DNA from: Elusimicrobiota bacterium
Lineage (GTDB): Bacteria > Elusimicrobiota > Elusimicrobia > UBA1565 > UBA9628
Direction: 5' to 3'
Length of the DNA: 64,000 nucleotides
Assembly: GCA_023249675.1 (NCBI GenBank)
Contig: JAHFCE010000011.1
Location: forward strand, 20,771-84,770
Both the position numbers and the translations under genes were made by a program. Under the pieces are notes generated by a model. That model was not told the origin of the DNA, did no database searches, and saw nothing but the letters and a program-made list of their open reading frames with translations. This document shows positions 1 through 64,000 of the stretch, one piece after another. The first letter of the stretch is position 1, and each line of letters begins with the position of its first letter.

Positions 1-3000
1 GTTCCCGCAGTCGTGGCAGGTCACGCCGGAGCAGCCCGACTCGTGCGCGACGTTGCGCGAGAAGCACTTTGGGCAATGCTCGGCCGGGGCTGCTTCCGCA
101 GCGGTCTCCACGGCGGTCCCATCCTCGACCCACCCCGTCTTCTTGAGGTGGGCGCGCAGGGCGATGGCGAGTGCGTGGGGGATGGAGTCCACGCGGTTGG
201 GGCCCAAGCCGATCGGCCGGTCGCCCTTGACCGAGTTGAGGTGCTTGAGCAGGCGCAGGGGATCGCCGCCCTCGGCCAGGTACTTGGAGAGCAGGATGCC
301 GACGAGCGAGGTAAGGCCCGCAATTTCCGTGCCGAGCGGGGGGATATTGGTGAACACTTGGAACGGCCCCTTTTCGTCGTAGTTGATGTGGATGTGCAGC
401 GGCCCGTAGCCGGTGCGGATTTGGTAGTACTCGGCGTCGAGGCCGAGCGCGGCCTCCGGCTCGCGTCGTTTCCCCCGGGAAGGGGCGGAGGCGAGGTTGA
501 GGACCTGCTGGGCCTTGGACCCGTCGCGATAGACCGTGATGCCTTTGCAGCCGAGTTCGTAGGACAGCAGGTAGGCCTTGCGCACGTCGTCGGTCGTCGC
601 CTCCTCGGGCAGATTGATCGTCTTTGACACGCCGTTGTCGGTGTGACGCTGGAAGGCCGCCTGCATACGGACGTGGGTTTCAACGGCAACGTCGTGGGCC
701 GTCGCAAACAGCTTTTGAACGGCGACGGGAATCTCGGGAATACCGTCCAACGATTTGTGGTTCTCATCGATACGTCTTGTTAATATTTTTTCGTCGAGCC
801 CGAACCAGTTGTTTTTCTCAGCGTATTCCTGGAACAGCGGGTTTATTTCGAAAAAGACATCCTTATCGTCGGGCTGTTTGCCCTGCTTCAGGGCCTCGAG
901 GGCTTTGGCGTTGTAGCGCGTGTAGGCGATCGCGAAGAATGGCTCGATGCCGCCGCCCTGCAGGCCCGCCGCGATCGCGATGGTGCCCGTCGGCGCGATC
1001 GTGGTCCGCGCGCAGTGTCGCGGGTGGCCCTTTGTGCCGCGGAAGTTCTTGGAGGCCGGGTCGTAGGTCGAGTCTTTCCAGTTCGGGAAGACGCCGCGTT
1101 CCAGGGCGATCTTCTCGGAGGTGTCGAGCGCGGCTCCGTTGATGAACGACATGACTTTATCTCCGAGTTTGAGCGCCGCAGGGTCGCCGTAGGCCGTGCC
1201 GCTCTTGACCAAAGCCTCGGCCCAGCCCATCACGCCCAGGCCGATGCGGCGATTGCCCTTGGCCAGGCGCTCGATCTCGGGCAGGGGATAATTGTTGACC
1301 TCGATGACGTCCTCAAGGAAGCGGATCGCGAGGCCGACTGTTTCTTTGAGCCGCGGGAAGTCCCAGCGTCCTTCTCCGGTCACGAAGGCGGCCAGATTGA
1401 TCGAGCCCAGGTTGCACGGTTCCCAGGGCAACAGCGGCTGTTCGCCGCACTGTGCGGTGACAAATCCGTTGGCGATGATCGAGTGAGTTTCTTCCTCCGT
1501 CGTGCAGTAAACGTCGGCAGTTCCAGTCGGGTTGATGGAGCGCACGCGGTCGGTAAAGCCTTCCTTGTTGGATTTGCGCTTTTTGGTCGTCAGCCATGCT
1601 TGAGCTTTTTTTTGCTTGGAAGCCGTTAGAAATCCGATCTCACGCAAAAAAATGTCACGACTCTCGCCGTCCAGCACCAGTTCGTACTGAGCCGCGCAAT
1701 GATAGAGTTGCGGTTCGCGCTTGGAGTTCGGCATGAGTTTCGCTCCGGCCTCACGCCGTAGGTAGAGTTTTGAGACGATGCCCTCGTTGAGAAGCAGCTG
1801 TTGGACCTGGCGAAGAAGATTCTTCGAGCTGCCGGCCAACCGCACCGAGCACGAGCCCTTGTGTGCCGAGACAGTGACCGTTCCATCTGCGGTGAAGAGG
1901 GCGGATAGGAAGCCGAGGACCGCTTCACGGGGGGCTTTCCACAGAGATTCAGGCACTTCCTTGGCCAGCCCATTTTTTTCATGGACGCCGAGCGACCTCA
2001 GGAAGTAGAACAGGGCGGATCTGTAGCACTGCGAGAGCGTCCCATTCCTCTCGGTTCGGCTGCCATCGAGCCCGGTCCAACCTTTGATGAGGGCGCTGAA
2101 TTTGGGAGCTAGGAATTTCTTTTCTTCATCTCCGTACATGAGGCCGATCGTGTAGTTGGGTACATTGCGTCCTTCGGGCTTCTCCTCGCTGACCCATCCG
2201 TCTCCGATGACCCAGCCCACAAGCTCGCCCAAATCACGGGACCATATCTTTGGTAGCTTCGCCTCGCCACGGGCTACCCTGGCTTTTAGTTTGTTCTCCG
2301 TTATAAAAGGGGGCAGGGCGGCATCCTGGCTCCATACCCCGGGACCGGACTGGATGAGTACCTCATCGCCAGGTTTGAGATCCTTGAGCTCCCTGAGACC
2401 CAGTGGCGTGAAGAACTTGTGGTCGGAGGTGGCCGTGACCTCGTAGCCGTGCTCGGTCTGGAGAGTGAAGACCGGCCAGCCCTTCCGCGTCTTGAAGACC
2501 GGGACCGCTTTCCTGAGACTGACTCCCATTGCGGCCTTTGCGGCCACGGCCGTTGCGCCGCCTGTCTGCGCCGCGCGACTATTGACAACCCGGCTATCGG
2601 TCGCGACGGAGATGTGCATCTGATCGAGAAAAAGTTCCTCGAAAGTCAGCAGGCCTCGGTCGGTGGCCAGTCGGACGTGACCGGCGAAGCAGGGATTGGT
2701 GCTTTCGATCTGGCCGAGAGCCGGCGTCGTGTTGGAGCTCGAGGTGTTGATGCGGTCGAGGACGACGTAGCCCGGATCTCCCGTTTTCCAGGCGAGATCG
2801 ACCATCGCGTCGAAGACTTCCTTGGCGTGCAGCTTGCCGGCCGGCTTTCCCGAGCGCGGATTGATCAGGTCGTACTCGGCGTCGGCTAGGACCGCGCGCA
2901 TGAAAGCGGCGTCCACGCCCACCGAGACGTTGAAGTTTTCCATGACGCCGGGCGAGGTCTTCATGCGGATGAAATCCATGATTTCCGGATGGTCGTACCT

Positions 3001-3705
3001 CAAGATGGCCATGTTGGCCCCGCGGCGCGTGCCGCCCTGCTTGACCACGCCGGTCATCGCGTCGAAGAGCGTCATGAAGGACAGCGCGCCCGAGGCCACG
3101 CCCTGCGTCTTCTTGACCAGATCGCCTTTGGGGCGCAGCGAGGAGAACGAGAAGCCCGTGCCGCCGCCCGATTTCTGGATCAGCGACTGCGCGGCCAGCG
3201 ACTTGGTGATGCCTTCCATCGAGTCGGGAACGGGCAGGACGTAGCAGGCGGACAACTGCTGGAGTTCGCGCCCCGCGTTCATCAAAGTCGGGGAGTTCGG
3301 CAGGAAATCCCAGTTCGCCATCAAGCCGTAGAACTTCGCGGCCCACTCTTCGCGCAGGGCCTTGGCTTCGGAGTGTTTGGCGCAGGCTTTTTCCAGGTTG
3401 GCCAGCAGACGCGAGAAGTTGGCCTGCCGCGAGTCGTTGTCGGGCAAGCCCTGATGGTAGAGCGTCATGCGCCCGGCGGGGGCGCCATCGGCGGCCGGCG
3501 TCGGCACAACCGTGCGCTCGACGCCGGCGAAGACGCCCCAGGATTCGGCCTTGGGGTGAGCGAGAATCTCGCCCAGGGCGACGTTCCGAGCGACTCCCAG
3601 GAGCCACGCCTCGGCCGTCGGGGCGTCGCGCAGGTACTTGTCCTTGATGACCTTGAGCTGGTTTGCGGTCAACGTTATTTTTCCGGCGGATCGGCTTTTA
3701 GACAT
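1..3705 (-). CDS. nrdJ: Adenosylcobalamin-dependent (class II) ribonucleoside-diphosphate reductase, interrupted by an intein; runs off the left edge (C-terminal zinc-ribbon end truncated)
   Basis: Not in the ORF track because no stop lies in the window. Hand translation from ATG at 3705 gives MSKSRSAGKITLTANQLKVIKDKYLRDAP...; ...LDRINTSSSNTTPALGQIESTNP|C..., then CGEQPLLPWEPCNLGSINLAAFV...; the left edge reads KCFSRNVAHESGCSGVTCHDCGN (zinc-ribbon-like). Confidence 0.93.
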   Translation of the reverse strand, partial: MSKSRSAGKITLTANQLKVIKDKYLRDAPTAEAWLLGVARNVALGEILAHPKAESWGVFAGVERTVVPTPAADGAPAGRMTLYHQGLPDNDSRQANFSRLLANLEKACAKHSEAKALREEWAAKFYGLMANWDFLPNSPTLMNAGRELQQLSACYVLPVPDSMEGITKSLAAQSLIQKSGGGTGFSFSSLRPKGDLVKKTQGVASGALSFMTLFDAMTGVVKQGGTRRGANMAILRYDHPEIMDFIRMKTSPGVMENFNVSVGVDAAFMRAVLADAEYDLINPRSGKPAGKLHAKEVFDAMVDLAWKTGDPGYVVLDRINTSSSNTTPALGQIESTNPCFAGHVRLATDRGLLTFEELFLDQMHISVATDSRVVNSRAAQTGGATAVAAKAAMGVSLRKAVPVFKTRKGWPVFTLQTEHGYEVTATSDHKFFTPLGLRELKDLKPGDEVLIQSGPGVWSQDAALPPFITENKLKARVARGEAKLPKIWSRDLGELVGWVIGDGWVSEEKPEGRNVPNYTIGLMYGDEEKKFLAPKFSALIKGWTGLDGSRTERNGTLSQCYRSALFYFLRSLGVHEKNGLAKEVPESLWKAPREAVLGFLSALFTADGTVTVSAHKGSCSVRLAGSSKNLLRQVQQLLLNEGIVSKLYLRREAGAKLMPNSKREPQLYHCAAQYELVLDGESRDIFLREIGFLTASKQKKAQAWLTTKKRKSNKEGFTDRVRSINPTGTADVYCTTEEETHSIIANGFVTAQCGEQPLLPWEPCNLGSINLAAFVTGEGRWDFPRLKETVGLAIRFLEDVIEVNNYPLPEIERLAKGNRRIGLGVMGWAEALVKSGTAYGDPAALKLGDKVMSFINGAALDTSEKIALERGVFPNWKDSTYDPASKNFRGTKGHPRHCARTTIAPTGTIAIAAGLQGGGIEPFFAIAYTRYNAKALEALKQGKQPDDKDVFFEINPLFQEYAEKNNWFGLDEKILTRRIDENHKSLDGIPEIPVAVQKLFATAHDVAVETHVRMQAAFQRHTDNGVSKTINLPEEATTDDVRKAYLLSYELGCKGITVYRDGSKAQQVLNLASAPSRGKRREPEAALGLDAEYYQIRTGYGPLHIHINYDEKGPFQVFTNIPPLGTEIAGLTSLVGILLSKYLAEGGDPLRLLKHLNSVKGDRPIGLGPNRVDSIPHALAIALRAHLKKTGWVEDGTAVETAAEAAPAEHCPKCFSRNVAHESGCSGVTCHDCGN
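1450..2691 (-). other. Intein (414 aa) in NrdJ with LAGLIDADG-type homing endonuclease domain, inserted at TNP^CGEQ
   Basis: Starts CFAGHVRLATDRGLLTFEEL; block-B-like TATSDHKFFTP and LKDLKPGDEVLIQSG; LAGLIDADG-like LGELVGWVIGDGWVS and VLGFLSALFTADGTVT; C-terminal ETHSIIANGFVTAQ|C. 1242 nt, in frame. Confidence 0.93.
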
Positions 3706-3754
3706 GGGGACTTTCCTCTTGGAGTGTAACAGCATCCCGGGCCCGCGTCCAGGG

Positions 3755-4366
3755 TCAAGCCAGGGCCGGACGAGCGAGGAACTCGGCTCCGATTGTTTGC
3801 GCATAATGCTTCAGCGGGCGCAGGTCGACCTCGGGCAGCTCCACGGCCGTGATGCGCGTGCGGATGCCCGCCGCCACACAGAGTTCGGCGAAGAGGCGCG
3901 ACGCCGCAAAGCCTTTTTTGCGGTATCTCGGCGCGGGGCGGAGCAGGTCGAGCCATTGCTTCGGGTCGGCGGTGTTGAGGCTGACGGCGACCTCATCGAG
4001 GTACAGGGCCAGCTCCGGCGCGATGTCGCGGTCCCAGATCAGGTTGCCGAGGCCGACGGTGTTCAAGCGCAGGTTCAGCCCTGGATGATGGACTGTGAGG
4101 TATAGGCCGACCGCGTTCATCTCGCCCAGGCGGTAGACGCACTCGCCGAAGCCGCAGAAGACCGCTTCGCGCCAAGGGCCGGGAGTTTTCAGACGCTCGT
4201 TGAGCGCGTCCAGAAGCTCTTCCGCCGTGGGCTCCGGTCCCTTGATGCGCAGATCGTGGCCCTCGAATTGGTAATCCCAGGGGACCTTGACGCAGAAGCG
4301 GCAGGAAACCGGGCAGCGATTGGTCAAGTTCAGATAGAGTGAATGACCTTTCTCGTAGACGATCAT
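3755..4366 (-). CDS. Radical SAM protein (TatD-linked radical SAM-like)
   Basis: SLYLNLTNRCPVSCRFC (CxxxCxxC) near the N-terminus; single-domain size; resembles the TatD-linked rSAM family. Confidence 0.75.
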   Translation of the reverse strand: MIVYEKGHSLYLNLTNRCPVSCRFCVKVPWDYQFEGHDLRIKGPEPTAEELLDALNERLKTPGPWREAVFCGFGECVYRLGEMNAVGLYLTVHHPGLNLRLNTVGLGNLIWDRDIAPELALYLDEVAVSLNTADPKQWLDLLRPAPRYRKKGFAASRLFAELCVAAGIRTRITAVELPEVDLRPLKHYAQTIGAEFLARPALA

Positions 4367-4393
4367 GTGAAAACGGTGTAGCAACGATACGGC

Positions 4394-4422
4394 TTGTCAC
4401 CTGGAGACGTTTTTGTTATGAT
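4394..4422 (+). promoter_or_regulatory. Sigma-70-like promoter for rplU-rpmA-obg
   Basis: TTGTCA - 17 nt - TATGAT about 26 nt upstream of the rplU ATG. Confidence 0.6.
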
Positions 4423-4447
4423 GTACGCCTACCTCAATAGGAGTCCT

Positions 4448-4759
4448 ATGTACGCTATTATCGAGACGGGCGGAAAGCAACTTTGGGTCATTCCCGGCGA
4501 GACCGTCAAGGTCGAGAAGCTGGAAGTCAAAGAGGGCGAGACGCTGACGTTCAACGCGCTCTGGGCCGTCGGCGACGCTCCGGAAGGCCAGGAGCCAAAG
4601 TCCACGCGCGCCGCGAAGGTCACGGCGACCGTGGTGAAGCAGGGCCGGGGACCGAAGATCATCGTCTTCAAGAAGCGCACCAAGAAGGCGTACAAGAAGA
4701 CGCAGGGCCACAGGCAGTGGCTCACGTCCATCAAAATCGAGAGCATTTCCCTCAACTAA
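4448..4759 (+). CDS. rplU: 50S ribosomal protein L21
   Basis: [25 protein letters not shown]...; followed by rpmA and obg. Confidence 0.97.
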
Positions 4760-4760
4760 T

Positions 4761-5030
4761 ATGGCTTCAACAAAAGCACAGGGTTCCTCCGCAAACGGCC
4801 GCGACTCCCACGGCCAGCGCCTCGGCGTCAAGCGCTACGGCGGCGAAGTCGTCAAGGCCGGCATGGTCATCATGCGCCAGCGCGGCACCAAGATCCTTCC
4901 CGGCCAGAACGTGGGCCGCGGCAAGGACGACACGCTGTTCGCGAAGATCAACGGCGTCGTGACGTTCGAGTGGGCCTACAAGGACAAAAAGATGGCGTCC
5001 GTGTATCCCGCCGCCGCGAAAGCACGCTGA
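4761..5030 (+). CDS. rpmA: 50S ribosomal protein L27
   Basis: [34 protein letters not shown]. Confidence 0.97.
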
Positions 5031-6349
5031 ACTTCATCGATAAAGTCCGCGTTTTCGTCGCCGCCGGCGACGGAGGCGACGGCTGTCTCTCGTTTAAGCA
5101 CGAGAAGTACATGGAATGGGGCGGACCCAACGGCGGCGACGGCGGCCGCGGCGGGGACGTCTGGTTTACGGCGGCCTCGCGCCTGACCACCTTGATGGAC
5201 CTGCACTTCCGGCCCCATGTGGACGCGGGTCGGGGCGGACACGGCAAGGGTTCCCACAAACATGGACACCGGGGCGACGACGTCGTGATTCCGGTGCCTG
5301 TCGGCACTCTTATCTATCGAGAGGGCGCGCTCGTCGCGGACCTGCACGAGGACGGCCAGCGCTGGCGCGCCGGCGAGGGCGGCCGCGGCGGCCGCGGCAA
5401 CTGGTCTTTCAAAACCCGCCTCAACAACGCGCCCCGTCTCGCTGAGAAGGGCGGTCCGGGCGAGAAGGTCACGCTCGACATGGAGCTCAAGCTTCTGGCC
5501 GACGTCGGTCTCGTGGGCTTTCCGAACGCCGGCAAGTCGAGCTTTCTCGCGCGGGTCTCGAGCGCCCGCCCGAAGATCGCTGACTATCCATTCACCACGT
5601 TGTCGCCCAATCTTGGCGTCGCCTATCACAAGCATGTCGGCTTTGTCGTGGCCGATATCCCGGGTCTGATTGAGGGCGCCTCCGAGGGCAAGGGGCTCGG
5701 TGTGAAGTTTCTCAAGCATGTCGAGCGCACGCGCCTCTTGATCCACCTGGTGGACCCCGCCGGCTACATGGGTGAGGACCCGCTCGATGGAGTCAAGACC
5801 ATTGAGGGCGAGCTCAAGCGTTTCAGCTCCAAGCTCGCGACCAAGCCCAAGCTGCTTGTGCTCAACAAGATGGACCTGCCTGAGGGCGCACAGACGCTGA
5901 AGACGCTGAAAAAGAAATACCGGGGCATTCTCTCGATCTCGGCCGCGACTGGCGATGGCGTCAACGCTCTTCTTGACAAGGTCATCGCCGAGCTCGCCAA
6001 GCATGACGGCCCCCTTCACTTCGCGGAGAAGACGGTCGACGACTCGGTCCACAAGGTTGAGCAGGGCTTTGTCGTTGAGAACCTCGGCGGCGGCCACTAC
6101 GTCCTGCGCGGCAAGTTCGTCGAGCGCGCCTCGGCGATGCTCGACGTGAGCCTGCCCGAGGCGATCAACCGCTATCAGCACACGCTCAAACGCATCGGCG
6201 TGGACCGCGCCCTCAAGAAGGCGGGCATCCAGACCGGCGACCGCGTTCGCTGCGGCGAGTTTGAGTTCGAGTGGTCGAATGCTCCTCTCAAGCGTCTGAA
6301 TCAGAAGCGCGGCGACGGGCGCACGCGCATCGGCATCGGCAAGAAATAA
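4970..6349 (+). CDS. obg: Obg/CgtA GTPase (true start uncertain: ATG 4970 or CTG 5027)
   Basis: Glycine-rich Obg fold ([34 protein letters not shown]); G1 [13 protein letters not shown]. Confidence 0.96.
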
Positions 6350-7203
6350 TGGCGGACCCCAACGACGTTGCGGGCGCCTACCGCTTCTGCGCGGACTTGG
6401 CGGACGGGCACTACGAGAATTTTCCGGTCGCCTCTTTGCTTCTGCCCAAACGCCTGCGCAAGCATGTCGCCGCGCTGTACGCTTTCGCGCGCCTTGCTGA
6501 TGATTTCGCCGATGAGCCGGAGTATGAAGGGGTGCGCCGGGAGCGCCTCCTCGAGTGGCGCTCGATGCTGGCCGACATCGGCCGCCGCCCGCCGACGCAT
6601 CCCGTTTTCCTCGCCCTTGGCCAAACGCTGAAGGAGCTCGAACTGCCGAAGGAGCCTTTCGACGACCTGCTCTCCGCGTTCCTCCAGGACACCGAGAAGA
6701 ACCGCTACGCGACCTTTGACGAAGTTGTCGACTATTGCCGTCGTTCAGCCAACCCCGTCGGCCGCATCGTCTTGATGATCCACGGCTACAAGGATGCGGA
6801 GCTGTTTCGGTACTCCGATGCGATCTGTACCGCGCTGCAGCTCGCCAACTTCTGGCAGGACGTATCGGTGGACCTCAAGAAGAATCGTGTTTACATCCCC
6901 GAGGAGGACTTCAAGGCGCACGGCTACTCCGAGGCCGACCTGCGCATGGGCGTCTACAATGAGCGCTTCAAGAGCCTCATGAAGTTCGAGGTCTCCCGCG
7001 CCCGTGCGCTGTTCGAGCAGGGCCGGCCTCTGCCGGAAAAGCTGCGCTGGCCCCTCTCTCTGGAGATCCGCCTCACGTGGTACGGCGGCATGCAGATCCT
7101 CAAGCTGATCCACAAGCTCGACTTCGATACCCTCCGGACGCGCCCGACCTTGAAGAAACGGGAATGGATTCCGCTGGTCGCGCGCGCTCTCATCGGGACA
7201 TGA
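6349..7203 (+). CDS. hpnC: Squalene/phytoene synthase family, HpnC-like
   Basis: ADDFADE motif; ANFWQDVSVDLKKNRVYIP; adjacent to HpnD- and HpnE-like genes. Confidence 0.85.
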   Translation: MADPNDVAGAYRFCADLADGHYENFPVASLLLPKRLRKHVAALYAFARLADDFADEPEYEGVRRERLLEWRSMLADIGRRPPTHPVFLALGQTLKELELPKEPFDDLLSAFLQDTEKNRYATFDEVVDYCRRSANPVGRIVLMIHGYKDAELFRYSDAICTALQLANFWQDVSVDLKKNRVYIPEEDFKAHGYSEADLRMGVYNERFKSLMKFEVSRARALFEQGRPLPEKLRWPLSLEIRLTWYGGMQILKLIHKLDFDTLRTRPTLKKREWIPLVARALIGT

Positions 7204-8042
7204 CGGCGGTGGCTTCCCGGGCGGAGAAGAAGTCGAACTTTCTCGCGGGCTTCCTGCTTCTACCGAGGGCCAAGCGCGAGGCGTTGTCCGCCGTCTACGC
7301 CTACTGCCGGCTGATCGACGACATCGTCGACCAGCCGGAGCAACCTCGGGACGAAGCGCGCCGCCGACTCGACTTTTGGCGCGGGGAAACCCTACGCTTG
7401 TACCAGGGCACGCCGACGCACGCCGTTTCCCGCGACTTGCTCAAGCCGGTCGCCGCTTACAAGATTCCTCAAGACGCCTTCCTTGAAATGATCCGCGGCT
7501 GCGCGATGGACCTCGATGGCGCGCGCTACGAAACCGTCGCTGATCTCGAGAGCTACATGCGGGGCGTGGCGTCCTCGGTCGGGATTATGTGCATACACAT
7601 TTTTGGCTGGACTCACACGCCCAAGGACCGCATGTATGAGTTCGCCACGACGTTCGGCTACGCCTTCCAGATGACCAACATCATCCGCGACGTCGGCGCC
7701 GATTTGGAGCTCGGCCGCGTGTATTTGCCCTTGTCCGACATTCGCGATGCCGGCTATTGCGTGGATCGTCTGATCCGGCGCGATCACGGCCCCGCCTTCG
7801 ATCGCTTGATGGCCATCCAATACCAGCGGGCGAAGGGCTACTACGCGCGCGCGCGCAGTCTGGTGGACGCCCGCGATCGGCCCAACCTTCTGCCCGCCGA
7901 GGTCATGGCTCATATTTATGAGGGCCTGCTCGATGAGGTCAAGAAACGCGAGTTCCGCGTGCTCTTTCATCAGACGAGTCTGCCGGGATATCGGAAATTG
8001 GCCCTCGCTTTCAAGGCGTGGCTGTACTGCCATGGGCTCTAA
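7200..8042 (+). CDS. hpnD: Presqualene diphosphate synthase, HpnD-like
   Basis: YCRLIDDIVD and TNIIRDVGADLELGRVYLP motifs; overlaps hpnC by 4 nt. Confidence 0.87.
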   Translation: MTAVASRAEKKSNFLAGFLLLPRAKREALSAVYAYCRLIDDIVDQPEQPRDEARRRLDFWRGETLRLYQGTPTHAVSRDLLKPVAAYKIPQDAFLEMIRGCAMDLDGARYETVADLESYMRGVASSVGIMCIHIFGWTHTPKDRMYEFATTFGYAFQMTNIIRDVGADLELGRVYLPLSDIRDAGYCVDRLIRRDHGPAFDRLMAIQYQRAKGYYARARSLVDARDRPNLLPAEVMAHIYEGLLDEVKKREFRVLFHQTSLPGYRKLALAFKAWLYCHGL

Positions 8043-9357
8043 TCGTTGCGATGTGTTGGTTCTTGGCGGGGGCTTCGCCGGGCTGACCTGTGCCGTCGCA
8101 CTCGCGGGGAAGGGGCGCAAGGTGCTCCTCCTGGATAAAAAACCGCGCCTTGGCGGCCGGGCCTACTCGTTGAGCGAAGGCGGCCTCGATGTGGACAACG
8201 GCCAACATCTGTTCATGGGATGTTATCGGGCGACCAGGCAGTTCTTGAAAACGATCGGGACCGAAGACAAACTTGATATTTATCACGATGTCGTCGTCGA
8301 CTACGTCGAGGCGGGCGGCAAGCGCGACCGCTTGGCCTGCCCTTCTTGGCTTCCCGCGCCGCTTCATTTAGCCGCCGGCTTGCTGGGCCTCAAGGGCGTG
8401 TCTTGGAGAGAAAAGTCGGCGTTGTTGGCCTTCGATCTGTCGCTCAAGTCCATGAAATTCGGCCCGATTCCCACGGCCGTCGAGCGTTTGACGGTTCGCC
8501 AATGGCTCACTTCCCTCGGTCTCTCACCGAATTTTCAGACGCGTTTCTTCGACCCTGCCGCAATCGGCATTCTCAACGAGAAGCCCGAGGTCGCCTCCGC
8601 CGCGGGCTTCATCCAGGCCTTGCGCGCGATGTTCTTCGCCGGTCGCGCGGCCTCGCGCTTCGCGCTGGCGAAGACGGGCTTGTCCGAGCTGTACACCGAT
8701 GCGGCGCGCGCTTATATCGAGGCGCGCGGCGGGCGCGTGATCTCCAATGCGAAGGCCGCCGGCTTCATTGAGGAGGGCGGCCGCGTGCGCGGCATCAGGA
8801 CGGAGATGGACTCGCGTTTCGAAGCCGGTCATGTCGTTTCGACATTGCCTCCGTGGGATTTAAAAAAGCTCGACCTTCCTGCCGCGCTCCGCGGTTCTTG
8901 GGAGTCGTTGTCTCCCGCTCCGATCGTCGGCGCGACGATCAAGGTCGACCGGCCGGTGATGACTGAACGGTTTCTGGGGCTGCTCGGAACGGAAACCCAT
9001 TGGATCTTCAATAAAACTTTGATTCACGGCAAAAAAGAAGAGGGGCAGACTGTGGCCGTCGTTATCTCGGGCGCTCACGAACAGATCGGCTATTCGCCCG
9101 AGAAAATCATGAGCGTCGCGACGCGGGACCTCTCGGCCTGTCTGCCGGAGTTCGCGAAAGCAAGAGTGCTTGCCTCCAAGGTCGTCAAGGAACCCTTCGC
9201 CACGCTCTCCCCAACGCCTGGTTCTGAGGCTAAGCGCCCCGAGCCTGGAAGCGGTATGCCCGGCTTCTCCTTTGCGGGCGACTGGACGCGCACCGGCTTT
9301 CCCGCCACGATCGAGTCCGCCTGCGTCTCCGGCCAGATCGCGGCCAAAAACCTATGA
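8032..9357 (+). CDS. hpnE: Hydroxysqualene dehydroxylase HpnE (FAD-dependent amine oxidase family)
   Basis: CDVLVLGGGFAGLTCAVALAGKGRKVLLLDKKPRLGGRAYS; C-terminal FAGDWTRTGFPATIESACVSG. Confidence 0.88.
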   Translation: MGSNRCDVLVLGGGFAGLTCAVALAGKGRKVLLLDKKPRLGGRAYSLSEGGLDVDNGQHLFMGCYRATRQFLKTIGTEDKLDIYHDVVVDYVEAGGKRDRLACPSWLPAPLHLAAGLLGLKGVSWREKSALLAFDLSLKSMKFGPIPTAVERLTVRQWLTSLGLSPNFQTRFFDPAAIGILNEKPEVASAAGFIQALRAMFFAGRAASRFALAKTGLSELYTDAARAYIEARGGRVISNAKAAGFIEEGGRVRGIRTEMDSRFEAGHVVSTLPPWDLKKLDLPAALRGSWESLSPAPIVGATIKVDRPVMTERFLGLLGTETHWIFNKTLIHGKKEEGQTVAVVISGAHEQIGYSPEKIMSVATRDLSACLPEFAKARVLASKVVKEPFATLSPTPGSEAKRPEPGSGMPGFSFAGDWTRTGFPATIESACVSGQIAAKNL

Positions 9358-9408
9358 GTTTCCGGAAACAGCTATAATCGACCAACGCCCCGACGGAGGA
9401 GCTCGCTG

Positions 9409-9972
9409 ATGATCAAGTCCGATATTTGGATCCGAGAGATGTCCCAGAAGAAGATGATGATCGACCCGTTTGTCGAGCGTCAGGACGGCAAAGGCAAGAT
9501 TTCTTATGGGTTGTCGTCTTACGGCTACGACATTCGTGTGGCCGACGAGTATAAAGTTTTCACGAACGTCCATGGCACGATTGTCGATCCCAAGAAGTTC
9601 GACGAGAAGGCTTTCGTTGACATCAAGGCGCCGGAATGTGTCGTGCCGCCGAACTCGTTCGCGCTGGCCCGCTCCGTTGAGAAGTTCTCGATTCCACGCG
9701 AAGTTCTTGCGGTCTGCCTTGGCAAGTCCACCTACGCGCGCTGCGGCATCATCGTCAATGTGACGCCGCTCGAGCCGGGTTGGGAGGGCTACCTCACGAT
9801 CGAAATCTCCAATACCACGCCATTGCCCGCGAAGATCTACTCGAACGAGGGTATCGCCCAGCTGTTGTTCTTCGGGGGCGATCAGCTCTGCGAGACGTCC
9901 TATTCCGACCGCAAGGGCAAGTACATGGACCAGGTCGGGGTGGTCCTGCCCCGCGTTCTCGCCGCCAAGTGA
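9409..9972 (+). CDS. dcd: dCTP deaminase
   Basis: [16 protein letters not shown]...[45 protein letters not shown]. Confidence 0.95.
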
Positions 9973-10526
9973 AGCTCCCGCTCCTCCTGCTGCTGGCTGT
10001 CTCGGCCCGAGCGGGGGATCTCGGCGGGCATGCGCCTGCGACGGCGGAGCGGGCTGCCGTGGCGGATCGTGCCGCGATGCTCGATGAGATGTGGGAGCGG
10101 CGGATTCTGTCCCCAGACCAATCGGTCTGGGCGCCGACCGACGCCGAGCTTTTGGGCCGTATCCGGATGTCCGAGGCCGCGGCTCTCGATTATCTCAAGA
10201 AAAAGTTCGGCGGCACGCGTTCCTGGACCGCCGCCCGCCGCGGCAAGGAGCCGGTCCGGCGCTTGCTCACGAAGGAAGGCTACGACAAGTATCTCTTTCA
10301 CGTCACGCAGGACGCCATCGAGTATTTCGAGGCCAAGGGCGCTGGCGCCAAGTGGGCGCTCAAGCTCACGGATTGGGACGGCCAGCGCCTCTTCGATGGG
10401 GACGGCCGGTTGACCCCCGCGGGGATCACAGTGTACACCCGCGCCAGGCTCAAGCTCGAGGTGTACTGGAAATCGCCGAACGGCGAAACTTTCGGCACGA
10501 GACGGCCCCCGGCCGCTCATCAATGA
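9969..10526 (+). CDS. Predicted secreted protein of unknown function
   Basis: GTG start overlapping the dcd stop; signal peptide [17 protein letters not shown]; no family recognised. Confidence 0.6.
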
Positions 10527-10544
10527 ATATCCCCGTTAAATTTC

Positions 10545-10573
10545 TTGTTCCCCGTCGGTGAATTTGGTAACAT
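10545..10573 (+). promoter_or_regulatory. Sigma-70-like promoter for rplM-rpsI
   Basis: TTGTTC - 17 nt - TAACAT just upstream of rplM. Confidence 0.45.
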
Positions 10574-10581
10574 TCCTCACT

Positions 10582-11019
10582 ATGCCTCAGAACAGCTATC
10601 TGCACCCTCCCCGCCAGGCCGGCCTCGACCGTCGCTGGCATCACATCGACGCGAAGGGATTGGTTCTCGGCCGTATCGCGACGAAGGCCGCCGATCTCCT
10701 CCGCGGGAAAGGCAAGGTCACTTACACCGATTACGTCGATTGCGGGGACTTCGTCGTCGTGACGAACGCCAAGCAGATCAAGCTCACTGGCAACAAGATC
10801 GATCAGAAGTTCTACTTCTCGCACTCCGGCTTTGCCGGCGGCGCTAAGGTCATGCCGATGAGGCGCCAGATGGAGCGCGATCCCCGCCGGGTCGTCATGC
10901 TCGCCGTGCGCCGCATGCTTCCGAAGAACCGTCTCGCCCGCAAGCAGCTGGTTCGCCTCAAGATCTACGTCAACGATAAGCATCCGCATTCGGCGGTCAA
11001 CCCGCCGAAGGCTCAATAA
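10582..11019 (+). CDS. rplM: 50S ribosomal protein L13
   Basis: RRWHHIDAKGLVLGRIATKAADLLRGKGKVTYTDYVDCGDFVVV. Confidence 0.97.
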   Translation: MPQNSYLHPPRQAGLDRRWHHIDAKGLVLGRIATKAADLLRGKGKVTYTDYVDCGDFVVVTNAKQIKLTGNKIDQKFYFSHSGFAGGAKVMPMRRQMERDPRRVVMLAVRRMLPKNRLARKQLVRLKIYVNDKHPHSAVNPPKAQ

Positions 11020-11026
11020 GGACACC

Positions 11027-11428
11027 ATGGGCAAAAACGAAGCGATTTGGGCCACAGGCCGCCGCAAAACCTCCGTCGCGCAGTGTCGCCTGCTGCCGAA
11101 GGGAGACGGTAAGGTCACCGTCAACAAGAAGCCCGTTGAGACGTACTTCCGCGGCCTTCCGCATCAGGTTCGCGATGTCACCGAGCCGATTGCGATCATC
11201 GAAGCCGCCAAGAACCATGATTTCATCATCAAGGTTGTCGGCGGCGGCGTTTCCGGCCAGGCCGGAGCGGCGCGCCATGCGATTTCCCGCGCCCTCGTCA
11301 AGCTCGACGAGAAGCACAAGAAGGCTCTTCGCGCCGCCGGCTTCCTGACCCGCGATCCCCGCATGGTCGAGCGCAAGAAGCCCGGTCAGCCCAAAGCCCG
11401 CAAGCGTTTCCAGTTCTCGAAGCGTTGA
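11027..11428 (+). CDS. rpsI: 30S ribosomal protein S9
   Basis: WATGRRKTSVAQCRL...KARKRFQFSKR. Confidence 0.97.
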   Translation: MGKNEAIWATGRRKTSVAQCRLLPKGDGKVTVNKKPVETYFRGLPHQVRDVTEPIAIIEAAKNHDFIIKVVGGGVSGQAGAARHAISRALVKLDEKHKKALRAAGFLTRDPRMVERKKPGQPKARKRFQFSKR

Positions 11429-11730
11429 TCGAGACGATCAAGATCAGGGGTCTGGCCCGTCTCGCCGCGGCGATTTTTGCCGGGTGGGGCGGGCTGGCCG
11501 CTGTCAAGGGGGCCTACGACCTTCTGGGGGGCGAGCCGGAGGCCAATCAATACGCTCCCAAGGCTTGGGCCTTCGTCACGCGCGTCCAGTGGGGCCGCTT
11601 CGCCTTTTTTGAGCTCGTCTACGGCCTTTCCTGCATTGCTTTGGCCTGGTACTGCGTGCGCTGGTCCCGGCGTCTGCCGGAAACCGTCCGGCGCGTCCGG
11701 TCCGAGCCCGAATTCAGCCTGTTCGGATGA
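11425..11730 (+). CDS. Small membrane protein, unknown function
   Basis: Hydrophobic segments; TTG start overlapping the rpsI stop; overlaps the next gene. Confidence 0.5.
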   Translation: MIETIKIRGLARLAAAIFAGWGGLAAVKGAYDLLGGEPEANQYAPKAWAFVTRVQWGRFAFFELVYGLSCIALAWYCVRWSRRLPETVRRVRSEPEFSLFG

Positions 11731-12440
11731 TCAAGGTCGGCTGTGCCGGCTACCCCGTTGGGCGGGACCGCTACTGGCGGTCGCTGTCCTTCGTGGAGAC
11801 CGACACGGGCAAGGGCCTGCCTCAGCTCGAGACCTTGGCCTCCTGGCGCGCGGATATTCCGGCGGGTGGCGAAGCCGCCCTGCAGGCACTACGGACGATC
11901 ACTCACGGTCCTGAGGACCGAGGTTTTCCCGTTGCCGCCCGGAAGCTCCCCAAGAACCGTCAGGCCTTATGCGGGGCCTTCCGCGAGAGCCTAGAGGTGC
12001 ATGAGGCCTGGATGGCCACAAAGGCGGCGGCCGAGACCCTGGGCGCTCAGATTGTGGTATTCGAGTCTCCGGCGTCCTTCCAGCCTGGTTCTGACCGTCT
12101 GCGCGACCTGTATAGGTTCTTTAAGAACGCAGCGCGGGGCAAGCTGACCTTTGTCTGGCAGCCTCGGGGAAGCGAGTGGTTGTCTCTCGGTGATAAAGTC
12201 TGTGTGGAGCTCGGCTTAATCCGTGCTTTTGACCCCCTGCGCCAGCCGCCGCCTCGGAAAGGGAGCTTTCTTTACATGCGCCCTGCCGTCGCGCGCATGG
12301 GAGTGCTGAGTGTGGACAATATGGCCACAATTGCCGCCGCGAGCGGCGACGTTCCGGCCTACGTTGCGCTTGCCCACCGGGCGTCTTTCCGCGACGCCGA
12401 ACGTCTCCGGGAGACCTTGGGCCGTTCGAGGGCACGGTGA
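11727..12440 (+). CDS. DUF72 (YecE-like) protein
   Basis: MIKVGCAGYPVGRDRYW...FVWQPRGSEW...SFLYMR; DUF72-like pattern. Confidence 0.6.
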   Translation: MIKVGCAGYPVGRDRYWRSLSFVETDTGKGLPQLETLASWRADIPAGGEAALQALRTITHGPEDRGFPVAARKLPKNRQALCGAFRESLEVHEAWMATKAAAETLGAQIVVFESPASFQPGSDRLRDLYRFFKNAARGKLTFVWQPRGSEWLSLGDKVCVELGLIRAFDPLRQPPPRKGSFLYMRPAVARMGVLSVDNMATIAAASGDVPAYVALAHRASFRDAERLRETLGRSRAR

Positions 12441-12528
12441 CTCGCTGTCGACCTGTCGACCTTCGGTAAAATTTAATAGACTGGACCCCGGATGCGGAAA
12501 AGCGCGTGTCGGCCTGAGGACTGATCGA

Positions 12529-14037
12529 ATGGAGCTCCCCCGTTTTGTCTTGATCGCGGCGTTGGCGCTGGGAACGAGCGCCTGGGCCGCCGACCCGATC
12601 AAGATCCGCGTCTACCATACCAACGACGTGCATGGCTGGATCATGGCGCGCCCGGATAAATTTCAGACGAATCGCCTGATCGGAGGCGCCGCCGCGTTCG
12701 CAGCACTCATCGGCAAAGAGACCGGCCCGAAGCTCGTGCTCGACGCAGGCGACTGGTGGCAGGGCACGCCTGAGGGCTCACTGACGAAGGGGGAGGCCGT
12801 CGCCGACGTGTTCAATGCGATCGGCTACGACGCGGTCGTGATCGGCAACCACGAGTACGACGCGGGCGCCGATGCGCTACGCTCTTTGATCGGGAAGATG
12901 AAGATGCCGGTCCTCTCGGCCAACACCTTCGGCGATGACGGCAAACTTGTCCCTTGGGTTCGCCCCTGGATTGTTAAGGAAGTTGCCGGCGTGAAGCTCG
13001 GTGTGTTCGGTCTGACGACCTCGCATATGCGTACGCTCGCCTTCCCAAATCACATTGCCGGTCTCGACTTTCGGCGCGAGGTGGACGTCGCACGCGATGC
13101 GGTGAAGGAGCTCAGGAAGGCGGGGGCCACGGTGATCATCGCGGTCACGCACATGGGCCTTGAGGGGGAGAACCAGACATTCGAGGGTGATCGGACGCTT
13201 GCGCGCGAGGTGCCCGGCATCGACCTCATCGTTGGGGGCCATTCGCACACGTTTCTTCATCGTCCGATCCGCGGTGAGAACGGGACCTTGATCGTGCAGG
13301 CGGGCTCCTATCTGGTGAAGGCCGGGCGCGCGACGCTCGAGATCGACCCGAAGACGAAGACGGTGACCGCATCCTCTGACGAACTCATCGAGCTCTGGCC
13401 GGATCGCATCGGAGAGGACCCCGAGGTGAAGGCGATCGTCGCCAAGCGCGTGGAGGCCGTCGGCAAGGTTTTCGAGACCGTGATTGCGACCGCGCCCGCT
13501 TTGATGAGTCGCGAGGGAGACCGCGAGAACGCGCTCGGTGACTGGATGACGGACTGCTACCGCGAGAGCCTTGTCGTCGATACGGCGCTGCAGAACGGGG
13601 GCGGCATCCGCGCCGAGCTCTCCGCGGGTCCCGTGACCTTGCGCTCGATATTCAACGTGATGCCGTTCGACAATGCTTTGGTCAAGCTGAGCATGAAGGG
13701 CGCCGACCTGCGCGCGGTGTTCGACCATGGCGTGGGTCTCGAGCGCGTCGCCCAGGTCTCCGGCGCGAACATCGAGTACGACCGTGCCAAGCCCGCCGGC
13801 GAACGCCTCGTCGCGGTTTCCATCGGCGGCGCTCCGCTCGATGACGCGAGGACCTACTCGATCGCCACCTTGGATTTTCTGACGAACGGCGGCGGTGACG
13901 GCTACACCGTCTTCGACCGCTTTGTTTCTTCGGAGGCGACGGGCGCGTTGGCGCGCGACCTGTTGAACGAATGCGCCCGCAAGCAGGGCGTGGTTTTGGC
14001 GCCCGCGATCGGGCGCCTGAAGCGGAGGGAGAACTGA
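12529..14037 (+). CDS. Secreted 5'-nucleotidase / UshA-like bifunctional metallophosphatase
   Basis: Signal peptide; RVYHTNDVHGW, DAGDWWQGTPEG, GNHEYDAG, GGHSHT; C-terminal 5'-nucleotidase domain NGGGIRAEL. Confidence 0.93.
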   Translation: MELPRFVLIAALALGTSAWAADPIKIRVYHTNDVHGWIMARPDKFQTNRLIGGAAAFAALIGKETGPKLVLDAGDWWQGTPEGSLTKGEAVADVFNAIGYDAVVIGNHEYDAGADALRSLIGKMKMPVLSANTFGDDGKLVPWVRPWIVKEVAGVKLGVFGLTTSHMRTLAFPNHIAGLDFRREVDVARDAVKELRKAGATVIIAVTHMGLEGENQTFEGDRTLAREVPGIDLIVGGHSHTFLHRPIRGENGTLIVQAGSYLVKAGRATLEIDPKTKTVTASSDELIELWPDRIGEDPEVKAIVAKRVEAVGKVFETVIATAPALMSREGDRENALGDWMTDCYRESLVVDTALQNGGGIRAELSAGPVTLRSIFNVMPFDNALVKLSMKGADLRAVFDHGVGLERVAQVSGANIEYDRAKPAGERLVAVSIGGAPLDDARTYSIATLDFLTNGGGDGYTVFDRFVSSEATGALARDLLNECARKQGVVLAPAIGRLKRREN

Positions 14038-14038
14038 C

Positions 14039-14632
14039 ATGGTGTTCAAGGACGCCCGGGCGAAAGTCGAGAAAGGCTGGACCACAACCAAGAAGCTTCT
14101 CGCCATAATGAGCGTGTGGGGCCTATTCTTCAGCCTCATCACCATCGGCCATCTCTCGGTGGCCTTCGACTATGACGACACGCTGGTGAATTCCACCAAG
14201 GCCTACGAAAAGGCCTCCCGCGCCGTCGTCCAGCGCGAGAGCCCGACTTTCTGGGCCGTGTTCAACAACGCCTACGATGTCGAAACGGTCAAGTACATCC
14301 CGTTCACCATCGCCTGCATCCTGCGCGGTCTCGGCTTCCGGGTTCTGATCATGGCGGAGCGACAGGGGACCGACGGCGACGCCCTGAAAAAGGAATGGCG
14401 AAGGCTGGCGCCCCGTTCCTTCATCTTCACGCCCAATCCGACGGCAAAGCACCTGCACATGCAGGAAGGCCATTTTGTCGCCTTCTTCGGCGACAGCGAT
14501 CAGGATATGCTCGAGGCCATGAAGGTCAACGTCCTCGGCGTGCGCATCCGGCGTGGTAAGCGCTCGGTCAAGAACGACCCTTACTTCCCCGGAAGGATGG
14601 GAGAGGTTGTGATTCCCCTGTCGCAGTTTTGA
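14039..14632 (+). CDS. HAD-superfamily phosphatase (acid-phosphatase-like) with N-terminal membrane anchor
   Basis: FDYDDTLVNS motif; FFGDSDQDM; hydrophobic N-terminus. Confidence 0.7.
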   Translation: MVFKDARAKVEKGWTTTKKLLAIMSVWGLFFSLITIGHLSVAFDYDDTLVNSTKAYEKASRAVVQRESPTFWAVFNNAYDVETVKYIPFTIACILRGLGFRVLIMAERQGTDGDALKKEWRRLAPRSFIFTPNPTAKHLHMQEGHFVAFFGDSDQDMLEAMKVNVLGVRIRRGKRSVKNDPYFPGRMGEVVIPLSQF

Positions 14633-14647
14633 CGGTCTTGGCAGCCA

Positions 14648-14676
14648 TTGACATGCCTCGATTCATGGGGTAGAAT
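14648..14676 (+). promoter_or_regulatory. Near-consensus sigma-70 promoter heading the tpiA/BMC operon
   Basis: TTGACA - 17 nt - TAGAAT. Confidence 0.8.
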
Positions 14677-14702
14677 GTCGATCGACGCTGGAGAGAACAA
14701 TA

Positions 14703-14721
14703 TGTGGCCAATTTGGCCACA
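14703..14721. promoter_or_regulatory. 19-nt palindrome (9-bp arms, 1-nt centre) in the predicted tpiA/BMC leader
   Basis: TGTGGCCAA-T-TTGGCCACA, about 20 nt downstream of the predicted TSS. Confidence 0.5.
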
Positions 14722-14733
14722 ATTGGAGATAAA

Positions 14734-15501
14734 ATGACTTCCCCTTTGCGCCGTCCCCTGCTCGTCGGCAACTGGAAGATGAATCTGACCATGGTCCAGT
14801 CGATCGAACTGGGAAAACTGGTCGCTGGTGGGGCCGGAGCGGCTTCGGGCGAGGTTGCTGTGTGCGTCCCCTTCACTGCGATCGCCGTCGTGCGAGAAGT
14901 TCTCAGGGGAACCAATGTCCGCCTTGGCGCCCAGAATTGCCACTGGGAAGTTTCCGGCGCCTACACCGGCGAGATTTCCGTGGACCAGCTTCGCGACGCC
15001 GGCTGTCAGATGGTCATCATCGGCCACAGTGAGCGCCGCAAGCTTTTTGGAGAGACCGATGAGTCCGTCAACAGGAAGCTGGGCGCAGCGCTCAAGGGCG
15101 GGCTGACTCCGATCGTGTGCGTGGGCGAGACGTTGGAGGAGCGTGAGGCGCAGAAGACTTGGCGCGTGCTCGAAACGCAGATCGAGGGCGGCCTGAAAGG
15201 TTTCGCGCCTGCCGACCTTTCGAAAGTCGTTATCGCGTATGAGCCGGTGTGGGCCATCGGCACCGGCAAGACCGCGTCGCCCGCTCAGGCGCAGGAAGCG
15301 CACCTATTCATCCGCTCCCAGCTGAAGAAGATTCACGGAGAAAGTTTTTCTGCGGGCACAAGGATTCTTTACGGAGGTTCTGTGACCGCGGAAAACGTGG
15401 ACAGTCTGATGGACTCGGCCGATGTGGATGGCGCGCTTGTCGGCGGCGCCAGCCTCAAGAAAGACTTCCTGCGCATCATGGGCTTCCAGACAGCGCGATG
15501 A
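14734..15501 (+). CDS. tpiA: Triosephosphate isomerase
   Basis: [60 protein letters not shown]. Confidence 0.97.
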
Positions 15502-16139
15502 GTCCCGCCACTTCTGCTCTCGTCGAGGGCCTGGCAGTCGAGATCAAGAAGCGCATGAAGCGTTCTAGGCTGGCCATCCCCGTGGGCGTTTCGAACCGAC
15601 ATTGCCACCTGACTGAAGAGCACTTCAAGATATTATTCGGCCGGGGTGCGACGCCGAAGAAAATTAAGAACATCAAGCAGCCCGGCTTTTACGCCGCCGA
15701 AGAGATGATCGCCGTGAAAGGACCCAAGGGCGAGCTCAAGAATATTCGTCTCGTCGCACCCTACCGCGACCACACCCAGATCGAGCTGGCCGTGAGCGAC
15801 GCGTTGGCTGCCGGTCTCAAGCCGCTCGTGCGCGAGTCTGGCGACGTGAAGAACTCGCCCGGCGCCCTTCTTATCGGTCCGCGTGGTCAGGTGGAGCTTA
15901 AAGAAGGCGTGATCGTCGCCCAGCGCCACCTGCACTTTTCCCCGAGCGAGGCCGCGGCCCTTGCCGTCGCTTCCGGCGAGGTCGTTCGCGTGCGCTGCGG
16001 CTCGGGAGGCGGGCGCTCCATCGTTTTCGAAAACGTCGTCGTGCGCGTATCGGACAAGTACAGCCTCGAGTTCCATGTCGACACCGATGAGGCTAATGCC
16101 GCCGGACTTAAGACCGGCGACGTCGTACATATCGCGTAA
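15498..16139 (+). CDS. pduL: BMC-associated phosphotransacylase PduL
   Basis: IPVGVSNRHCHLTEEHF; RDHTQIELAVSD; VIVAQRHLHFSPSEA; ATGA overlap with tpiA. Confidence 0.95.
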   Translation: MSPATSALVEGLAVEIKKRMKRSRLAIPVGVSNRHCHLTEEHFKILFGRGATPKKIKNIKQPGFYAAEEMIAVKGPKGELKNIRLVAPYRDHTQIELAVSDALAAGLKPLVRESGDVKNSPGALLIGPRGQVELKEGVIVAQRHLHFSPSEAAALAVASGEVVRVRCGSGGGRSIVFENVVVRVSDKYSLEFHVDTDEANAAGLKTGDVVHIA

Positions 16140-16151
16140 GGAGAACACTGA

Positions 16152-16448
16152 ATGAACGCACTTGGAATGATCGAGACCCGCGGCCTGATCGCTTGCGTCG
16201 AAGCTGCTGACGCCGCCGTAAAAGCCGCCGACGTCCGCATCGTCGGCTACGAAAAAGTCGGCACCGGCCTCGTGACCGTGCTGTTCCGCGGCGAGGTCGC
16301 CGCCTGCAAGGCCGCCTGCGACTCGGGCGCGGCCGCCGCTCAGAAGGTCGGCGAGCTGATCGCCGTACACGTCATCCCGCAGCCGCACCCGGATCTCGAG
16401 GGCAAGATGCCGATCTCATCCCCCGAGACCTTGGCGCGCAAGAAGTGA
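16152..16448 (+). CDS. BMC-H shell protein (hexamer)
   Basis: [57 protein letters not shown]...HVIPQPH. Confidence 0.97.
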
Positions 16449-16455
16449 TCGTCTT

Positions 16456-16764
16456 ATGATTTTCGCCCGCGTGACGGGCACTGTCGTCTGCACGCTCAAG
16501 GACGAGAAGCTGGTCGGTTCCAAGCTGCTGCTGGTGCAGCCTGTGGATCTGGCTGGTTCTCCGAAGGGCAGCCCCCTCGTCGCCGTCGATTCTGTCGGCG
16601 CCGGCGAGGGGGAGCTCGTCCTTCTGGTGCAGGGTTCGAGTGCCAGACAGACAACAAAAACCGAAGGACGGCCCGTCGACGCCGTGATCTTTGCGATCGT
16701 CGATACGGTCGAACAGTCCGGCAAGACGGCGTTCAAGAAGAGCGAGGACGCGCATGCACAGTGA
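16456..16764 (+). CDS. BMC-P (EutN/CcmL) pentameric vertex protein 1
   Basis: MIFARVTGTVVCTLKDEKLVGSKLLLVQPVD...VAVDSVGAGEGELVLLVQGSSAR. Confidence 0.95.
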   Translation: MIFARVTGTVVCTLKDEKLVGSKLLLVQPVDLAGSPKGSPLVAVDSVGAGEGELVLLVQGSSARQTTKTEGRPVDAVIFAIVDTVEQSGKTAFKKSEDAHAQ

Positions 16765-18211
16765 GGAGATCGCTCGGATCATCTCCGAAGTTCTCAAGCG
16801 CTTAGGGAAAGACGAGGGGGTCACCGCTGCCGTGGCCGAGCGCCCGGTCGCTGCTGCCTCGGCGCCAGCCTCATCTTGCGGCGGCCCGGTTCAGCCGACC
16901 GTGGACGCGGCCGTGCAGACGGCCCGTCGCGCCCAGGCCGTGTTCCAGGAGCTGGGTCTGGAGGTCCGCCGCGAAGTCATCCGCGCCATGCGCAAGACCG
17001 CCATCGCGAATGCCGAGCGCTTGGCCAGGATGGCCCGTGAGGAGACCGGCATGGGCCGTTGGGAAGACAAGGTCCAGAAAAATCTGGTGTGCGCGACGCG
17101 CACTCCGGGCGTGGAGGACCTGGTCAGCAAAGCCTACACCGGCGACAAGGGTCTGACCCTCGTCGAATACGCGCCCTACGGCGTTGTCGCCGCGATCACG
17201 CCCTCGACCAATCCCGCCGCCACAATCATCAACAACGCGATCTCCATCCTCGCGGCCGGCAACTCCGTTGTCTTCGCGCCGCATCCGGCGTCATTTCAGA
17301 CCTGCGTGGAGACCATGCGCCTGCTCTGCGAGGCGGCCGTCGCCGCTGGAGCGCCCTCGGGCCTGATGACGACCTACGCCTCACCCTCGCAGGAGAACAC
17401 CCGCAGTCTGCTTGCGCATCCCGACACGCGCGTGAACATGGTCACCGGCGGTCCGGCGATCGTGAAAGTCGCGATGACTGTGGGCAAGACCTGCAAAACG
17501 ATCGCCGCCGGCCCCGGCAACCCGCCCGTCGTCGTCGATGAGACGGCGAATTTCCCGCAGTGCGCCTCGGATGTGATCTTCGGCGCGTCCTTTGACAATA
17601 ATGTCTTGTGCACGGCCGAAAAAGAGGTGATCGTCACCGCCGCGGCCCGGGAGCGTTTCCTCGACGCGATGCGCCAAGATCCTCGGGCGTATGAGCTGAA
17701 CGCCGGACAGACCGACCAACTCGTCAATCTTGTTATTAAGGTTGGGGGTCGTGGATGCAAAGATCCGGTTCTCAACCGTGATTATGTCGGGAAGGACGCC
17801 GCAGTCCTGGCCAAAGGCATCGGCTTGAGCATCCCTCCGGAAGCACGGCTCCTTTGGGCCGAAGTCCCGAACGATCACGCATTGGTGTGGACGGAACAGT
17901 TGATGCCGTTTTTACCCGTCACAGTCGCGCCGGACGTCGACAGCGCGATTGACCTTGCCGTGCAAGCGGAAGGAGGGCACCGCCACACCGCCGCGATGCA
18001 CTCGACCCACGTGGGCAACCTGACGAAGATGGCGCGCCGCATGCAGTGCTCCATCTTCGTCAAGAACGCGCCCACTTTGTACGGTCTTGGCCTTGGCGAA
18101 GGCTACGCCACGATGTCGATCGGAACTCCGACCGGCGACGGGCTGACCAAGGCCTCCCATTTCGCGCGCCCGCTGCACTGCGCGCTCGTCGGATACTTTA
18201 GGATCGCTTAA
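16754..18211 (+). CDS. CoA-acylating aldehyde dehydrogenase (PduP/EutE-like) with N-terminal encapsulation peptide
   Basis: EEIARIISEVLKRLG helix; ITPSTNPAATIINNAI; NNVLCTAEKEV catalytic Cys region. Confidence 0.95.
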   Translation: MHSEEIARIISEVLKRLGKDEGVTAAVAERPVAAASAPASSCGGPVQPTVDAAVQTARRAQAVFQELGLEVRREVIRAMRKTAIANAERLARMAREETGMGRWEDKVQKNLVCATRTPGVEDLVSKAYTGDKGLTLVEYAPYGVVAAITPSTNPAATIINNAISILAAGNSVVFAPHPASFQTCVETMRLLCEAAVAAGAPSGLMTTYASPSQENTRSLLAHPDTRVNMVTGGPAIVKVAMTVGKTCKTIAAGPGNPPVVVDETANFPQCASDVIFGASFDNNVLCTAEKEVIVTAAARERFLDAMRQDPRAYELNAGQTDQLVNLVIKVGGRGCKDPVLNRDYVGKDAAVLAKGIGLSIPPEARLLWAEVPNDHALVWTEQLMPFLPVTVAPDVDSAIDLAVQAEGGHRHTAAMHSTHVGNLTKMARRMQCSIFVKNAPTLYGLGLGEGYATMSIGTPTGDGLTKASHFARPLHCALVGYFRIA

Positions 18212-18219
18212 GGAGAACC

Positions 18220-18771
18220 ATGCTCGCCAACCTCGCCGTCGGATTTTTGGAATCATCCTCGATCGCCAAAGGCATCGAAGCGACGGACGCCATGGTCAAG
18301 ATGGCGCAGATCAAGCTCGCCAAGACGACGATCGTCGCGCGCGGCAAGTACATCATCTTCGTGTCCGGGGCCCAGGGCGAGATCGAAAGCGCGATGCGCG
18401 CGGGCCGCGAGGTTTTGGGAAAGACGCTCGTGGATGAAGTGCTCATCCGCAACGTCCACAACCAGGTCGTCGCCGCCCTCGACAAGCGCGTCCCTGTCGA
18501 GGCCCTAGGCGCCGTCGGCGTCATCGAGACCAAGGAAGCGATCGCGGCCGTGCTCGCGGCGGACGCCGCGGCCAAGGCCGCCGACGTCCGCCTCATCGAG
18601 GTGAAGACCTCCGTCGGCGGCGGCAAGGGCTATGTCTCGCTGTGCGGCGCCGTCGGCGACGTCCGTGCCGCGGTCGCGGCCGGCATCAGCGCGATAAAAA
18701 AGGAGCTGCTCGTCAGCCACGTGATCATCGCGCAGGCCGATCCCCAGCTGCTCGCGACGGTGGGCAAATAA
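18220..18771 (+). CDS. BMC-T (tandem BMC-domain trimer) shell protein
   Basis: Two BMC folds: AVGFLESSSIAKGIEATDAMVK... and ALGAVGVIETKEAIAAVLAADAAAKAADVRLIEV. Confidence 0.93.
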   Translation: MLANLAVGFLESSSIAKGIEATDAMVKMAQIKLAKTTIVARGKYIIFVSGAQGEIESAMRAGREVLGKTLVDEVLIRNVHNQVVAALDKRVPVEALGAVGVIETKEAIAAVLAADAAAKAADVRLIEVKTSVGGGKGYVSLCGAVGDVRAAVAAGISAIKKELLVSHVIIAQADPQLLATVGK

Positions 18772-18772
18772 G

Positions 18773-19222
18773 ATGAGAGTCGTCGTCGGCTCCGATCACG
18801 GCGGCTTTGGCGCGAAAGACTTCGTGAAGAAGACCATCCAGAAGATGGGCCACGAGGTCGCGGACTTCGGCTGCCATTCGACCGAGGCCGTGGACTATCC
18901 CGACGTGGCCCAGCTCGTCGCCGAGGCGGTCGTGCGGCGCGAGTACGACCGGGGCGTGCTCATCGACGGTTTCGGAGGCGCGGTATGCATGGCGGCCAAC
19001 AAGGTCTTGGGCGCGCGCGCGGTCGCGGCCTACGACTCGGTCTCGGCGCGCTTCGCGGCCCAGCACGATGACGCCAACGTCTTATGTCTAGGCGGCAAGA
19101 CGCACGGCGAGCTGATCCTCGCCGAGATCCTCAAGGTGTTCTTCACGACGCCCTTCGAAGGCGGACGGCACGAGGGGCGACTTTTGAAGGTGGGCGCGAT
19201 CGAGCAGGGGCGCGCGCGATGA
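18773..19222 (+). CDS. rpiB: RpiB/LacAB-family sugar-phosphate isomerase (BMC-associated)
   Basis: VVVGSDHGGFGAKDFVK; VDYPDVA; GVLIDGFGGAVCMAANK; HDDANVLCLGGKTHG. Confidence 0.9.
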   Translation: MRVVVGSDHGGFGAKDFVKKTIQKMGHEVADFGCHSTEAVDYPDVAQLVAEAVVRREYDRGVLIDGFGGAVCMAANKVLGARAVAAYDSVSARFAAQHDDANVLCLGGKTHGELILAEILKVFFTTPFEGGRHEGRLLKVGAIEQGRAR

Positions 19223-19506
19223 AGCTCGCGCGCGTCATCGGCCGCGTGTTCTGCTCCCGCCAGGAGCCGGGCCTCAACGGCAAGGCGATGCTCTTGATCC
19301 AGCCCCTGCGCTGGGAGGACGAGGCGCCCGTCGGCGATCCGATCGTGGCCGCCGACGCGGTCGGCGCGGGCTCGTCTGAAAAAGTTTTTTGGGTCGCCTC
19401 GCGCGACGCGGCGGTCGCCTTTAAGGATGCGCCGCCGGTGGATGCGGCCGTCGTCGGCATCATGGACGGGCACCAAGTGAAAGATTTTAGGGGAGGCTCG
19501 AAGTGA
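19219..19506 (+). CDS. BMC-P pentameric vertex protein 2
   Basis: MKLARVIGRVFCSRQEPGLNGKAMLLIQPL...VAADAVGAGSSEKVFWVASRDAA. Confidence 0.92.
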   Translation: MKLARVIGRVFCSRQEPGLNGKAMLLIQPLRWEDEAPVGDPIVAADAVGAGSSEKVFWVASRDAAVAFKDAPPVDAAVVGIMDGHQVKDFRGGSK

Positions 19507-19550
19507 AGTTATCCACCAATCCGTCGTGCGACGGATTGGTGGATAACTTC
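19505..19550. repeat. Near-perfect palindrome (22-bp arms, 2-nt loop) between two BMC-P genes
   Basis: GAAGTTATCCACCAATCCGTCG-TG-CGACGGATTGGTGGATAACTTC. Confidence 0.97.
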
Positions 19551-19575
19551 TCCGTGGCATGGAGGATGGCGTAAC

Positions 19576-19872
19576 ATGTTTGTGGCCGAAGTCGTCGGCA
19601 ACGCGTGGGGGACGCGCAAGCACGGCTCTTTGTGCGACAAGCGCCTGCTTCTCGTGCGGCCGATCGATCCGCTGACGGAGAAGCCGCTTGGCGACGCGGT
19701 GATGGCCGTCGAGTACGGAACGGGTGCTGGGCCGGGCTCGGTCGTACTCGTGATGGATGAAGGCGCCTCGGCGAGAAGCGTTTTGAAAGACGAGGCGGCG
19801 CCGATACGAACGGTGATCGTCGGGATCGTGGATTCCGTGGTGTCGGGTGGAAAGGTAAAAAAATATGACTGA
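19576..19872 (+). CDS. BMC-P pentameric vertex protein 3
   Basis: [31 protein letters not shown]...[23 protein letters not shown]. Confidence 0.93.
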
Positions 19873-20860
19873 GGCGCAACTCCGAAACGTCGTTGAAGAA
19901 GTGATGAAGGCGCTCGATGCCAAAGGCTTCCTCAAGACCAACAGGTGCGAGTGCGAGAGCGGCCCCAAGGCGCTGAAGGGCGAGGTCAAGACTTCGGTGG
20001 GCAGCGCCGGCAAGGTCTTCGGCAACTCGGCCTCTTGGGGAGCGGCGCCCGCGGTTCCCGGCCAGGGACAGTTTTCCGCACTTCCGCCCAAGGCCATCCA
20101 CGATGAAGACGACGACGACGCGCATGTCGACGCCAAGATCATCCAGGCGGCGGGCGCTTCCCGCGTGTCCGTGTGCAAGCCCACGAAGAAGGGCTCGGAC
20201 ACCGCCCGCTACGTGGACCACACCTTGCTCAAACCCAACGCGACCCAGGAGGAGATCGGCAAGCTGTGCGACGAGGCCAAAAACTTCTGCTTTGCCTCGG
20301 TGTGCGTGAATCCGTCGTATGTGGCGCTGGCAGCGCAGTTCCTGAAAGGCTCGGGAGTCAAGGTTTGCACCGTCGTCGGCTTTCCGCTCGGCTCCACGAC
20401 TCCGACCGTCAAGGCGATCGAGGCGCGCGATGCGATCGCCAACGGCGCCGATGAGATCGACATGGTCATCAACATCGGTGCTCTCAAGTCCGGCAATGAT
20501 GTGGTGGTCTACGACGACATCAAGGCGGTGCGCGACGCCACGCGCGGCAAGGTTCTCAAGACGATTCTCGAGACCTCGCTGCTGTCGAACGAGGAGAAGG
20601 TGCGCGCCTGTGTCGCGGCGAAGAAGGCGGGTGCCGACTTCGTGAAGACTTCGACTGGTTTCGGCGGCGGCGGCGCCACCGTGGAAGATGTCAAACTGAT
20701 GCGCGAGACCGTGGGCCCGCTGATGGGCGTGAAGGCCTCGGGCGGCATCCGCGACGCGAAGGTCGCGGCGGACATGATCGCGGCGGGCGCAACGCGCCTG
20801 GGCACGTCCGCGAGCATCGCGATCGTCACCGACGCCAAGCCGGAGGGGAAGGGCTACTGA
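19865..20860 (+). CDS. deoC: Deoxyribose-phosphate aldolase with ~110-aa N-terminal extension including an encapsulation peptide
   Basis: DeoC core [16 protein letters not shown]...[10 protein letters not shown]...FVKTSTGF (Schiff-base Lys); N-terminus [23 protein letters not shown] amphipathic helix. Confidence 0.95.
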
Positions 20861-20868
20861 TTTTAGTG

Positions 20869-20946
20869 GGTGTCAGGCCTATAGTTACTTGAATTACTCG
20901 TTGATGGATTCCAAGAAACAATTCAAGTAACTATAGGCCTGACACC
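20869..20946. repeat. GTGTCAGGCCTATA-family inverted repeat, copy A (27-bp arms, 24-nt loop)
   Basis: GGTGTCAGGCCTATAGTTACTTGAATT ... AATTCAAGTAACTATAGGCCTGACACC. Confidence 0.97.
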
Positions 20947-20969
20947 ACCATCATCAATCGAGGACTAAT

Positions 20970-21290
20970 ATGGCGAAAGAGAAAGACAAGGACGAGAAGC
21001 CGCCGAAACACAAGATCAACATCGACCTGCAGTGCGGCGCCTGCGCGGCGATCATGCACACGTACAGGGACCAGCCCCTGCCGAAGTTCTGCGCGGGCTG
21101 CGGCGCGGGCCTGCAAAAGTTCTGCTTCAAGTGCCACAAGAGGGTTGAGATGTTCTTTGAGGAGTGGTGGCCTGAGGACGACGAGTGTCAGCGGACCTAC
21201 ACCACGCCGCGGCGCTGCACGCACTGCAACGCTGTGCTCGAGACGGGCGCCGAGGGCCGTGAAGCCCTCGGCGGAGACGATCCGCAGTAA
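20970..21290 (+). CDS. Cys-rich zinc-ribbon-like protein in the BMC operon, unknown function
   Basis: Four CxxC motifs: CGAC, CAGC, CFKC, CTHC; SD-like GAGGA upstream. Confidence 0.75.
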
Positions 21291-21601
21291 TGGGGGAACA
21301 GATGGCTGAGATTCGCGAAGCGCTGGGTTTGGTGGAGACGAAGGGTTTTACGGGTATGATCGAGGCGTCGGACGCCATGGCGAAGGCCGCCAAGGTCCGT
21401 CTCGTCGGCTACGAGAAGGTCGGCAACGGTCTCGTCACGACTTTGTGCCGGGGCGAGGTCGGCGCCGTACGCGCCGCCGTCGACGCGGCTGCGGCGGCCG
21501 CCTCGAAGGTCGGCGAGCTTGTCGCGGTGCACGTGATTCCGCGCCCGCACGACGACCTCGAGAAATATATCGATCGAATCGCCATTAAGCTTGAGCGCTA
21601 G
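21290..21601 (+). CDS. BMC-H shell protein 2
   Basis: [57 protein letters not shown]...HVIPRPH. Confidence 0.96.
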
Positions 21602-21606
21602 ATCCG

Positions 21607-21861
21607 TTGCTCACGCGGGATGATCTGATCGACGTCATCGTCGCCGGTTTGGCCAAGGCCAGACCGACGGCGGCTGCGCGCGCTCGGGGTGTGGCGGATC
21701 GGGAGCCCGCGGGTCGACTATTCCTTTCCGAATACGACATAAAAAAGAGGTTGACGCCGGGCGGGCTTCGCCTTACAATTCCCGGGAATGCGATCCTCAG
21801 CCCGTTGGCCGCGGATTGGCTGACGTTGAGAGGAATAGAAGTCATCAGAGAGCTTCCCTGA
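21607..21861 (+). CDS. Small BMC-locus protein with encapsulation-peptide-like N-terminus and a short C-terminal domain
   Basis: TTG start; LTRDDLIDVIVAGLAKA amphipathic helix; LFLSEYDIKKRLTPGGLRLTIPGNAILSPLAADWLTLRGIEVIRE resembles N-termini of EutQ/EutT-type proteins. Confidence 0.6.
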   Translation: MLTRDDLIDVIVAGLAKARPTAAARARGVADREPAGRLFLSEYDIKKRLTPGGLRLTIPGNAILSPLAADWLTLRGIEVIRELP

Positions 21862-21862
21862 C

Positions 21863-22948
21863 ATGGCGATCGACATCAAGAACCTGCTGACGTTGATGGT
21901 GCAGAAAGACATTTCGGACATTCATTTCAAGGCGGATTCCGCGCCGGCTCTGCGCGTGCGCGGCGCCATGATCCTGGCGAGCAATCTCCAGAAAATGACG
22001 GCCGACGACATCAAGGCCGTCGCCTGCCAGTTGATGAATAAGGAGCAGGCGGCCGAGTTCGAAAAGACGATGGAGCTCGACCTCGCCTACAGCCTCGAGG
22101 GCCTTGCGCGCTTCCGCGTCAACGTGTACCGCCAGAAGGGGTCGCTCGGCCTGACCCTGCGCGTCGTGCCGATGAAGCTGCGTACTTTCGAGGAGCTGTG
22201 TCTGCCTGTCGAGGCGCTGAGAAAATTAGGGAACGAAAGTCGCGGCTTGATCCTTTTCACCGGCATCACGGGCGCGGGCAAGACCACGACGCTCAACAGC
22301 TTTCTGCATTACCTCAATAACAACCATCAGTACCGCATCATCACGATTGAAGATCCGATCGAGTTCTATCACGCGGATGTAAAATCCACGATCGTCCAAC
22401 GCGAGGTCGGCCTCGATACGCATTCGTTCGGCTCGGCGCTTAAGCACATTCTCCGTCAGGATCCTGATGTCGTCGTCATCGGCGAGATGCGCGACCTCGA
22501 GACCATGCAGGCCGCGATCGCCGCGGCTGAGACCGGCCACCTTGTGCTTTCGACCGTGCACACGCTCGACGCGATGCAGACCGTGGACCGCATCGTGGAC
22601 GCGCATCCGGCGCATCAGCATGCGCAGGTTCGCCAGCAGCTCGCGAACTGTCTCAAGGGCGTCATCGGTCAGCGCCTTGTGCTGTCGAAAGACGGCAAGA
22701 GCCGCTTTCCCGCGACCGAGATCATGATTGCCAACAGCTTGGTGCGCCGGCACCTGCTTGAGGGCAAGACCGCCGAGATTCGCAAGGTGCTCGAGGGCGG
22801 GGAATATTACGGCATGCACACCTTCGACCAGGATCTTCTGCGCTTGTACAGCGAGGGGAAGATCGAGGACACGGTGGTCCTCGAAGAGGCCACCAACTCC
22901 GAGGACGTGGCCCTGCGCCTGAAGGGTCTTGCGGTCGGCGGCGCCTGA
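21863..22948 (+). CDS. pilT: PilT-like type IV pilus retraction ATPase
   Basis: DISDIHFKADSAPALRVRG; GITGAGKTTTLNSFL; RQDPDVVVIGEMRDLETMQAAI; HTLDAMQTVDRI. Confidence 0.93.
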   Translation: MAIDIKNLLTLMVQKDISDIHFKADSAPALRVRGAMILASNLQKMTADDIKAVACQLMNKEQAAEFEKTMELDLAYSLEGLARFRVNVYRQKGSLGLTLRVVPMKLRTFEELCLPVEALRKLGNESRGLILFTGITGAGKTTTLNSFLHYLNNNHQYRIITIEDPIEFYHADVKSTIVQREVGLDTHSFGSALKHILRQDPDVVVIGEMRDLETMQAAIAAAETGHLVLSTVHTLDAMQTVDRIVDAHPAHQHAQVRQQLANCLKGVIGQRLVLSKDGKSRFPATEIMIANSLVRRHLLEGKTAEIRKVLEGGEYYGMHTFDQDLLRLYSEGKIEDTVVLEEATNSEDVALRLKGLAVGGA

Positions 22949-22949
22949 G

Positions 22950-23729
22950 ATGGCGGACGAGCCGAAGAAGGAGCATCCCGAGGAGATCGAGGCTATTCTC
23001 TCGGACTTGGACGCGATTCTCGCCAAGCCGTCCGATGTGCAATCCGCGCCTAAACCTGCGGAGCCTGCGAAGGAGCTGCCGAAGATCGAGGCCCCCGTGC
23101 CCAAGCCCGAACCGCCGAAGGCGGCGCCGGCGCCGCCGGCGACTCCGGCCAAGACGCCGCCGAGTATCGAGCTTGCGCCGCGCGAAGGGATGATCAAGCC
23201 TCCGGAGAAGAAGCCCGAGCCTTCGAAGCCGGCGTCGTCTGCACCCGCGTCTATGGCCGCGCCCACGCCCGCGCCCGCGCCCGCGCCTGCGGCTGCGTCT
23301 GTTCCTGCGCCCCTCGGCGCACCCGCCAAGACTGAAGCGCTTCCGGCGGACGCGCCCAAGGAGCAGATCCGCCGCGTGGCCTACATCTACACGTCCCCGT
23401 GTTCCGAGGCGAAGACGGCTTTTGCCGTGTTCTTGACCCAGGCCGCGCGGACGATCTCGAAGAAGCCGCTGTTCTTGCGTGAGGTTCTATCGCACGAGGT
23501 TTCCTCCGCGAGCGATCCAAACGCCGTACTGCAGAAAGCGCTGCAGGCGAAGGCGGCCGCCATTCTGGCCGTCGTTGAAGATTGGCCTGCGGCGAAGGTG
23601 GATGAATTGTCCGAGGCGTGCGTGCGCGCGAACGTGTTGTTTCGCACCGTGACGCCGGCAGACGCCCAGAAGAAATCCACGGCGGTCGACATTATCGTGG
23701 ACATGATGCTCCTGCCGGGAGAGGGCTGA
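22950..23729 (+). CDS. Pro/Ala-rich linker protein with small C-terminal globular domain, unknown function
   Basis: Long PAPAPAP-type linker; C-terminal domain VAYIYTSPCSEAKTAFAVFL.... Confidence 0.55.
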   Translation: MADEPKKEHPEEIEAILSDLDAILAKPSDVQSAPKPAEPAKELPKIEAPVPKPEPPKAAPAPPATPAKTPPSIELAPREGMIKPPEKKPEPSKPASSAPASMAAPTPAPAPAPAAASVPAPLGAPAKTEALPADAPKEQIRRVAYIYTSPCSEAKTAFAVFLTQAARTISKKPLFLREVLSHEVSSASDPNAVLQKALQAKAAAILAVVEDWPAAKVDELSEACVRANVLFRTVTPADAQKKSTAVDIIVDMMLLPGEG

Positions 23730-25324
23730 TGGAGCGCTGGGAGATTCGGGCCGCTGCGAACGCCGATGACCCGCAGAGGCATCTCCTGCTGCTGCGCGGC
23801 GGCGCCGCGGACGTTGCCGCGATTCTGAAGAAATTCGGTGCGTTGTGCGGCCGCCCCACGCCGCTTGACGGCGACGAGTTCAATTTGAGCTTCGTGTTGC
23901 ACAAGGTGACGCCTCAGGTGCGCGAGAAGCTTAACGTCTGGCTTGGCCAGAGGTGTCCGCAGTCTGCGTCGACCTCTATTCCGCCGCCTCCTCCTCCTCC
24001 TCCGGCGAAAGAGCCCTTGATCTCCTTGGGGCCGGAGGCCGTGATGACGCCGCCCGCGCCGATAATTTCCCCACCCGCTGCCGCGTCGCCCGCTGCCGCG
24101 TCGCCCGCTCCCACTCCTGTTCCTGCCGGCGCCGCCGCGACGTCATTGACCGAAGAGCTGCGCGCGGACTGGACGTTCGAGACCTTGCTCGTCGGCGCGT
24201 ACAATCGCTTTGCGCACGCGGCGGCCATGTCCGTGGTGAGCTCTCCTGGTTCGATGTACAACCCTCTTTTCCTGTACGGTGTGCCGGGCACCGGAAAGTC
24301 GCACCTCTTGTACGCGATCGCCAACTCCCTGTCGAAGGGCCTTGGCACCGCGTCATTGCTGCTGACCTCGGGCGCTCGCCTGTCGCGCGCGGTGAGCGCT
24401 GCCGCCGCGCGCGGATCCATGGCGGCGATCGACAAAAAGACGGCGGATTCCAAGGCGATTTTTGTCGATGACATCCACCTGCTCGCGGTGACCGACCAGA
24501 ACAAGGATCTGCTTGCGAAGCTCTTCAAGTCCTTCTTCGACCGCGGCCAGCAGGTCGTCCTGACTTCGATGTACCCGCCGAAGGCTCTGGGCGCGCTTGA
24601 GGAGGCACTGAAGTTCACGTTCTCGAAGGGCTGGTCTGTGGACCTGAAGATTCCAAGTCCAAACGTGCAGCGCGATCTCGTCGCGGCCGTGGCCGATCGC
24701 GTGGGCGCCCAGCTGAGCGGCGACGAGATTGGACAGCTCGCCGACAAGTTGACGGTGTGGGGCTATCAGGATCTGACGCTGTGGGCCAAGCGCCTTGCTG
24801 TTCTGCGCAAGATGCGCGCGGCCGCAGGTCAGCCTGCGCCCCTGATGGACCTGTTGCGCCTCATCTACGAGCCGATCGCCATCGGCTCGGAGTCTCCGGC
24901 CGTGTCGACGGCGGGGGCCCAGTTTACGCCGCCCGCGGCGCCGGCCGGTTCGCAGCCGCTGGCGATCATCGTGCCGCAGGGGCAGGAAGGTCTCGGGGCC
25001 TACGCCGCCAACTTGCTGCGCGAAGCGGGCGCTAAGAACGGCTTCACCCGCGCCTACAACTACGCGCTGATGGGGACGTACGACGCGATGCAGCAGGTCG
25101 GCGTTCCCTTCCAGATCGCCGACATGTGCCACCGGGCCGGCGTTGCGCGCGCGCTCATCGTCGGTCCCGGCCCCGACTCGCCGTTGGCCCCGCGCGCGAA
25201 TGAATTCGGCCATGCGGTGCGCCGCATCCTCGACAGCTCCGAAGTGCCGACGGGCCTAATTCCGCACGCTCAGCTGCAGATCGCGGCCCACTACATCAAC
25301 GCGCATCTCGACTTCGAAAAATGA
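23729..25324 (+). CDS. DnaA/Hda-like AAA+ ATPase with N-terminal domain, Pro-rich linker and extra C-terminal domain
   Basis: DWTFETLLVGAYNRFAHAAAMSVVSSPGSMYNPLFLYGVPGTGKSHLLYAIAN (DnaA-type Walker A context); AIFVDDIHLLA (Walker B). Confidence 0.8.
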   Translation: MERWEIRAAANADDPQRHLLLLRGGAADVAAILKKFGALCGRPTPLDGDEFNLSFVLHKVTPQVREKLNVWLGQRCPQSASTSIPPPPPPPPAKEPLISLGPEAVMTPPAPIISPPAAASPAAASPAPTPVPAGAAATSLTEELRADWTFETLLVGAYNRFAHAAAMSVVSSPGSMYNPLFLYGVPGTGKSHLLYAIANSLSKGLGTASLLLTSGARLSRAVSAAAARGSMAAIDKKTADSKAIFVDDIHLLAVTDQNKDLLAKLFKSFFDRGQQVVLTSMYPPKALGALEEALKFTFSKGWSVDLKIPSPNVQRDLVAAVADRVGAQLSGDEIGQLADKLTVWGYQDLTLWAKRLAVLRKMRAAAGQPAPLMDLLRLIYEPIAIGSESPAVSTAGAQFTPPAAPAGSQPLAIIVPQGQEGLGAYAANLLREAGAKNGFTRAYNYALMGTYDAMQQVGVPFQIADMCHRAGVARALIVGPGPDSPLAPRANEFGHAVRRILDSSEVPTGLIPHAQLQIAAHYINAHLDFEK

Positions 25325-25339
25325 CCGGAGCCGCCGCCG

Positions 25340-26515
25340 GTGACGGAACAATTTGCCACCCTCAATCGTCTAAAGGGTGAGTTCACCGCGCAATCAATGG
25401 AATTGACCGCCATCGCGAAGGCCGCATCGAAAAGGCTGTCGGGGTTTGTCCCCGGCGCGCTCGTCGCCGTCCTGGCGTCCCTTCTTCTCGGTGCGTGCGC
25501 TTTTGGGCATCTGAAGCCCGGTCTCACGAAGGAAGGCTTCGCCGTCGCCGTTGCCGCGCCGACCTTGGATGAGGCGCGACGCCTTGCGGTGAAGGGCGCT
25601 CTCGACCTGTTCCTGGCGCCCGGCTCCACGGCGGCGGTAAAAATATCGGAGACCTTCGGCGGGCGGGCCGCCGACTTCACCGGACGTACGCGCTTTAAAA
25701 AAGGCAGGGGCGTCATCGAAGTGCGTTTTACGCAATTCCTGCTCGCCCTGGACAAGGAAGGCCTTCTGCGGCCGGAGGGCTTCACATCGCAGGCGCCGCG
25801 CGTGCTGCTCCTCGTGTCGGAGCCCTCGGTCGTCCTTGATCTCGGCGTGGGGCCCGCCGCCGACGCCCTGCGTCGCGGCCTGTCCGCTTACGGGCTGACG
25901 GCTGTCGACGGGCGCGACGAGCTGAACGATTTTCTGGCCAAGGGAAAGGATCCCGCGGCGCTTGCCGCAGGCGCCGCGCGTCTTGGCGCCGACTGGATGC
26001 TCATTGCGGCCGCTTCCGCGGGCGCCGAGCTTGATTTGGTGACCGGCACGTGGCGGGGCCGCGCGAGCCTCGTCGCCGACCAGTACGAGGTCAAGAACGC
26101 CGTGCCCGTCGGCCAAATCCAGTCTGACGCGGCGGTGCTGGATGTCTCGTCCGCCGCGGCTCGCGGCAAGGCCCTCGACCAGGCCGGGGAGGAAGCGGCG
26201 TCCAAGGTCGCGGCGATGATCACGCGCAGGCGAAGCGGCCGCTCGGAAGGAGCTGTTTTCGTTGTGGGCGGCTCCGATCTCAGCCGCCTGAAGGCGCTGC
26301 TCGCCGCCGTGCGCGGCGTGGAGGGCGTGGCGGGCGCGTATCTGGGAGTTTGGCGGGGCGAGGAGGAGACCGTGATCCTGCGCGTGTTCATGACCGGGCT
26401 CAAGATCGACGGCCTGGCGGCGCGCCTCCTGCGCCGCGACCCGTCTCTCACCTTGCTGTCGGTCGAGGCCGAGGACGGGCGGCTCGCGGTTGAACTGCCC
26501 GGGAGGTCCGAATGA
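25340..26515 (+). CDS. Predicted lipoprotein, unknown function
   Basis: Lipobox-like LLLGAC after a hydrophobic stretch; no family recognised. Confidence 0.5.
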   Translation: MTEQFATLNRLKGEFTAQSMELTAIAKAASKRLSGFVPGALVAVLASLLLGACAFGHLKPGLTKEGFAVAVAAPTLDEARRLAVKGALDLFLAPGSTAAVKISETFGGRAADFTGRTRFKKGRGVIEVRFTQFLLALDKEGLLRPEGFTSQAPRVLLLVSEPSVVLDLGVGPAADALRRGLSAYGLTAVDGRDELNDFLAKGKDPAALAAGAARLGADWMLIAAASAGAELDLVTGTWRGRASLVADQYEVKNAVPVGQIQSDAAVLDVSSAAARGKALDQAGEEAASKVAAMITRRRSGRSEGAVFVVGGSDLSRLKALLAAVRGVEGVAGAYLGVWRGEEETVILRVFMTGLKIDGLAARLLRRDPSLTLLSVEAEDGRLAVELPGRSE

Positions 26516-28065
26516 GCCTCGCGCGCGTGCAGGCCATGGGCCTCAAGGGCGTCGAGGGTTATCCCGTCCTCGTCGAACTCGATCTCGCCAACGGCCTGCC
26601 CAATTTCGCGACCGTGGGCCTTCCCGACCATGCCGTGCGCGAAGCGCGCGAGCGCGTCGTCGCGGCCCTGCGCAATTCCGGCTACGCGGTGCCCAACCGC
26701 CGCGTCACCGTCAATCTCTCGCCCGCGCGCCCCCGCAAACAGGGCAGTCATTACGAGTTGCCGATCGCGCTCGCGCTGTTGACCGCTTCCGGCCAGGTCG
26801 CCGCAGGCGCCTGGACGAGGCGCTGGTGCGTGGTCGGGGAGCTTTCTCTTGACGGGCGCGTTCAGCCGGTCTCGGGCGTGCTCGCGATGGCCGCTCGCGC
26901 CAAGGCCGTGGGCTTTGCGGCGATCATGGTGCCGGAGGCGAATGCCGAGGAGGCGCGCGCGGCCGGCATCGAGGCGCTGCCCGTCGCCGACCTGCGCGAG
27001 GCGGCCGAGCTTGCGGGCGGCGCGCCGCCGCGGCCGCGGGCTTTGGCGGCCCAAGCCGCGTCTCCAGGCGTCTCCGCTCCCGATCTCTCCGATGTGCGCG
27101 GCCAGTTCGCGGCCAAGCGCGCGCTCGAGCTCGCCGCGGCCGGCGGACACAATCTCCTGTTCGTCGGCGCGCCGGGCACGGGCAAGTCCATGCTTGCGCG
27201 CCGTCTGCCGGGTATCCTCCCGCCGCTGACGGATACGGAGGCCCTTGAGATCACGCTGGTCCAGTCGGCGATTGGGCGCGCGACGCCCGGCCTCGTGCGG
27301 GAGCGCCCTTTTCGCGCCCCGCATCACGGCACTTCCGCGGCCGCCTTGATCGGCGGCGGGCCCGCCGCGCGGGCGGGGGAAGTCTGCCTCGCTCACGGCG
27401 GCGTTCTGTTTCTCGATGAGCTCGCCGAGTTCCCCCGGCCGGCCCTCGAGGCCTTGCGCCAGCCGCTCGAGGACCGCTGTGTGAGCGTCGCACGCGCGAG
27501 GGAAACCGTCGAGTACCCGTCGCGCTTCACGCTTGTGGCGGCGGCCAACCCGTGCCCGTGCGGCTGGCGCGGCCACCCGCGCAAGACGTGCGTGTGCTCT
27601 CCGGTGGACATCGGGCGCTACCTGGCCCGTCTTTCGGGGCCTTTGATCGACCGCATCGATCTGCAGATCGAGACGCCGGCCGTTGCGTTCGGCGATTGGG
27701 CGGCCGCGACCTCAACGGGTGAATCGTCCGCGATTGTGCGCGCTCGCGTGAGCGCCGCTCGCGAGCGCCAGCGGGCGCGGTGGACGGAATCCCCCGCGCC
27801 CCTGAATGCTTTCGTCGACGCGGTCGTGTTTCGCCGCGGTGCGCGCGTGTGCCCGGAGGCGCTCGACGCCTTGGCCGCCGCCGAGCGCAAGACGGCTTTG
27901 TCCGCGCGCGCTCTCGACCGCATCCTGCGCGTGGCCCGCACGATCGCGGATGTATCGGAACGCGAGGAAGTGGGGGTCTCCGACGTTTTGGAAGCTGCCT
28001 CGTTGCGCGGCCTCGACCGTTTACGGGCGGGTCTGAAGGATCCTAATTTGGAGGCCGTCGCGTGA
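26512..28065 (+). CDS. comM: ComM/YifB-like Mg-chelatase-family AAA+ protein
   Basis: GLKGVEGYPVLVELDLANGLPNFATVGLPDHAVREARERV; GAPGTGKSMLARRLPGILPPL; FRAPHHGTSAAALIGGG. Confidence 0.95.
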   Translation: MSLARVQAMGLKGVEGYPVLVELDLANGLPNFATVGLPDHAVREARERVVAALRNSGYAVPNRRVTVNLSPARPRKQGSHYELPIALALLTASGQVAAGAWTRRWCVVGELSLDGRVQPVSGVLAMAARAKAVGFAAIMVPEANAEEARAAGIEALPVADLREAAELAGGAPPRPRALAAQAASPGVSAPDLSDVRGQFAAKRALELAAAGGHNLLFVGAPGTGKSMLARRLPGILPPLTDTEALEITLVQSAIGRATPGLVRERPFRAPHHGTSAAALIGGGPAARAGEVCLAHGGVLFLDELAEFPRPALEALRQPLEDRCVSVARARETVEYPSRFTLVAAANPCPCGWRGHPRKTCVCSPVDIGRYLARLSGPLIDRIDLQIETPAVAFGDWAAATSTGESSAIVRARVSAARERQRARWTESPAPLNAFVDAVVFRRGARVCPEALDALAAAERKTALSARALDRILRVARTIADVSEREEVGVSDVLEAASLRGLDRLRAGLKDPNLEAVA

Positions 28066-28445
28066 AGAAACTCATCGTCATCTTTGCCGTGCTGTACGGG
28101 ACGTATTGGTACGCCAGCCGGAGCTTTCATTTCGCGGACACCTTGGCCTACGCGAGGAAGAACCCGCGGGCTTCCTGGGCGCCGGCCGCGGACTACTATG
28201 TCGGCCTCGTCTACTATCAGCGCGCCGAATACGTGAAGTCCCAGGAGGCTTTCACCCAGCTTCTCGCGGACTACGCGACGGGCCCTTACACCGCGAAAGG
28301 GCTGCTGCGCCTTGCCTCGGCCGCCGAGGAAAATCGAGACTACGGCGTCGCGCGCCAGTCGTTGGAACGCTTCATCGAGGAGTTTCCCGACCACAAGGAC
28401 AAACGGATCGCCGAACAGCGGCTGGAGAACATTAAATTCAAATGA
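28062..28445 (+). CDS. Small TPR-like protein
   Basis: YYVGLVYYQRAEYVKSQEAFTQLLADYATGPYTAKGLLRLASAAEENRDYGVARQSLERFIEEFPDH. Confidence 0.6.
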   Translation: MKKLIVIFAVLYGTYWYASRSFHFADTLAYARKNPRASWAPAADYYVGLVYYQRAEYVKSQEAFTQLLADYATGPYTAKGLLRLASAAEENRDYGVARQSLERFIEEFPDHKDKRIAEQRLENIKFK

Positions 28446-28798
28446 GCGCGCTCCCTCCGTTTTCCCGCCTTGTCATGGACGCGATGACGCGCCGCGGTCT
28501 GGGCCTGCGCGAGTTGTGCCGCCAAGCGCGTCTTGATCCGTCGTTTCTCTCCAAAGTATTGGCGGGCAAGCGCAATCCCCCGGCGGAAGAGGAAGTCTTG
28601 CGGCGCATCGCCGCGGCGTTGGAAACCGACGCCGTGGAATTGGTCGTGGCCGCTGGACGCATTCCCTCGGAGTGGAAGAATTTGACGACCAATGGCGAGC
28701 TCCTGCGCCGCGTCGACGCCATGGCGAATTCTGGTCATCCTCGAAAAAATATTTCGTTGCCGTTTCCGTCCAAGCCGTTCAACGAGGAGCTGCTTTAG
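28442..28798 (+). CDS. XRE-family helix-turn-helix regulator
   Basis: GLGLRELCRQARLDPSFLSKVLAGKRNPPAEEEVLRRIAAALE. Confidence 0.8.
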   Translation: MSALPPFSRLVMDAMTRRGLGLRELCRQARLDPSFLSKVLAGKRNPPAEEEVLRRIAAALETDAVELVVAAGRIPSEWKNLTTNGELLRRVDAMANSGHPRKNISLPFPSKPFNEELL

Positions 28799-28800
28799 CC

Positions 28801-29910
28801 ATGTCCGTCCCATGGACCCCGCGTCAGCGTTGGGCCGTCCGTTTGAATGTGGACACGCCTCCGCGCCGTGCCTGGGATCTTCTTGAAACTTTGGGTCCGG
28901 AGGGTCTCGATCATGCCGTTGACGTCGATTGGGCCCGCGTCAGCGCGGCGACATTCGAGGACGTCGCCCCGTGGCGCCGCGCCGCCCTTGCCTTCGACGT
29001 CGCTGCCGAGGAGCTTCTTGCCGTTGAGCTCGGGGCTCGTCTGATTCTGCGCGGCGATCCGGAATACCCCGACCTCCTTGCCTCGATCCACGATCCGCCG
29101 CTCGTTCTCTATGTCCAGGGCTGTCTGGGCTCCTGCCCGCCGGTCGCCTTTGTCGGCACGCGCGTTCCCACGCCCTACGGCCGCCGCATGGTCCGCCGTC
29201 TGGCCGGCGACGCCTCCCGCCGCGGCCTGACCATCGTCAGCGGTCTCGCCCGGGGCATCGACGCGGAGGCGCATCTCGCGGCCCTCGACGCGAAAGGCCC
29301 GACGTGGGCCGTCCTCGGCACCGGTTTGGGTCACGTCTACCCCGCTGAGCACGGCGCCATGGCCCGCCGCATCGTCGCGGCGGGCGGTGCAGTGATCTCG
29401 GAGAGGCCTCTTGAGACCCGGCCTCTGCCGGAACTGTTTCCCCGGCGCAACCGCATCGTGGCCGGCTTGTCCTGGGCCGTGGCGGTCGTCGAGGGGCGCC
29501 ATAAGTCCGGGTCACTGATCACAGCCCGCCTAGCCGCTGAATATGGCCGTGAGGTTTTGGCCGTTCCCGGCCCGGCCGATTCCGTCATGTCCGAGGCTCC
29601 TCACCGGCTTCTAGCCGCCGGCGCGCGCCTGACGGCCACGGTGGACGACATACTGGCCGCGCTGCCCGAAGGTCAAATTCTGGAGGCTCGGCTGGTCCCC
29701 ATGGCGGCGCCTGCGGCGTTCGCGGCCCCGACGGAGGAAGAGGCCGCAGTGATGGCCTTATTGGGCGCCGATGCCCTCTCCTTAGATGAACTGGTCCAGC
29801 TCTCTGGACTTGACACCACGCGCATTTCCTCTATAATGTTCGGGCTGGAACTGAAAGAAAGAGTATCCTCCGTGCCTGGACAACGCTATGCCCAAAAAGA
29901 AGCCCGCTGA
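28801..29910 (+). CDS. dprA: DNA processing protein DprA
   Basis: FVGTRVPTPYGRRMVRRLAGDASRRGLTIVSGLARGIDAEAHLAAL; FPRRNRIVAGLSWAVAVVEGRHKSGSLITARLA. Confidence 0.95.
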   Translation: MSVPWTPRQRWAVRLNVDTPPRRAWDLLETLGPEGLDHAVDVDWARVSAATFEDVAPWRRAALAFDVAAEELLAVELGARLILRGDPEYPDLLASIHDPPLVLYVQGCLGSCPPVAFVGTRVPTPYGRRMVRRLAGDASRRGLTIVSGLARGIDAEAHLAALDAKGPTWAVLGTGLGHVYPAEHGAMARRIVAAGGAVISERPLETRPLPELFPRRNRIVAGLSWAVAVVEGRHKSGSLITARLAAEYGREVLAVPGPADSVMSEAPHRLLAAGARLTATVDDILAALPEGQILEARLVPMAAPAAFAAPTEEEAAVMALLGADALSLDELVQLSGLDTTRISSIMFGLELKERVSSVPGQRYAQKEAR

Positions 29911-32314
29911 AAAGAAGCTCGCCAAAGTCGCGCCGAAGGCCGCAGCCCCCGAAAAGACGGTCAAATCCGCCAAGGGCGCGCGCACCGGCCCCAGCCTGCT
30001 CGTCGTCGAGTCCCCGGCCAAGGAAAGGACGATCTCCCGCTTCCTCAAAGGTGAATTCGTGGTCAAGTCGTCGTTCGGCCACGTTCGCGATCTCCCCGTC
30101 CGCAAGATCGGCGTCAACGTGGACGACGATTTTTCGCCCCAGTACGTCGTCTTGCCCCGCGCCAAGAAGATCCTGGCCGAGTTCAAGTCCTTGGTCTCCA
30201 AGGCCGCTTTCGTCTACCTCGCGACCGACCATGACCGCGAGGGAGAGTCCATCGCCTGGCATCTGGTCGACCTGCTCAAGCTGAAGGCCGACCGGGTCAA
30301 GCGCATCACCTTCCATGAAATCACCCCGACCGCCATCAAGGCGGCCATCGCCGCGCCGCGCTCGATCGATGAGAACCTCGTGCACGCCCAGCAGGCCCGG
30401 CGCGTCATCGACCGCTTGGTCGGCTACAAGCTCTCGCCGCTGCTTTGGGTCAAGATTCAGAGCGGACTGTCCGCCGGCCGCGTGCAGTCCGTCGCCGTGC
30501 GCCTGCTGGCCGAGCGCGAGCGCGAGATCAAGGAGTTCGCCTCTGAAGGCTACTGGACTTTGACGGCTGCGCTCGAGAAGGACGGCGCGCCGCCCGTGTT
30601 CGACGCCAAGCTCTCTCTGTGGAAGAAGGAGAAGGTCGAGACGACCCGCGCCTACGACCTGTTCTCCGAGCAGTACCGCGTCAAGGCGACGACCTTGCGC
30701 ACCGCCTCGGACATGGACGCGGTCTCGCGCCTCGTTCAAGGCGGCGTGTTCAAGGTGGTCAAGGTCGAGAAGAAAGAGGTCCGCCGCCGTCCGCCGCCCC
30801 CGTTTTCGACGTCGACTTTGCAGCAGGCCGCTTCCCAGAAGATGGGATTTGCGGCCGAACGCACGATGCGCATCGCCCAGTCCCTGTATGAAGGCGTGGA
30901 CCTTGGCGGCAAGGATCCGGCCGGCCTCATCACCTATATGCGCACCGACTCATTTTCGATCGCCAAGACCGCGGCGGTGGAATGTGCGGCGTTTGTCAGA
31001 GAAACCTATGGAGACGGCTACGCTCCTCAAGAACCCCCGACGTATCAGACGAAGTCGCGCGGTGCCCAGGAGGCCCACGAGGCCATCCGTCCGACGAGCG
31101 TTCTGCGCACGCCTGAGGAGGTCCGCAAGTTCCTGACCCCCGACCAGATCCGCCTCTACGAGCTCATCTGGAAGCGCTTCGTCGCGTCGCAGATGATCGA
31201 GGCGACCTACGACACCGCCGCGGCCGATATCGCAAACGGAGAGTCGCTGTTCCACGGCACGGGCCGTACGCTGAAGAGCGAGGGTTTCCTGCGCGTGTAC
31301 CGCGACGCGCCGAAAGGCGACGAGGAGCCCGACGAGGAGCCCGAGGAGGAGGAGGGCGGACGCCTGCCCCCGCTGAAGGAGGGCGACGAACTGAAGCTCG
31401 TCGAACTCAAGCCCGAGGAGCACCGCACGAGCCCGCCCCCGTATTACAATGAGGCGAGCCTGATTCGCGCGATGGAAAAGCACGGCATCGGCCGCCCTTC
31501 CACGTACGCGCCGACGATCAAGACGATCGTGGATCGCGGCTACGTGCGTCGGAACATGAAGGACCGCAAGCTCATTCCAACCGAGCTCGGCATTCTCGTG
31601 ACCGAGAAGCTCAAAGGCCACTTCCCGGATGTCGTCAGCCTGACTTATACGGCCAACGTTGAGGCCCAGCTTGACAAGATCGCCGAGGGCGCGGCGGCTT
31701 GGACCGACGTGGTCAAGACCTTTTATGCGCCGTTCTCAAAGGCGTTGAGCTCTGCTGCGACCGAGATGGAGGCCTCGCGCATTGAGCCGAAGATGTCAGA
31801 CGAGCTGTGCCCGATCTGTACCGCGCCCATGCTCATCCGCGAGAGCCGTTTCGGCAAATATCTGTCCTGTTCGACCTTTCCAAAATGCAAGGGCAAGATC
31901 CAGCTCACGCCCGAGGGCCAGAAGGTCGTCCTCGAGATGACCGGCGAGAACTGCGACTTGTGCGGCAAGGCGATGGTCATCCGCACGGGTCGCAAGGGCA
32001 AGTTCATGGCTTGTTCCGGCTATCCGGAGTGCAAGAACACGTTCTCGCTCGATGCCGACGGCAAGAAGGTCGCGGGCTCGCGCCCGCTGCGGACCACGCG
32101 TCCCTGTAACAAGTGCCAGAAGCATATGTGGCTGCGCACGGGTAAACGTGGCTTCTTCCTGACCTGTCCCGGCTATCCGAAGTGCCGCAACTTGAAGCCG
32201 GTGTCGAAGGAAGAAGGCGAGAAGCTCCGCGTCGAGGGCGAAGCCCTGCTGGCGGCGCAGATCGCCGCGCGTCTTGCCGCGCCGCCGCCCGCGATCCCGC
32301 AGGCTCAGGGCTGA
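29888..32314 (+). CDS. topA: DNA topoisomerase I
   Basis: LLVVESPAKERTISRFL; ATDHDREGESIAWHL; AGLITYMRTDSFSIA; C-terminal zinc fingers. Confidence 0.97.
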   Translation: MPKKKPAEKKLAKVAPKAAAPEKTVKSAKGARTGPSLLVVESPAKERTISRFLKGEFVVKSSFGHVRDLPVRKIGVNVDDDFSPQYVVLPRAKKILAEFKSLVSKAAFVYLATDHDREGESIAWHLVDLLKLKADRVKRITFHEITPTAIKAAIAAPRSIDENLVHAQQARRVIDRLVGYKLSPLLWVKIQSGLSAGRVQSVAVRLLAEREREIKEFASEGYWTLTAALEKDGAPPVFDAKLSLWKKEKVETTRAYDLFSEQYRVKATTLRTASDMDAVSRLVQGGVFKVVKVEKKEVRRRPPPPFSTSTLQQAASQKMGFAAERTMRIAQSLYEGVDLGGKDPAGLITYMRTDSFSIAKTAAVECAAFVRETYGDGYAPQEPPTYQTKSRGAQEAHEAIRPTSVLRTPEEVRKFLTPDQIRLYELIWKRFVASQMIEATYDTAAADIANGESLFHGTGRTLKSEGFLRVYRDAPKGDEEPDEEPEEEEGGRLPPLKEGDELKLVELKPEEHRTSPPPYYNEASLIRAMEKHGIGRPSTYAPTIKTIVDRGYVRRNMKDRKLIPTELGILVTEKLKGHFPDVVSLTYTANVEAQLDKIAEGAAAWTDVVKTFYAPFSKALSSAATEMEASRIEPKMSDELCPICTAPMLIRESRFGKYLSCSTFPKCKGKIQLTPEGQKVVLEMTGENCDLCGKAMVIRTGRKGKFMACSGYPECKNTFSLDADGKKVAGSRPLRTTRPCNKCQKHMWLRTGKRGFFLTCPGYPKCRNLKPVSKEEGEKLRVEGEALLAAQIAARLAAPPPAIPQAQG

Positions 32315-32324
32315 CGCGCAGGCC

Positions 32325-33236
32325 ATGACCAAGCTCGCCGCGGACTCGGGAGCGTTGCGCCTTGAGACCGAGCGTTTCCTGACCCATCTGCGCGCCACGC
32401 GCAACTACTCCCCGCACACCCTGCGCGCCTACGGCAAGGACCTCGAGGCGTTCGTCGTCCAATATCCGGGGCTCGAGCCGGGCGCGATTGAGCGCGTGCA
32501 TGTGCGCGCTTTCCTGTCCGGCCTCCAGAAAGAGGGGGGCGGGCTCGCGCGGGCGACGATTCTGCGGCGCATGGCGGCCCTGCGTTCGTTTGTCAAATTC
32601 TTGCGCGCCGGCGGCCGCCTGAAGGGCAACCCGATCTTCGGCGTTCCCCTGCCCAAGCGTGGCCGTCCTCTGCCAAAATTCCTCACGGAAAACGAGATGA
32701 CGGAGCTGTTTGCCGCGTCCCGCAACGACAATGCGAATCAGCATGTCCGAGATCGCGCTTTGTTGGAGCTGATCTATTCTTCCGGCCTGCGTCGCTGCGA
32801 AGTCGCGGCGCTCAATGTGGGCGATGTGGACTCCCTGAGCGGGACCGTGCGCGTATTCGGAAAAGGCTCGAAGGAGCGAATCGTCCCCGTCGGCAACGAC
32901 GCGCTCAGATGCCTGCATGATTACCTCAAGCGGAGGGGCGGGTCTGAAGACGCCGCGCCTCTGTTTCTCAACTCGCGGGGCGGCCGTCTGTCCGATGGAG
33001 GCATCGTTTACCTGCTCAGCCGGTGGATCAAGCGCTCGTCCCTTAAGAAAAAAATAACACCCCATGTCCTTCGGCATAGTTTTGCCACGCATTTAATGAA
33101 CAGAGGCTGCGACATTCGAACGGTCCAAGAGATGCTTGGGCATGTCAGCCTGCAGACGACCCAGATCTACACTCACGTCTCCCTCGACCGGATCAAAGAG
33201 GTCTATAAAAAAACTCACCCGCGGAACGCGGGATGA
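32325..33236 (+). CDS. xerC: Tyrosine recombinase XerC/XerD
   Basis: LEL-IYSSGLRRCEVAALNVGDVD; HVLRHSFATHLMNRGCDIRTVQEMLGHVSLQTTQIYTHVS. Confidence 0.93.
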   Translation: MTKLAADSGALRLETERFLTHLRATRNYSPHTLRAYGKDLEAFVVQYPGLEPGAIERVHVRAFLSGLQKEGGGLARATILRRMAALRSFVKFLRAGGRLKGNPIFGVPLPKRGRPLPKFLTENEMTELFAASRNDNANQHVRDRALLELIYSSGLRRCEVAALNVGDVDSLSGTVRVFGKGSKERIVPVGNDALRCLHDYLKRRGGSEDAAPLFLNSRGGRLSDGGIVYLLSRWIKRSSLKKKITPHVLRHSFATHLMNRGCDIRTVQEMLGHVSLQTTQIYTHVSLDRIKEVYKKTHPRNAG

Positions 33237-34180
33237 AAGACAAGATCGAGCTTCTCATGGAGGAAACCGGCTGCGACCGCGGCGAGGCGGAGCTCGCTCT
33301 CGAGATGTGCGGCTACGAGGTCGAGGCGGCCGTCCGCCAGATTCCGCGTCTGCTCAATGACATCTGCGCGCTCAAGGGGAAGTTCGTGCGGCTCAACGAG
33401 AACCAGCATGGGCTGTTCCTTGTCGTGCTGAACCTCAAGAGCCGCAAGGTTCTGCGCTCGCGCGCCGTCATGTCCTACGACCCGGCGGTATGTGCCGTCG
33501 AGCTCGCCGAGGATTGGTTTGCCTTCGAGAAGCACCTGTACGGCTGCCGCCTTTGGGACGGGAGCCTCCCGGCCGAGAGCCTCGAAGTCGAGCAGCGCTT
33601 GGCCGCTCACTTTCGCGCGGCCGGGCCCGAGGTCTTCGACCGTTTGCGCGCGTCGACTTCGGAGGAATCGACCGCCGAGCTCGCCGGACCCTTGCGCGCG
33701 TATTTTCGCGATCAAAGTTTGAGCCTCCGCGCGAAAAAGGATATCCTCGACCTCGGCCAGTTCCAGTCCCTGCGCAAGGTGCCGGCGCCGGCTGCTCGCC
33801 GCGGCAAACCCGAGCCGGGCGTGCCGTCCGCGGATGGTTTGCTCGTCTTGAAGATCATTCTTGAGGAAGATCCGAATGGTTTGCCTGCGAGCGCGCTGCA
33901 CGCGGGAGACATGATGTTCGCGCGGATCGTCGATGGACGGGATATCGCGCGGTATCTCGCTCGGCTGTTCGGTGGACTGACGGCGTCGGGACCGGTGCCC
34001 ATCGAGGCGCCGGTTGAGGCGATCGAGTCGAGTCAGGCGGGGACGCTTGTGCGCGTGCGCTTCGCCGTCGGAGTCGCAGGCGACGCGCTCGTGCCCGGTG
34101 AGAAGCGGTTGAAGGCCGCGCGCGGCGTCGCTCACGGCCGCGGCGACGGTTCGTGGTGGCGTCGATTTTTTAAAGGATGA
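33233..34180 (+). CDS. Unknown protein with UBA/TS-N-like N-terminal helical region
   Basis: IELLMEETGCDRGEAELALEMCGYEVEAAVRQI resembles a UBA-like fold; remainder unrecognised. Confidence 0.55.
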   Translation: MKDKIELLMEETGCDRGEAELALEMCGYEVEAAVRQIPRLLNDICALKGKFVRLNENQHGLFLVVLNLKSRKVLRSRAVMSYDPAVCAVELAEDWFAFEKHLYGCRLWDGSLPAESLEVEQRLAAHFRAAGPEVFDRLRASTSEESTAELAGPLRAYFRDQSLSLRAKKDILDLGQFQSLRKVPAPAARRGKPEPGVPSADGLLVLKIILEEDPNGLPASALHAGDMMFARIVDGRDIARYLARLFGGLTASGPVPIEAPVEAIESSQAGTLVRVRFAVGVAGDALVPGEKRLKAARGVAHGRGDGSWWRRFFKG

Positions 34181-34195
34181 TGGTTGGCGGTTGGC

Positions 34196-35566
<1,371 letters not shown>

Positions 35567-35588
35567 CTGTCGGGGAGAAGTCTGGGTC

Positions 35589-35616
35589 TTGACAATGCAA
35601 TGGGGCCTGTTATACT
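35589..35616 (+). promoter_or_regulatory. Sigma-70-like promoter downstream of purA
   Basis: TTGACA - 16 nt - TATACT. Confidence 0.65.
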
Positions 35617-35759
35617 GCAGGTGGGTTCGCGCTTTCGCTCGGCCTCAGCTTGCCATCAACGGGACAGAGGGGTTCGATGGCCAGTGGGGCCGGGCCTGTT
35701 TTTGGCCCAGGCGTCCGAATAGGCTTGATGGTGGGGGCGGCGACTCGCTAGAATAGCGC

Positions 35760-37835
35760 ATGAATCTGCTCGGCAAGTCCTTCCCCAAGCGCTTCTGCGC
35801 GGTGTTCTGCCTCCTTGCCGCGGTCGCCTACCTCCCGATGCTCGTCGGTATCCCCAGCAACGGGGTGTTCTCCTCCGTCGAAAGCGTTTGGCACGACCTC
35901 TCGTTCACTGTGCGCGAAGGGAGCATCAGGACCGGCGATCCTCGGCTCGTCCTGGTGGCCGTCGATGACGACACGGTGCACAGGCTCGGTTTCCCGCTGC
36001 CGCGCAAGGCCTACGCGCAGGCGCTCTCGAAGTTGAAGGACTACGGCGTTGCGACCGTGGTATTCGACGTGCTCTTCTTCGAGAACCGCGCGGGCGATGC
36101 TGAACTCGCCGCGCAGACGAAGCGGCACGGCAAGGTCGTCCATCTCTTTATTGCAGAGAGGCCCGAGGGAGTCGAGCAAGTCCGCGTGCAGATGGCGGTC
36201 AAGCCGCTCAAGGACGCCGCGCAATTCCTCGGTTCGCCGAGCATCGCCCGGCATCTCGATGATGACGGGCATATCCGCACCTTCCTGCTGTTCAACCGCG
36301 ATTTTGAGGATCCTGTGCTGAAGAACGGCCAGCCCGCGGCCTCCCTGGCGGCCGCGGCGGTGGCGAGTTTCTCGGGCAAGACGCTCGAGCAGGTGCTGAA
36401 GGAAAATCCCGCGGACCAGACGCCGATCCCGGTTCTCAACTTTCGCAAGCCCGTCGAGTGGGCTCGGCATGAGAACGGCGGCTCGAGGGACAAGTATTTC
36501 TCGCCCTACCGCACGATCTCCCTGATGGATGTGATCTCGGGCGAGCTCTCGAAGGCGCAGAAAGAGTCGCTGAAGGGCGCGCTCGTCATGGTCGGCTCCA
36601 TCAGTACCGGCTACTTCGACCATTACCCCGGTCCGTTCACCGCCCACACGCCCGGCCTCGAATTCCATTTGACGGCCATCGACAACGTCCTGAACGGCGA
36701 CGCGCTTGCGGCCACCAGCCGATTGCTCGTGCTCCTACTCGTGGTGCTTACAGTCTGGCTGCCCTATTTCTTCCTGCGCGCGCTGTCTCCCGCCAAGAGC
36801 GCGCTCGCCGTCGCGGCGTTGCTCGCGGCGATGGTGTGGGGCTCTCTGAGTCTGGCGGGGCGTGGTGTGATGATCTATCCGGTGGCGCCCGGTCTGGTCA
36901 TGATCGTGAGCTTCCTTGTGCTCACCGTGCACCGTGTCCTCATCGAGGACGCGGCGAAGCAGTTGATCAAGGCCAAGTTTGGGCAGTTCGTCTCACCTGA
37001 GATCGTCGAAGAGCTGGCCAATGACCCCGAGAAGGCCAAGCTCGGCGCGCAGAAGCGCGAAATGACGGTCTTTTTTCTCGATATCGCGCACTTTACTCAG
37101 ATCTCGGAGAAGATGGGTCCCGAGGCGCTGATTGCGTTCCTCAACAGGTATCTATCTGCTCTCAGCGAGGTCATCCTCGACCGTCGCGGCACGATCGACA
37201 AGTTCATCGGCGACTGCATCATGGCGTTCTGGAACGCTCCGCTCGAGAATAAGACCCATGCCCGCGACGCGGTGCTCGCTGCCCTGCATTGCCAGGCCAT
37301 GATCGGCGAACTGAATAAGAATCTTGACCCTGGCCTGCCGGAGATCCCGGCGATTCGCATCGGGGTCAACACGGGTTTGATGAACGTCGGCTTCACTGGG
37401 ACTGAGCGCAAGATGCAGTACACCGCGATCGGCGATGAGGTCAACCTCGCCTCGCGCCTGGAAGGGGCCAACAAATTCTTCGGCTCGAGCATCATCATCA
37501 GCGCGCCGACTTACGACGGCGCGAAGGACGCGGTCGAGGCGCGCTATCTCGGGCGCGCGCGCGTGGTCGGCAAGCAGACGCCGGTGCCGGTCTATGAGCC
37601 GCTTGCCGAAAAGGGCAAGCTGACGCCGGCGTGGGCGAAGGCCCTGCCCGTCTGGGAAATGGGCATCCAGGCTTTCTACGACAAGAAGTACGAGGCAGCC
37701 CTCGCCGGGTTCACGGAGTTCTTGAGTCTGATGCCTCAGGATGGACCGGGCGAGCTGTACCTCAACATCTCTCGCGACTACGCGGCCCTGCCGCCCGACG
37801 ATTGGGACCAGGTCTTCAACCTCACGGCGAAATAG
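35760..37835 (+). CDS. CHASE2-domain adenylate/guanylate cyclase
   Basis: N-terminal CHASE2 pattern, transmembrane helices, class III cyclase MTVFFLDIAHFTQISEKM...DKFIGDCIMAFWNAP...RIGVNTGLMNVGFTG. Confidence 0.92.
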   Translation: MNLLGKSFPKRFCAVFCLLAAVAYLPMLVGIPSNGVFSSVESVWHDLSFTVREGSIRTGDPRLVLVAVDDDTVHRLGFPLPRKAYAQALSKLKDYGVATVVFDVLFFENRAGDAELAAQTKRHGKVVHLFIAERPEGVEQVRVQMAVKPLKDAAQFLGSPSIARHLDDDGHIRTFLLFNRDFEDPVLKNGQPAASLAAAAVASFSGKTLEQVLKENPADQTPIPVLNFRKPVEWARHENGGSRDKYFSPYRTISLMDVISGELSKAQKESLKGALVMVGSISTGYFDHYPGPFTAHTPGLEFHLTAIDNVLNGDALAATSRLLVLLLVVLTVWLPYFFLRALSPAKSALAVAALLAAMVWGSLSLAGRGVMIYPVAPGLVMIVSFLVLTVHRVLIEDAAKQLIKAKFGQFVSPEIVEELANDPEKAKLGAQKREMTVFFLDIAHFTQISEKMGPEALIAFLNRYLSALSEVILDRRGTIDKFIGDCIMAFWNAPLENKTHARDAVLAALHCQAMIGELNKNLDPGLPEIPAIRIGVNTGLMNVGFTGTERKMQYTAIGDEVNLASRLEGANKFFGSSIIISAPTYDGAKDAVEARYLGRARVVGKQTPVPVYEPLAEKGKLTPAWAKALPVWEMGIQAFYDKKYEAALAGFTEFLSLMPQDGPGELYLNISRDYAALPPDDWDQVFNLTAK

Positions 37836-37837
37836 AG

Positions 37838-38554
37838 ATGAATATTTTCTGGCGGTTAATGTTCGGCCACCTGCTCTGTGACTTCACGTTTCAGACGAAT
37901 TTCATCAATCGTTGGAAGCGTACAAGCATGTGGGGCCTGCTCGTGCACAGTGTGATGCACCCGGTTGCCTATCTGATCGTCGCCTGGCCTTTCCTTGGCG
38001 ACTATTGGGTCGAGAATGTTTTCTTTCGTCTTGATGGTTGGTCGTGCGTCGGGATCATTTTCATCTTTCACTTCCTTGAAGATTGGTGGCGTGTGTACAC
38101 CATCTTCAAGTACGGGATGCCTGACAACACCCTGTTCTTCGCCTGGGATCAGGTCATTCATTATGCGGTGATCTTTTCCGTAGCGCCCCTGGCCGTCACC
38201 ACGACGGCGACGGCCGTGTTTTTCCCGGAGAAATGGCCGGTGCTCGGCTGCCTGTTCGTGCTCGTCACGCACGCCTGCACCGTGCTCGTCTACTTCCTGG
38301 AGAAGGATCTCCACGGCGCCGACTACCCCGGCGACGATGAGAAGTACCTTGCGATGGCTGAGCGCCTCGTGTTGGCGCTGTGCTTCCTGTTTCCGAGCGT
38401 GCTTGGCTCGTGCGCGCTCGCGGCGGGCTGGCTTGGGGTGATGTTCTTTCTGCGCCGGCGTCGCTTGTTCGACTTGACCACTTTCAGCTTCTACATGGGT
38501 GCGGCTATCGCGGTGCTCTGCGGGCTGGGCGCCCGGGCCATCTACTACTTGTAG
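37838..38554 (+). CDS. DUF3307-like integral membrane protein
   Basis: LMFGHLLCDFTFQTNFINRWKR...; multiple TM segments. Confidence 0.6.
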   Translation: MNIFWRLMFGHLLCDFTFQTNFINRWKRTSMWGLLVHSVMHPVAYLIVAWPFLGDYWVENVFFRLDGWSCVGIIFIFHFLEDWWRVYTIFKYGMPDNTLFFAWDQVIHYAVIFSVAPLAVTTTATAVFFPEKWPVLGCLFVLVTHACTVLVYFLEKDLHGADYPGDDEKYLAMAERLVLALCFLFPSVLGSCALAAGWLGVMFFLRRRRLFDLTTFSFYMGAAIAVLCGLGARAIYYL

Positions 38555-38563
38555 GGGACCTTC

Positions 38564-39709
38564 ATGAACGATATCCTCATCCTCTCCGCCTCGCGTACTC
38601 CCATCGGCGCGCTCAACGGTGCGCTCGCCCAATACACCGCGCCGCAGCTGGCCGCCAAGGCTGTCGCGGATGCGATCGCCAAGGCCGGAGTCAAAGCCGA
38701 GGAGCTGAGCGAGGTCGTGCTCGGCTGCGTGATCAGCGCCGGCATCGGCCAGGCGCCGGCGCGCATGGCCGCGATTGGAGCCGGCATTCCTGTTTCTGTC
38801 GGCGCCACGACGGTCAACAAGGTCTGCGGCTCGGGCATGAAAGCAGTCATGATGGTTTCTCAAGGGATCGCCCTTGGAGAGGGCGACTACGGATTGGCCG
38901 GCGGCATGGAGTCCATGTCGAAGGCGCCGTACCTTCTTGACAGGGCTCGCTCCGGGTACCGCTATGGCGACGCGAAGCTTCTTGACTCCGTGCTGCGCGA
39001 CGGTCTGACGGATCCCTACGAGGGCGTGCACATGGGGGACTGCGGCGAGCTGTGCGCCAAGGAGCACGGCTTGACGCGCGAGGCGCAGGACGCGTGGGCG
39101 GTGCGCTCGTATGAGCGCGCGCAGGAAGCCGTCGCCAAGGGTTGGTTCAAAAACGAGATCGTCGCGATCGACGGTATCGAGCTTGATGAGGAGCCTGGCC
39201 GCGCCAAGCTCGATAAGATCGGCAAGCTGCGTCCCGCGTTCCAGAAGGATGGGACCATCACCGCCGCCAACGCCTCCAAACTCAACGATGGCGCCGCGGC
39301 TCTCGTGTTGGCGAGCACGAAGGGCGCGGCAGGCAAAAAGCCGCTCGCTCGGATCGTCGGTTGGGCCACGCACTCGCAGGAGCCGAAGTGGTTCACGACC
39401 GCGCCGGCCGGGGCCGTGCAGAAGCTGTTGAAAAAAATCGGCTGGACCGTCGATCAAGTGGATCTCTTTGAAGTCAACGAAGCTTTCGCCGTGGTGACCC
39501 TTGCCGTGGCGAAACTCGCGAACCTGCCCCACGAAAAAATAAATGTCCATGGCGGCGCAGTGGCCCTTGGCCACCCGCTCGGCGCCTCGGGCGCGCGCAT
39601 CCTCGCGACCTTGATCAACGCGCTCAGAATCCGCGGCGGCAAGCGCGGAATCGCAGGCATCTGCCTCGGCGGCGGGGAGGCCGTGGCCGTTGCCCTTGAA
39701 CTCGTTTAA
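38564..39709 (+). CDS. Acetyl-CoA C-acetyltransferase (thiolase)
   Basis: SASRTPIGALNGALA; VNKVCGSGMKAVMM; NVHGGAVALGHPLGASGARI; GICLGGGEAVAVALE. Confidence 0.95.
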   Translation: MNDILILSASRTPIGALNGALAQYTAPQLAAKAVADAIAKAGVKAEELSEVVLGCVISAGIGQAPARMAAIGAGIPVSVGATTVNKVCGSGMKAVMMVSQGIALGEGDYGLAGGMESMSKAPYLLDRARSGYRYGDAKLLDSVLRDGLTDPYEGVHMGDCGELCAKEHGLTREAQDAWAVRSYERAQEAVAKGWFKNEIVAIDGIELDEEPGRAKLDKIGKLRPAFQKDGTITAANASKLNDGAAALVLASTKGAAGKKPLARIVGWATHSQEPKWFTTAPAGAVQKLLKKIGWTVDQVDLFEVNEAFAVVTLAVAKLANLPHEKINVHGGAVALGHPLGASGARILATLINALRIRGGKRGIAGICLGGGEAVAVALELV

Positions 39710-41186
39710 GTTAGGCTCGCGCCTCACGCTTGAGCAGCTGTCTTCCGTCGCCGTCGCCGGCTGCAAGGCGGTCCTCCCGTCTTCGGCGCTGCGCCGCGTC
39801 GCGGCCTCGCGGCGCGTGCTGGAGCGCGCGATGGCGTCGGGACAGACGATTTACGGCGTCAACACGGGCTTTGGTGAGTTGGCCTCGACGCGCATTTCTA
39901 CGGAGCGTTTGGCGCAAGTCCAACGCAACCTCGTTTTATCCCACGCCTGCGGCGTCGGGGAACTGCTGTCTCCGGCCGAAGCGCGGGCGATACTCTTCCT
40001 GCGCGTCAACGAGTTGAGCCGCGGCTTTTCCGGCGTACGCCCGGCATTGGTCAGGCATCTCGCGCGCATGCTCGACGCAAACATTATTCCGTTGATTCCA
40101 AGCCGTGGTTCCGTCGGGGCCAGCGGCGATTTAGCGCCCCAGGCGCACATGGCCTTGGCCGTGATCGGCGAGGGGGAAGTCCTTTATCGCGGCCGCCGGC
40201 TTCCCGCCGCGGCGGCGCTCAAACGCGCGGGCCTCAAGCCCTTCCCATTAGCCGAGAAAGAGGGCTTGGCGCTCCTCAACGGCACCCAGGCCATGCAGTC
40301 CGTCGGCGGCTTGGCGCTGTTGGCCGCGGAACGGGTGTATCGCGCCTCCAACCTGGCTTGCGCGGCTTCTCTCGACGCGCTCACCGGCACGCCCGCGCCG
40401 TACGACGAGGCGATTGTGCGCTTAAAGCCCCATCCCGGTCAAATATCCGCCGCGCGCTCTTTGCGCCGGCTGCTGGCCGGCTCCGAGATCCGCAAGTCGC
40501 ATATCGTCGACGATCCGCGCGTTCAGGACTCCTACTCCCTGCGCTGCGCGCCCCAGGTGCACGGCGCTGTCCAAGACCGCTTGACGCAGGCTCGTCGGGT
40601 CGTCTCGGTGGAACTCGGCTCGGTCACCGACAATCCGCTTGTCGCGGGCGGCCGCGTGATCTCCGGCGGCAACTTCCATGGCCAGGCCTTGTCGTTCGCT
40701 TTCGACTCCGCCGCCGGCGCGCTCGCAGCGCTGGCCAACATCTCCGAGCGCCGCACTTTTCAGGTCACGGCAGGCAGCGCGCCGCGCCTGAAGCCTTTTC
40801 TCGCCCGCGATCCGGGCGTCGAGTCCGGCTACATGATCGCCCAGTACGTGGCGGCCGCACTCGCCTCCGAGAACAAGACGCTCGCGCATCCGGCCTCTGC
40901 CGATTCCGTGCCGACCTCCGCGAACAAGGAAGATTTCGTTTCGATGGGGATGTGGTCCGCCCTCAAGCTCAAGAAAGTCATCTGGAACTCGGCGCAGGTG
41001 GTCGCTATCGAGCTTGTCTGCGCCGCCCAGGCCATCGAGTTCCACCGCCCGCTCAAGTCGGGACGCGGCGTGGAAGCGGGCCTCGCCGTCTTGCGCTCGA
41101 AGGTGAAGGCCTCCCGCGGCGATGAAGTTCTCTCGGGTAAGCTCGAGATCGCGCGCGAGCTCATCTTGTCCGGCGCCTTCGACTGA
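39690..41186 (+). CDS. hutH: Histidine ammonia-lyase
   Basis: GSVGASGDLAPQAHMALAVIGEGE (MIO triad ASG); YGVNTGFGELAS; start codon uncertain (TTG). Confidence 0.96.
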   Translation: MPLNSFKLGSRLTLEQLSSVAVAGCKAVLPSSALRRVAASRRVLERAMASGQTIYGVNTGFGELASTRISTERLAQVQRNLVLSHACGVGELLSPAEARAILFLRVNELSRGFSGVRPALVRHLARMLDANIIPLIPSRGSVGASGDLAPQAHMALAVIGEGEVLYRGRRLPAAAALKRAGLKPFPLAEKEGLALLNGTQAMQSVGGLALLAAERVYRASNLACAASLDALTGTPAPYDEAIVRLKPHPGQISAARSLRRLLAGSEIRKSHIVDDPRVQDSYSLRCAPQVHGAVQDRLTQARRVVSVELGSVTDNPLVAGGRVISGGNFHGQALSFAFDSAAGALAALANISERRTFQVTAGSAPRLKPFLARDPGVESGYMIAQYVAAALASENKTLAHPASADSVPTSANKEDFVSMGMWSALKLKKVIWNSAQVVAIELVCAAQAIEFHRPLKSGRGVEAGLAVLRSKVKASRGDEVLSGKLEIARELILSGAFD

Positions 41187-41197
41187 GATAAGATAAG

Positions 41198-41274
41198 AGT
41201 GTCAGGCCTATACATTCGTCAAATTCTGTTGAATAATAGGCCACACAATTTGACGAATGTATAGGCCTGACACT
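41198..41274. repeat. GTGTCAGGCCTATA-family inverted repeat, copy D (28-bp arms, 21-nt loop, diverged inner arms)
   Basis: AGTGTCAGGCCTATACATTCGTCAAATT ... AATTTGACGAATGTATAGGCCTGACACT. Confidence 0.97.
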
Positions 41275-41288
41275 TGATTCTTGATCAT

Positions 41289-42941
41289 ATGATGCGAATC
41301 ATACAGGCGCCGCGCGGTGGGAAGATGTCCTGCAAGGGTTGGCAGCAGGAGGCGGCCCTGCGCATGCTCATGAACAACCTCGACCCTGAGGTCGCCGAGC
41401 GCCCGCAGGACCTGGTCGTGTACGGCGGGCGGGGCAAGGCCGCGCGTAATTGGGCCTGCTATGACGCGATCGTCGCCGCGCTCAAGGCGCTTGGAAACGA
41501 CGAAACCCTTCTCGTGCAGTCCGGCAAACCCGTCGCGGTGTTCCGCACGCACGATCTGGCGCCGCGCGTGCTCATCGCGAACTCGAACCTCGTGGGCAAG
41601 TGGGCAAACTGGGAACATTTCGATGAGCTCGACAAAAAGGGGCTCATGATGTATGGCCAGATGACGGCCGGCTCCTGGATCTACATCGGCACACAGGGCA
41701 TCCTGCAGGGCACCTATGAGACGTTTGCTGCCGCCGCAAGACGCCATTTCTCGGGAAGCCTGACCGGTCGGCTTGTCGTCTCCGCCGGCCTTGGCGGCAT
41801 GGGCGGGGCGCAGCCGCTCGCGGCGACGATGAACGGCGGCGTTTTCCTCGGCATCGAGGTGGACCCAACGCGCCTGCGGTTACGGCTCAAAACAAAATAT
41901 CTAGATGTCGTCGAAGAAAATCTCGACAAGGCGCTCGAGCGGGTGAGTCGGGCCAAGGAAAGGGGGGAGGCTCTCTCGGTCGGCTTGCTCGGCAACGCGG
42001 CGGACATCATCCCGGAACTGGCCAAACGGCATTTCCCCGTTGATATACTGACCGACCAAACATCCGCTCACGATCCTTTGTACGGATATATACCGGCGGG
42101 CTACGATGTGAGCACGGCCGCCCAACTCAGGAAGAAGAACCCAGTCGCGTATCAAAAGAGATCCATTGCGTCGATGGGTCAACACGTTCAAGCGATGATT
42201 GCTCTTCAGAAGCAAGGCGCAGTCGTTTTCGATTACGGCAATAATATTCGCGCCCGCGCCGCTGAGGCGGGCGTCAAGAACGCCTTCGATATCCCGGGTT
42301 TCGTGCCCGAGTATATTCGCCCACTGTTTTGCGAGGGCAAAGGGCCGTTCCGCTGGGCGGCGTTGTCCGGCGATCCCGAGGATATCCGCGTCACCGACCG
42401 GGAGGTCTTGGCCGCCTTCCCGAAGAACGCGGCGTTGCGGCGTTGGATCGAATTGGCGGAAAAAAAAGTCGCGTTCCAAGGTCTTCCGGCCCGCATTTGT
42501 TGGCTGGGTTACGGAGAGCGCGCCGAGATGGGCTCGCGCCTGAACTGGCTCGTCAAAAAGAAGAAGGTCGCAGCGCCCATCGTGATCGGTCGCGACCATC
42601 TCGACTGCGGCTCGGTCGCAAGCCCAAACCGGGAGACCGAGGCCATGCTTGATGGCTCCGACGCGGTGGCCGACTGGCCGATTTTAAACGCCCTCCTTAA
42701 TACCGCCTCCGGCGCTTCCTGGGTCAGTTTCCACCACGGCGGCGGCGTGGGCATGGGCTACTCGCTTCATGCCGGGCAGGTCACCGTCGCGGACGGCACC
42801 AAGGCGATGGGAGCGCGGCTTGAACGCGTGCTGACCAACGATCCAGGTCTGGGCGTCGTGCGGCACTTCGACGCGGGATATCCCCAAGCAAAAGCGTTTG
42901 CCCTCAAAAACCGATCTCTCAAAATTCCGATGGCGAGGTAA
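41289..42941 (+). CDS. hutU: Urocanate hydratase
   Basis: [73 protein letters not shown]. Confidence 0.96.
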
Positions 42942-42945
42942 TTCT

Positions 42946-43443
42946 ATGGCCAGCGATTATTCGTTTGATGCCGTGTCCGATGTTGATCTTAATTTGGTCT
43001 CCGAGGTCGTCGCCGTCGCGATGAAGGAGATCGTCAATCGCTTCGACTTGAAAACGGCCAACGCCTCGATCGAGCTCAACGTGAAGGACAAGAAGCTAAT
43101 CGTGCGCGCGAGCGACGAGTTCAAGGTGGAGCAGGTTTACGACGTCCTGCTCACCCGCATGGCCAAGCGCGGCCTGCCGCTGAAGAACCTGACGAAGGGG
43201 AAGGTGGAAGCAGCGCTCGGCCAGACCGCCCGTCTTGAGGCGGTGATCCAGTCGGGCATTCCGACCGACAAGGCCAAGAAGATGCAGCAGGCCATCAAGG
43301 ACGCCAAGCTCAAGGTGAACGCGCAGATCCAGGACGGCCAGCTGCGCGTGACGAGTAAATCAAAGGACGAGCTTCAGGCGACGATGAACGCGCTCAAGTC
43401 AGGAAATTTCGAGCTCGATCTGCAGTTCAAGAACTTCCGCTAG
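42946..43443 (+). CDS. yajQ: YajQ-family (DUF520) nucleotide-binding protein
   Basis: SDYSFDAVSDVDLNLVSEVVAVAMKEIVNRFDLKTANASIEL; KDKKLIVRASDEFKVEQV. Confidence 0.92.
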   Translation: MASDYSFDAVSDVDLNLVSEVVAVAMKEIVNRFDLKTANASIELNVKDKKLIVRASDEFKVEQVYDVLLTRMAKRGLPLKNLTKGKVEAALGQTARLEAVIQSGIPTDKAKKMQQAIKDAKLKVNAQIQDGQLRVTSKSKDELQATMNALKSGNFELDLQFKNFR

Positions 43444-44936
43444 GGACGCCAGTGTTTGACGGCGCGATGCGCGTCGGCGGCCTTGTCATTCTGGAGCATT
43501 TTGGCCAGTTCCGTCCAGGAGATCTGGCCGGCGGGGCGCGGCGGAGCGGGGCGCGGCGGCACGAGCGGGGCGTCCATCGTCAGGGCCTTAAGAGCCTCAC
43601 CGAGGCGTTCGGCCTCGGCGTTCAGGCGCGCGAAGAACGGGTGCGCGGCGGCCTGGCTGAGATAAAGCTCGATCTTGTGATCGGGCACAGCCGCGATCTT
43701 CCCCATCAGCTCCGACACGACATGGACGATGGCTTCGGCGTTGACGATTTCGTTCTGGTAGTACGTTTCGAGGTCTTCAAGCTCCTTGCGCAGAAGCGTG
43801 AAGCGTTGCGCGGGAATGCCGTGCTTGCGCGAGAAATGATCCAGCACCGGCAGCCAGGTCTTTTGCGCGTCCAGATTGCGGCGGGCGCTCTCGACTTCCT
43901 GCTCGGCCGCGGCCAGGCGGGAGCGCAAAGTCCCCATCGGATTTGCCATTTCGTTTTGTCCGAAAGTCGTCGCGTAATAGGGCAGGCGCATCTTGAGGCC
44001 CGACAGGTAATGAGTCGGGTCCGCAAGATAGTTCCAGGCGCCCATGTCTTCGAAGCGTCCATCGAGCTCGTGATCGATCGCCCAGCCGATGAGGCGGGCC
44101 ACCGTCTCGTTGAGCTCATGGCGGTTGAACGCGCGGTATAGGTTCTCTTTCGCGGCGCGGCCGTACCAGAGGCCGTGGCCGAGAAGCTCGTGGCCGAGAA
44201 TCGCGGGCAATGACTCGCGCAAGAAATCGAGGTCGCCGTCCACGTAGTGGCGGTTGAGGCGGATTTCCGCGTAGCCCTCCTGTCTCCAGGCGGTGTCGGC
44301 CCAGTAGCTGAATTTCTTGCGGCCGTCGACAAGGAGGAGTTTCGAATCGGGGAATTCCGTGAAGTGCACGTGCGCGCTCAGGCCCTCGGCGAGGAATTCT
44401 TCGGCGTAGCGTCTGCCCGTTGGGGTTCCGAGCATGCGCTTGAAGGAGTCCTCGAGGGCCTTTTTCTCATCGGCGCGGCCGCGGTCGTCGAGGCGCACGC
44501 GTTCGAGCAGGCGTTCCATGAGAGGGCGCGAATGTGTGGCCGGGAGATGCGCGGCGTCGTCGCTCGGGGAGGGCGTGACGACGCCGCCGCCGAGCGCGGC
44601 GGCCGACATGAAATTATTTTCGAGCGCGCCGGCTCCGGCCTCGGCCTTCAGGCCCGCGAGATGTTCGGCTTTGGCGCCGTGCGCGCGCAGGCTGTCGATG
44701 ACCTTCGGGTTTTGTTGCGGGAGAAGCGGTTGGGCGGCTGCGAGCGTGGCCGCGATCGGGAGACTCGGGCCCAAGGGGCGCAGGCTGAGAGGGAGCGTCT
44801 GAGCGGGAGGCGTGATCGACGCGGCCGCGGTCAGTCGAGGGAGAGGAGATCGAGGGACTTCGAGCACGACGCGCTGGGCCTCCGCGTTGAGCGCGCAGGC
44901 CGCCAGGAAAACTGACGCCAGGAGCCGTCGTTTCAT
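43440..44936 (-). CDS. Secreted predicted metallopeptidase-like protein (HELLGH motif)
   Basis: Signal peptide MKRRLLASVFLAACALNAEAQ; LNRHYVDGDLDFLRESLPAILGHELLGHGLWYGR. Confidence 0.65.
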   Translation of the reverse strand: MKRRLLASVFLAACALNAEAQRVVLEVPRSPLPRLTAAASITPPAQTLPLSLRPLGPSLPIAATLAAAQPLLPQQNPKVIDSLRAHGAKAEHLAGLKAEAGAGALENNFMSAAALGGGVVTPSPSDDAAHLPATHSRPLMERLLERVRLDDRGRADEKKALEDSFKRMLGTPTGRRYAEEFLAEGLSAHVHFTEFPDSKLLLVDGRKKFSYWADTAWRQEGYAEIRLNRHYVDGDLDFLRESLPAILGHELLGHGLWYGRAAKENLYRAFNRHELNETVARLIGWAIDHELDGRFEDMGAWNYLADPTHYLSGLKMRLPYYATTFGQNEMANPMGTLRSRLAAAEQEVESARRNLDAQKTWLPVLDHFSRKHGIPAQRFTLLRKELEDLETYYQNEIVNAEAIVHVVSELMGKIAAVPDHKIELYLSQAAAHPFFARLNAEAERLGEALKALTMDAPLVPPRPAPPRPAGQISWTELAKMLQNDKAADAHRAVKHWRP

Positions 44937-44997
44937 TTCCGTACATCAGTGTACGGAGGATGGGGCGGTTCGCCCAGGGCCCCTCGGGCCCTCCGGA

Positions 44998-45573
44998 CTA
45001 GGTCTTCCGACCGGCCAATTTGACGGTCTTTAGGAACGCCCTCCAGGCCTTTTGACCGCGGCGTTCTAGATCCGGGGCCGGGGACTCGCGGGCGTAGGAG
45101 AGCACGATGAAGCGGCGGCCGGAGGTGGGCAGGATGAGGAAGATTTCCTGGCCGAGCATGGTTGGGCCGGAAAGTGCGTGCGGGTCGCCGAGGTTGATGG
45201 GAAACCCATGCTTGTAAAGCGCGAGTCGGCGGCCCGCCACCGTGATGTTTCCGATGGCCTCGGGTTTGCGGCCCATCGTCGATGCCGCTGGCCCGGCCAA
45301 AAAGGAAGCGGGATTTTTGTAGCCGCTGCCTGGAGCGCCGAAGACGCGCACCGCGATGCGGTCGAGGCCGTCGACGAAGGCCACGACCGGATCGGCGCCG
45401 CCGCCGTTGGCGTACTCTTCGACTTTCCAGCCGCCTTTCGGCGGCTGGAAACTAATCAGGGCGGCAACGGCCTGCGACGGGGTCGTGATGGTCACGGTTT
45501 TTGATGCCTCCAGGGAAGTCGCGGCCGAGGCGGCGGCCGAGAGCGCGAGGACGGCGGAAAGGACGAGCTTCAT
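44998..45573 (-). CDS. Small secreted protein, unknown function
   Basis: Signal peptide MKLVLSAVLALSAAASA; ATGA overlap with the upstream gene. Confidence 0.6.
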   Translation of the reverse strand: MKLVLSAVLALSAAASAATSLEASKTVTITTPSQAVAALISFQPPKGGWKVEEYANGGGADPVVAFVDGLDRIAVRVFGAPGSGYKNPASFLAGPAASTMGRKPEAIGNITVAGRRLALYKHGFPINLGDPHALSGPTMLGQEIFLILPTSGRRFIVLSYARESPAPDLERRGQKAWRAFLKTVKLAGRKT

Positions 45574-47207
45574 TCTGTTTTCTCCCAATGATCGGTCTCG
45601 GTGCGATCTTGTTCCATGAGACGATCTAGATCGTCCCAGGTGAGCTTGCCCGGCACGGGCGGAATCGAGGGCTCCCACGCGCGTCCGGCGACGAGTCCGC
45701 GCAGACGGTCGGTGCGTGCGGCCAGGCGCTGCTCGGATTGGCGCATGTAGGTCGAATCGGAGGCTTCGGCCAGTGTCGCCAATGCGGCCGCGGTCTCTGG
45801 TTTCTTCCAGTGCGTGATTGTGGCTAACAGGGAGGCACTGATGTCGTCCAAGTTCTTTTGGTGGGCATCGTTCCAGATAATGGTGGCGTCGATGTCTTCC
45901 GACAGGGAGGAAAACTGTCCTCGGTCCATGCCGTGGACCGTGACGAAGTGCTCGATGGCCGACCGCCAGGCGACCACCGCCACGGCGTAATCCCGTATTT
46001 TTTTGCGATCTATTTCGATGGCGTCGACGCGGCCTTCGAGCGTTGCCAGCGGTGCGCGCATCTCCGCGAGACTCAGGGTCGTCGCGTAGTAGGGTAGATT
46101 CGTCACCAGGTTGTTGTGATATCTCTCCGGATCAGCGAGGTAGCTCCACATATGCTCGCTGTCCAGGGGCCCGCCCAGTTCGGTCTCAACCAGCCAGCCG
46201 ATCAATCCCGCGCCGGCTTCGTCGCCACGGTAGTAACCGATGACATCAGGCGGAACGCCCGCTTTTTCCGACCGCTGAGCTTCGAAGGCGTGACCGAACA
46301 GTTCATGGCCGAGGGTCGCGGTCATGTCCACGCGCCGGTAGTCCGGGTCCGTTTCGAGGTAGTGGCGGTTGAGGACCACGCGCGGCGGATTTGCGCCCAT
46401 GATTGTGTAGCCGCCCGAAGCATAGAGGATGCGCCGGCCGTTCTTGATGACCGTCGTCGAATTGTCCACATTGTCGAACTCGATTGTGGCCCTCGCGTCG
46501 GAGGCCGTGAACTCCAAGGCGAGCTCGCGGCCGGTCGGGGTCTTGAGCAGGCTCTCCAAGGCTTCATTCATGGCTGCGGCGGCGCGGGGGTCGGCGTCGG
46601 GTTTGATACTGAGAGAATGGCGCAGACTGCGCAACAACTCGGTGGCCTGAGCTGTCGGGTCAGCGGTGGGGTTGCTGCCTCCGGCCGGCGGCGGGGTGAC
46701 CGGATTTCGGAGACCGTCCTCGAAGCTCCCGACGCCGGGCTGCAGCTTGGGTTTTAGGCGGGTGGCCTCGCGCAGGAAGGCGCGGTCCTCGGGGGAAATG
46801 AGAGTCCCGCGCATCCAGAAGAGAGTGATGGCCTCATCGTGGAATTCTTCCGGCAGGCGCCCGTCCTTGGCCGCAGTGCGCAGGACGGCGGTGCGCTCGG
46901 AGGCGCGCCGACCGAGCAACTCCCAGACCGCGAAATTGGTGAGGAGGTGCTTTGCCGCATCGGCGGCCTTGCGGTCGGAGAGGCGGCCATTGATCAGTTC
47001 GTAGCGTCTGCCCTCGAGGGCCAGGAGCCAATCGAGTTCCTCGGGCAGCAGCGCGCCTGGGGCCGCCGCCTCGAACGCGTCCTGCGGAGCCGGATCGGAG
47101 ACAGGCGCGGACGCGGGGGGCAGGGCGCAGGTCGGGCAGGCGGGCGCGAAGGTCCCCAGTATGAGGAGAAACGAGCCGAGCACGAGCGAGGCGAGGCGTC
47201 GGGACAT
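45570..47207 (-). CDS. Secreted predicted metallopeptidase-like protein (HELFGH motif), paralogous to 43440-44936
   Basis: LNRHYLETDPDYRRVDMTATLGHELFGHAFEAQ; N-terminal signal/lipoprotein-like MSRRLASLVLGSFLLILGTFAPAC. Confidence 0.65.
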   Translation of the reverse strand: MSRRLASLVLGSFLLILGTFAPACPTCALPPASAPVSDPAPQDAFEAAAPGALLPEELDWLLALEGRRYELINGRLSDRKAADAAKHLLTNFAVWELLGRRASERTAVLRTAAKDGRLPEEFHDEAITLFWMRGTLISPEDRAFLREATRLKPKLQPGVGSFEDGLRNPVTPPPAGGSNPTADPTAQATELLRSLRHSLSIKPDADPRAAAAMNEALESLLKTPTGRELALEFTASDARATIEFDNVDNSTTVIKNGRRILYASGGYTIMGANPPRVVLNRHYLETDPDYRRVDMTATLGHELFGHAFEAQRSEKAGVPPDVIGYYRGDEAGAGLIGWLVETELGGPLDSEHMWSYLADPERYHNNLVTNLPYYATTLSLAEMRAPLATLEGRVDAIEIDRKKIRDYAVAVVAWRSAIEHFVTVHGMDRGQFSSLSEDIDATIIWNDAHQKNLDDISASLLATITHWKKPETAAALATLAEASDSTYMRQSEQRLAARTDRLRGLVAGRAWEPSIPPVPGKLTWDDLDRLMEQDRTETDHWEKTE

Positions 47208-47283
47208 AGGGGCTAGCCGTCTGTAGTATAACCTCGGGTGGGCCGTCGCGCCAGGGGCGTATTTCGTAGAATACGGGTCAATC

Positions 47284-48534
47284 ATGGCGACCGTGATCCT
47301 CAATGCCTCCGAAATCCTGACCATGGCGGGCCCGGACGGGCCCCGCTCGGGCAAGGGCAAGGGCGCGCTTGGGCTTCTGCGCGACGGCGCGGTGCTCATC
47401 GAGAAAGGCCAGATCGTCGCGGCGGGCCCCAAGGCCGCCGTTTTGGCCGAGCCGCTCGCCAAGGGGGCCAAGATCCTCAGCGCGGAGGGTCGCGTGCTTC
47501 TGCCCGGTTTTGTCGACGCGCACACGCATCCTGTTTTTGCGGCGCCCCGCCTCGAGGACTTTGAGGCGCGCCTTGCCGGCAAGAGCTATGCCGAGATCGC
47601 CGAGAGCGGCGGGGGCATCCTGTCCACGGTGAACGGGGTCCGGGGCGCAAAGGAAGCCGATTTGACGGCCGGACTGCGCGCGAGGGCGCTTGATTTCGTT
47701 TCCTCCGGCACAACGACGATCGAGGCCAAGTCCGGTTATGGCCTCGATCTCGACAATGAACTCAAACTTTTACGCGTGATGCGTGCGGTCTCCTCGCGCG
47801 GGCCGCTTGAGATCGTGCCGACCTTCCTCGGCGCGCACGCCGTTCCGCCCGAGTTCGAGGGGCGCAAAGACGCGTTCGTCGAGCGCGTCTGCAAGACGAT
47901 GATCCCGCGCGTGGCCGAGGAGAAGCTGGCGGTGTTCGTGGACCTGTTCTGCGAAACGGGCTACTTCGATCGAACCGACCTTGAGCGCATCGCGGCCGCG
48001 GGCGCCGCGGCGGGTCTTCAGCTCAAGGTCCATAGCGAACAGCTCTCGCGAATGGGGAGCCTTTTAACCGCGCTCAAGCTTGGGGCCGTCACGGCCGACC
48101 ATCTGGATTGCGTTGAGGAAGAGGACATCCGCGCGCTCGCGGCAGCCAAGACGGTGGCCTGCCTTGTGCCCGGCTCCAACTATTTTCTCGGCAAGCCCTA
48201 CCCGCCCGCGCGCCGTCTGCTCGACGGGGGCGTTGCGGTGGCACTCGCCACCGATTTCAACCCGGGGACGTGCCCTTGTTTTGATCTGCGCATGATCATT
48301 TCGATCGCCTGCACGCAGATGAAGATGAGCCCGGCGGAGGCGCTGGTCAGCGTCACGATCAACGGCGCGCACGCTCTCGGCCTTGGGGCCACACACGGCT
48401 CGCTCGAGCCCGGAAAGACCGCCGACATCGCCTGCTTCGATGCTGAAGATCATCGCGAGCTCGCCTACTGGTTCGGCGCTCCGCGCACGCGCTGGGTCAT
48501 GAAGCGAGGAGAGATCGTCTACAAGTCCTCATGA
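47284..48534 (+). CDS. hutI: Imidazolonepropionase
   Basis: LLPGFVDAHTHPVFAAPRLEDFEARLAGKSYAEIAESGGGILSTV; ATDFNPGTCPCFDLRMIISIACTQMKMSPAEAL. Confidence 0.95.
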   Translation: MATVILNASEILTMAGPDGPRSGKGKGALGLLRDGAVLIEKGQIVAAGPKAAVLAEPLAKGAKILSAEGRVLLPGFVDAHTHPVFAAPRLEDFEARLAGKSYAEIAESGGGILSTVNGVRGAKEADLTAGLRARALDFVSSGTTTIEAKSGYGLDLDNELKLLRVMRAVSSRGPLEIVPTFLGAHAVPPEFEGRKDAFVERVCKTMIPRVAEEKLAVFVDLFCETGYFDRTDLERIAAAGAAAGLQLKVHSEQLSRMGSLLTALKLGAVTADHLDCVEEEDIRALAAAKTVACLVPGSNYFLGKPYPPARRLLDGGVAVALATDFNPGTCPCFDLRMIISIACTQMKMSPAEALVSVTINGAHALGLGATHGSLEPGKTADIACFDAEDHRELAYWFGAPRTRWVMKRGEIVYKSS

Positions 48535-49226
48535 AAGTCCTCCTCTTCGACGTCGACGGGACCTTGATTCGCGGCGGCGGCGCCGGGCGCAAGGCGCTCA
48601 ACCGCGCTGCCTACGAGCTTTACGGCAAGAAAAACGCGTGCTCGGAACTGTCGTTGGCCGGGCGCACCGATCGGTACAATTTCAGAGAAATCGACCGGGT
48701 CGTAACGGGAAAGAGGCCGACACGCGGAGCGATCGAAAGGCTCCATCAGGCATACTTGAGGTTTTTGCCGTACTACGTGAAGGCCGCTATCCGCCGTCGG
48801 ACCTATCACATCCCACCGGGCCTCAAGACCTTGCTCAGACAACTCAGTCGAGATCACCGCGTTTTGCTTGGCCTCGGCACGGGGAATATGGAGAAGGGGG
48901 CCCGCATCAAGCTTGAGCCGTCGGGCTTCAACGCCTACTTCCTGTTCGGCGGCTACGGTTCCGACGCGTTTCACCGCCACTCCCTGTTGAAAAAAGCCGT
49001 CGTCCGCGCCAAGAAGTTGGCCTCCGCTTCGTTTACGGCAAAAGATGTTTATGTCATCGGCGACACGCCCTTCGATGTCTCCGCCGGCAAGAAGGCGGGC
49101 TACAAAACCGTGGCCGTCGGCACCGGCTACTCCGATTGGAAAGAGCTCGCGGCTTCAAAGCCTGATCATCTCGCGAAAGACTTCAAGGACATCAAACTAT
49201 GGCTGAACTGGTTCGGATTGAACTGA
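48531..49226 (+). CDS. HAD-superfamily phosphatase (phosphoglycolate phosphatase-like)
   Basis: VLLFDVDGTLIRGGGAGRKAL; YVIGDTPFDVSAGKKAGYKTVAVGTGYS. Confidence 0.82.
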   Translation: MKVLLFDVDGTLIRGGGAGRKALNRAAYELYGKKNACSELSLAGRTDRYNFREIDRVVTGKRPTRGAIERLHQAYLRFLPYYVKAAIRRRTYHIPPGLKTLLRQLSRDHRVLLGLGTGNMEKGARIKLEPSGFNAYFLFGGYGSDAFHRHSLLKKAVVRAKKLASASFTAKDVYVIGDTPFDVSAGKKAGYKTVAVGTGYSDWKELAASKPDHLAKDFKDIKLWLNWFGLN

Positions 49227-50539
49227 CTGACGAGGCGTCCGCCGCCGCCGTCGCCGCGCGTTGTGCCGCCGCGGTAGGTTCTGCGGCCATGCCTGCACAC
49301 GTTCGCGCACGAGTTCTGCTCAAAGCGGCCGAGGCTCTCGAGGCTCAGGCCGAGGATTTTGCGCGCCTGATTTGCCGTGAAGTCGGAAAGCCGCTGAAGG
49401 AAGCCCGCCGCGAGGCCGCGCGCGGGGCCTTTACCTTGCGCTGGGCTGGCGAGGAGGCGCGTCGCATCACCGGCGAGGTTCTGCCGCTCGATCTCGACGC
49501 GAACTCCGAGGGCCGCTACGCCATGGTCAAGCGCGTGCCGCGCGGCCCGGCGCTGTTCATCACGCCGTTCAACTTTCCCTTGAACCTCGTCGCGCATAAG
49601 GTCGCGCCCGCTATCGCGGTCGGCCTGCCCTTCGTGCTCAAGCCCGATCCAAGGGGATCGAAGACGGCCGAGAAGTTGATCGGCCTGCTAGTGGATGCGG
49701 GCTGGCCTGCCGAGGCCGCGATTGTGGTCGGTGGCCCTCTGCCCGCCGCCGAGGCCTTGGTCCGAGATGAGCGGTTCCGAATCTTCTCCTTCACCGGTTC
49801 GACCGCGGTCGGCTGGAGGCTGAAGGCGCTTGCCGTGAAGGCGCAGACCTGCCTTGAGCTCGGCGGCAACGCCGCGGTCTTCGTCGCCCGGGACGCCGAT
49901 GTGCCCTGGGCCGCCGCGCGCTGCGCCTGGGGAGCCTTTTATTACTCCGGGCAGGTGTGCATTTCGGTCCAGCGCATTTATGTCGAGCAGGAAGTCCACT
50001 CCGAGTTCCGCCGCCTGCTTGTGGAGAACATCAAAGGTCTTGTCGTCGGCGATCCGACCGATGAGAAGACCGACGTCGGTCCCATGATCGACGAGAAGTC
50101 CGCCATCCGCGTCGAGGAGTGGCTCAAGGAAGCCGTGTCTCACGGAGCGAAATTATGGACGGGAGGTCCCCGAAACGGGCTCGTCATTCCGCCCTCGCTT
50201 CTGGAGGGCGTTCCCGCCGACTGCAGGCTGTCCTGCGAAGAAGCCTTCGGCCCCGTCGTGACTTTGGACGCCGTCGGGAGCCGCGAGGATGCCCTTGATC
50301 GCATGGCGGCTTCCCGTTACGGGCTGCAGGCCGGAATTTTCACGAATGACCTCGCTTTCGTTCACCGGGCGTTTGAGCGCTTGCCCGTTGGCGGCCTGAT
50401 CGTCAACGACATCCCGTCCTTCCGTTCCGACGCGATGCCCTACGGCGGCGCGAAAGACTCCGGCCTCGGCCGCGAAGGCGTTCGCTACGCGATCGAGAAC
50501 TACACCGAACTCAAAACTCTAGTCGTCAAACCTAATTGA
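49199..50539 (+). CDS. NAD(P)-dependent aldehyde dehydrogenase
   Basis: TPFNFPLNLVAHKVAPAIAVGLPFVLKPDP; FTGSTAVGWRLK; LELGGNAAVFVA; YSGQVCISVQRI. Confidence 0.92.
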   Translation: MAELVRIELTDEASAAAVAARCAAAVGSAAMPAHVRARVLLKAAEALEAQAEDFARLICREVGKPLKEARREAARGAFTLRWAGEEARRITGEVLPLDLDANSEGRYAMVKRVPRGPALFITPFNFPLNLVAHKVAPAIAVGLPFVLKPDPRGSKTAEKLIGLLVDAGWPAEAAIVVGGPLPAAEALVRDERFRIFSFTGSTAVGWRLKALAVKAQTCLELGGNAAVFVARDADVPWAAARCAWGAFYYSGQVCISVQRIYVEQEVHSEFRRLLVENIKGLVVGDPTDEKTDVGPMIDEKSAIRVEEWLKEAVSHGAKLWTGGPRNGLVIPPSLLEGVPADCRLSCEEAFGPVVTLDAVGSREDALDRMAASRYGLQAGIFTNDLAFVHRAFERLPVGGLIVNDIPSFRSDAMPYGGAKDSGLGREGVRYAIENYTELKTLVVKPN

Positions 50540-50540
50540 T

Positions 50541-50606
50541 GGTGTCAGGCCTATAGTTACTTCAATAACTCTACAGAGTTATTGAAGTAACTATAGGCCT
50601 GACACC
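50541..50606. repeat. GTGTCAGGCCTATA-family palindrome, copy C (32-bp arms, 2-nt loop)
   Basis: GGTGTCAGGCCTATAGTTACTTCAATAACTCT-AC-AGAGTTATTGAAGTAACTATAGGCCTGACACC. Confidence 0.98.
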
Positions 50607-50625
50607 GGAAGAGCGAAGGAGTCAT

Positions 50626-52113
50626 ATGAAGCTTGTTGAATGCGTGCCGAATTTTTCGGAAGGGCGGGACAAGGTCAAGGTGCAGAAGGTGGTGGACGCG
50701 GCGAAGTCGGCCGGGGTCGTGATTCTCGATGTGGAGACCGACGCGGATCATCATCGCTGTGTTCTGTCTTTTGTCGGCGCGCCCGATGCGTGCGTCGAAG
50801 CCTGCTTTCGCGTGGCAAAAACGGCTCAAGAGCTGATCGACCTCAACACGCACAAGGGCGAGCACCCGCGCATGGGGGCCGTCGATGTGATTCCGTTCAT
50901 CCCGGTCGCGGGCGTGACGATCGAGGATTGCGCGAGGCTGGCCGAAAAGCTCGCTGCGCGCATCGGCGGCGAACTTAAAATTCCGACCTATCTGTATGAT
51001 CACGCCGCGAGAAGGCCGGAACGGAAAGACCTGGCCAACGTCCGGAAAGGACAGTTCGAAGGCCTGCGCGATTTGATCGGCAAGGATGAGAGCCGCACGC
51101 CCGATTTCGGCCCCAACGCGATTCACCCGACGGCGGGGGCGGTGGCCGTCGGAGCCAGGCAGCAGATCGTCAACTTCAACATCAACCTCGATACCCACGA
51201 CATGGCCGCGGGCAAGGACATCGCCAAGCGCGTGCGCGCCTCCGGCGGCGGCCTGCCGGCGGTGCGGGGCAAGGAGATCGACTTGGCGGCGCGCGGGCAG
51301 GTGCAGATATCGACCGTGCTGACCGACTATAAGAAGAGCTCGGTGGCGCGCGTGCTGGCCGCGACGATGGCCTTGGCCGACGAGCACAAGGCCAAGATCA
51401 AGAGTACCGAGATCGTCGGCCTATTGCCGCGTCAGGCGCTCGTGGATTTCGCGATTGAGACGCTTCAGCTCGAGAACTTTAACCCGGAAATCCAGATTCT
51501 GGAAAACCGCCTCGAGGCCGTCGGCGTTCTGGGCGGGGGCGGCGACTGGATGGCGGCGGGACGCCTCGTCGCCGAGGCGATGTCCAACACCGACGCCACG
51601 CCGGGAGGCGGCTCGGCGGCGGCGGTTACGGGCGCGATGGGCTGCGGCCTGGGCGAGATGGCGATCGGCATCACCTTGAAGTCGAAGAAGCTCGATGAGG
51701 CGAAGCGCGCGCGGTTGTCCGCCGCGCGCAAGTCTCTAGGCGAGATGCGCGCGACGTTCGATCATCTCGCGGCGGACGACGCGGCCGCCTTCGATCGGTT
51801 CATAGACGCGATGGCGCTTGCGAAAGACGACGTATCGCGTCCGGCGAGGATGCAGGCGGCGCTCCTGCATGCGGCGGAGGTCCCGCTGAAGACCGCGCAG
51901 ACAGCGGCCGCAGCGCTTGCCGTGACGCGTCAGGCGGCGCCGCTTGCGGGCGCTGCCGTGGCCTCAGACATCAACTGCGCGGCGCACCTGCTCAAGGCCG
52001 CGGCGCTGTGCGCGGCGGAGAACGTGCGCATCAACCTCGGCGGCATCAAGGATGCGGCGGCGGCAAAGGACCTCGACAGCCGGCTCGAGAAGATATTGGC
52101 GGCTTGCGCCTAG
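50626..52113 (+). CDS. ftcD: Bifunctional glutamate formiminotransferase / formiminotetrahydrofolate cyclodeaminase
   Basis: LVECVPNFSEGRD; HPRMGAVDVIPFIP; HPTAGAVAVGARQ; cyclodeaminase ATPGGGSAAAVTGAMGCGLGEM. Confidence 0.95.
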   Translation: MKLVECVPNFSEGRDKVKVQKVVDAAKSAGVVILDVETDADHHRCVLSFVGAPDACVEACFRVAKTAQELIDLNTHKGEHPRMGAVDVIPFIPVAGVTIEDCARLAEKLAARIGGELKIPTYLYDHAARRPERKDLANVRKGQFEGLRDLIGKDESRTPDFGPNAIHPTAGAVAVGARQQIVNFNINLDTHDMAAGKDIAKRVRASGGGLPAVRGKEIDLAARGQVQISTVLTDYKKSSVARVLAATMALADEHKAKIKSTEIVGLLPRQALVDFAIETLQLENFNPEIQILENRLEAVGVLGGGGDWMAAGRLVAEAMSNTDATPGGGSAAAVTGAMGCGLGEMAIGITLKSKKLDEAKRARLSAARKSLGEMRATFDHLAADDAAAFDRFIDAMALAKDDVSRPARMQAALLHAAEVPLKTAQTAAAALAVTRQAAPLAGAAVASDINCAAHLLKAAALCAAENVRINLGGIKDAAAAKDLDSRLEKILAACA

Positions 52114-52116
52114 GCG

Positions 52117-52515
52117 ATGTTCGATTATGACCGGCTCTCGGCGGATTACGCGACGTACCATCGAACCGAGGGCAACCGACGCGCGCATGCGATCGGCGTT
52201 CCGCTGATCGTGTTCGCGGTCGTGACATGGACGCAGATCGGGTCTTTCTTTCCGCTTGCGGCGCTGGTGCTGCCGGTGTATTTCCTGTGGAGCCGGCGCC
52301 TGGGATTGGTCATGACGGCCTTCATCGCGGTCTGCGCGGTCGTGAGCTCATGTCTGCCCGCGTGGACCGCGGGGGCCGCGTTCATCATCGGCTGGGCGTT
52401 CCAGATTTACGGCCATAGGGCGCACGAAAAAAACAGCCCGGCCCTTCTCGACAACTTGGCGCACATGCTGATCGGCCCAGCGTTTGTCGCCGAGGGGCTG
52501 ATCGGCAAACTGTGA
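52117..52515 (+). CDS. DUF962 (Mpo1-like) membrane protein
   Basis: YATYHRTEGNRRAHAIGVPLIVFA...FQIYGHRAHEKNSPALLDNLAHMLIGPAFV. Confidence 0.85.
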   Translation: MFDYDRLSADYATYHRTEGNRRAHAIGVPLIVFAVVTWTQIGSFFPLAALVLPVYFLWSRRLGLVMTAFIAVCAVVSSCLPAWTAGAAFIIGWAFQIYGHRAHEKNSPALLDNLAHMLIGPAFVAEGLIGKL

Positions 52516-52521
52516 CCGCGC

Positions 52522-53673
52522 TTAGCTGAGAGACCTTTTAAGGAAGGGCGGCGCGAGGAAGGTGGTGACGATCACCATCGCGACGACGGCGGCGTACAGC
52601 GCCGGCTCGACGATGCCCGCGGTGAGCCCGATCTGCGCGAAAATGAGTCCGACCTCTCCGCGCGGGATCATGCCAAAGCCGACGGCCCAGCGATTGAGCG
52701 CGCGGTCGCGTACGGCGAGCGCGCTGACGACTTTGCCTGCGACGGCGGCGAGAATGAGCAGGGCGGTGAGCCCGAGCGCGCCGCGCGCGGGATTGAAGAC
52801 CGCGAGATCCACCTTGGCGCCGACCATGACGAAGAACACAGGCGCGAAGACGTCCACGACGGGCCGCACCGTTTGGTCGATATCCTCCTTCTTGTCGGTG
52901 CGCGCGAGCAGGAGGCCCGCGGTGAAGGCGCCGACGATCATCGCCGTGCCGAGCGCGTGGGCTGCGAGCGCCATTGCGAAGGCGAAGCACACGGCCAGCC
53001 CGACGAGGACCCCACGCACGCGCATGCGGTGGACGATCTTGACGAGCGCGTACGACAGGTGAGGTCCGAGCCAAAGGGCCGCGGCGAGGAAGCCCGCGGA
53101 CAGCAGGATCGTTTTAAAGACCCCGGCCCACTGGAGGGACCCGGAGGCGGCGATCCCCTGCACGGCGGAGAGGATGATGATGCCGAGCACGTCGTCGATG
53201 ACAGCGGCGCCAAGGATGATCTGCGCCTCGGGTCGGTCGAGCTTGCCTATGTCGGAGAGCACGCGCGCGGTGATGCCCACGCTCGTCGCCGTGAGCGCTG
53301 CGCCCACGAAGACGGCCTCCATGCCGCCGCGGCCAAGCGCGGTCATCAGGCCCCAGCCAAGGGCGAAAGGTGCGACGACGCCGATCGCGGCGACAGCCGA
53401 AGCGGTCGGCCCGGCTTTGAGCAGCCGGCCCAGGTCGCTGTGAATGCCGGTCTCGAACAGGAGCAGGATCACGCCGACCTCGGACATCAGGGCGAGGGCG
53501 GGGTCGTTAAGATGAAAGAAGGTGAAAATACCCGTGCCGAGGATGACGCCGCCGATCAGCTCTCCCAGGACGGCAGGTTGGCCAAGACGTTCGGCGAGTT
53601 CTCCGAAGAGCTTGGCGCTGAGCAGAATGACGAGGAGTTCCGCGAGGAAGCGGACGATGTTGAGTTCGTGCAC
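52522..53673 (-). CDS. Cation:proton antiporter (CPA2 / NapA-like)
   Basis: LFGELAERLGQPAVLGELIGGVILG; AALTATSVGITARVLSDIGKL; AAVIDDVLGIIILS. Confidence 0.92.
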   Translation of the reverse strand: MHELNIVRFLAELLVILLSAKLFGELAERLGQPAVLGELIGGVILGTGIFTFFHLNDPALALMSEVGVILLLFETGIHSDLGRLLKAGPTASAVAAIGVVAPFALGWGLMTALGRGGMEAVFVGAALTATSVGITARVLSDIGKLDRPEAQIILGAAVIDDVLGIIILSAVQGIAASGSLQWAGVFKTILLSAGFLAAALWLGPHLSYALVKIVHRMRVRGVLVGLAVCFAFAMALAAHALGTAMIVGAFTAGLLLARTDKKEDIDQTVRPVVDVFAPVFFVMVGAKVDLAVFNPARGALGLTALLILAAVAGKVVSALAVRDRALNRWAVGFGMIPRGEVGLIFAQIGLTAGIVEPALYAAVVAMVIVTTFLAPPFLKRSLS

Positions 53674-55464
53674 TTAAGCCGCGACTTTGGTTTTGAGGCG
53701 TTCTTTGAGCGCCTCGAACTGTTTCGCCAGTTCCTTGGGCAGCTTCGCGCCGAACTGATCGAAGAAGGCCTTCACGCCCTCGAGCTCGGCGGTCCACTCC
53801 TCGGGCTTGACCGACAGGAGCTGGTCGAGCGCGCCGGCGGGCAGGTTGAGGCCGGACAGGTCGAGCGCGTCTTTAGCCGGCAGCCAGCCGATGGGCGTCT
53901 GGTCGGCCTTGCCTTCGCCGCGCGCGCGGGCGAGGATCCACTCGAGCACGCGCAGGTTCTCGCCGTAGCCGGGCCAGAGGAACTTGCCGGTCGCGTCCTT
54001 GCGGAACCAGTTGACGTGGAAGATCTTCGGCGGCTTGGGAATCTTCGCGCCCATCGCGATCCAATGGCCAAAATAGTCGCCCATGTTGTAGCCGCAGAAC
54101 GGGAGCATGGCCATGGGGTCGCGACGGACTTCGCCGACCTTCCCGGTCTGGGCGGCCGTGCGCTCGGAGGCGACGGTGGCGCCGACGTAGACGCCGTGGT
54201 TCCAGTCGAGAGACTCAAACACGAGAGGCGCCAAGCGTTCTCTGCGGCCGCCGAAGATAATCGCCGATATGGGAACGCCCTTCGGATCTTCCCAGTTCGA
54301 CGCGATCGACGGACATTGGCCTGCCGGCGCGGTAAATCGGCTGTTCGGGTGCGCGCCGAGCAGGGGCTTGCCGTCCTTGTCCTTGAAGTCGGGCTTCCAG
54401 GGCTTGCCCTCCCAATTGGTGCCGGAGGAGGGGGGAGCGCCCTCGCCATCCTCCCACCACACGCTTAGATCGTCGCCCAAGAGGACGTTCGTGAAGATCG
54501 TGTTTTTTTGGACAGTTTTGATGGCGTTGGGATTGGATTTTGAGTTGGTGCCCACCGCAACGCCGAAGAAGCCGGCCTCGGGGTTGCAGGCCCACAGGCG
54601 GCCGTCCGGGCCGACGCGCAGCCAGGCGATGTCGTCGCCGACGGTCCAGATCTTGTAGCCCTTGCCCTTGAGCCCTTCCGGGGGGATCAGCATGGCGAGG
54701 TTGGTCTTGCCGCAGGCCGACGGGAAGGCGGCGACGACGTATTCCGTCCGGCCGTTCTGCTCCACGCCCAGGATGAGCATGTGCTCCGCCATCCAGCCTT
54801 CCTTGCGCGCCTGCCACGAGGCGATGCGCAAGGCAAGGCACTTCTTGCCGAGCAGCGCGTTGCCGCCGTAGGCCGAGCCCACGGACCAGATCGTGTTGTC
54901 CTCGGGGAAATGAAGGATCATGCGCTTGTTGACATCGAGATCGGCCTTCGAGTGAAGACATTTGACGAATTCACCGTCGGTCCCCAATTGGTCGAGCACA
55001 GGCTGGCCGATGCGCGTCATGATGCGCATGTTGAGTACCACGTAAATCGAATCGGTGAGTTCGACGCCGATCTTCGAGAAAGGCGAGCCGACTGGACCCA
55101 TCGAGAAGGGGATGACATACAACGTATGTCCGACCATAGACCCTTTCAGGATTTCGCGGGCTTTGCGATAGCCTTCCTCGGGAGACATCCAGTTGTTGGT
55201 CGGGCCGACCGCTTCCTTATCCTTGGTGCAGATATAGGTCAGATGCTCGGTGCGGGCGACGTCGTTGGGCTTGGAGCGGCTGTAGAAGCAGCCGGGGAAC
55301 TTTTCCGGGTCGAGCGGGAGCAGCTGGCCGCGGGCGACGCCGCGCTTTTCGAGGCGTTTTTTCTCAGCCTCGGACCCGTCCACCCAGACGACGGCGTCGG
55401 GGGTGCAGATGCCGGCGACCTCATCAACCCAGGCTTTCAGCTTGGCGTGTTTGGTGTTGATCAT
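53674..55464 (-). CDS. pckG: GTP-dependent phosphoenolpyruvate carboxykinase
   Basis: VAAFPSACGKTNLAMLIPP; FGGRRERLAPLVFESLDWNHGVYVGAT; FLWPGYGENLRVLEWIL. Confidence 0.96.
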   Translation of the reverse strand: MINTKHAKLKAWVDEVAGICTPDAVVWVDGSEAEKKRLEKRGVARGQLLPLDPEKFPGCFYSRSKPNDVARTEHLTYICTKDKEAVGPTNNWMSPEEGYRKAREILKGSMVGHTLYVIPFSMGPVGSPFSKIGVELTDSIYVVLNMRIMTRIGQPVLDQLGTDGEFVKCLHSKADLDVNKRMILHFPEDNTIWSVGSAYGGNALLGKKCLALRIASWQARKEGWMAEHMLILGVEQNGRTEYVVAAFPSACGKTNLAMLIPPEGLKGKGYKIWTVGDDIAWLRVGPDGRLWACNPEAGFFGVAVGTNSKSNPNAIKTVQKNTIFTNVLLGDDLSVWWEDGEGAPPSSGTNWEGKPWKPDFKDKDGKPLLGAHPNSRFTAPAGQCPSIASNWEDPKGVPISAIIFGGRRERLAPLVFESLDWNHGVYVGATVASERTAAQTGKVGEVRRDPMAMLPFCGYNMGDYFGHWIAMGAKIPKPPKIFHVNWFRKDATGKFLWPGYGENLRVLEWILARARGEGKADQTPIGWLPAKDALDLSGLNLPAGALDQLLSVKPEEWTAELEGVKAFFDQFGAKLPKELAKQFEALKERLKTKVAA

Positions 55465-55507
55465 GCCCCATTCTAGCATGGCGCCCAGGGCGGCGGATTG
55501 ATATCCG

Positions 55508-56557
55508 TCAACCCGCTTTGAGGCGCCGGCGAACGAGGGCGGCTCGCAGGGCGTTCCGGTCCAGAGGGGAAAGTTCCTTCTGCGCCAGCAGGTCGAGGTG
55601 CGCGGGTTGGGTGGACAACGTCAGCTCGTTGACCACGGACAGATCCGCGGGCAGCTTCCAGCCCATCGCGAGCCCGAGCCGCAGCCGCGAGAGGTGCTGC
55701 TGGCACTCCTCGAAGGGCAGCAGGCGCGCGGCGCCGAGCAGGGCAAGCGCGCGGTGTACCTCGTCCTCCAGGCGGATCTTGGAGGCGCCCGCCGACAGCG
55801 CTTCGCGGGCCTCGTTCTCGCGCGCGGTGATCGCGCCGACGGATTTTTCGAGCGCGGCGAGGATCTCGCCCTCGGTGCGCCCGAAGCCCGTCGCGTTCGA
55901 CAGCTGGAAAAAGTCGCCGATCACGCGCGTGCCTTCCCCGTGCAGTCCGCGCGCGATGAGGCCTGCGCGGCCGAGGCTGTCAAGCAGCTTGCCGACGTCT
56001 CCAGTCATCGTCAGCCCCGGCAGATGCACGAGACAGGACGCGCGCAGGCCCGTTCCGAGGTTGGTCGGGCAGGCGGTGAGGTAGCCCAGATCGTCCCGGA
56101 AGGCGAAGTCGAGGACCTCAGACAGGCGGTCGTCAAAACGGTCGACGCTTGCGTGCGCGGCGCGCAGCTGCTGGCCCGGAAGGAGGGCGGCCAAGCGGAA
56201 ATGATCCTCCTCGTTGACCATGACGACGAGCGTTTCGTCGTCGCTCACGATGACGCCGCGCGAGTTGGGAAGTGCCGCCAGGAGCGGGCTCGCGAGGTGC
56301 CGCTCAACAAGGAACTCGCGGTCGGTTTTATCGAGGTCCGACATCTTAAAGAACGCCGCGTTCTTGATGCCCGTGAGCTTGACCGCGTAGAACGCGTGGT
56401 CGAGCGTCTTCTTGAGCGTTTGCGGCCCGTTGTGCCCGGGGAAGGGCCCCCGCAGGTTGCGCGCCAGGCGCACACGCGTGGACATCACGACCGCGTGCTG
56501 GGGACCCGAGGCCTCCGCCCAGGCGGTTTTGAAGCGCAGCATGTTGTGCAGTTGCAT
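55508..56557 (-). CDS. mcsB: ATP:guanido phosphotransferase, protein-arginine kinase McsB-like
   Basis: VVMSTRVRLARNLRGPFPG; VMVNEEDHFRLAALLPG; YLTACPTNLGTGLRASCLVHLPGL. Confidence 0.93.
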   Translation of the reverse strand: MQLHNMLRFKTAWAEASGPQHAVVMSTRVRLARNLRGPFPGHNGPQTLKKTLDHAFYAVKLTGIKNAAFFKMSDLDKTDREFLVERHLASPLLAALPNSRGVIVSDDETLVVMVNEEDHFRLAALLPGQQLRAAHASVDRFDDRLSEVLDFAFRDDLGYLTACPTNLGTGLRASCLVHLPGLTMTGDVGKLLDSLGRAGLIARGLHGEGTRVIGDFFQLSNATGFGRTEGEILAALEKSVGAITARENEAREALSAGASKIRLEDEVHRALALLGAARLLPFEECQQHLSRLRLGLAMGWKLPADLSVVNELTLSTQPAHLDLLAQKELSPLDRNALRAALVRRRLKAG

Positions 56558-56895
56558 CAGCGCCTTCTCGGCGTCTTGCCGCGATGTTGGTAGGCCCCGG
56601 CATGCACGCGCGGCAGGAGGTCTTTCACTTGAACAAGGAAGTGCTCATAGCAGTTGGGGCAGCCGAAGCGGCCGGTCTCGCGGAAGGCGGAAAAGGAGAT
56701 CCGGCAGGTAGGGCAGCGGCTTGGCTGCGCGCGCGTGCGCAGGGCGGCGAGGGCCGTCATCATCGCGTCAAGCACGGCCGCGGGCTCGAACTGTCCGGCG
56801 CAGGTGGCGCACAATGCCGCTTTCGCGAGCTGGTTGTTCGTCACGGTCTGGATGATCACCGTGGCTTGTCTCGTCCCGCAGTTCTGGCAGACCAT
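56557..56895 (-). CDS. mcsA: McsA-like zinc-finger protein (no evident UVR domain)
   Basis: CQNCGTRQATVIIQTVTNNQLAKAALCATCA...CPTCRISFSAFRETGRFGCPNCYEHF; adjacent to mcsB. Confidence 0.75.
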   Translation of the reverse strand: MVCQNCGTRQATVIIQTVTNNQLAKAALCATCAGQFEPAAVLDAMMTALAALRTRAQPSRCPTCRISFSAFRETGRFGCPNCYEHFLVQVKDLLPRVHAGAYQHRGKTPRRR

Positions 56896-57002
56896 GCTTC
56901 TATTATAGGAGACCTAGGGGAGGGGTCCCAAATCATGTGGGTCTATAGTCGGGTCTGGATTGAGACCAAGGGCCCAGCACAGGACGATCTCTAGGGACTA
57001 TA

Positions 57003-58283
57003 GTGGTGATAGTGCGACGCCTCCTGTCAGTCCTTCTTTCCCTCCTCATCGCGGCCTCTCCTTTGGAGAGTGCGCGGGCTCAGCGCGTGGGTGCGCCCGC
57101 GGGAAGTATCGGCCGCGTTGTCGCCTCCGCGCCCATCCCCCAGTTTTCGGCGCCGCCCGTTCTGATACCGGCGGCGCAGCTCGTGGCGGTCAATGCGGCA
57201 GTCGCTCAATTCTCCGCGATCGACCTGAAATCCGCGCCGGCGGCCGAAGTCCGGGCAGGCGCGGAGGCGCTGATGGCGCGCGTGCTCGGCGCGCAAGACG
57301 CCGTGGCGCCGGCTTTGGCCAGCGGCTCGCCCTCGGCCGTTGAGAGATCCCTTCCGCCTTCCGCGCCCGCGCCTGAGCGCGTGTCGGCGCCGGGTCCGCA
57401 CGTGTACTTGCTGTCAAAACCCCTGCGTGAGACGGTCGAACTCGGTCCGACTGCGCGCCTGCTGCACTGCGTTCTGGAGATGGGATTTCAATTCGTGAAG
57501 GCCGCGGTCGCGTGGCACATGACGGGCTCTCCGGCGGCGGGCCTGGGCGTTCTGGCCTTCGATCTGATCAAGATGCCGCCGATGATCACGGTGCAAAGCC
57601 TTGCGGACCTGGGACTGCGCTATTGGCGGCGGAAACTCGCAACGTTGCGACGTCTTGCCGATACGCCCGGCGTGACGCGCATACGCGTGCTGACGACGGG
57701 CGAGGCTGAGTTTTCAGGCATACTCGCCTGGCGCCAGGAGAACACGGGGCTCGTCTTCATGGATGCGGGCGGCCGGCTGCCCGGGATGATCCCGGGCTTC
57801 GGCGCGCTGATTCCGATCGCGGACCTTGAGGGGCGGCGCGTGCGTCTTCTGTTGGCGCACAACGGCGCCACGGAGCGGATCGACTGGACGCCGACCTTGG
57901 CCGAGCTCTTGTCGGGCGCGTCGATTCCGGCCGGCGTCGCCGCGGCCTGGCGCGCGCGGCTTGATGCCGACAAGAGGGACAAGACGCCGCTGCAGCGTCT
58001 CTTCGATTTCAAGAAGGAGAAGGAGCTTCGCGTCGAGGCGCATCTCTCGGACGGCGCGGGCGGCGAGTCGCCGCTCGGGACGATCGCCTTTGGCCGTTCG
58101 GTGAAGCGCCTCATCGGCCTCGGCCGCCTGGACCGCGTCGGCGCGCTGTTTGGCCGCGCGCCCGCCGGGCGCTCTATTGCGCTGTCGGACACGACGGTGG
58201 AGCGCGGCGCGGTGAAGAGCGCGCGCGTGACGACGCGGCGCGCGTGGCGGCGCCTGAGCGGCGCCCTGATTGTCCGGCCCTAG
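57003..58283 (+). CDS. Secreted protein of unknown function
   Basis: Signal peptide ending ESARAQRVGA; Ala/Pro-rich linker; unrecognised C-terminal domain. Confidence 0.6.
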   Translation: MVIVRRLLSVLLSLLIAASPLESARAQRVGAPAGSIGRVVASAPIPQFSAPPVLIPAAQLVAVNAAVAQFSAIDLKSAPAAEVRAGAEALMARVLGAQDAVAPALASGSPSAVERSLPPSAPAPERVSAPGPHVYLLSKPLRETVELGPTARLLHCVLEMGFQFVKAAVAWHMTGSPAAGLGVLAFDLIKMPPMITVQSLADLGLRYWRRKLATLRRLADTPGVTRIRVLTTGEAEFSGILAWRQENTGLVFMDAGGRLPGMIPGFGALIPIADLEGRRVRLLLAHNGATERIDWTPTLAELLSGASIPAGVAAAWRARLDADKRDKTPLQRLFDFKKEKELRVEAHLSDGAGGESPLGTIAFGRSVKRLIGLGRLDRVGALFGRAPAGRSIALSDTTVERGAVKSARVTTRRAWRRLSGALIVRP

Positions 58284-58286
58284 GGT

Positions 58287-59489
58287 TCATTGGCCGGTGC
58301 TCCTTCGGTAGAGGCTGAGCGCCCGGAGATTGAAGAGCATGTGCGCGAGGGCGATGAAGAGCAGGCTGCCCGTCACCGCGAACGCCGCGCAATAGAGCAT
58401 GCCGCCCACGACGCGGGTCCACACCGGTCCGTAGCCGTGGAGGAGGGCGAAGACCAGGGAAGTGAGGAAAGCGGCCGCGGCCAACGCCGGCGAGGCCGCC
58501 ATCAGCGTGGAGAGGAAGACGAAGGAGAACCCGAAAGCCATGGCGCGGAAGGCCAACTCCTCGGTGGCCGCGGCCACGGCGAGCAGGGGGAGCAAGACCC
58601 AAAGCGGCTTCTTCGCCAGCCCGTTGCCCGGGTCCCTGAACCAATGCATGCTCAAGGGGGAGAGCTTGAAGACGAAGATGCGCAGAGGCGGTCCGAGGAG
58701 GGCCAGGGCCGCGGCCATGCCCCAGGCCCAGGGGCTCAGGAGCAGGCCGGCGTTCCGCGCGAAGATCGAGAGGGTGTTTCCCGAGCAGAGAGAGGGCAGG
58801 ACGGCCTGCCCGACGGTCTCCAGGGCCGCGGCGTTGAGCAAAGAGGGGGTCGCGGCCAGGAAGCCCAGGACGCCGGCCACGGCTAGGGCCCGCTTCCAGA
58901 GCGGCAGTTTAAACGGTTCCGGATCGGCGGCGGGGTCGGGGGGCTCCTGTCGGGCTTTGCTGGCGCTGGAGGCTCTCGGCTTGAGCAGAGAGTCCGTCCG
59001 CGGGGAGCCCGCGACCTCGGCTTCAGGGAGGGAGGCGTCAGCGCCGGTTCGCAAGCGCTGGACGTTTCCGTCGAAAGCTTGAGCGTCCTCGAGAGGAAAA
59101 GCGGCCAGGCGCTGGAGGACGGCGGAGGTCTTCCGGCGTTCGCTGCGGGGGGCTCGCTTCGCGGAGCGAGCCTTCGATGGGGATATGGTGATGGCCTTCT
59201 GAACGTTCCCGATAGCTCTCAGGGCCAGGGCGCCAGCTGCGGCCTGAGCCGCCGGGGGCGTCGGGAAAACCTGTGGAGAAAGCCCGAGAGGAGCCGACAA
59301 TGAGAGAGCGAGGTTCGATGAGGTCGGGGCCCTGGGGTTGGCCCCGCCGAGGTCCACGCGCAAAGAGGAAGCGGCTGCGTTCATCCCGGCGCCAGGCATT
59401 GGGTGGACTGCGACGCCGACTTTGGTCTGGGGTTGGGCCCAGGCTGCGGGTCCGAGGAGGAAGAGTATCGCCGGGAGTAAGCGTTTCAT
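58287..59489 (-). CDS. CPBP-family intramembrane protease-like protein with signal peptide and Ala-rich linker
   Basis: LPLLAVAAATEELAFRAMAFGFSFVF (EExxxR), FLTSLVFALLHG, FIALAHMLFNL. Confidence 0.8.
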   Translation of the reverse strand: MKRLLPAILFLLGPAAWAQPQTKVGVAVHPMPGAGMNAAASSLRVDLGGANPRAPTSSNLALSLSAPLGLSPQVFPTPPAAQAAAGALALRAIGNVQKAITISPSKARSAKRAPRSERRKTSAVLQRLAAFPLEDAQAFDGNVQRLRTGADASLPEAEVAGSPRTDSLLKPRASSASKARQEPPDPAADPEPFKLPLWKRALAVAGVLGFLAATPSLLNAAALETVGQAVLPSLCSGNTLSIFARNAGLLLSPWAWGMAAALALLGPPLRIFVFKLSPLSMHWFRDPGNGLAKKPLWVLLPLLAVAAATEELAFRAMAFGFSFVFLSTLMAASPALAAAAFLTSLVFALLHGYGPVWTRVVGGMLYCAAFAVTGSLLFIALAHMLFNLRALSLYRRSTGQ

Positions 59490-59495
59490 CTTCGT

Positions 59496-60518
59496 TCAGC
59501 GGCAGACCGACGGGCCGTCGGTCGCGATCGGCCTGCCGTCGCGGCCCGCGCCCGACTTGCGGAAGGTCATCGCGATGGGAAAGTGGTCGGAGGCGCGCGT
59601 GCCGGTCTCGCGCTCGGCCAGGGCGATTTCAGCCTCGTCGACCGCGCCCGCGACGACCAAGATCGAGTCGGCGAAATGGCGGCTCACGATGAAGTGGTCG
59701 TAGTTGTTGACGGCCGCCTCGCGCCCGCTGCGCGAGGTCGGCGCGTCGATCAGCGCCTCAAAGCCGTCGCCCAGAATATCCTCGATCGGGCTCCAGGAGC
59801 GCTCTCTGGAGCGCGCGCTCAAGGTCCTGCCGCGGCGGGTGGGGAGGTTGAAGTCGCCGGCGATCACGAGGTCCTGATCGGCGCCGGGCTCGGCCATCTT
59901 GGCGCGGGTCCAGGCGAGGATAAGCGCTAATTCGGCGGCGGAGACGGAGGCGTCGCCTTTCGCATAGCTGAGGTGCACGCTGAGCACGGTGAAGTCGGCG
60001 TCGCCGACCTGCACGTGCGCCATGCGGGGCGGAGACTTGACGCCCGGGATGTTTAAAGCCATCGCGCAGTTCACCTGTACGCCGGAGTTGAAGTACAAGG
60101 CGTTGTCCTGAGGGTTGGGGGTGTTCGCGAAGCTCGTTTGCCAGTCGCGGCCGCCGTCCGGAAGCTGACGCGCCAGAATCCCCGCGCCGGCGTCGTTGGC
60201 GACCTCCTGCGCGGCGAAGACGGTCGCACCCGCGCCTTGCAGGGCCCGTCCCAGGCCGAGACGGAGCGCCTCTTTTCTCGCCTTGGACGCCTTCCGGCCC
60301 AAGATCTGCACGTTCCAAGAGATGAGGCGGCCGAGAGCCGGTCCGTCGCCGGCCGGGATTTGGGTCGGCGGCTTGCGGCCGCGGAGGCTGTCCCACAGAT
60401 TCCGGAAGGCGTCGGCCAGATCCGCCGCTTGGTCAATGGGCGCGGCGCCGATATATTGCGCGCGAGCGGAAAGGGCGAGGGAGGCGGCGATGAAAAGGAC
60501 GGCGAGAGCTCGCGGCAC
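59496..60518 (-). CDS. Secreted endonuclease/exonuclease/phosphatase-family protein
   Basis: LISWNVQILGRKASKARKEALRLGL; FAAQEVANDAGA; VIAGDFNLPTRRGRT; YDHFIVSRHFADSIL...SDHFPIAMTF. Confidence 0.85.
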   Translation of the reverse strand: MPRALAVLFIAASLALSARAQYIGAAPIDQAADLADAFRNLWDSLRGRKPPTQIPAGDGPALGRLISWNVQILGRKASKARKEALRLGLGRALQGAGATVFAAQEVANDAGAGILARQLPDGGRDWQTSFANTPNPQDNALYFNSGVQVNCAMALNIPGVKSPPRMAHVQVGDADFTVLSVHLSYAKGDASVSAAELALILAWTRAKMAEPGADQDLVIAGDFNLPTRRGRTLSARSRERSWSPIEDILGDGFEALIDAPTSRSGREAAVNNYDHFIVSRHFADSILVVAGAVDEAEIALAERETGTRASDHFPIAMTFRKSGAGRDGRPIATDGPSVCR

Positions 60519-60604
60519 GCCTGCATGCTAGCGCGGGCGGGGCGGGGACGCGCAGGACCAAGGGGAAGAAAAGCCGGCGCCTTTCGGCCTACGCCGTTAT
60601 GGGC

Positions 60605-61372
60605 CTAGGCGAGTTCGAGAACTACCGGGCAGTGGTCGGAGCCCATCGTCTGGGGCTGAATGAACGCGTTTTTTAAGCGCGGGCGCAAGTTGCTCGAGAC
60701 GAAGAAATAATCGATGCGCCAGCCGACGTTGCGCTCGCGCGCGCGGGACTGCTGGTCCCACCACGAGTAGTGCTCCGGCCCCTTCTCGAATTCGCGGAAG
60801 GTGTCGATGAAGCCGTCCTCGAGCAGGCGGTCCATCCACGCGCACTCCTGCGGCAGGAAGCCGGAGATCTTGCGGTTCTCCTTGGGGCGCGCGAGGTCGA
60901 TGTCCTTGTGGGCGGTGTTGACGTCGCCGCAGATCACGATCTTATCGTCGCCATGTTGGCGGTAGCGGGCAATGACCTTGTTAAGAAAGGCATCGTAGAA
61001 GTCCATCTTGAACTTCAGGCGTTCATCGCGAGCTTTCCCGTTCGGGAAATAGATGTTGAACAGAGTGATGTCGCCGTGCTTCGTGACGAGCACCCGTCCT
61101 TCGTTGTCGAACTCCGCGATGCCGAAGCCTCGTTCGACCCTCGACGGCGCTTCCTTGGAGAAAGTCGCCACGCCGGAGTAGCCCTTTTTCTCGCCCCAGT
61201 GGAACTCGCCGTGGTAGCCGTGCGGATTGAGCATGTCCGGGCTCAGCTGCTCCGGCCGGGCCTTCGTCTCCTGGAGGCAGACGATGTCCGCTTTTTCGGC
61301 CTTGAACCAGTCGCCGAAGCCCTTCTTCCAGACGGCGCGCACGCCGTTGACGTTCCAGCTGATCAGGCGCAC
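60605..61372 (-). CDS. xthA: Exodeoxyribonuclease III
   Basis: MRLISWNVNGVRAVWKKGFGDWFKAEKADIVCLQETKARPEQL; ICGDVNTAHKDIDLARPKENRKISGFLPQE; GSDHCPVVLEL. Confidence 0.95.
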   Translation of the reverse strand: MRLISWNVNGVRAVWKKGFGDWFKAEKADIVCLQETKARPEQLSPDMLNPHGYHGEFHWGEKKGYSGVATFSKEAPSRVERGFGIAEFDNEGRVLVTKHGDITLFNIYFPNGKARDERLKFKMDFYDAFLNKVIARYRQHGDDKIVICGDVNTAHKDIDLARPKENRKISGFLPQECAWMDRLLEDGFIDTFREFEKGPEHYSWWDQQSRARERNVGWRIDYFFVSSNLRPRLKNAFIQPQTMGSDHCPVVLELA

Positions 61373-61376
61373 GGGG

Positions 61377-62270
61377 CTACTTGGCCTTGACCGCCTCGTA
61401 CACCGGCGTGCCGGAGGAGTTGGCGTAATCGCGGAAGTGCTTGATGAGCGTCTTGGTGGTCGGACCCGCGACGCCCTTGCCGATGATGCGGCCGTCGATT
61501 TTGACGGCGGCGATGACCTCGGCGCCGGTGCCGGTCAGGAAGACTTCATCGGCGCCGTACAGGTCGTAGCGCGGGAAGTTGCGTTCGATGACCTTCGTGC
61601 CGAGCTTTTTCTCGCACAGCTCCATGACGACGTTGCGCGTCACGCCGACGAGGATTCCGGCCGAGGTCGGAGGCGTGAAGATCTTGCCGTTTTTGGCGTA
61701 GAACAGGTTGTCTCCCGAGCACTCGGAGACGTGGCCTGACGCATTGAGGAGGATCGCTTCCTGGGCGCCGGCGGCGGTCGCCTCGGCGCGGGCGAGGATG
61801 TTCGCGAGGTAGTTCAGCGACTTCACGCCGGGCGTGACCTGGTCGAGCCCTTTCTGGCGGATCGTCGACGTGATGACCGTGAGGCCCTTCTCGTAGAACT
61901 CCTCGGGGTACAGCTCGATGCGGTCGGCGATGATGAAGAGCGTGGCGCCGCCCTTGCACTTGCGCATGTCGAGGCCGAGGTCGCCGACGCCGCGCGTCAC
62001 GACAAGGCGGATGTAGGCGTCCTTCAAACCGTTGAGGCGGACCGTCTCAATGATCGCTTTCTCGATCTCCTTGATCGTGATCGGGAGCTTCAGGAGAATC
62101 GCGTTCGCGGATTCCGCGAGGCGCTGGAGATGATCCTCGAGGCGGAAGATGCGGCCGTTGTAGGCGCGGATGCCCTCGAAGATTCCATCGCCGTAGAGGA
62201 CGCCGTGGTCGAAAACGGAGATTTTGGCGTCGTCTTTCTCGAAGAACTTGCCATTGATGTAGATCTTCAT
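61377..62270 (-). CDS. ilvE: Branched-chain amino acid aminotransferase
   Basis: DHGVLYGDGIFEGIRAYNGRIFRLEDHLQRL; SLNYLANILARAEATAAGAQEAILLNASGHVSECSGDNLFYAK; GTGAEVIAAVKIDGR. Confidence 0.95.
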   Translation of the reverse strand: MKIYINGKFFEKDDAKISVFDHGVLYGDGIFEGIRAYNGRIFRLEDHLQRLAESANAILLKLPITIKEIEKAIIETVRLNGLKDAYIRLVVTRGVGDLGLDMRKCKGGATLFIIADRIELYPEEFYEKGLTVITSTIRQKGLDQVTPGVKSLNYLANILARAEATAAGAQEAILLNASGHVSECSGDNLFYAKNGKIFTPPTSAGILVGVTRNVVMELCEKKLGTKVIERNFPRYDLYGADEVFLTGTGAEVIAAVKIDGRIIGKGVAGPTTKTLIKHFRDYANSSGTPVYEAVKAK

Positions 62271-62287
62271 TCGCGAAGGATATCAAA

Positions 62288-63040
62288 TCATTTCATCCCT
62301 TGGGAGGGGGACAGGAGGAAACTTGAGGCGGGTTGGACCCGATCGCGCAGAATCGCCTTCAGCGCAAGAAGACCGTCCCGCCAAGGCCGTATTTTTTTCC
62401 CTTCCGCCACAGTGCGCGGCCAGTAATCGATCGGGGATTCTGCGATCGTGCCGCCTAAGCGGGCCGTACGATTGATGAGTTCAAAATCCAGATCAAATCC
62501 ATCGCATTCGAGCTTGAGTCTTCGAGCGAAATTTCCGTCCATCAGCTTCATTGCCGTTGCGGCGTCGGAAATCCTGCATCCATAGAGAATCCGGGTCATC
62601 CAAGTGAGGATCACGACGCCCCAATAGTTGATCCTATACTTGAATCGGATCTCACCGCTTAAAATCCGGCTTCCCAGGACCAGGGCGGCTTGAGTCTGCT
62701 GAGCTCGCTCTAGGAGCCGCCAAATGTCGGCCGCGTGATATTCCATATCCGGATCATGGATGACCACGTAGCGGCCGCGAGAACGAGCGATAGCCTTCTT
62801 GATCGATCCGCCCTTGCCCAGGTTCCTTTCATTGAGTTCAACTCTTGCGGCCGGATGGCTGAGCGTCTTGAGCCATTCCCGGGTGCCGTCCGTGGAGCCA
62901 TTATCAAAAATGAGAATCTCGACGCTCTCTTTGCGGCCCTGAAGAGCGGAGGTCAGTTCTTCGAAAGCCGGCTCAAGGCGGCCCTTCTCATTAAAGACGC
63001 ATAGGATCACCGTCAGATCAGTGGAGTTACTGGGAAGCAT
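62288..63040 (-). CDS. Family 2 glycosyltransferase
   Basis: DLTVILCVFNEKGRLEPAFEELTSAL...FDNGSTDGTREWL; GKGGSIKKAIARSRGRYVVIHDPDMEY. Confidence 0.9.
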   Translation of the reverse strand: MLPSNSTDLTVILCVFNEKGRLEPAFEELTSALQGRKESVEILIFDNGSTDGTREWLKTLSHPAARVELNERNLGKGGSIKKAIARSRGRYVVIHDPDMEYHAADIWRLLERAQQTQAALVLGSRILSGEIRFKYRINYWGVVILTWMTRILYGCRISDAATAMKLMDGNFARRLKLECDGFDLDFELINRTARLGGTIAESPIDYWPRTVAEGKKIRPWRDGLLALKAILRDRVQPASSFLLSPSQGMK

Positions 63041-63126
63041 GGCGCCCGGCTCTGTTTTTGACTCGATAAGGTTACAAAAGATAGAGTAAGTCGTCCTGAG
63101 ATGTGTTTCTGGATTTGCCCTCTCAT

Positions 63127-63921
63127 ATGAAGCCACTTCCCTCGCACCGTATGCAGGCCGTCATTCTCGCCGGCGGCCTTGGCACTCGAATCAGCGAGGA
63201 GACCGCGCTGCGTCCCAAGCCCATGATTGAGATCGGAGGCAAACCGATCCTTTGGCACATACTTAAAATATACTCGCATCACGGCATCAATGATTTCGTC
63301 ATCTGCCTTGGGTACAAGGGCTATGTCATTAAGGAGTATTTCGCCAATTACTTCCTGCACACCTCCAATGTGACCTTCGACATGAAGACAAATCGCATGA
63401 CCGTGCATGACAACCATGCGGAGCCCTGGCGCATCACATTGATCGATACCGGTCATGAGACTATGACGGGAGGGCGGATCAAGCGGGTGCGGAGGTATTT
63501 GAAGCCGGGCCCCTTTCTGCTGACCTATGGCGATGGCGTCTCGGATGTGGATATTTCCGCGACCGTCGATTTCCACCGCAAAAGCAAGGCCATGACGACT
63601 TTGACCGCGGTTCAGGCGCCTGGACGATACGGCGTCTTGGAGTTGGCTCGCAGCCGCGTGGCCAGCTTCCGGGAGAAAGTGCTGGGGGACGCGGGCTGGA
63701 TCAACGGCGGCTTTTTCGTCGTTGAGCGCGAGGCCATCGATCGGATTGCGGGAGATGACACGGCTTGGGAAGATGAGCCCCTGGCGGGCATGGCCCGCCG
63801 CGGCCAGCTCGCTGCTTATAAGCACGGTGGATTTTGGCGTGCGATGGACACTTTGCGGGATAAAACCAGTCTTGAGGACTTGTGGGCTTCCCGGAAGGCT
63901 CCATGGAAGACCTGGCTGTGA
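63127..63921 (+). CDS. rfbF: Glucose-1-phosphate cytidylyltransferase
   Basis: MQAVILAGGLGTRISEETALRPKPMIEIGGKPILWHILKIYSHHG; TYGDGVSDVDI; WEDEPL. Confidence 0.95.
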   Translation: MKPLPSHRMQAVILAGGLGTRISEETALRPKPMIEIGGKPILWHILKIYSHHGINDFVICLGYKGYVIKEYFANYFLHTSNVTFDMKTNRMTVHDNHAEPWRITLIDTGHETMTGGRIKRVRRYLKPGPFLLTYGDGVSDVDISATVDFHRKSKAMTTLTAVQAPGRYGVLELARSRVASFREKVLGDAGWINGGFFVVEREAIDRIAGDDTAWEDEPLAGMARRGQLAAYKHGGFWRAMDTLRDKTSLEDLWASRKAPWKTWL

Positions 63922-64000
63922 AACCGTCGTTCGGCAATGTTTTTTTCGGCAACACCGTATTCGTCACGGGGCATACGGGATTTAAAGGCGCGTGGCTCTC
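63918..64000 (+). CDS. rfbG: CDP-glucose 4,6-dehydratase, N-terminal fragment (runs off right edge)
   Basis: VKPSFGNVFFGNTVFVTGHTGFKGAWL; GTG start overlapping rfbF. Confidence 0.8.
   Translation, partial: MKPSFGNVFFGNTVFVTGHTGFKGAWL

Follow-up and report, generated by a model that had tools for sequence, protein, structure and literature searches.

A ribonucleotide reductase gene and its insertion

The window, a 64,000-nucleotide stretch of DNA from an Elusimicrobiota bacterium, begins within an nrdJ gene on the minus strand (positions 1–3705) whose product is a class II ribonucleotide reductase (RNR), as judged by matches to TIGR02504 (9.4e-184) and Ribonuc_red_lgC (4.1e-113). The frame runs off the window edge, as the original prediction had recognized, and in the whole genome it is open for 1274 aa. 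Pfam splits the barrel domain of this enzyme around an in-frame insertion of 414 codons (1450–2691, minus strand), which separates an N-extein (2692–3705) from a C-extein (1–1449) at the junctions TNP/CFAGHV and NGFVTAQ/CGEQPLLP. The insertion had been predicted to be a full-length intein in a class II RNR, and its frame, strand, coordinates, length, junctions and two LAGLIDADG motifs are exactly as was then proposed. A search against LAGLIDADG profiles, suggested at that time as a check, returned LAGLIDADG_3 (1.8e-20) inside the insertion, together with Intein_splicing (1.8e-13).

The insertion begins with Cys1 (2689–2691), the presumptive first splicing nucleophile, and continues with block B, VTATSDHKFFTP (2404–2439), which carries T88 and H91 of the TxxH motif. 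The two LAGLIDADG motifs, LGELVGWVIGDGW (2194–2232) and VLGFLSALFTADGTV (1876–1920), each form a helix in a structural model and hold the catalytic aspartates D164 and D269, respectively. Blocks F and G, DVYCTTEEETHSIIANGFVTAQ (1450–1515), contain C396, H403, the penultimate A413 and the terminal Q414, which is encoded by CAG (1450–1452) and followed directly by TGC (1447–1449), the codon for the +1 Cys of the C-extein. All of these features lie on the minus strand, and Cys1, T88, H91, D164, D269, C396, H403 and the +1 Cys are invariant across 15 aligned copies. An in-frame insertion with intein-free homologues, a splicing-domain match, Cys1, TxxH, the block F His and the +1 Cys identify an intein, and the two motifs with catalytic Asp are those of a LAGLIDADG homing endonuclease.

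The structural model is of middling quality (pLDDT 62), and its top matches in a fold search are the TliVMA and PI-PfuI inteins and the LAGLIDADG enzyme I-DmoI. Values of dN/dS are 0.05–0.2 in both the endonuclease and the splicing segments when taken from close pairs of copies, the more distant pairs having many saturated silent distances that say little. The endonuclease had been described as intact-looking, a description borne out by its two invariant Asp residues and by purifying selection on the domain across intein copies. Judged by their sequences, the splicing and endonuclease parts both look functional. A fast-changing loop of variable length lies at intein residues of about 35–60 (2512–2589), where inserted residues number up to about 26 for G148 and 15 for G215.

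Asp is the commonest residue at the block F position occupied here by Cys (DVYCTT). Class 3 inteins combine a Trp in block B, a Cys in block F and a Thr in block G (WCT) and do not need an N-terminal nucleophile. Only C396 and T412 of these residues are present in the window intein, which has Phe (F93 in our own block numbering) instead of the block B Trp. Given an invariant Cys1 and the lack of this Trp, splicing by the class 3 route is unlikely.

The +1 Cys aligns with residue 322 of Thermotoga maritima NrdJ (1xje), the residue established in the literature as the thiyl-radical Cys of class II RNRs. This residue is also the putative second splicing nucleophile, and the catalytic centre would be interrupted in unspliced NrdJ. 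The source genome yielded no second copy and no second intein. It does encode a second, uninterrupted RNR large subunit (L086, genome contig C10:255–1823), an 826-aa ORF whose motif SSNLCTEI indicates that it is probably a class I enzyme. Therefore, survival of the cell does not prove that the NrdJ intein splices.

Distribution of the intein and its host gene

The original prediction had proposed comparison with related genomes to find an empty site. Of 18 further genomes in the genus, 17 carry nrdJ and all 17 are uninterrupted at this position (read from match coordinates in G007 and G010); the remaining genome, G001, gave no close nrdJ match. Across 342 genomes of the phylum, sampled at one genome per species, a close copy of the intein is present in 16, including the source of the window, with 63–76% identity to the window copy, and distant copies are present in five. 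Family f10 holds the intein in 12 of its 47 genomes with nrdJ. More broadly, Intein_splicing matches at E ≤ 1e-5 occur in 58 of the 342 Elusimicrobiota genomes, many of them in other host proteins (L088 to L117 and others). Distant inteins (L057, L058, L059, L060 and L061; 31–35% identity) occupy the corresponding place in other RNR subfamilies of the phylum and end in HN or GN. In the open-access literature we found no paper on Elusimicrobia inteins.

The host and intein trees are in conflict. In the host tree, the window sequence falls within its own genus beside sisters with empty sites (100/100), and the presence and absence of the intein on this tree requires at least four changes. In the whole-intein tree, the window copy groups with Gln-ending copies of family f10 (100/99). 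A simple transfer of a whole Gln-ending intein from f10 to the genus of the window is nevertheless too simple, because residues 1–272 of the window copy group with the Asn-ending intein of G215, a member of the window's own family, at a support that is not strong (91/85). Co-conversion of the flanks was likewise rejected: the window exteins follow their own genus on both sides with no donor tract seen.

Intact endonuclease motifs had been read as a sign of recent or ongoing homing, and the suggestion of a recent event is not borne out. The sister species lacks the insertion (extein dS of about 0.55), yet the nearest known intein is just 76% identical to the window copy, with silent sites near or at saturation.

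The C-terminal residue and mosaic structure

Terminal Asn with penultimate His is common in inteins, although it is not required. The window intein ends in Ala-Gln, and its Gln before a Cys at +1 places it among the Gln-ending inteins, which have a Cys, Ser or Thr there. Splicing is known both for inteins of this type and for inteins without the His. Among the 16 close copies, a terminal Gln is found only in the window copy, G187, G173, G150 and G157, whereas the penultimate His is missing from all 16 and replaced by Ala, Gly, Val or Arg. The SPbeta intein of BnrdE occupies the equivalent position, ahead of the NrdE Cys, and its VTGN terminus likewise lacks this His. Because neither the 16 copies nor this intein at the equivalent site carry the residue, its absence is a family trait. 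By comparison, 23 readable Elusimicrobia inteins at other sites or of more distant types all end in Asn, 22 of them in HN, as read from Pfam matches whose model may favour such endings. The original prediction was right about the unusual Ala-Gln ending, and four other copies share its Gln. Its implication that both residues of a His-Asn ending had changed in the window copy does not stand, since His is absent throughout the family and Gln belongs to an exchanged block.

This block corresponds to residues 275–414 (1450–1869, minus strand) and comprises the rest of the second LAGLIDADG repeat followed by splicing blocks F and G. All 24 alignment columns with a fixed difference between Gln-ending and Asn-ending copies lie within residues 277–414, and none lies within residues 1–276. 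A tree of the upstream part rejects a single Gln clade (lnL difference of 31, p-AU of 0.004, a value that is somewhat optimistic as the pattern had been seen before the test), whereas the downstream tree contains one Gln clade (100/99) on a long stem. With distant outgroups the root falls on very long branches and is placed poorly, so that the downstream clade of five Gln copies appears in 42% of bootstrap trees; the downstream tree built without these outgroups keeps the separation of Gln from Asn copies.

A separate case beside the tree test comes from adding the Asn-ending copy of G154, which pairs in the upstream part with the Gln-ending copy of G157 from the same genus (99/100). DNA identity between the two is 0.89 over residues 62–272, 0.62 over residues 277–414 and 0.87 in the C-extein, where it recovers at the first codons. 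Silent divergence along the sequence starts at 0.48 and 0.30, rises to 1.46 and saturation, and returns to 0.55. A single-breakpoint scan peaks at residue 275 (z of 9.6), and the breakpoint zone mapped in this pair (residues 270–276; 1864–1884, minus strand) lies directly after the second LAGLIDADG helix of the model, just before the fixed differences begin at residue 277. For the family, the mean shift in identity from the upstream part to the block is −0.14 for Gln/Asn pairs, −0.02 for Asn/Asn pairs and +0.01 for Gln/Gln pairs, and the Gln-ending copies G187 and G173 resemble each other more closely in the block than upstream of it.

These comparisons show a mosaic intein: its C-terminal third, Gln included, was exchanged by recombination, the Asn form replacing the Gln form or the reverse. 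Scans place the breakpoint sharply for G157/G154 and for G173 but scatter it in other comparisons, including those with the window copy, which breaks at 273–277 against several Asn copies and elsewhere against others. Because all comparisons with the window copy are old and their scan breaks are scattered, we infer the exchange in the window copy itself from the pattern of the family.

An ordinary Asn-to-Gln mutation in one ancestral intein, spread whole by homing while the rest of the block diverged rapidly or adaptively, would yield the single Gln clade of the whole-intein tree (100/99). We consider this history quite improbable, as the upstream two thirds reject that clade, the G157 copy pairs upstream with an Asn copy, and a change from AAY to CAR takes two base substitutions. 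Moreover, divergence rises abruptly at silent and replacement sites alike, which selection at the protein level does not explain. Still harder to credit is that strains mixed in a metagenome were assembled into a chimera: the relatives that have named records do come from metagenome assemblies and the breakpoint falls within a conserved stretch, but the Gln block is present in five genomes as well-diverged copies, for which a single misassembly is insufficient, and the frames are intact in all copies.

We rejected phages as the source of the Gln block, since viral contigs contained no relative and phage matches reached only 24–32% identity, mostly to SPbeta-like phages. A plasmid search with the whole intein gave only distant matches. 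In the accessible portions of open-access papers on transfer and within-gene recombination, exchange of an intein C-terminal block is not described. Two Asn-ending copies, G170 (f10; L052:1495-2736) and G033 (f2; L053:1495-2736), differ by 10% in DNA over the last 21 intein codons, compared with 32% upstream, and G170, G033 and G148 share the same last 12 intein bases. This similarity possibly reflects a short conversion tract or a constraint on the DNA.

Proposed mechanism and related inteins

We consider it likely that the insertion is a mobile intein of class 1 type at the radical-Cys site of NrdJ, that it cyclises its terminal Gln, and that its C-terminal block has been exchanged between alleles. 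Under this model, Cys1, aided by T88 and H91, would form the first thioester, and the N-extein would then pass to the radical Cys of the host at +1. Gln414 would cyclise to an aminoglutarimide, with the block F residue His403 substituting for the missing penultimate His, and the radical Cys would be restored in the joined NrdJ. Gln-ending inteins are held to splice by the usual pathway, with cyclisation of the Gln (PMC4031507), a block F His can assist this step (PMC8175363, PMC8229266), and such a His can also stand in where the penultimate one is missing (PMC5050341). His403 is the candidate assisting residue in the window intein.

If, instead, Gln and the missing His were marks of decay, the intein would no longer splice efficiently and the cell would depend on its second RNR. 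The uninterrupted large subunit in the genome would permit this, and Gln-ending PolII inteins do splice at a slow rate, which a replacement of Gln by Asn improves (PMC4031507). However, frames and catalytic residues are intact in five diverged Gln copies, dN/dS is low in the C-terminal splicing part, and for the RNR intein of Chilo iridescent virus (CIV), Gln gives better splicing than Asn (PMC4031507). We give decay little credence.

In this model of a mobile intein, the two-repeat LAGLIDADG domain would spread the insert by cutting nrdJ genes that lack it at the insertion site. The C-terminal third exists in this family as an Asn-ending and a Gln-ending form, which homologous recombination would swap between alleles, with one breakpoint near residue 275, just past the helix of the second LAGLIDADG motif, and the other at the boundary to the conserved C-extein.

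The strands of a LAGLIDADG repeat contact one half of the target, and the exchanged block could possibly alter target preference. A bolder and rather unlikely proposal is that the block is a semi-independent mobile cassette, combining an endonuclease recognition half with the terminal splicing residue, that is moved by nuclease-driven repair between intein-holding alleles and switches target preference and Asn/Gln chemistry together.

Gln-ending inteins and the features that compensate for this residue have so far been studied intein by intein. Here a single insertion site within one phylum of bacteria carries both endings, with upstream two thirds that are up to 89% identical in DNA, so that Asn and Gln can be set side by side in an almost unchanged protein. 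The family also shows that a recombining block can pass on a terminal catalytic residue, and thus a tree of whole intein sequences can mislead.

The closest known relatives are the Asn-ending NrdJ inteins of Elusimicrobia (L046 to L056), which share the site, 63–72% identity, the upstream two thirds and the lack of a penultimate His with the window intein but carry the other form of residues 277–414. The BnrdE intein of Bacillus phage SPbeta (SPBc2) also precedes an RNR radical Cys and contains LAGLIDADG motifs without a penultimate His, although its host enzyme is class I, its identity is 26%, and it has a block F Asp and an Asn end. Pyrococcus PolII inteins cyclise a C-terminal Gln with a block F His nearby (PMC8175363, PMC8229266), as we propose for the window intein, but they are mini-inteins in another host protein and keep the penultimate His. 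Two further inteins are likened by description alone. The viral CIV RNR intein ends in Gln, and the mycobacteriophage RDF intein is a class 1 intein that splices despite a penultimate Gly (PMC5050341), differing from the window intein in its Asn-type cyclisation and host protein.
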